Positions 1 through 36,870 of a DNA stretch of 36,870 bases are shown here, piece by piece; within the stretch, counting starts at the first letter, position 1, and each line of letters opens with the position of its first letter. This DNA comes from Thermoplasmata archaeon (GTDB lineage: Archaea > Thermoplasmatota > Thermoplasmata > Thermoplasmatales > Thermoplasmataceae): the NCBI GenBank assembly GCA_021821635.1, contig JAKACH010000010.1, positions 1 through 36,870 of the forward strand, given 5' to 3'. Under the pieces are notes generated by a model that had not been told where the DNA came from, ran no database searches, and saw nothing but the letters and a program-made list of their open reading frames with translations. Made by a program: the position numbers and the translations under genes.

Positions 1-8707: not shown

Positions 8708-9427
8708 ATGTCTATTAATATGGATTGCATTGCCAGATCAATGGGAGAGGACAGGGTCGAACAGCGAAGGACTCTCCAGATTGCCATATACAGCGATGGA
8801 CAGTCATACAGGGGAATAAGGGACGGCATCAGACTGATGCCGCTGGACAAGCTTGTCATAATACATGAGGAGGTCCATGACAGAAACAGCCAGACGATAG
8901 AGATACCTTTCAAGGATTTTGTCAAGCAGATAGCTAATGCCCTTATGACGCAGGTCGAGGAAGTCAGTGTGTCATCCGGGGAACTTAACGAGGTCCTGGA
9001 GGCTGTTAAGTCCGTCCACAGGGATAACTGCAACGATTTCGATGATTTCATCATAAATGTTACCGGGGGAGGCAAGCTGATATCCTGCACGGCAATTTCA
9101 TCTGCCTTCATCTTTGGCATAAGGGCATTCTGGGTCGATCAGAAGGGCGTGCACATGCTGCCTATACTCAAGCTCGGGTACCAGAGAATACTTTCTGAGA
9201 CAAAACTCGCAATCCTCGATGCGCTTGTAAGGAAGAAGGGTAGGATAGAGAGCCTTGAACAGCTCGCTGAAATGACGGGCCTTGACAAATCGCTGATAAG
9301 CAGGCACCTCAACGGAACAGAGGATTCCGAAGGGCTGGTGGATCTCGGACTGGTTACGGTGAACAAGGGCAGAAGGGGCAGATCCGAATTGGAGATAACG
9401 GCGCTGGGAAAGATAGTGACGATCTGA
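8708..9427 (+). CDS. CARF-like domain plus winged-helix HTH transcriptional regulator (Csa3-like)
   Basis: Rossmann-like N-terminus RTLQIAIYSDGQSYRGIRDGIRLMPLDKLVII; INVTGGGKLISCTAISSAFIFGIRAFWV resembles the CARF NxTGGtK motif; C-terminal HTH ILDALVRKKGRIESLEQLAEMTGLDKSLISRHLNG. ORF track start 8666 (TTG); ATG 8708 or 8741 more plausible. Confidence 0.75.
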   Translation: MSINMDCIARSMGEDRVEQRRTLQIAIYSDGQSYRGIRDGIRLMPLDKLVIIHEEVHDRNSQTIEIPFKDFVKQIANALMTQVEEVSVSSGELNEVLEAVKSVHRDNCNDFDDFIINVTGGGKLISCTAISSAFIFGIRAFWVDQKGVHMLPILKLGYQRILSETKLAILDALVRKKGRIESLEQLAEMTGLDKSLISRHLNGTEDSEGLVDLGLVTVNKGRRGRSELEITALGKIVTI

Positions 9428-9445
9428 TTATGGGTCCGCGCAACC

Positions 9446-9457
9446 TCAACGGTTGAC
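9446..9457 (+). promoter_or_regulatory. Candidate operator TCAACGGTTGAC upstream of the OsmC family gene
   Basis: TCAAC-G-GTTGA palindrome followed by aatattttat (TATA-like) and ATG 9494. Confidence 0.5.
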
Positions 9458-9493
9458 AGGAATATTTTATGAAATTGTCTGTCATCAGAACGC

Positions 9494-10000
9494 ATGGTAA
9501 ATTTTGATGACAGCTTCAGGTCGAGAATGCAGGAGAGGATGGCAAGGTTCTCGATGTTTGACCAGAAGGGCAATGTCAGCTCGAAGGTTAGCGTAACGGT
9601 GAAAAAAGGGGATAATCTCCGCTCCGAAACGAAGCCGGAGAACCAGGGGTTCTCATGGGCATCGGATGAAAATGGACCAAGTCCCCTATCGTATTTTATC
9701 TCTAGCCTTGGCATGTGCCAGATGGTCCACTATGGCGAACACGCAGGATCGAAGAATATCCGGATTGATGCTCTTGAAATAACCGTGGATGGAAAATTCA
9801 CTGTCAGCAGGCCCAGATACTTCACCGAGATCCATTACTTTGTGGATATGAAATCCCCCGACAGCTTCGAAAAGATTAAAGAACTCGTAAAGTCGGCAGC
9901 ATCAGACTGCTATGTTACTAACACGCTTTCCAAGGCATGCGATGTTAAGGGATATCTCATCCTGAACGGAGAACAAAAGGGTCGGATCGATCAACTTTGA
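9494..10000 (+). CDS. OsmC family protein
   Basis: GPSPLSYFISSLGMCQMVHYGEHA ... SAASDCYVTNTLSKACDVKGYLILN matches the OsmC/Ohr pattern with two conserved Cys. Confidence 0.85.
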   Translation: MVNFDDSFRSRMQERMARFSMFDQKGNVSSKVSVTVKKGDNLRSETKPENQGFSWASDENGPSPLSYFISSLGMCQMVHYGEHAGSKNIRIDALEITVDGKFTVSRPRYFTEIHYFVDMKSPDSFEKIKELVKSAASDCYVTNTLSKACDVKGYLILNGEQKGRIDQL

Positions 10001-10348
10001 AGCAATTCAGCTCAGAACTCTGCAGTAAAGGCTTATTAAAATCTTTCTGCTGACTCGGCATGATGCATATCCAGTCAACCTTCTAAGCACCTTCCTGTGT
10101 ACATTAAGCATAACTCTTTGAGATTGAACTCATGCCACACTCTATAGTACGTCTTCTTCACATAATACATTGAAAGAAGATACTTTGCCTGTCAAGAGGC
10201 ACAAGATCAGCATTACTCATTAATCCTTTTGAAATATCTTTTGTATCAAGCAAGGATTAAAATCACTGCACATCTGGCAAAGCACAGATCCAGAAGGGAA
10301 TGAATTTTATTAAGATGCTGTCAACTTGCAAATTTCCAGTTCTTTGCC

Positions 10349-10516
10349 TCATTTTCTGAGCTCTTTAGCAGGATCTTTAGGTCTAGGAATTAAGGCGATC
10401 TCGTCTTATAATTTTACTATAGAGAATCTATCTCCGTATTGTTTTATTGCCTCTTTACCTATATTGATTCGTCCCTGTTCATCCACTTTAGCTTCTTCAA
10501 TCACTTTTACAAGTAT
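10349..10516 (-). pseudogene. Decayed AbrB/VapB-type antitoxin
   Basis: Minus strand reads VKVIEEAKVDEQGRINIGKEAIKQYGDRFSIVKL*DEIALIPRPKDPAKELRK* with an in-frame TAA at 10406-10408; AbrB-like 'vdekGRi.I...' pattern. Confidence 0.65.
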
Positions 10517-10641
10517 TGAATTTAATAAAATCAATTCTGTGGGAATTTAGTTATATTTAGGGTAAAATGTATATGTTATCCCACAACCACAATTAGAAAA
10601 GTTTGAGCAATGATGTTAAACGACCCCAGAATAAGCACAAA

Positions 10642-10677
10642 ATGGACCATCGGAATTTGATTAAAGTATTAGGCGAA
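10642..10677. repeat. att-like repeat R1 (degenerate tRNA-Ala 3'-end type)
   Basis: atggaccatcggaatttgattaaagtattaggcgaa; shares ATTTGATTAAAGT with R4 at 17875. Confidence 0.55.
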
Positions 10678-10751
10678 TACTGCAATTTCAAGCTTTAGAT
10701 AGTAAAATTCTTAGCTTTATCATGCTATGGCCTCAATGAATAGGTGAATTT

Positions 10752-10955
10752 GTGAAATTAAAATTTGGCGTTTGCAAAAACTGCGGTCATGAGGTAGTTT
10801 TTTTTGACAGGCAATGGAAACATCACATTACCAGGGCAAATCAATATCATGTACCACACTGGCCAGCAGGTCATGTGATAACAGTAGACTGCAAAAGAGA
10901 ATCCTGCAAATGTGCTGTACCAGATCTTGATGAATCAAAGGAGCAGAAATCATGA
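10752..10955 (+). CDS. Small putative zinc-binding hypothetical protein
   Basis: 67 aa, GTG start, Cys-rich CKNCGHEVVFF ... CKRESCKC. Confidence 0.4.
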   Translation: MKLKFGVCKNCGHEVVFFDRQWKHHITRANQYHVPHWPAGHVITVDCKRESCKCAVPDLDESKEQKS

Positions 10956-10998
10956 ATGGTTTTACTGGATAGCCATACGGAAAGGTAGGGAGAATCCC

Positions 10999-11223
10999 AT
11001 GCTGTTATACACTGTAAACAGGATCATGACAATTGCTATGTATATTGGTATACTGGCCCTTATTACTGTATCTATAGGAATTTATTTCTATTACACTGGG
11101 GTGCCCATAAGCAGCATAACAAATATCTTCAGGATTGGCGAATCACTATTTTTACTGTCTCTCATATTTCTTATTGTCGGCTGGATGTCTAAACTCAGGA
11201 AAGATAAAGTCAACAAAGGATAA
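10999..11223 (+). CDS. Small membrane protein, hypothetical
   Basis: ORF 10912-11223 with likely start ATG 10999; two hydrophobic helices. Confidence 0.4.
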   Translation: MLLYTVNRIMTIAMYIGILALITVSIGIYFYYTGVPISSITNIFRIGESLFLLSLIFLIVGWMSKLRKDKVNKG

Positions 11224-11422
11224 TTCCTAGAATATATTGGTTTAATCGACAGTTAGAAGACAAATACTATAGTCATAAGGCATTATAGCGATATAAAAGG
11301 AGGATATCGAATTTATCTGCCACATTGCACAGAAATTAGTCCTGTTTCAATGAGGTGTGAAATCAGAATCATCTATGCACGTCAACAATGGAACCCTGGA
11401 TCAGTTGGATTTTTCTTGAAAT

Positions 11423-12004
11423 TCAGCTTACTCCTTTCCTAGTGAAAATCATGGCAGGAATCATTACCCACATCGCCGCAAAAGCAAAGAAAGCCTCAAA
11501 AATGCGGCTGCTGTTCCCAGCAGGGTCTCCCCTAATCCTGCTTATAACTGCATCCCATGTGTTGCCTGCCAGATTGCCGAAATATATAAGCCTGATAAAA
11601 ACAAGAATGTGGGATGCAGTCTCTTCTCCATAGAACTCCTCCAGCTTCCGAGTCATTTCCGGTTCAGGGTTCCGGTTTGTTTCCGCATAATGCTGCGCAT
11701 AAATAAGAGCAGGAGCCTCGTCAGGGGAGGCATGGGAATGGAACTGGAGATTTACAAGTTCAGATAGTTCCTCCTTGCTGATCCCGTTAGAAAGAGCCTG
11801 CCTCCCATGAAACCACTGGCAGTAAACACAACCGTTGACTGCCGTTATCACGGTCATGATTTTTTCAGCAAATTTCCTGGAGACAGATTTGCTTCTCACG
11901 GCCCCCAAAATTTCTGGAAGGTGGCTTGCTAAGTAAAGAATATCCCTTGCAAAAAGGGATGGCGTATATATCCGCTTCCCGAAATTATCATTCATTTTCA
12001 ACAT
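11423..12004 (-). CDS. Carboxymuconolactone decarboxylase/AhpD-like family protein
   Basis: AVNGCVYCQWFHGRQALSNGISKEELSEL: CxxC-x3-H AhpD-like motif. Confidence 0.75.
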   Translation of the reverse strand: MLKMNDNFGKRIYTPSLFARDILYLASHLPEILGAVRSKSVSRKFAEKIMTVITAVNGCVYCQWFHGRQALSNGISKEELSELVNLQFHSHASPDEAPALIYAQHYAETNRNPEPEMTRKLEEFYGEETASHILVFIRLIYFGNLAGNTWDAVISRIRGDPAGNSSRIFEAFFAFAAMWVMIPAMIFTRKGVS

Positions 12005-12338
12005 TCTTGAGTCACTGATGGCCTATAAGGAATGTACCGTTCTGAGATGGGTATAATTTTACAAATTTTTAATTTTACAACTCTTAATACTATTGTCATG
12101 GTTTAGTTGATTTTTCTACTGACAGGCTTATGAACGACCCAATCTTATAATTTAATAATAAGATCTGCAACCATTATTAATATGCTTTCTTCAGACTAAT
12201 GGACCAGTATTACAGCCCCAAATCCGAAATTACTGATTGTAAAAATACGGGAATTCAGGCTTTCAATTGTCTGATAAATTAATGTTCTCCAAAAGATTTA
12301 ATTCCCTAGACCAGAGCGCTAAAGAAATACGAGACCGA

Positions 12339-12593
12339 TCACAAAGAAAGAATTAAAAATAGGATAGATGGCACCAACTTAACCAACGAACAACCAACTA
12401 ATACCAAAGCCGTAATATTGGCTATGTTAAAATATAACTTCTCGATAATTGCTAAACCCAGCCCAACGAATGAAATTATGCATAGAAGACTTAAAGCAGA
12501 CAGTATAAAATATTCCTCGATAGATGGCATAAAATCATGATTCATAATTCCATTGACTAGGAATACTGTGAAACCGATTGCACTGAAGAACAT
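12339..12593 (-). CDS. Small membrane protein, hypothetical
   Basis: 84 aa, hydrophobic, short ORF only. Confidence 0.35.
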   Translation of the reverse strand: MFFSAIGFTVFLVNGIMNHDFMPSIEEYFILSALSLLCIISFVGLGLAIIEKLYFNIANITALVLVGCSLVKLVPSILFLILSL

Positions 12594-12897
12594 CGCAATT
12601 CATGCTACTTTTTCTGTTCCTGGCATTGGTTTTACCCTGATTTGCTTTCATCTCTTAGTTTTACTATAAATGGATATACATTTTTTTTATGGTCATTCTC
12701 AACTAGCACCGACGTGGACCATTTGGAAATTACAGCAATTTCGGCGCATAACCGCAATGATAGAAAAGTTAGCAAGGTGGATAATTATGAAAATAGTTCC
12801 AAACCATTTGTAGATATTTTCATTCTATCCATTTTTGTCACCTCTTAAAATGTAGTCTACTTCATTCAGTTTAAGCAAAGTATAACCTATTCTTTCA

Positions 12898-15800
12898 CTA
12901 AATGGGAGCTAGAACGTTAGTTAGAGTAAGGAATCCTGCAGGAATTGGTTTGTCAAGTTTCCACACAATGTTCATTGGCTTGCTTCCCGTATGACTAAGA
13001 TAATTCGCTGTTCCAAGAAAAGTGTATGGGGAAGCGCCAGCTAGATCCTCGCGGTTTTCACGTACAAATAGCACCACCTTACTACCGTTTCGGACGTGAT
13101 TGATATATCTTTGACCTGTTACTGAGTCTTCGGAAGTAGTGCTCTGACTTTGCCAGTGAAAAAGTAAGTCGCTAATGGAGTAATCTTTATACATAGTCGA
13201 GGGAGAATAATTTTCTTCTGACTTATTAAGTGTTATAAACAGTATGTCGATATTCTTCTCTGGTATATATTTAACTCCCTCTCTTACGTTTCCAGGAGTC
13301 AGGTAATCAAATGCAACTAGAATCTGGTCTCTGGTATATCTGCTGTGTAGGTATAGTGGAGAATCAAATCCCAAGTCGACTGGTTCTTCAACAAAGTCAA
13401 TCTTCATGAGATTATAGTTTAGCAAATCCTTTAACTCTTCGAACATTATCTTATTCTCGCTTAACTTTAGCAAACTTTCTTTCAAATCTTTGAACCCAGA
13501 CTTTTCCAGTGGTTTCTGCCATACAGTAAAGTGGAACATCATAAGCATCCTTGATTCCTGCTGCGTTAGTTCCTTCAGATCCAATAAATTCAAATTATTC
13601 AGTACATGTAAAAGAAACTCAATCCATTCTCTAGAATTTATCGAGCAGATTCTAGAAAACGCACCTGTAAATATCTTCTCCAAAGGTTCTGTAAAGTCAC
13701 TGATTATTCCGGCTCTAACTGTAAGACGTGAAAAACTGTATTTTCTGTAAATTTCACGAATATCCATATGATAATATTCAACAAAATTCATAAGTGTTGG
13801 TTCTAGTAATGTTTCTTGTTTGAAAGACGAAATTCTTGAAACTAGGCCAGATAGTGTTCCAATTGAGTCTTTGATGTTCTTAAGTATGAATTCAGTCGCC
13901 TTACGCTCAAGTTGAATATAACAACCTGTTGGAACATCAGGAAAACCTCTTTTTATCTGGTCCACAATTCCTCTATTAGTCTTGCCAAGTAGCGCCTTGA
14001 ACTTTGACTCGAAATCATACTTACTATTCGCCTGCCCAACAAAATCCAAGACAGTTAGACATTCCTTATCATCAGTAATTCTAAGACCTCGGCCAAGTTG
14101 CTGTAAGAAAACAGTGAGACTTTCAGTTGGTCTCAGAAACAGTATAGTATTAATCTCTGGAATGTCCACCCCTTCATTGTACAGATCAACAACGAAAATG
14201 AACCTTATTTTTCCAGAGACGAGTTCTTCTTTTGCATTAAATCTATCTTCATCAGTAGAATCTGCAGTGAGGTAAAGTGAAGTAATACCCGCATCATTGA
14301 ACTGTTTAGCCATGAACGCTGCGTGAACTCGAGACACACAAAACGCAAGTCCTTTAACATTTCTAATATCAGAGACGTATTTCATTACTGAGTCAATTAT
14401 CAGCGTTGCTCTTCTAATTCCCCACCCCTGTTCGTCTGTGTAGATATTCTCTATTTGAGAAATATCATATCCTCCTCTTGCCCATTTTAAGTTTCGAAGG
14501 CTCACTGGATCAGTTATTACAAAATACTGGAAAGTGCTCAGAAGTTTTCTATCTATAGCTTCCGGCAACCTGATTTCTGCAGATATGCGGTTCCCAAAAT
14601 AATGAAGTATGTCTTTTCCGTCCATTCTTTCAGGAGTTGCTGTAAGTCCAATCAGAATCTTTGGATGATAATAGCTAAGAAGTTTCTGGTAGCTCTCTGA
14701 GGCAGCATGGTGAAACTCATCTACCACAATATAGTCATAATAGTATGGATCAGTATGCTTAAACAATTCCTGTGAGTTTAACGACTGTATACTTACGAAA
14801 AGATGATCCAAACTGGATGGCTTGAAATTACCAACCATGAGATCGCCAAAGTTGTAATCTCGTTGAATTCCACGAAAACAATCTAAACTCTGCCTCAGAA
14901 TCTCTTCTCTGTGCGCAACGAACAGAAGCCTTTGTCTGTTATTTCCATGTTCAGCGCAAAATCTCTTATAATCAAAGGCTGAAATCACAGTCTTTCCAGT
15001 TCCGGTTGCTGCAACAACTAGATTAGTATAATTGTTATGAACGACGCGTTCTGCCTGGAGTTTATCTAAAATTTCTGTCTGATATGTATATGGATATATC
15101 TCGAAAAGGAAAGCTGGAGGAATTACTGATTCCCTGTTTGTTTCAGCATCTATTGCTTTAATGAACCTAGATCTGTCTTTTGAAGTGTAGAGTTCAAAGT
15201 CTTTTGAGTTCCAATAAGTTTCAAAGGTAGCATTAATTTTCTGCATTGTGCTCTCCATCTCCATTTCTGTAACCTTTACATTCCATTCAAGTCCACTCAG
15301 CACTGCTGCATTTGAGAGATTCGAAGAACCTACGTATGCGGTTGAAAAACCACTTTCTCTGTTAAAGATATATGTTTTGGCATGTAGTCGAGTTCTCTTA
15401 GTGTCATATGAAATTCTGATCTGGGTGTTTGGAAGAGAATTGATCTCTTCTACTGCTTTTATGTCAGTTGCACCCATGTATGAGGTAGTTATAACTCGCA
15501 ATTTTCCTCCATTGGTTGTAAACTTCCTTAGATCATCAATGATGAGACGAAGTCCACTCCACTTGATAAATGACACTAGCATATCAATAGTATCGCAGGA
15601 TTGTATCTCTCTCTTCAGTTCTGAATAAAGACTTGGTTCACCCTGCGATCCAGTAAAAAGAGAACTTTGTGAAATTGAAGTTTCAGGTCTGATAATCTGC
15701 TCTTCTTGTATACTATTGCTTCCCGAGACCTTATTCTTAACAGAAAGTAACTTTTCACCCGGAAGATGGATAAAATACGAATTTAATCCAAGTCCATTCT

Positions 15801-16041
15801 CTTGAATACTAAACGATTCAAGGGAAGAGTTTAGTGCATTAACAAGATCGCTAATGCTGGCACCCTTTTCGCTTAGAAGATCAAAGTATTTTTCTACAAC
15901 ATTAGCGACATACAACGAAAGCATTCTCGACGCTTCTTCCGGATCGAGTCTAGTTTTCGTAATCACTTTATCTTTTTGGGCTTCGATTTCGCTATATATT
16001 ATCTGGTTTATTACCTGTTCATAAATTCCAGGTTTCAGCAT
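12898..16041 (-). CDS. Phospholipase D-like nuclease + SF2 DEAD/DEAH helicase + DUF3427-type C-terminal protein
   Basis: PLD: RLHAKTYIFNRESGFSTAYVGSSNLSNAA (HxK); Walker A VAATGTGKTVISAFDYKRF; VDEFHHAASESYQKLL; GLTATPERMDG; FLQQLGRGLRI; C-terminal ~400 aa resembles DUF3427. Confidence 0.85.
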   Translation of the reverse strand: MLKPGIYEQVINQIIYSEIEAQKDKVITKTRLDPEEASRMLSLYVANVVEKYFDLLSEKGASISDLVNALNSSLESFSIQENGLGLNSYFIHLPGEKLLSVKNKVSGSNSIQEEQIIRPETSISQSSLFTGSQGEPSLYSELKREIQSCDTIDMLVSFIKWSGLRLIIDDLRKFTTNGGKLRVITTSYMGATDIKAVEEINSLPNTQIRISYDTKRTRLHAKTYIFNRESGFSTAYVGSSNLSNAAVLSGLEWNVKVTEMEMESTMQKINATFETYWNSKDFELYTSKDRSRFIKAIDAETNRESVIPPAFLFEIYPYTYQTEILDKLQAERVVHNNYTNLVVAATGTGKTVISAFDYKRFCAEHGNNRQRLLFVAHREEILRQSLDCFRGIQRDYNFGDLMVGNFKPSSLDHLFVSIQSLNSQELFKHTDPYYYDYIVVDEFHHAASESYQKLLSYYHPKILIGLTATPERMDGKDILHYFGNRISAEIRLPEAIDRKLLSTFQYFVITDPVSLRNLKWARGGYDISQIENIYTDEQGWGIRRATLIIDSVMKYVSDIRNVKGLAFCVSRVHAAFMAKQFNDAGITSLYLTADSTDEDRFNAKEELVSGKIRFIFVVDLYNEGVDIPEINTILFLRPTESLTVFLQQLGRGLRITDDKECLTVLDFVGQANSKYDFESKFKALLGKTNRGIVDQIKRGFPDVPTGCYIQLERKATEFILKNIKDSIGTLSGLVSRISSFKQETLLEPTLMNFVEYYHMDIREIYRKYSFSRLTVRAGIISDFTEPLEKIFTGAFSRICSINSREWIEFLLHVLNNLNLLDLKELTQQESRMLMMFHFTVWQKPLEKSGFKDLKESLLKLSENKIMFEELKDLLNYNLMKIDFVEEPVDLGFDSPLYLHSRYTRDQILVAFDYLTPGNVREGVKYIPEKNIDILFITLNKSEENYSPSTMYKDYSISDLLFHWQSQSTTSEDSVTGQRYINHVRNGSKVVLFVRENREDLAGASPYTFLGTANYLSHTGSKPMNIVWKLDKPIPAGFLTLTNVLAPI

Positions 16042-16371
16042 GCTGTTTCAATATCATAACTTCTTAATAATGTGATGCACTCAGTTGAGCCCCAAAAATG
16101 ATAGATAAAAATAGTCTAAAGTTAAAATCAGATATAGCATACGTTCAGAGGTGCCTTGTTATACTTTCGTAATGATCGTTAATCAGTTGCATAATCCTAT
16201 TGGTTTCACTTTGTTTATCGGTATTCTCGGGATTGCTCATAATTCCAGACACTAGAGCATACCTGCTTAATCCTAAACTTGGTGGTTAAATTGAATCTTT
16301 CTATACCATAGATTAGTGGCATTTCCCCACGAATCAAGAATTAAAATGCTTGGATAGTAAAAAATTTAAGC

Positions 16372-16409
16372 GTGGACTAGTCAGGATTTGATCAGAATTT
16401 CAGGGGAAC
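16372..16409. repeat. att-like repeat R2
   Basis: gtggactagtcaggatttgatcagaatttcaggggaac aligned to R4 at 17875. Confidence 0.55.
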
Positions 16410-16487
16410 ATATTTAATAAGGGATAATGAAGCAGTCTTGCGGCTATTTATGAAAATTAATATAATGTTTAAACATAAACATATGGT

Positions 16488-16700
16488 ATGCCCAAAACTA
16501 TCACCATCAAAAAGTCAGTGTACGATGAATTAAAGGGATTTAAGAAAGAGAATGAGAGTTTCAGTGATCTTCTGGACAGATTGGTCAAATCACAGAGCAA
16601 GAAGGAAATTCTTACGTCTTTAAGGGGAAGCACTGAATTTGAAGATAAGGAGAAACTTCTAAAAGAGATCGAAAAGAAAAGATGGGAGAAGAGAAATTGA
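16488..16700 (+). CDS. VapB-type antitoxin
   Basis: MPKTITIKKSVYDELKGFKKENESFSDLLDRLVK, overlapping a downstream PIN gene. Confidence 0.75.
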   Translation: MPKTITIKKSVYDELKGFKKENESFSDLLDRLVKSQSKKEILTSLRGSTEFEDKEKLLKEIEKKRWEKRN

Positions 16701-17074
16701 TTCTACTGGATACAGATGTTATTATTGAGGTGCTGGATAAGAAATCTGACATGGGGAATGTAATACTGCGTAGGATCATTGAAAGCGGAGAAGAATACTG
16801 TACAAGCTCTGTGAACATGCATGAACTGCTTTACGGCTTACAAAAATACTCCAAAGATTCTCACTTAGTCCTTCAGATACCCACACTGGGATACAATAAG
16901 AATGACAGCGAACTATCTGCTGTTTTGGAGCTAAGTGCAGAAAGAAAAGGAAGATCGGTCCCAAGGATGGATGCGATTGTGGCATCAGTAGCAATAAACA
17001 ACGGTTGCTCACTTTATACATTAGATGAGCACTTTGAAGTTTTCACGGACAAAGGTCTTAAATTGTTCAGGTAG
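16682..17074 (+). CDS. VapC-type PIN-domain toxin
   Basis: LILLDTDVIIEVLDKK ... SSVNMHELLYG ... PRMDAIVASVAINNGCSLYTLDEHF: PIN acidic residues. Confidence 0.85.
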   Translation: MGEEKLILLDTDVIIEVLDKKSDMGNVILRRIIESGEEYCTSSVNMHELLYGLQKYSKDSHLVLQIPTLGYNKNDSELSAVLELSAERKGRSVPRMDAIVASVAINNGCSLYTLDEHFEVFTDKGLKLFR

Positions 17075-17080
17075 AACAGA

Positions 17081-17117
17081 ATGGACCGGTTTGGCCTCGA
17101 TTGAATTATTAAGGGAA
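17081..17117. repeat. att-like repeat R3 (most diverged)
   Basis: atggaccggtttggcctcgattgaattattaagggaa; first 10 nt identical to the tRNA end copy, begins 7 nt after the vapC stop. Confidence 0.45.
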
Positions 17118-17248
17118 TGCAACTAAAATATAGATAGGAGTCTGGGTCCTCAGAGACATTTCAAGCAAAAATGGGTTCTTATTGTAGTTTGTCCTGTATT
17201 ACGAAATAATATACCGAAATTTAAAATATTCGTAATTCATTCTATAGT

Positions 17249-17476
17249 ATGAAGGTGTATACCACGGTTTCTGCAAAAATCTCAGAAGAAGAAAGGGAAG
17301 AATTAAAGAAACTGGGATTAAATCCTACCGTAATTATTAAAAAAGCGGTGCAGGAAGAAATCAGGAAAGCAAGGAACAAGACCTTAATAGAGAAAATGAA
17401 AAGGGTTAAACCCATTATATCGAAATTAAAGCTAGATGAAATAGTATCAGATATCAGGGAAGACCGGGAAAGATGA
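17249..17476 (+). CDS. VapB-type antitoxin
   Basis: MKVYTTVSAKISEEEREELKKLGLNPTVIIKKAVQEEIRKA; ATGA overlap with the downstream PIN gene. Confidence 0.75.
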   Translation: MKVYTTVSAKISEEEREELKKLGLNPTVIIKKAVQEEIRKARNKTLIEKMKRVKPIISKLKLDEIVSDIREDRER

Positions 17477-17856
17477 ATCTGCTGGACGCTTCCGCAATTT
17501 TTAACCTTTTTCAGCGTGGTAAATATGATATACTCGTTTCTGGGGCAACTATCCCTCTTGCTAGGTACGAGATTGGCAACATTCTTTGGAAAAATTATAA
17601 AGTTAGAAATAGAATATCAAAGAGAGAAGCGATGGAATCGGGCAATGTCCTTTTTGAGCTGCTTGATTCCATGGAACAGATCATCCCTTCTTCTGCTTCA
17701 GTATTAGATTTATCCCTCGAGGAGGGCCTGACATTCTATGATTCATCATATCTAGTATCGGCCATTGAATCAGGTTGCGAACTTGTAACTGACGACCTGA
17801 AACTTCATAAGATTGTAAGCTCAAAGATAACGGCACGCAAGAGCTCGGATTTGTAA
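17473..17856 (+). CDS. VapC-type PIN-domain toxin
   Basis: NLLDASAIFNLFQRG ... LARYEIGNILWK ... TFYDSSYLVSAIESGCELVTDDLKLHK. Confidence 0.85.
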   Translation: MNLLDASAIFNLFQRGKYDILVSGATIPLARYEIGNILWKNYKVRNRISKREAMESGNVLFELLDSMEQIIPSSASVLDLSLEEGLTFYDSSYLVSAIESGCELVTDDLKLHKIVSSKITARKSSDL

Positions 17857-17874
17857 TTAAACATCATTGCAATT

Positions 17875-17913
17875 ATGGACCGGTCGGGATTTGATTAAAG
17901 TTCTGAGGGGAAA
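17875..17913. repeat. att-like repeat R4: exact 20-bp copy of the tRNA-Ala 3' end plus conserved arm
   Basis: atggaccggtcgggatttga is identical to 23441-23460, then ttaaagttctgaggggaaa shared with R1/R2. Confidence 0.75.
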
Positions 17914-18051
17914 CTATTTTGATACTTCTTAGTAATCTTTATGTCAGGTGTTAATGGAATAGTGTGATGTTCCATGTGACTTATGAGATATATTTGGACA
18001 AAAATTTGTTGTGTGTGTGTTTAGACTGAGAGGATTGAAGTTCGTAATTAG

Positions 18052-19071
18052 TTAGGTATTCCTAAAATATTTTTGTGTAAATTTCACTTTATTCCAGCCT
18101 ACGTACAGAAGGATTGCAACACAAGAGAAAGCAATTACTTCACTTGACAGAGTGCGGTTAAAAACACCAAGTATCAGTATTATAGCTAAAAATACTGAAT
18201 ATGTTGCCCAGAAAATCCTGGGTTTTCTTTCGGGTTCTATAAAATCAAGCTTCCAGAAGTACCTGTAGAGATAAAATAAAATTGCTCCCAGTATAACAGT
18301 CATGGGTATTAGTATCAGCGGGAACCTGTTCCCAACCAGAAATGGAATCCCCAGAAAAATCCCCCATAATAATGAAGGAAGTAAGAGATTTCTTGATAGT
18401 GTTGGGTCAGAAGCTTTCCTTTTATCATCATTTTTCATGCTTCGGTGAGCTAGAAGGAATAAAATTGCTGCAAGAATAATGAGATAGATTACAGGAGCCG
18501 CCTGCGGGGCCCTTCCAGAGGATATCGCTCCTTTCATAAGAAACACATAGATTACTGCCGTAACCGGTAACATTGCGGCGTAACTCCATCTGTTCAGGAA
18601 AGGTTTTGAAATTCTATCTGGCCAGATTACACGCATTATCAATAGAGTGATTGAGACCGTTATTACTGCGTGAAGCGACATAACATATATTGTCCATGTA
18701 ATGTTGATTCCAGCGAATGATAGCCACAATGTATGGGTCTTTGTTGATTCCATGGTAAAGATGGCAAAACCTTCCTCAAAAATTCCATAGATCAACCCTA
18801 AAATGAATATGGTTCCTGTTTTAAGGGAGTACCGGGATGAAATGTCTGCAATTATGGAAACCTGAAAGCCATAAAAAGCCAAGCTTATGATGAAAGAGAT
18901 CGGGTAAGCTACTATACCTTCGATGCTTGTGGACCCAGTCAATATCTCTGCCCCAAAGAAACTTAGTAGACTTATAAGAAAGATAGTGACAATTGGGGAG
19001 GATGTGCTTATATAATATTTCAGTTCTGAATCTGATGTTGCAGTTTCTCCACCCTCTATTTCCTTGATCAC
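18052..19071 (-). CDS. Multi-pass membrane protein, hypothetical
   Basis: 339 aa with about 9-10 hydrophobic segments; EE- and His-containing membrane segments (GIFEEGFAIF, SLHAVITVS) only loosely reminiscent of PrsW/CPBP-type proteins. Confidence 0.55.
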   Translation of the reverse strand: MIKEIEGGETATSDSELKYYISTSSPIVTIFLISLLSFFGAEILTGSTSIEGIVAYPISFIISLAFYGFQVSIIADISSRYSLKTGTIFILGLIYGIFEEGFAIFTMESTKTHTLWLSFAGINITWTIYVMSLHAVITVSITLLIMRVIWPDRISKPFLNRWSYAAMLPVTAVIYVFLMKGAISSGRAPQAAPVIYLIILAAILFLLAHRSMKNDDKRKASDPTLSRNLLLPSLLWGIFLGIPFLVGNRFPLILIPMTVILGAILFYLYRYFWKLDFIEPERKPRIFWATYSVFLAIILILGVFNRTLSSEVIAFSCVAILLYVGWNKVKFTQKYFRNT

Positions 19072-19258
19072 ATTCAGTGAAAGAGATCCTTATACTTTAC
19101 ATATTTCCTTGTGATAGAAATTAAAACCAAGTATTATTGATCCTCCAGTATTTATAAACATTTTAAGGCAATACTAAATGTTCTCATGATATGCCTCAGA
19201 TTTCCAATAGTGCTGTAGTAAAAATCGCATTTACTATGGTAAATTTTAGAGCAATATA

Positions 19259-19453
19259 GTGATTTCAATGCCTACAACAATACAGGTCAGTGAAAAGCTG
19301 CAGAAAGAACTCGCAGAGCGTAAATTGCATGATAAGGAAACTTATGAAGAAGTAATCTGGGATCTGATGGAAGACGCACTGGAGCTGGGCAAAGAAAAAC
19401 CGATAATTTTAATATTAAGAATGGGACGCCGAGGCAACGTTTATGATTGGTAA
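19259..19453 (+). CDS. Orphan antitoxin-like protein (VapB/RelB type), possibly C-terminally truncated
   Basis: MPTTIQVSEKLQKELAERKLHDKETYEEVIWDLMEDALEL is typical of archaeal antitoxin N-termini; no toxin ORF follows. Confidence 0.55.
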   Translation: MISMPTTIQVSEKLQKELAERKLHDKETYEEVIWDLMEDALELGKEKPIILILRMGRRGNVYDW

Positions 19454-19643
19454 GTTTGTTAATTGCTATCACGGTTCTTTTATTCAGAGTATGATTGTCA
19501 CCGTAGAAACGCTTTTAAATAAATATGTCATGATACAAATCTGTGAGAGCGAACTGGACATCCAGGGTGGAAAGGTGAGAAATGTCAGAGATTTTCTTGA
19601 TGAGCTTTGATACTAACTCCAATTCCATATCGAGGGTGTAAAA

Positions 19644-20015
19644 ATGGTACCAAAAAATGAACTTGAGGAGAAACTCATAAACTTCTTCAATGCAGAGAAT
19701 AACCGGGACTGGAAACTATATGAGTCATTTCTCTCATCGGATGTGGAGTGGATTTCGTACGGTCGCCCAAGGCGAAAAGTTGTAGTTGGAAGGGAAGAGT
19801 ATGTCAAGACTATGATCGGAGCTTATCAGGGCATATCTGCAAGATTCAAGGTTTTGAACATGGTTTCAGACATAGAAAGAGGGGTAGTAATTGCAGAGCT
19901 TGAGTTGCTTTCAAGAAGATCCGTGGATATATTTGAATTTGAAAATGGCCTTATTAGGAGAGAGCGGGAGTATTATGATGATGCCTTCTGGTTAGAATCC
20001 AATGATAAATCATAG
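19644..20015 (+). CDS. SnoaL/NTF2-like family protein
   Basis: KLINFFNAENNRDWKLYESFLSSDVEWISYGRPRRKVVVGREEYVKTMIGAY typical NTF2-like fold. Confidence 0.65.
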   Translation: MVPKNELEEKLINFFNAENNRDWKLYESFLSSDVEWISYGRPRRKVVVGREEYVKTMIGAYQGISARFKVLNMVSDIERGVVIAELELLSRRSVDIFEFENGLIRREREYYDDAFWLESNDKS

Positions 20016-20145
20016 AAGAAAAACAAGAGGTATGCCTAAAATTCAGTAGAAACGCATTTGACAAAATGAACGTCTCAAGATTAAGTATAGTTTTGAGAGG
20101 ATATTATTTGAAACTAACATTTTTAATAACCTGAACTCCCCCAAT

Positions 20146-21573
20146 TTAACCCATAGGTATCATGTCACTGAACAGATCAACAATCTTCTCAACCTTTTTT
20201 GGAACTGCTGCAAAATATTCTGCACCGCTCTTCTCAACAATCCTCTCCATCTTTGACAGTTCAAATATTATCTCGTTTACAGACATCTTTCCCAGTAAGT
20301 TGTGATCTTTCAATACCTTCAGTATCCTGAATCTTATCCTCAGTGCAAGAAAGACAATGAAGAAGAATCCTTTCACTTTCTCATTATTCCTGAGGTATGT
20401 CTTGTCCGATTCGAGATCACCCTTCATTGTATCGAAGACCTGCTCCACTTCTTCTCTTGACTTGTACTGTTCATATATTTCAGAAGGACTTCGATCAAGA
20501 TCGGATATAATTGCAAAAACACCAAGACTGTTCTTCCTGTCCTCAAAGTATTCCATGTCTTTCCTGGAGGATGCAACATCCCTCAGTATGGATGATTCCT
20601 CCTCCGCCCTAATCATGGGGTCCTGGAACATGTATACATATCCCAGTCTTGACGATCTTCTTGAGGATCGTATGGGTCTTTCGTTGTACACGAATGCTGA
20701 ATCAAACTTCACATTATCCGGAACAAGGGTGGAATTCCTTCTCAATGGAACAATGTAGTGCATCTTCATCCTTCTCATATCCTTAACGATGGATTCCGAG
20801 AAAAGGCCCCGATCCATGATGAACCCTATTTCATGGTCATGAAAACGGTCGATGAAATAACCAAGCGACTTGACATCCCTTACTGATCCATAAAAAACAT
20901 CCATTGCCACCGGTACCCATGACTTGACGGAGAATGCCATTATCACTGTGACCTGATTCTCATATTCATGATCAGGATTGTAACCCTTCTCCGCAAGCTT
21001 CAGGTTCTTGGAATATGATATGATGGATGTCATATCATAAAAAAGCAGACCGCCGGGATCCATGAGTTTCCTGAACATTTCGTATAGGTCAGGAAAATGG
21101 TTCCCCACATATCCGAGAATCCTTGACAGTTCGTCAGGATCCAGATCTGGTCTTAGTGATCTGGATACATACAGCTTCTGGAATCTTGATGCCACTAGTC
21201 TTAAAGGCATGGGATCAATGGCCTTCACCATTGCCATTGCAACGATCTGGTCACGATAGGGATGCTTTTCCATGATCGCATACATGTCCTGTGCAAGATT
21301 CCACACAAGCTGTGAGTTTCCGTATTCATATATCCTGGAGGATGAGAATATCCTCTTTGGCCTCTTCTCCCTGTAAGTTCCGTTCTCATCAATGGAACCA
21401 AGGAGAACGGTCTTCTTCACAGGCTTCTTTCTCTTCCTGTCCCATATGCCCTTTGCAACATACAGGTAATAGTTTCCCCCTATTACCTTCAGTTCAAGTT
21501 TCTTTCCCTGTTCCCCTTTCATCTTCAGGTATGTATCCTTAACTGCATCGGGGGCACTATCGATCATGTACAT
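20146..21573 (-). CDS. DDE transposase (IS1634/IS4-like)
   Basis: LLFYDMTSIISYSKN, EIGFIMDRGLFSES, HYIVPLRRNS, YKSREEVEQVFDTMKGDLESDKTYLRN (YREK-like). Confidence 0.85.
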   Translation of the reverse strand: MYMIDSAPDAVKDTYLKMKGEQGKKLELKVIGGNYYLYVAKGIWDRKRKKPVKKTVLLGSIDENGTYREKRPKRIFSSSRIYEYGNSQLVWNLAQDMYAIMEKHPYRDQIVAMAMVKAIDPMPLRLVASRFQKLYVSRSLRPDLDPDELSRILGYVGNHFPDLYEMFRKLMDPGGLLFYDMTSIISYSKNLKLAEKGYNPDHEYENQVTVIMAFSVKSWVPVAMDVFYGSVRDVKSLGYFIDRFHDHEIGFIMDRGLFSESIVKDMRRMKMHYIVPLRRNSTLVPDNVKFDSAFVYNERPIRSSRRSSRLGYVYMFQDPMIRAEEESSILRDVASSRKDMEYFEDRKNSLGVFAIISDLDRSPSEIYEQYKSREEVEQVFDTMKGDLESDKTYLRNNEKVKGFFFIVFLALRIRFRILKVLKDHNLLGKMSVNEIIFELSKMERIVEKSGAEYFAAVPKKVEKIVDLFSDMIPMG

Positions 21574-21731
21574 ATGTGTTAGTGCATGTGTTAATACTAT
21601 TTACATGTTTCCACTGAAAATGGCTGAAATAAAGGGTCGGAAGAATACCGATTAATTGAAATGAAAAACCACGTTATTCGGTCTGGCCCCATATATTACG
21701 TGTTCAGCTGATTACAAGAATATGTGTTAAT

Positions 21732-22286
21732 GTGAAAGAGTTCAGGTTAAGAAATATCAGTAGCTTAGAAAACTACATAAGAATAAAAGTAGAAGAGAAC
21801 TGGAACAAAGTGAAGTCGAAAATAATGCAAGAAAATCGAGATTTGTATGATAGATATTTTGGGCGGGACAAGAACAATTTAAGACTCAGCTTACTAGTTG
21901 CAAAGGTGTTTCCCTACAACTTGAAAATAGATTTCATTAACGCCTCTTCCTTTAATAAAGAGTTTCTATCTCATTTTCTCACTTACAAAGAGTCTTTAAA
22001 GTTGGATACTGACAAGCGAAAATTACTAGAGTTCATTTACAACCAATCGGTGGAGATATTTTTAGAAGGTGTGCATCCAGCGTCAAGAGAAAAAATTCTG
22101 AAAAATGAATCATACATTAAAGAATTACTAAATATATCTAAAATTACTGATTACAAGTATGTTAGCCGTGAAGAATGGAGCAAAATCCTCGAAAAATATA
22201 TAGATCCTGGCTCCCTTGAAAACGTTGTTAACGTTATCAGTAAATCTGTGACTGACATTTGCTCGGTGCTAGATGATTTCTTATAA
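21732..22286 (+). CDS. Hypothetical protein
   Basis: 184 aa ORF, GTG start, helical, no recognisable motif. Confidence 0.45.
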   Translation: MKEFRLRNISSLENYIRIKVEENWNKVKSKIMQENRDLYDRYFGRDKNNLRLSLLVAKVFPYNLKIDFINASSFNKEFLSHFLTYKESLKLDTDKRKLLEFIYNQSVEIFLEGVHPASREKILKNESYIKELLNISKITDYKYVSREEWSKILEKYIDPGSLENVVNVISKSVTDICSVLDDFL

Positions 22287-22356
22287 AACTATTCCAACAC
22301 TATAACATTGGGATCGCCTTAATAATTATATGTCAATTAGACATTAAATATAATCA

Positions 22357-22797
22357 CTATTTTTTATACCTTTCAATGAATTCTTCTGAAGTCAGAATAT
22401 CAATATCGTCGTGATTTTTCAATTCGCCTTTCATGGAAATTAAATCTTTATCATAAGTGATGATAAAGTCAGCGCCAATGCTTCTGGCTATCGCAATAAT
22501 GTACCAATCATTTCCAATCCTGTTAAGCATTTTCTGGTCGTGCTCCAAATCCTTCATGGGGACGTAACTAAGCCAATTATCAAGATCATCTAGGAATTGG
22601 CGAAAATAAACAGGATCAATTTTACTTAGTTTCGGGTCGCTCTTAATTATTCTTCCAACTTCTCCCATCAAGGCATCACAAGTGTACGATGTAACTCTGC
22701 CCTCTCTGATCAGCTGCATTACCATTTTGCTTGCAGTTCCAAATTTTCTTCCAAGAATTGCTCGAAAAAATACGTTAGAATCAGTTACTATTTTCAT
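22357..22797 (-). CDS. PIN-domain protein (putative toxin)
   Basis: MKIVTDSNVFFRAILG ... NDWYIIAIARSIGADFIITYDKDL. Confidence 0.75.
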   Translation of the reverse strand: MKIVTDSNVFFRAILGRKFGTASKMVMQLIREGRVTSYTCDALMGEVGRIIKSDPKLSKIDPVYFRQFLDDLDNWLSYVPMKDLEHDQKMLNRIGNDWYIIAIARSIGADFIITYDKDLISMKGELKNHDDIDILTSEEFIERYKK

Positions 22798-23326
22798 TTA
22801 CGGAATGCCTGATTCTGTTGAATGCCGTGTCCAAGTCATCGATTGTAATTTCATTTTCGCGTGCAAACGAATCAAAGTAGATATAAAGATTGTCCAGTAT
22901 TACAGCAGATTTAACATTATATCTCTTATATTTTCCATACACATAATCTAAGAGTTTCTCTGAAGTTAATCTATTGTATCTTTCTTTGATGCTTGAAAGC
23001 GCTGTTTTGTGGCTTTGATCTAGAGTGTTCCACAGTGCGTCGGCGTCTTTGAAACCTTCTGGAGTTAGGGCAAAACCGGTTGATTCATTTACAAGACCAG
23101 ACGCCACTAGTTCATTGAGATCGTTGTCAAGTTCGCGTGAAAATGGTCCATAATAATGTGGTACGAATTTATACCAATCCTCCTTTTGGAAAACTGTCTC
23201 TTTTAAGAGTAAGAACATTTCCTTCTGTAGGTGAGTTCTGGATGGTATACCCTCATTGTCTCTCCTCGCGGTTCCCCTAGCGTAAATAAGCAGTTTAAGA
23301 AGATCCAATTTCTGCATACATACCAA
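22781..23326 (-). CDS. YwgA/Panacea(DUF4065)-like protein upstream of and overlapping the PIN gene
   Basis: SRTHLQKEMFLL...WYKFVPHYYGPFSRELDNDLNELVASGLV resembles the YwgA/Panacea 'YGPfS.el..dl..L...Glv' pattern. Confidence 0.5.
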   Translation of the reverse strand: MVCMQKLDLLKLLIYARGTARRDNEGIPSRTHLQKEMFLLLKETVFQKEDWYKFVPHYYGPFSRELDNDLNELVASGLVNESTGFALTPEGFKDADALWNTLDQSHKTALSSIKERYNRLTSEKLLDYVYGKYKRYNVKSAVILDNLYIYFDSFARENEITIDDLDTAFNRIRHSVNENSN

Positions 23327-23441
23327 TATACCTAACTTTTATAATAAGTTCCTCACGCGCATGATCTTCTTCACAACTCTGAAAATATATCTTCAAATTA
23401 TTAAAAAAATGCAGGCATTTACAAATATATTTTTAATTCAA

Positions 23442-23513
23442 TGGACCGGTCGGGATTTGAACCCGAGGCCTCCTGCTTGCGAAGCAGGCGATCTACCGCT
23501 GATCTACCGGCCC
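23442..23513 (-). tRNA. tRNA-Ala (anticodon CGC)
   Basis: gggccggTAGATCAGCGGTAGATCGCCTGCttCGCaaGCAGGaggccTCGGGTTCAAATCCCGAccggtccA; full cloverleaf with G3-U70 wobble (Ala identity element). CCA not encoded; no intron. Confidence 0.95.
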
Positions 23514-23606
23514 TTCAGGCTGCATCACAACTTGCAATAAAAAACTACCAATCATATGCAAAGTCGGGAAAGCTTAATCGCTTTCATTTGCATCCAGCAT
23601 CCATAA

Positions 23607-25160
23607 ATGGAAGATCTCAACTTTCACCTTGAGGGTATGGAGCCAAGAGAATACCAGATTAACATATTCAGGGAGATCTGGTTGAAGAATTCAATTGTTG
23701 TCTTGCCGACAGGTCTCGGTAAAACAGTAATAGCTGCAATGGCAGCTTCAAGGATCCTGAGGGAAAATCGAGGCAAGGTGATGTTTCTTGCTCCCACAAA
23801 GCCCCTGGTAGATCAGCACTTCTCCACAATGAAGAAGCTGCTCCTTCTATCAGATAAGGAAATATGCCTTCTCACTGGTGACATCGACGCAGCATCGAGA
23901 GAAGAACTCTGGCTTCGTTCTTCTGTTGTCGTATGCACGCCACAGGTTGCATGGAACGATCTTCGCCGGGAAATATATGGCATCGAAAAGTTTGGGCTCA
24001 TAATATTCGACGAGGTTCACAGGGCAGTCGGCAATTACCAGTACGTAGAGGTGGCCCAGAAATTCCTTGAAGCACGAAAGAGGATGATCCTAGGCCTTAC
24101 TGCCAGTCCCGGATCGAGCATGGATAAGTTGACCGAAATAACTAAGGCGCTCGGTATCGAGAAAGTCAAGATCAAGACCGAAGATGATCCGGATGTCCGC
24201 AAATACATCAACGAGGTAAAGATAAACATAACAAGGATCAAGCAACCCGACGATGTACGGGAAATATATGCTGTCCTGAAACAGATATATCTTGAAATCC
24301 TGGATAGGTTGAAGAAATCAGGAATCTTCCAGGCATCCGGTATATCCAGAAAGAATCTCATAGAGGCATCCCGGGAGATATCGGACAGGGCAAGGAACGG
24401 CGAGAGCAAGCTTTTCTCCATCATTCCATACATAACGGCAGCTATAAGGATTGACTATGCAGCAGAATACCTTGAGAGCCAGGGATATCTCATATTCTAC
24501 AATTACTTCAACGAAATGCTGCACAGCGAAGAGAAGAGCATGCGGAGGACCGTCTCAATCATTGAAAAATCCGAGCACTATAAGGTGCTTCTCAGGCTTA
24601 TCGATACATGTGACATTCAAAAGGTGGAGAACCCGAAGTGCAGTATTGCACTCCGCATATGCGAAGAGGCGATCCGGAAAAACAAGGATTCAAGGATCAT
24701 CATATTCACGCATTACCGGAAAACATCGGAGATCGTGACTGCATATTTCACGGAACATTCTTCTCTCGTCCGCCCGGTGAGATTTGTAGGGCAGGCTTCT
24801 CATGATTCTGATATAGGTCTTTCGCGCTCAGAGCAGCATAAAATTATTGAGCAGTTCCGGGAAGGCATTTACAATGTCCTTGTCGCCACAAGCGTTGCCG
24901 AGGAGGGGCTTGACATACCTGCGACCGACGTGGTAATATTCTACGAGCCCGTCCCCTCGGATATCAGGACGATACAGCGCAGGGGCAGGACGGGAAGAGC
25001 TCATGCAGGAGAAGTGCACATACTCACATACGAGGGATCCAGGGACATCGGGTACCTGTTTTCCGCTCGCAGGAAGGAGAACCAGATGAAGAAGAACATA
25101 TCAAGGCTCAGGGATGAGGTAAAGAAGACGCCCTCAACGCTCTATGACTATTTCAACTGA
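23607..25160 (+). CDS. hef: Hef/FANCM-type SF2 helicase without a C-terminal nuclease domain
   Basis: VVLPTGLGKTVIAAMAA, FLAPTKPLVDQH, IIFDEVHRAVGNYQYV, GLTASPGSS, QRRGRTGRAHAG; ends after the helicase core. Confidence 0.85.
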   Translation: MEDLNFHLEGMEPREYQINIFREIWLKNSIVVLPTGLGKTVIAAMAASRILRENRGKVMFLAPTKPLVDQHFSTMKKLLLLSDKEICLLTGDIDAASREELWLRSSVVVCTPQVAWNDLRREIYGIEKFGLIIFDEVHRAVGNYQYVEVAQKFLEARKRMILGLTASPGSSMDKLTEITKALGIEKVKIKTEDDPDVRKYINEVKINITRIKQPDDVREIYAVLKQIYLEILDRLKKSGIFQASGISRKNLIEASREISDRARNGESKLFSIIPYITAAIRIDYAAEYLESQGYLIFYNYFNEMLHSEEKSMRRTVSIIEKSEHYKVLLRLIDTCDIQKVENPKCSIALRICEEAIRKNKDSRIIIFTHYRKTSEIVTAYFTEHSSLVRPVRFVGQASHDSDIGLSRSEQHKIIEQFREGIYNVLVATSVAEEGLDIPATDVVIFYEPVPSDIRTIQRRGRTGRAHAGEVHILTYEGSRDIGYLFSARRKENQMKKNISRLRDEVKKTPSTLYDYFN

Positions 25161-26148
25161 ACTCTGATCCTATCTTAACCAGTCTCGCCAGAAGGGCATC
25201 CAGCTGTATATTGTCGCTTCCGCCCTCGACGATCCTGTACTCCGCCTCTGCAAGCGCAATGATAACTTCAAGCTTCTCTTTTCCAGGCATGCGATGTCGG
25301 CGAACAACAGAATGCATCCCCCTCAAGATATCAATTCCTGAAACGCCCATCTTGATCATAAGCTCATCGAGCTTCTCCCTTGCCTCGTCGAACAGTCCAT
25401 GCTCAAGCGCCGCAGATACCAGCGATGCAAATTCTTCGCTTGAGGAATAACCGAACATCTCGTATACCCTCTTCTCCGTGATGTCACCAGATGAAGCCAT
25501 TGTCTGCAAAACATTGATGGCTTTCCTCATGTCACCCTCGGCCACCTCTGCAATCGCGTCCACGATCTCATTCGAGAGGGCGAGTTTCTCCTGGCCCGAT
25601 ATCTGCCTTATCCTATCCTTGATGGCCGACTCCTCAAGAGATCGGAAGCGCATTATGACGCATCTTGACTGTATTGGCGGTATGATCTGTGATGAATAGT
25701 TGCATGAGAGGATGAACCTGGTCGATGAGGAATATACTTCCATGGTTCTGCGAAGGGCTGCCTGTGCATCGCCTGTCAGCTGATCAGCCTCGTCGAGGAA
25801 GATCAGCTTGAAGCCGAGATCATTCGACGGCTTGAGCCTTGCATAATCCTTCACGCTCACGAGTCCGGTGTCCTTGCCTTCGCGATCCTCATGACCCCTG
25901 ATAACATTTATTCCGCGGTTATTGGAAGCGTTCAATTCAAGGAAGTTCTCCTTCCATGCTTCGCCGTACAGCTCAATTGCGAGCGCCATTGCCGCAGTTG
26001 TCTTTCCTGTTCCTGCTGGCCCGGAGAATATCAGGTGCGGAACGTCCTTGGCCCTGACAAAGCCTTTCAGCTTCTCAATGTTCTCCTTCTGGCCAACGAT
26101 TTCGGAAAGGTTCTTTGGCCTGAACTTTTCTGTCCAAATTTCATTCAT
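25153..26148 (-). CDS. rfcS: Replication factor C small subunit
   Basis: WTEKFRPKNLSEIVGQ, LIFSGPAGTGKTTAAMALA, KLIFLDEADQLTGDAQAALRRTME, FILSCNYSSQIIPPIQSRC. Confidence 0.95.
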   Translation of the reverse strand: MNEIWTEKFRPKNLSEIVGQKENIEKLKGFVRAKDVPHLIFSGPAGTGKTTAAMALAIELYGEAWKENFLELNASNNRGINVIRGHEDREGKDTGLVSVKDYARLKPSNDLGFKLIFLDEADQLTGDAQAALRRTMEVYSSSTRFILSCNYSSQIIPPIQSRCVIMRFRSLEESAIKDRIRQISGQEKLALSNEIVDAIAEVAEGDMRKAINVLQTMASSGDITEKRVYEMFGYSSSEEFASLVSAALEHGLFDEAREKLDELMIKMGVSGIDILRGMHSVVRRHRMPGKEKLEVIIALAEAEYRIVEGGSDNIQLDALLARLVKIGSEFS

Positions 26149-26212
26149 GGTATTTCCCCATCAGATGAGCAATTCCGGTGATGTTGTCATGACGGTTAAC
26201 AGTTTTGATCAT

Positions 26213-28663
26213 TCACCTTGGCCTGGAGAGCCATCTTCTCAGGGCCCTGTATTCTATGTATATATCAACCAGGACTAGAAGGCCGAACAGCCCGAGCAGC
26301 AGCGGTATCCCCAGGCCGGGTATTGTCTCAAACTGCGGCCCTATGAAGGATCCGACCTCGCTGTCGAATGGCTCCGTATAAGCCGTAATCATGGATTCTG
26401 AACCGACAGTCATTGATGCCGGAGCCGAGTAGCGTGCGTATTGCGTATTGTTGTAAATATATTGAAGAAGTGAAGGCTGGAAATAGTAGTAACCGGGTCT
26501 TGTGAGGTTGTATCTAACAATGAATGAAGCGCTCGAATGAGCTGCTATACTGACGAAGGTATGATTCCCGGACCCGAATGTTCCCAGTATGAGAGACGAG
26601 TAATCGGTCGAGAAAGGTGATGTCACCCTGACATTGTATATCGGGTCAGAACCATTGTTCCAGACTGTCGCTCTCACCAATACGGAAGTAGCAGATGTTG
26701 CGTTGATCAACGTGGAGAGTGCTACGGACTGTGTTACCCTGCTTGATATGTTTCCAAGAACAGTATCCGGGCCAACGGAAACAGATGTGTTAACGTGGAC
26801 ACCAGGATACGAGGAGTTGAGTCCCATCGATTTCACAATGCTTGCATTATTTGAAAATACATTGACGAAATAGCCACCCAGCCCGGGTATGCTGATATTA
26901 TACGGATACGATCCTGGCGCAATGAGCATCATCATTTCCGGATTGGGGGAATTGAGGGTGAAGGTCTGATCTATTCCAGTAAGCATGCTGACAGTTAGGT
27001 TATCCTTTCCAGTGTGTGAGCTGATCCTGAAGTCGTTGGATGCAAACAGGCCCGCGAACTGCACCATGCCAGAGGGACCGATCCCGGATGTGTTAACGCT
27101 GACAGGGAAGACATTACTGAAGCCTGAGAACTCGGGGGCCGCAACGAACCCGCTCATGAATATGGCGGATCCGAGTGTATCATTCTGGCTTCCGGGAACA
27201 ACCCATCCATTGCTTACCTCGGATCCAAGGAGGTCCGCTGCAATACCACTGGTGAATGATGGAATCGCATTCTTTGTAAAGTTTGCAATGGCTCCCCCGA
27301 ACGCTGCATCCGACCCATAAATGAAGAAGGATGTGCCTGCCAGTCCAGGGATCTTGGTGCTGCCTGAGCCGGAGAAGCTGAAAATAAGTACCTGGCTGCT
27401 TATGCCATACTCTGAAAACACTTTCTGTGCAGCAGAGCTTGCCGTTGAAGTCGAAACATTGCTGTTGAAACCGACCAGGAGAAGCTCCGGAGGCAGGAGG
27501 TTCAGAAGGCTCTTGAGGCTGACAGTCCCAATCCCGGCTGATGCTGATCTTGTCAGTGGATTGTAAAGCATGTTCATCAGCGAGGACGAGGACATCATGA
27601 TAGCGAAGGTCGCGCCATCAAGACCCGAAGGCGATATCGCCGAACCATTCGATGCGCTCTGCATCATCGTCAGCAGGGTGTACACTGAGCCGTTCGGCGA
27701 GACAAGGAAATTAGCCGTCTGGGTAGAAGATCCCTGTACGGAGACATTTGAATATTGTTGCAGGAGCAATCCGCTTCCTGTCATGGATGAGTAAGCGTAA
27801 TATGGAAGATATGCAAGGGCCGCAGGATCTGATGCCATATTTTTCTCAAGTCCAACGCTTGCCGCTGGACTGTTCAGAGAACTGTTTCCACTGCCTATCG
27901 GCGCCAAAATGGTTCCCATTAGCAGGAAAACCAGCACGATTGCTACAAGTATTGTCAGAACGGGAGCAGCGCTTGCCGGTGGAGCAGAATTCGCTTCTGC
28001 TGAGGACACCCTCTTCTTTCTGAAGACTTTTCCTATAAGAAATCCTACAATGCCTGCAACTGCCACCACTATTACAAAGTTTATGATATCGTAAATTGCA
28101 AATGGGAGGATTGCAGATTCGATGCTGGAAACTCCAGCACCTCCTCCGAATAAGGATGATTCAAGTCCCGGCAGGATATAAGGTATCCTCCTTATGATTG
28201 GCTCGTTGACAAGCGATGCCAGGTTGGTTCCCTGTGGAACAGCACTTATGAAGGAAGAGAAGCCGCCAAGCGCCGAAGTCGAAAGTCCCGATCCTCCCAC
28301 GCCAGGTATTGGAAGGGATCCGCCTGATCCAAGCAGGCCTGTCTGGCTTACTATATAGAAACCTGTCAGAATGATGAAGAACCATGAAAGGCTGAAAACG
28401 GATATAGCAGCGCCAATCGCCCTGCTTCCCTTGCCTGCTGCTAGCCCTATTACGACTGCAACCATAATCTGCGTTGTAATGAGCAACGTACTGCCGAGGG
28501 GGTTTCCAAGAACAAAATACAGAAGTCCGAACAGTACGTACACTTCTGGTCCGAAATGAGGAGAAAGCCAGTTCTCCAGCGGAACATAGAAGGAGGAGAG
28601 GACAAAGAACTCCATAAGAGCAAGAACTGTAAATCCTGCCAGAATACCGCTTAGCTTTCCCAT
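26213..28663 (-). CDS. Large membrane-anchored protein with extracellular region, hypothetical
   Basis: 816 aa; N-terminal TM helices, ~400 aa Ser/Asn/Thr-rich probable exterior domain, C-terminal TM LLLGLFGLLVLVDIYIEYRALRRW. Confidence 0.65.
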   Translation of the reverse strand: MGKLSGILAGFTVLALMEFFVLSSFYVPLENWLSPHFGPEVYVLFGLLYFVLGNPLGSTLLITTQIMVAVVIGLAAGKGSRAIGAAISVFSLSWFFIILTGFYIVSQTGLLGSGGSLPIPGVGGSGLSTSALGGFSSFISAVPQGTNLASLVNEPIIRRIPYILPGLESSLFGGGAGVSSIESAILPFAIYDIINFVIVVAVAGIVGFLIGKVFRKKRVSSAEANSAPPASAAPVLTILVAIVLVFLLMGTILAPIGSGNSSLNSPAASVGLEKNMASDPAALAYLPYYAYSSMTGSGLLLQQYSNVSVQGSSTQTANFLVSPNGSVYTLLTMMQSASNGSAISPSGLDGATFAIMMSSSSLMNMLYNPLTRSASAGIGTVSLKSLLNLLPPELLLVGFNSNVSTSTASSAAQKVFSEYGISSQVLIFSFSGSGSTKIPGLAGTSFFIYGSDAAFGGAIANFTKNAIPSFTSGIAADLLGSEVSNGWVVPGSQNDTLGSAIFMSGFVAAPEFSGFSNVFPVSVNTSGIGPSGMVQFAGLFASNDFRISSHTGKDNLTVSMLTGIDQTFTLNSPNPEMMMLIAPGSYPYNISIPGLGGYFVNVFSNNASIVKSMGLNSSYPGVHVNTSVSVGPDTVLGNISSRVTQSVALSTLINATSATSVLVRATVWNNGSDPIYNVRVTSPFSTDYSSLILGTFGSGNHTFVSIAAHSSASFIVRYNLTRPGYYYFQPSLLQYIYNNTQYARYSAPASMTVGSESMITAYTEPFDSEVGSFIGPQFETIPGLGIPLLLGLFGLLVLVDIYIEYRALRRWLSRPR

Positions 28664-28855
28664 CTGACCCTGCTATTCAAAACAACAAATAAATATATTC
28701 CTTTTATAGTTGGTTCCTTCTTGCAATAAGAGAAAATTATTATTACCAGTATTCGCCCAGTATATCTGCAAGGCAAAGATGAACGATTTTCCACGCATCT
28801 TGTATGCGAAATTAAGCAGGAAGAAAGCATATCTTACCCTTCAACATTACAGAAC

Positions 28856-29788
28856 GTGTTTCAGGTGGAGAAATTCCTGGATGAAGGCCAGGAATATATC
28901 AGGAATAGTGTTGTGGGAAAGGCCATTGTGGCGTGCTCCGGCGGCCTAGACAGCACGATAGTTGCTATACTCGCGAACAGGGCAATCGGAAACAAAGCGA
29001 CGGCTGTCTTCATAGACACCGGTTTCATAAGAATAGGCGAGAAGGAAAAGACAGAGGCAACATTTAAAAAGTTCAACCTCAACTACAGGATCATAGATGC
29101 ATCAGCAGCTTTCATAAGTGGCCTGAAAGGCGTCACGGATCCTGAAAGAAAGAGGAAAATCATAGGGAAGGTATTCATAGAGGAGTTTGAGAAGGTGGCA
29201 AAGGAGATAGGTGCAGAGAGCCTCATGCAGGGCACCATAGCTCCTGACTGGATAGAAAGTGGTGGTGGCGTCCGGGACGTAATAAAGTCCCACCACAACG
29301 TCGGAGGCCTGCCGGAAAAGATGAACCTGAAGCTTGTTGAGCCTCTACGCGATCTCTACAAGGACGAGATAAGGGAAATTGCCAAATACCTGGGGCTGGA
29401 ATCCTCCAAGCAGCCTTTTCCAGGACCTGGACTGGCGGTCAGGATACTTGGCGACATCACACCTGAGCGGATCGCCATCATTAAGCGAGTAACCGAGATC
29501 GTGGAAAGAGAGGTTGAGGCAAAGCTAAAAAACAGTTTACCATGGCAGTATTTTGCCATACTTACGCCGGTGAGAACAACTGGAGTCCATGGCGACAAGC
29601 GGTCATTCGGCGAAACAATTGCGATAAGGATGTTCGAAACCAGCGATGCTATGAGCGGTACATTCTCGAAGCCACCATGGGATTTCCTGGATCAGCTGTC
29701 CACGAAGATCACGAACGCCGTGACCGAAGTCAACAGGGTTGTCTACGACATCACGAACAAGCCACCTGCAACGATAGAATGGGAATGA
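28856..29788 (+). CDS. guaAB: GMP synthase [glutamine-hydrolysing] subunit B (PP-ATPase)
   Basis: [80 protein letters not shown]. Confidence 0.95.
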
Positions 29789-29807
29789 TATACATCTCCA
29801 GGGATCA

Positions 29808-29965
29808 GTAACTATAATCTCCTATCCATTCTCCAGGTTGCACTATGGACCTCCAGGCAAGGAAAAGAGAGGTTGGGATAACCTCAGATATATTGAGATT
29901 CTCGCTGGGATCACGGAACCTGTTGACATTATCGAGACCCACGACTCCCCAAAAAGAATGGAACC
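29808..29965 (+). pseudogene. Frameshifted C-terminal remnant of a cystathionine gamma-synthase/lyase-like PLP enzyme
   Basis: Across frames: TIISYPFSRLHYGPPGKEK / REVGITSDILRFSLGSR / EPVDIIETHDSPKRME, corresponding to the family C-terminal pattern 'ESLISYP..mtH......R...GI.d.liR.SVGiE..ddii.dl'. Confidence 0.6.
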
Positions 29966-30001
29966 CCGAGATTCCTGGGGAAAAGAACCTGAAGTACCCG
30001 G

Positions 30002-30658
30002 TCAATTTCTTCGTTTTTCAAGGAATTTCTTCATTTCGTCAAAGAAAAAAGATGGATTATCCAGATACGCAGCGTGTTTCGCTCCCGGAACAATCTTGAG
30101 GTTTGAATTCTTTACAAGGTTTTTCAGGAGGACTCCTTCCTCCTTCTTTATGACATCGTCAAATTCTCCCCAGAGTATGAGCAATGGAACTTGAACGCGT
30201 GGAAGATCATCCTTCATTGCCTCCACACCTGCGGTCCCGATGACAACTGCGGATGAGACGATGTCTGGATAATCAACGAGAGTCCTCAGGGTGATGCCGC
30301 CTCCCATGGAAGGTCCTACGAGGGTGAAATCATGCAGCCCGAGTTTTCCGCCGAAATCAAGTACAAACCTTGAAGAGTTCTTGAAATTCCTTGAAAATTT
30401 ATACTCAGGGTTGTCCTGTGAATTCCCGAATCCGGGATAATCAGGTGCATACACGTCATATCCATTTGCGGAGAAAAAGTCAAACGCCTTGATTCCCATC
30501 CAGTCCCTTGAAGTAAAGCTTCTCCCGTGAAGAAGTACCAGCGATCCGCCGTGCTTCAGCGATATGGATGATCTGTAAAATACCTTATATCCTCCAATTT
30601 CTACGTAGGATTCATTTATCATGGCATGGTATCTGATGATAGTATTTGTCCGTTTCAA
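30002..30658 (-). CDS. Alpha/beta hydrolase fold protein
   Basis: LVLLHGRSFTSRDWMG, DVYAPDYPGFGNS, FTLVGPSMGGGITLR, ILWGEFDDVI, AKHAAYLDNPSFF. Confidence 0.85.
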   Translation of the reverse strand: MKRTNTIIRYHAMINESYVEIGGYKVFYRSSISLKHGGSLVLLHGRSFTSRDWMGIKAFDFFSANGYDVYAPDYPGFGNSQDNPEYKFSRNFKNSSRFVLDFGGKLGLHDFTLVGPSMGGGITLRTLVDYPDIVSSAVVIGTAGVEAMKDDLPRVQVPLLILWGEFDDVIKKEEGVLLKNLVKNSNLKIVPGAKHAAYLDNPSFFFDEMKKFLEKRRN

Positions 30659-31005
30659 TCATTGTCACATCGGACTGTAATAATGTTACAGCATTCAAGG
30701 CAAGAAAACTCCGACCTTCATTGAAGATATAAATTTCTGCACTTTTATGCATTGCAAAGTCTTCAAGGTTCAGGCTGAGGCTACGCCAGTGAAAACCATG
30801 AGGGTGTCGTGCATGAGATTCCCCATGCAGCGACTAATCCCAAAGGACTTCGACACGCGGTTGCGTATTTCTATATTCAGCAGTCCAATTGGAGGAATGG
30901 GTTGAATGCATATTTCGATTGCATACAGACTGGCATGAAAGAGATGAGCTGATACCCAGAGAGATGCAACTTTCCGCGCCGGAAGGCCGCCAATACTCGA
31001 TAAAT

Positions 31006-31117
31006 CTGGGTGCTTCTGGCTGCTTTCATCCAGCCAATCGTTGCGGTTCAATGAGTCTTCACTCATGGGTGTAGGAAGCCAGGAACAAGCCGCTTCCGTC
31101 AGGGAGGGGTAGTTGAC
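31006..31117 (+). pseudogene. Solo right-end remnant of the tnpB element (tnpB 3' end plus terminal hairpin)
   Basis: CFWLLSSSQSLRFNESS aligns with TnpB YFRLLSTSQSLRSDESM; DNA shares ccagccaatcgttgcg and terminal ggggtagttgac; hairpin ccgcttcc-gtca-gggagggg. Confidence 0.75.
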
Positions 31118-31213
31118 TCGTACAGGTCCTATACTTGTTCACTTATAGCATTCTATGTCTTGTTAACGCCAAATAAATATATTGAGAAGATATTAGCCTG
31201 AAAGGTAGTAACT

Positions 31214-31831
31214 TTGGAAGGAGATAATATTCAGGCAGAACAGCTGCTCATACCTGAGGAAGAATACCAGAAGTCTGGTGTGCATATCGGAACGCAGGTC
31301 AAATCCAGCGACATGGTGGATTACATCTTCAAGATCAGGAACGACGGCTTATACATCCTCGACATCAAGAAGACAAATCACAAGCTCATCGTCGCAGGCA
31401 GCATGCTTGCAAGGATTGAGCCGTCACAAATTCTCGTTGTTGCACAGAGGCAATATGCATTCAGGCCGGTATCTAAATTCTCAGAGGTAACAGGAGTCAA
31501 GGCGATAATCGGCAGGTTTGTTCCCGGCACGCTCACGAACCCGCAGCTGCAGAACTACACAGAAGCAAGGGCAATAGTTGTTACTGACCCGCTTGCAGAT
31601 ACCCAGGCAATAAAGGAAGCTATTAGGATAGGAATACCCATAATTGCGCTGTGCGATGCAAACAACAAGACCGATTACATTGATCTTGTTATACCGACGA
31701 ACAACAAGGGCAGGCGATCCCTGGCAGTTGTGTACTGGCTTCTTGCAAGGGAGATACTGAAGAACAGGGGAACTATTTCAGATTATCAGGCATTCAACTA
31801 TGCAATCGATGACTTCGAGGCGCAGATATAA
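31214..31831 (+). CDS. rpsB: 30S ribosomal protein S2
   Basis: HIGTQVKSSDMVDYIFKIRNDGLYILDIKKT, FVPGTLTNPQ, IPIIALCDANNKTDYIDLVIPTNNKGRRSLAVVYWLLAREIL; TTG start. Confidence 0.95.
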   Translation: MEGDNIQAEQLLIPEEEYQKSGVHIGTQVKSSDMVDYIFKIRNDGLYILDIKKTNHKLIVAGSMLARIEPSQILVVAQRQYAFRPVSKFSEVTGVKAIIGRFVPGTLTNPQLQNYTEARAIVVTDPLADTQAIKEAIRIGIPIIALCDANNKTDYIDLVIPTNNKGRRSLAVVYWLLAREILKNRGTISDYQAFNYAIDDFEAQI

Positions 31832-31832
31832 C

Positions 31833-32723
31833 CTAGACATCAATTCTTCTTGATACTGAAAAATATCTTATCTTGCCATTGTCGAAAAAGGCAACCAGAA
31901 ACATTTTCCTGACTGCCGAGGCAACCCTCACGGCCCTGGCGATCTCATACCACTTTATCCTGGCACCGTCGTTTATGTGCAGCAGGTATTCTGCATGATC
32001 CTCAACACTCTTCACATACAGGCGGAGATCGGATCCATACTTGAAACCTGTTCTCGCCGCAATCCCTCTTTTCCCGAGATCGCTTATCACAAGATCCTTC
32101 ATGGCAACTGAAATCCCGGCATCAACGAGATCCGGGCGATCCAGTATGTATATGTCGTAACCAAGCTTCTTCATGTTCGCATGATCCAATGGTCCAGCCG
32201 CAAGACGGAATCCTCCCAGCATAACCGCCGATCCCGTCTGGGAAACATGATGCATTTCTCCAGCAGGTTCGGCCTCAGCGACATCGTACATCGATGTGCC
32301 GCCGTCTCCATCCACAATGGAGTAAGTCGTGGCTTCATCATGGGTGCGGTGCAAGAGGTCAAGAAAATCCTGCTCGCTTGCAACCGTCAACCTGCCCTTC
32401 CATGCCTTCTCGTCTTTTTTCCTGTAAAAAAGCTGGTCCTGCTCGACCTTCAGCACGTAACCCTTCATCTTAAGGTGTGAAAAAGCGATGAGCATTTCCA
32501 TATCTCCCTCCTCAGAAAGAACCTTTTGCAAAAGATCCAGCCTGGATCCAGCATCGAAATCCCTGAAGATAGATTTCGCGTGCATGGCAAGAAAGCCCAG
32601 CTCGAATCTCGTAAGGTTAAGATCCTGTTCGACAATCGAGCCAATTCTATATCTATTATAGACCTGGCTGGGAACTGATCGTTCTACTTCGAATGAATGC
32701 TGGCCGCATAAGATCCTTGGCAT
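31833..32723 (-). CDS. endA: tRNA-splicing endonuclease (two-repeat, homodimeric type likely)
   Basis: ARTGFKYGSDLRLYVKSVEDHAEYLLHINDGARIKWYEIARAVRVASAVRKMFLVAFF contains the expected Tyr/His/Lys catalytic positions; N-terminal related repeat. Confidence 0.88.
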   Translation of the reverse strand: MPRILCGQHSFEVERSVPSQVYNRYRIGSIVEQDLNLTRFELGFLAMHAKSIFRDFDAGSRLDLLQKVLSEEGDMEMLIAFSHLKMKGYVLKVEQDQLFYRKKDEKAWKGRLTVASEQDFLDLLHRTHDEATTYSIVDGDGGTSMYDVAEAEPAGEMHHVSQTGSAVMLGGFRLAAGPLDHANMKKLGYDIYILDRPDLVDAGISVAMKDLVISDLGKRGIAARTGFKYGSDLRLYVKSVEDHAEYLLHINDGARIKWYEIARAVRVASAVRKMFLVAFFDNGKIRYFSVSRRIDV

Positions 32724-33244
32724 CAGTTCTTACCTTTCTGTACGAACTTGCCAGCCAGGGAATCAACGAGCGCATCGAGGAACCTGACAGAATCACCGTT
32801 ATTCTTTGCGCTTGTGAGCACATATGGAACCCCATGCTTGTCTGCAACCTCCTTCAGTTCCTTCTCCCAGAACTGGGCCTCGTACCTGAGATCCTGCTTT
32901 GTCGCAACCAGGATACGGACGGACTTGTCCGAAAATGTCTTCGTATATTTCAGGAGCATATCCGCATCATCAAGGGAATGCCCGTTTGTGACATCGGATA
33001 CGATTACGATTGCATTTGAACCGGAAAGAAGCTTGTCGTCACCACCGCCAGTTCCAAGTTCAAGGAAGAAGATGTCTGCACTGATATTCTGACCTGATTT
33101 TTCGTATACCACCGACTTCCTCTTCATCGCCTTGGGGTCGAAACCCGCGGCGTCGGAACCGTATACGATCCTGGAAACTAGAGAACTCTTCCCGACACCT
33201 GCCGGGCCGATTAGACTAACTTTCCAGATTTTCTTTGAATCCAT
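32723..33244 (-). CDS. Ras-like small GTP-binding protein
   Basis: KVSLIGPAGVGKSSLVSRIVYG (P-loop), ATKQD (N/TKxD), VLTSAKN (SAK). Confidence 0.8.
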   Translation of the reverse strand: MDSKKIWKVSLIGPAGVGKSSLVSRIVYGSDAAGFDPKAMKRKSVVYEKSGQNISADIFFLELGTGGGDDKLLSGSNAIVIVSDVTNGHSLDDADMLLKYTKTFSDKSVRILVATKQDLRYEAQFWEKELKEVADKHGVPYVLTSAKNNGDSVRFLDALVDSLAGKFVQKGKN

Positions 33245-33578
33245 TCCGCAGTTTATTCTAGCTTTTTAAATAATTTTTGCCTTTTCTCGTGTTATCAGGC
33301 ATAAGCATTTTTCTGTGCCGTGGTGACAGGAATGCAGGGAACATATAATTTGTTCCCAATCTTTGGCAGAAAGAAGGGGTGCCCCCTCCATCCTTTATGC
33401 AGGCATATCCCAAGCACAGAACAGTTTCCGGATAGGCCGATATAAAAGGTATTTCAGTCGCAGTGCCTGAGATTAGTTTCGTTGCGGTTTGTCGCATCCG
33501 AAAAATACGGAAAGTGCCTTAATCACTCAATCCGTTGAAGACTTTATATGCTTACCGGCAATTACTTATTTGATCTAT

Positions 33579-34808
33579 ATGAAATTCACCTTTTCCAGCA
33601 TGCTGTCCGAGATGAAGCCGTCCGAGATAAGGGAACTGCTTAAAATGGCCAACACGAAGGGCCTGATATCATTCGGTGGAGGGATGCCGGATCCAGCCAC
33701 CTTTCCTATAAAGGATCTTGAGTCAATAATGGCAGACATTTTCAAGAACTATTCATCCAATGCTTTCCAGTATGGCGTAACTCAGGGAATAAAGCCGCTG
33801 AGGGAGCAGATAAAGAGGCTGGTCAAGGAAACCGAGAATATCGACTGCACAGAAGACCAGATCAACGTAACGAGCGGCTCCCAGCAGGCCCTGTACGCAG
33901 TATCAAAGGTGCTCGTGCCTCCAGGCGAATCCGTCATCACAGAACTTCCCACATATGTAGGGGCTATAAGCGCCAACAACGCAAACATGGTGAACATGGT
34001 TGGAATTGAGATGGATGAACATGGAATGAGAACGGATCTTCTCGAGGACAAGCTATCGGAAATGAAATCAAATGGAAAGCCGCCAAAATTCATATACGTT
34101 ATACCAAACTTCCATAATCCTGCAGGATACACGCTTTCTCTTGAGAGGAGAAAGCATCTCATAGAACTCGCCGTTGATTATAACATACCGATAGTTGAGG
34201 ACAATCCCTATGGCGAATTGCGATACTATGGATCAAAGATACCGAGCATCAAGAGCATGGACCCGGATAATTATGTCATATACATGGGAACTTTCTCGAA
34301 GGTTATGACCCCGGGCTTGAGGATAGGCTATGTGCTCGGTGACCAGGAATTCATCTCAAAGGTGAACCTGCTAAAGCAGGCCCTGGATCTTTCAACCAAC
34401 ACGCTGTCAGAATACGTGGCATATGAGTATTTAAAGCGTGATATAATGAAGAAGCAGATACCGAAGAACATTGAGATATACAGGAAGAAGAGAGACGCAA
34501 TGCTCAAGGCGCTGTCGGAAAATTTCCCTGAAAATTCAAAGTGGTCCAAGCCTGACGGCGGTATGTTCGTCTGGGCAACCGTGGACCCGGCGATAGACAC
34601 AACCAGGATGCTTGCAAGATCCGTAAAGAACGGGGTTGCATACATAAGCGGGGTATCGTTCCATCCCAACGCCGAGAAAAGGAACAATATGCGCATAAAT
34701 TTCAGCTATCCATCGATCGAGGACATCCATGAGGGCATCAGGCGCCTTTCAAAGACACTGGAAGAGGAGTCAGCTGAAATAGCAAGCTCTCCTGCAAAGG
34801 CATCCTAA
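33579..34808 (+). CDS. PLP-dependent aminotransferase, class I/II (LysN/2-aminoadipate aminotransferase-like)
   Basis: LISFGGGMPDPATFP, YVIPNFHNPAGYTLS, IYMGTFSKVMTPGLRIGYVLG. ORF track start 33489; ATG 33579 fits homologue N-termini. Confidence 0.85.
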   Translation: MKFTFSSMLSEMKPSEIRELLKMANTKGLISFGGGMPDPATFPIKDLESIMADIFKNYSSNAFQYGVTQGIKPLREQIKRLVKETENIDCTEDQINVTSGSQQALYAVSKVLVPPGESVITELPTYVGAISANNANMVNMVGIEMDEHGMRTDLLEDKLSEMKSNGKPPKFIYVIPNFHNPAGYTLSLERRKHLIELAVDYNIPIVEDNPYGELRYYGSKIPSIKSMDPDNYVIYMGTFSKVMTPGLRIGYVLGDQEFISKVNLLKQALDLSTNTLSEYVAYEYLKRDIMKKQIPKNIEIYRKKRDAMLKALSENFPENSKWSKPDGGMFVWATVDPAIDTTRMLARSVKNGVAYISGVSFHPNAEKRNNMRINFSYPSIEDIHEGIRRLSKTLEEESAEIASSPAKAS

Positions 34809-34814
34809 GGCAAC

Positions 34815-35783
34815 ATGGCAACGATCCTCGGCGGCACTTTTTCTTATCTTCACAAGGGACACAGGGCACTTCTAGACGCTGCGGTTTCACTTGGCGAGCC
34901 TGTAATAGTGGGATTGACAACCGACGAGTTTGCGGGATCCAGGAAGAATTACAGCATCCCTTCATACAGGAAGAGATACGAGGCCGTTTCCCGGTACCTG
35001 GCGGGCAGGTGCAAATCCTACAGCATCCGGGAGCTTGGATCCGAAGAAGGGAACTCCACGCTTGATCCTGAATACAATGCAATTGTCGTATCGCATGAAA
35101 CGGAAGCCGTTGCTATCCGAATAAACAGGGAGCGTATCTCGCGTGGCCTGAAAGCGCTGAGGATCGTGAGGGTGCCGGTTATAAGGGGGGATGATCTTAT
35201 TGCGGTCAAGTCTTCCAGGATTGCTTCCGGGGCAATTGATACTGAGGGCAGGCGCCTGAAGCCTGTATCTGCTATCATATCGACCAACAACAGCCTGAAG
35301 CACTCTGCAGCGAAGACATACTTCTCCTCCATTTTCAAGGAGAGCAGCGTTTCCATAAACAGGGCATACAGCACCAGGAGCGACCAGCCATTCGGCGATG
35401 ATACCATGCAGATGGCCGTGAGCCGTGCGGAGCAGTCCGCCGGCAAGGCGGATTATTCGATAGGCATCGAGTCTGGGTTATTCCAGGACAGCGCATCAGG
35501 CAGGTACTTCGATTTCCACTGCTGCTGCATCATAGACATCATAGGCGAGCGATCATACGGATTCAGCAGCGGTTTCAATATACCATGTCACATAGTAGAC
35601 GAGATCAAGAAGGGAATGGACATGTCCCACGCTTTTGAAGCGCTTTATGGAATAGGCGGCATCGGCGAAAAGGAGGGAATTGTCGGTTACCTTACAGACA
35701 ACAGGCTGACCCGTGAAACGCTCATACTTGAGTCACTGAGGAATGCAATGTCCACAAGATTCTCGAAACTGAACTACGATTGA
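34815..35783 (+). CDS. coaD: Phosphopantetheine adenylyltransferase (archaeal CoaD) fused to a DUF84/inosine-xanthosine triphosphatase-like domain
   Basis: N-terminus ATILGGTFSYLHKGHRALLDAA (nucleotidyltransferase HxGH); C-terminal half AIISTNNSLKHSAAKTYFSSIF...ADYSIGIESGLF...GIGGIGEKEGIVGYLTDNRLTRETLILESLRNA. Confidence 0.85.
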   Translation: MATILGGTFSYLHKGHRALLDAAVSLGEPVIVGLTTDEFAGSRKNYSIPSYRKRYEAVSRYLAGRCKSYSIRELGSEEGNSTLDPEYNAIVVSHETEAVAIRINRERISRGLKALRIVRVPVIRGDDLIAVKSSRIASGAIDTEGRRLKPVSAIISTNNSLKHSAAKTYFSSIFKESSVSINRAYSTRSDQPFGDDTMQMAVSRAEQSAGKADYSIGIESGLFQDSASGRYFDFHCCCIIDIIGERSYGFSSGFNIPCHIVDEIKKGMDMSHAFEALYGIGGIGEKEGIVGYLTDNRLTRETLILESLRNAMSTRFSKLNYD

Positions 35784-35845
35784 GGATTATAGCTAAAGCA
35801 GTCAGATAAAGGTTAAATACATTTATAAACTTAGAAGATGATAAT

Positions 35846-36145
35846 ATGGTAACTAAAGAGGAAATCCTCAATGCACTTCAATCCGTATCAGATCCTGAAA
35901 TTGGCATGGATATCGTGAACCTGGGTCTTGTATACGAAGTACAGATAAACGACGACAAGGTCTACATTAAAATGACCATGACTGCACCTACCTGCCCCGT
36001 AACTCCATGGATACTGGCAGAGGCACAGAGGGTTGTGGAGAACCTTCAGGGTGTGGAGGCTGCCGATGTCGAGCTGGTATGGGAACCCCCATGGAATCCG
36101 TCCCTCATGACGGATTATGCCAAAGAACAGCTCAACATGATGTGA
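35846..36145 (+). CDS. MIP18/DUF59 family metal-sulfur cluster assembly factor
   Basis: EILNALQSVSDPEIGMDIVNLGLVYEV...MTMTAPTCPVTPWILAEAQ. Confidence 0.9.
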   Translation: MVTKEEILNALQSVSDPEIGMDIVNLGLVYEVQINDDKVYIKMTMTAPTCPVTPWILAEAQRVVENLQGVEAADVELVWEPPWNPSLMTDYAKEQLNMM

Positions 36146-36164
36146 TTGCGCCTTCAAATCCGAC

Positions 36165-36458
36165 TTATTTTGCCGGTGCAGGCAGGCAGATCATCTTTCC
36201 TTCCTTCAGATCCGGGAACACCGCCGCTTCATTGCTGTAGGAAGATTCGGAAAGACAGAACAACTTTCTTACGCTCGATTCAAGCAGGTACAGGTGGTAT
36301 TTCTCCGGAAATCCTTCCGGAGTCGAGAAAAGTTCCACGTGACCCGTTATCTTCCAGGATAGAGAATCGGATCTTACGGTTTCCGAAGAGCATCTGCTGC
36401 ATTTTTGCTCGTCCCGCATCGTGATGGATCTGCATTTCGGGCATATATAGAGGGACAT
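36165..36458 (-). CDS. DUF35/OB-fold zinc-ribbon protein (thiolase partner)
   Basis: YICPKCRSITMRDEQKCSRCSSETV zinc ribbon followed by OB-like region; ATGA overlap with the upstream thiolase. Confidence 0.75.
   Translation of the reverse strand: MSLYICPKCRSITMRDEQKCSRCSSETVRSDSLSWKITGHVELFSTPEGFPEKYHLYLLESSVRKLFCLSESSYSNEAAVFPDLKEGKMICLPAPAK

Positions 36459-36870: not shown

Follow-up and report, generated by a model that had tools for sequence, protein, structure and literature searches.

The window analyzed here, a stretch of 36,870 nucleotides from a Thermoplasmata archaeon, carries two vapBC toxin-antitoxin (TA) pairs, each lying between copies of a short repeat. This arrangement raises the question of whether the pairs are ordinary tandem loci or belong to an array of cassettes, anchored at a tRNA gene, in which TA modules are acquired singly. 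The T of TGGACC in repeats R2, R3 and R4 lies at 16373, 17082 and 17876, on the same strand in all three, and the vapC stops end at 17074 and 17856. The spacings are therefore 709 bp (R2-R3) and 794 bp (R3-R4), with gaps of 7 nt before R3 and 19 nt before R4, exactly as a sequence-only reading of these co-oriented units had given them.

All three repeats are altered versions of TGGACCGGTCGGGATTTGA, a sequence that matches the 3' end of a tRNA-Ala(CGC) gene in reverse complement, and their 25-nt consensus has 3 matches in the window against 0.01 expected from shuffled sequence. Beyond the tRNA-derived part the repeats continue into a conserved extension, missed by the earlier reading, that is not of tRNA sequence. 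In the window, the repeats have decayed from a 42-bp site that is described below. The sites and their anchor are as follows, with scores from a weight-matrix (PWM) model of the site; in 1.45 Mb of reversed sequence, used as a control, this model never scored above 7.9 bits.

10640..10681, + strand: R1, decayed cassette site, T at 10642, 32 bits
16371..16412, + strand: R2, decayed cassette site opening cassette 1, 27 bits
17080..17121, + strand: R3, decayed cassette site opening cassette 2, 29 bits
17874..17915, + strand: R4, well-preserved site, 57 bits, the tRNA-proximal detectable one
19134..19175, + strand: probable, very decayed site (~19136), right half only, opening a unit with a RelB remnant and a SnoaL gene
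20064..20105, + strand: R5, a probable, very decayed site (~20066), -8.8 bits
23442..23460: proposed attB core, the 3' 19 nt of tRNA-Ala(CGC), reading TGGACCGGTCGGGATTTGA on the + strand and identified by identity to the site core
23442..23513, - strand: tRNA-Ala(CGC), anchor of the array (ARAGORN, Rfam)

The RelB-remnant/SnoaL unit is a separate cassette elsewhere, for example at 13236-14428 of G015a. By eye, R5 looks like the beginning of the G092 8377 cassette, and it lies at a boundary homologous to a site on C50, a contig of the window's own genome.

Both pairs are predicted type II TA (VapBC) operons, in which an antitoxin gene is followed by a gene for a PIN-domain toxin, with weak scores for the second pair. 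The units hold the following features.

12898..16041, - strand: large ORF of 1047 aa in the R1-R2 unit, probably of helicase type
16373..17081, + strand: cassette 1, 709 bp, vapBC, with homologues that have sites at both ends
16488..16700, + strand: vapB1 antitoxin, 70 aa (PF02697, E 9.5e-15)
16682..17074, + strand: vapC1 toxin, 130 aa, PIN domain (PF01850, E 1.2e-10)
17082..17875, + strand: cassette 2, 794 bp, vapBC-like, with homologues between sites elsewhere
17249..17476, + strand: vapB2-like antitoxin, 75 aa, upstream of the PIN gene (weak match to NCBIfam TA_anti_VapB_Sulfo, E 9.3e-4)
17473..17856, + strand: vapC2 toxin, 127 aa, weak PIN domain (PF01850, E 9.2e-4, below cut-off)
19644..20015, + strand: SnoaL-like protein (PF12680), a cassette gene in several other arrays
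20146..21573, - strand: IS transposase (DDE_Tnp_1; PF01609, E 4.2e-19), inserted in the R5-tRNA unit just past the ~20066 site
22357..22797, - strand: PIN-domain toxin of the tRNA-proximal unit (PF13470, TIGR00305)
22781..23326, - strand: 181-aa partner of that PIN gene, antitoxin-like by position, with no family match

The last two genes also form a pair at the tRNA-proximal end of locus L207, with 97.6% DNA identity. The large ORF at 12898..16041 has a possible phospholipase D-like N-terminus (by eye), and G015a and G016a, which belong to other genera, have homologous DNA in their array regions. A 385-aa ORF at 7438-8595 (+ strand) appears by eye to be of TnpB/IS605 type.

The 42-bp site consists of 19 nt identical to the tRNA-Ala 3' end, followed by a conserved extension of about 20 nt that forms an imperfect dyad, ATTTGATTAA-4 nt-TTAAGCGAAT. 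Alignment of 114 sites gave the consensus AATGGACCGGTCGGGATTTG(A/C)TTAA(A/T)GTTTTAAGSGAATACT, and conservation has sharp edges at -2 and about +39. An initial motif search that included 60 relatives found the site in 30 of 61 genomes and the reversed pattern in none. With the weight matrix, 233 sites scoring at least 14 bits were identified in 1.45 Mb from about 55 Thermoplasmatales assemblies; across the order, 55 of 117 genomes, spread over three families, carry the site. When 11.3 million bacterial and archaeal genome contigs were scanned for the exact pattern, matches occurred only in Thermoplasmata, among them Acidiplasma aeolicum, I-plasma, a Thermoplasma MAG and ASS_A1 (CP009479.1), and viral contigs gave no exact match. 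In the genomes tested, a search for arrays behind other tRNAs, with patterns for the arm alone or for a generic core, pointed almost exclusively to the tRNA-Ala arrays.

Anchoring at the tRNA end, as proposed from the window, is general. Wherever sites share a contig with tRNA-Ala, all 76 of 76 lie 3' of that gene in the expected orientation, and both tRNA-Ala genes carry arrays in the complete genomes G016, G012, G015 and G027. Adjacent sites are co-oriented in 139 cases and not in 2, their spacing peaks at 700-1000 bp, and arrays reach 12 detected sites. Sites tend to score lower the farther they rank from the tRNA (rho -0.36, p 0.0013, for sites that are not independent and with relatedness ignored). 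Low-copy old arrays, including that of the window, may be inactive.

The units of 400-1300 bp have att-type sites at both ends, contain no integrase and stand in tandem at the target gene. At least 59 of 71 such units carry TA genes, as judged by clustering with Pfam-identified members; the types include RelBE/ParE (17 units), VapBC types, PIN/AbrB and MazF, and at least 2 more probable AbrB-PIN units, on C50 of the window's genome and in G019a, were missed by ORF choice. Other cassette genes encode a peptidase S51, MarR, a methyltransferase, a PHO4 transporter and a GNAT-like protein (GNAT by eye). A cassette site beside a MazF-like pair, with a group II intron (RF02003) after it, was also seen at L003 1500-2850, on a contig (C1 of G000) that has no tRNA-Ala.

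Do the units move singly? Each of the two window units was found separately, with sites at both ends, in other genera. Homologues of cassette 1, 710-712 bp long and with both ends at sites, occur in seven genomes (G026, G092, G031, G012, G019, G084 and G088), and homologues of cassette 2 lie between sites in eight (G071, G003, G030, G033, G026, G092, G021 and G025). In G092 and the near-identical G026 both are present with cassette 2 ahead of cassette 1, the opposite of the window order. The two vapBC loci are thus not always inherited together, as ordinary tandem loci with unrelated flanks would be; they are separate units in other genera. Comparison of 200-bp flanks over all sites showed both flanks in common for 13 pairs (3%) versus one flank only for 382, whereas 250-400 bp away from the same sites both flanks were common to 94-98% of pairs. 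Homology between arrays therefore breaks at the site. A 1,140-bp cassette in G048 is missing from its close relative G045, with flanks 96-97% identical. Together, these observations strongly support that units move singly and that the breakpoints fall at the site. They also support the earlier proposal that TA modules are acquired one at a time.

Reshuffling of this kind might be achieved without a dedicated enzyme, by homologous recombination between the ~42-bp repeats. Long direct repeats can recombine, and tandem duplication does exist, since one unit is present twice in G015a (100% identity over the 300 bp compared). However, the sites of different arrays often differ at many positions, the 19 nt strictly identical at the tRNA are short for homologous recombination, and neither the sharp conservation of the arm nor the strict anchoring at the tRNA would be explained. 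We consider homologous recombination a very improbable source of the arrays.

In six arrays, a search for resolvases brought to light a conserved element, ~17-25 kb long, that immediately follows tRNA-Ala. It encodes a 429-aa integrase, whose gene starts ~50 nt from tRNA-Ala, together with a 591-aa ATPase, ParA, a 201-aa serine recombinase and an AAA+ ATPase (Orc1/Cdc6-like by inspection). The serine recombinase, located between tRNA and array, was considered as a candidate and set aside because a serine enzyme is not expected to reuse the 19-nt tRNA core; it is one plasmid gene among several and is presumably the plasmid's resolvase. The integrase is similar to XerA (NCBIfam E 2.8e-9; hhalign probability 94-97%) and matches a PHROG integrase; it has no Pfam match, and no sequence relative was found among solved structures. 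Residues R152, Y270, R273 and Y308 are invariant in 28 sequences and fit, as assigned by eye, the R..YxxR..Y pattern of tyrosine recombinases given for pNOB8-type enzymes (PMC8371274).

The motif TTTAATYTATTAATCGAATACT on the tRNA side of the element and the cassette arm AGTATTCGCTTAA, when both are read in one direction, form a 13-bp inverted repeat around the core, centered at site position 8/9. Paralogues of the integrase (L241-L253) lie behind tRNA-Val, -Leu, -Gln, -Arg and -Pro, where the arm beside the tRNA is kept and the core differs; in the genomes tested these loci apparently have no cassette arrays. Sites occur in 20 of 25 genomes with the integrase versus 35 of 92 others (Fisher p 2e-4, uncorrected for kinship), so that 35 site-bearing genomes lack a close integrase copy, and none was detected in the window's own assembly, which is 80% complete. 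Cassettes keep one arm only, the plasmid's left-arm (tRNA-proximal) motif occurring at 5 of 233 sites. Since the cassettes carry one of the plasmid's two arms, their acceptance by the integrase is not self-evident. Nevertheless, linkage, the shared arm and geometry make the pNOB8-type integrase of the tRNA-Ala integrative plasmid the likely recombinase.

The position of the exchange bears on the choice of enzyme. Where flanking sites differ, the left part of a joined site matches one parent and the right part the other, and in informative events the switch lies inside the tRNA-derived core, the TGGACCGGTCGGG half of the site. Switch positions were 4 to 6 (G031/G015a), mostly -2 to 6 (G045/G048) and 7-18 (G096/G097); several events are noisy because the parents have diverged. 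The chromosomal recombinase XerA might instead move the units at the dif-like dyad formed by ATTTGATTAA and TTAAGCGAAT, as in the pdif modules of Acinetobacter, which carry TA genes too. XerA is present in 13 of 13 genomes tested, and it was the first enzyme suspected, as the only PF00589 match in G019 and G017. It lost favor once the plasmid integrase was found beside tRNA-Ala (with fragments in G019 too) and the crossover proved to lie outside the dyad, and thus not within a 28-bp dif site of the kind used by Xer recombinases. In addition, the arm beside the tRNAs that have integrase paralogues agrees with the right-hand part of the dyad, and in family f5 (18 genomes) neither the site nor the plasmid integrase was found. 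Movement of the units by XerA therefore seems quite unlikely.

We conclude that the window very probably contains a short, decayed part of a gene-cassette array served by a tRNA-Ala plasmid integrase. In this reading a cassette is one operon, usually a TA pair, and opens with the 42-bp site, made up of the 19-nt core and one integrase arm, TTAAGSGAATACT. The tyrosine integrase, of pNOB8 type and encoded by plasmids whose own insertion target is this tRNA-Ala 3' end, would join a circular cassette to the tRNA gene by recombination between their cores, restoring the tRNA and leaving the new cassette beside it. Excised circles would be the intermediates and the integrase would act in trans; neither such a circle nor a free cassette was encountered. 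Arrays would grow from the tRNA while the oldest sites decay distally, and TA genes may dominate because they resist loss. The arrangement in G027, where a cassette sits between tRNA-Ala(TGC) and a decayed plasmid end, matches the expectation for insertion at the tRNA.

The same tandem units might have arisen by accretion, in which successive plasmids at the tRNA lost everything except their att ends and a loss-resistant TA module, and no unit ever moved alone. Formation and accretion of such decayed elements (CIMEs) at attR are documented in bacteria (PMC5704250). One 710-bp unit of G078 (L154 6490-7199), whose only gene encodes a 206-aa protein without assigned function, keeps the plasmid's tRNA-proximal arm and leader and is apparently a plasmid reduced by deletion. 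Integrase remnants also lie inside arrays beyond a cassette site at G027 C1:144640 and G061 C242:11517; these are decayed plasmids pushed away from the tRNA. However, decay of this kind should often leave the tRNA-proximal arm, seen at only the 5 sites noted above. Moreover, unit lengths stay constant across genera (709-712 bp) while the neighbors change, and the lone 1,140-bp cassette is present or absent between close relatives. Plasmid decay and accretion explains single cases such as G078 and does not explain the missing second arm, the constant lengths or the changed neighbors. As a general origin of the arrays we regard it as unlikely, and favor cassette movement by the plasmid integrase.

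How does such a system compare with those already described? The integrative plasmid resembles pNOB8-type plasmids (PMC8371274) in its R..YxxR..Y integrase (by eye), its tRNA 3' target, its tandem integration, and the ParA and ATPase it carries. In the review of those plasmids we found no single-gene cassette arrays, nor the word 'cassette'. Thermoplasmatales islands near tRNAs, including tRNA-Ala, have been described with vapBC, relBE and mazEF (PMC5155288, PMC12302457); the passages of these papers available to us mention no recurrent 42-bp site, cassette structure or shuffling. Arrays can also arise from repeated use of one integration site (PMC6563490). In the open-access literature we found no description of the 42-bp site or of such cassette arrays.

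Bacterial CIMEs, and tandem ICE/IME accretion more generally, provide att-flanked units without an integrase, stacked at a tRNA gene 3' end and movable by a foreign integrase (PMC5704250). The cassettes share the att flanks, the lack of integration genes and the tandem placement at the target gene; they differ in being one-operon units of 0.7-1.2 kb with a single arm, shuffled as exact units among genera, and origin by loss from an ICE or IME is apparent in one case, G078. The pdif modules of Acinetobacter plasmids are likewise small mobile units with short tyrosine-recombinase sites and often contain TA modules (PMC13141974, PMC12907356). In contrast to them, the units here lie at a chromosomal tRNA with sites that are direct repeats, all oriented alike, and exchange occurs in the tRNA-derived core with no implication of XerA.

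A further likeness is to integrons. Here too are directional arrays of small single-gene cassettes, each with one site, that are anchored at one end, recombine individually and can be maintained with no integrase close by. TA cassettes are likewise abundant in chromosomal integron arrays. The differences are that the site joins a core from the tRNA-Ala 3' end to a single arm and is not a folded attC, that a tRNA gene takes the place of attI as anchor, that a plasmid integrase of pNOB8 type, and not IntI, is the candidate enzyme, and that the genes lie on either strand (59 versus 39 ORFs). No attC boxes (R''-L''/L'-R') were seen on inspection of the 42-bp site, and no IntI-type integrase is linked to an array, the PF00589 matches of 13 genomes lying outside the arrays mapped in complete genomes.

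In nature, the shuffling of single-gene cassettes by site-specific recombination is so far familiar to us from integrons and from Xer dif modules, both best known from bacteria. We think it rather probable, though with less assurance than for the window itself, that the arrays represent a second natural gene-cassette system, independent of integrons and anchored at tRNA-Ala, in which a plasmid integrase inserts, excises and exchanges single-operon cassettes among Thermoplasmatales genera, with TA genes stabilizing the arrays. If so, an unrelated archaeal system shares both architecture and TA richness with those bacterial ones, implying that such a design evolves repeatedly; the role of TA genes as array stabilizers becomes testable, and a route for the spread of TA genes among acidophilic archaea is explained. 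For biochemistry, the 42-bp site is now defined and a candidate enzyme named. The system works like an integron or like Xer dif modules, and belongs to neither.
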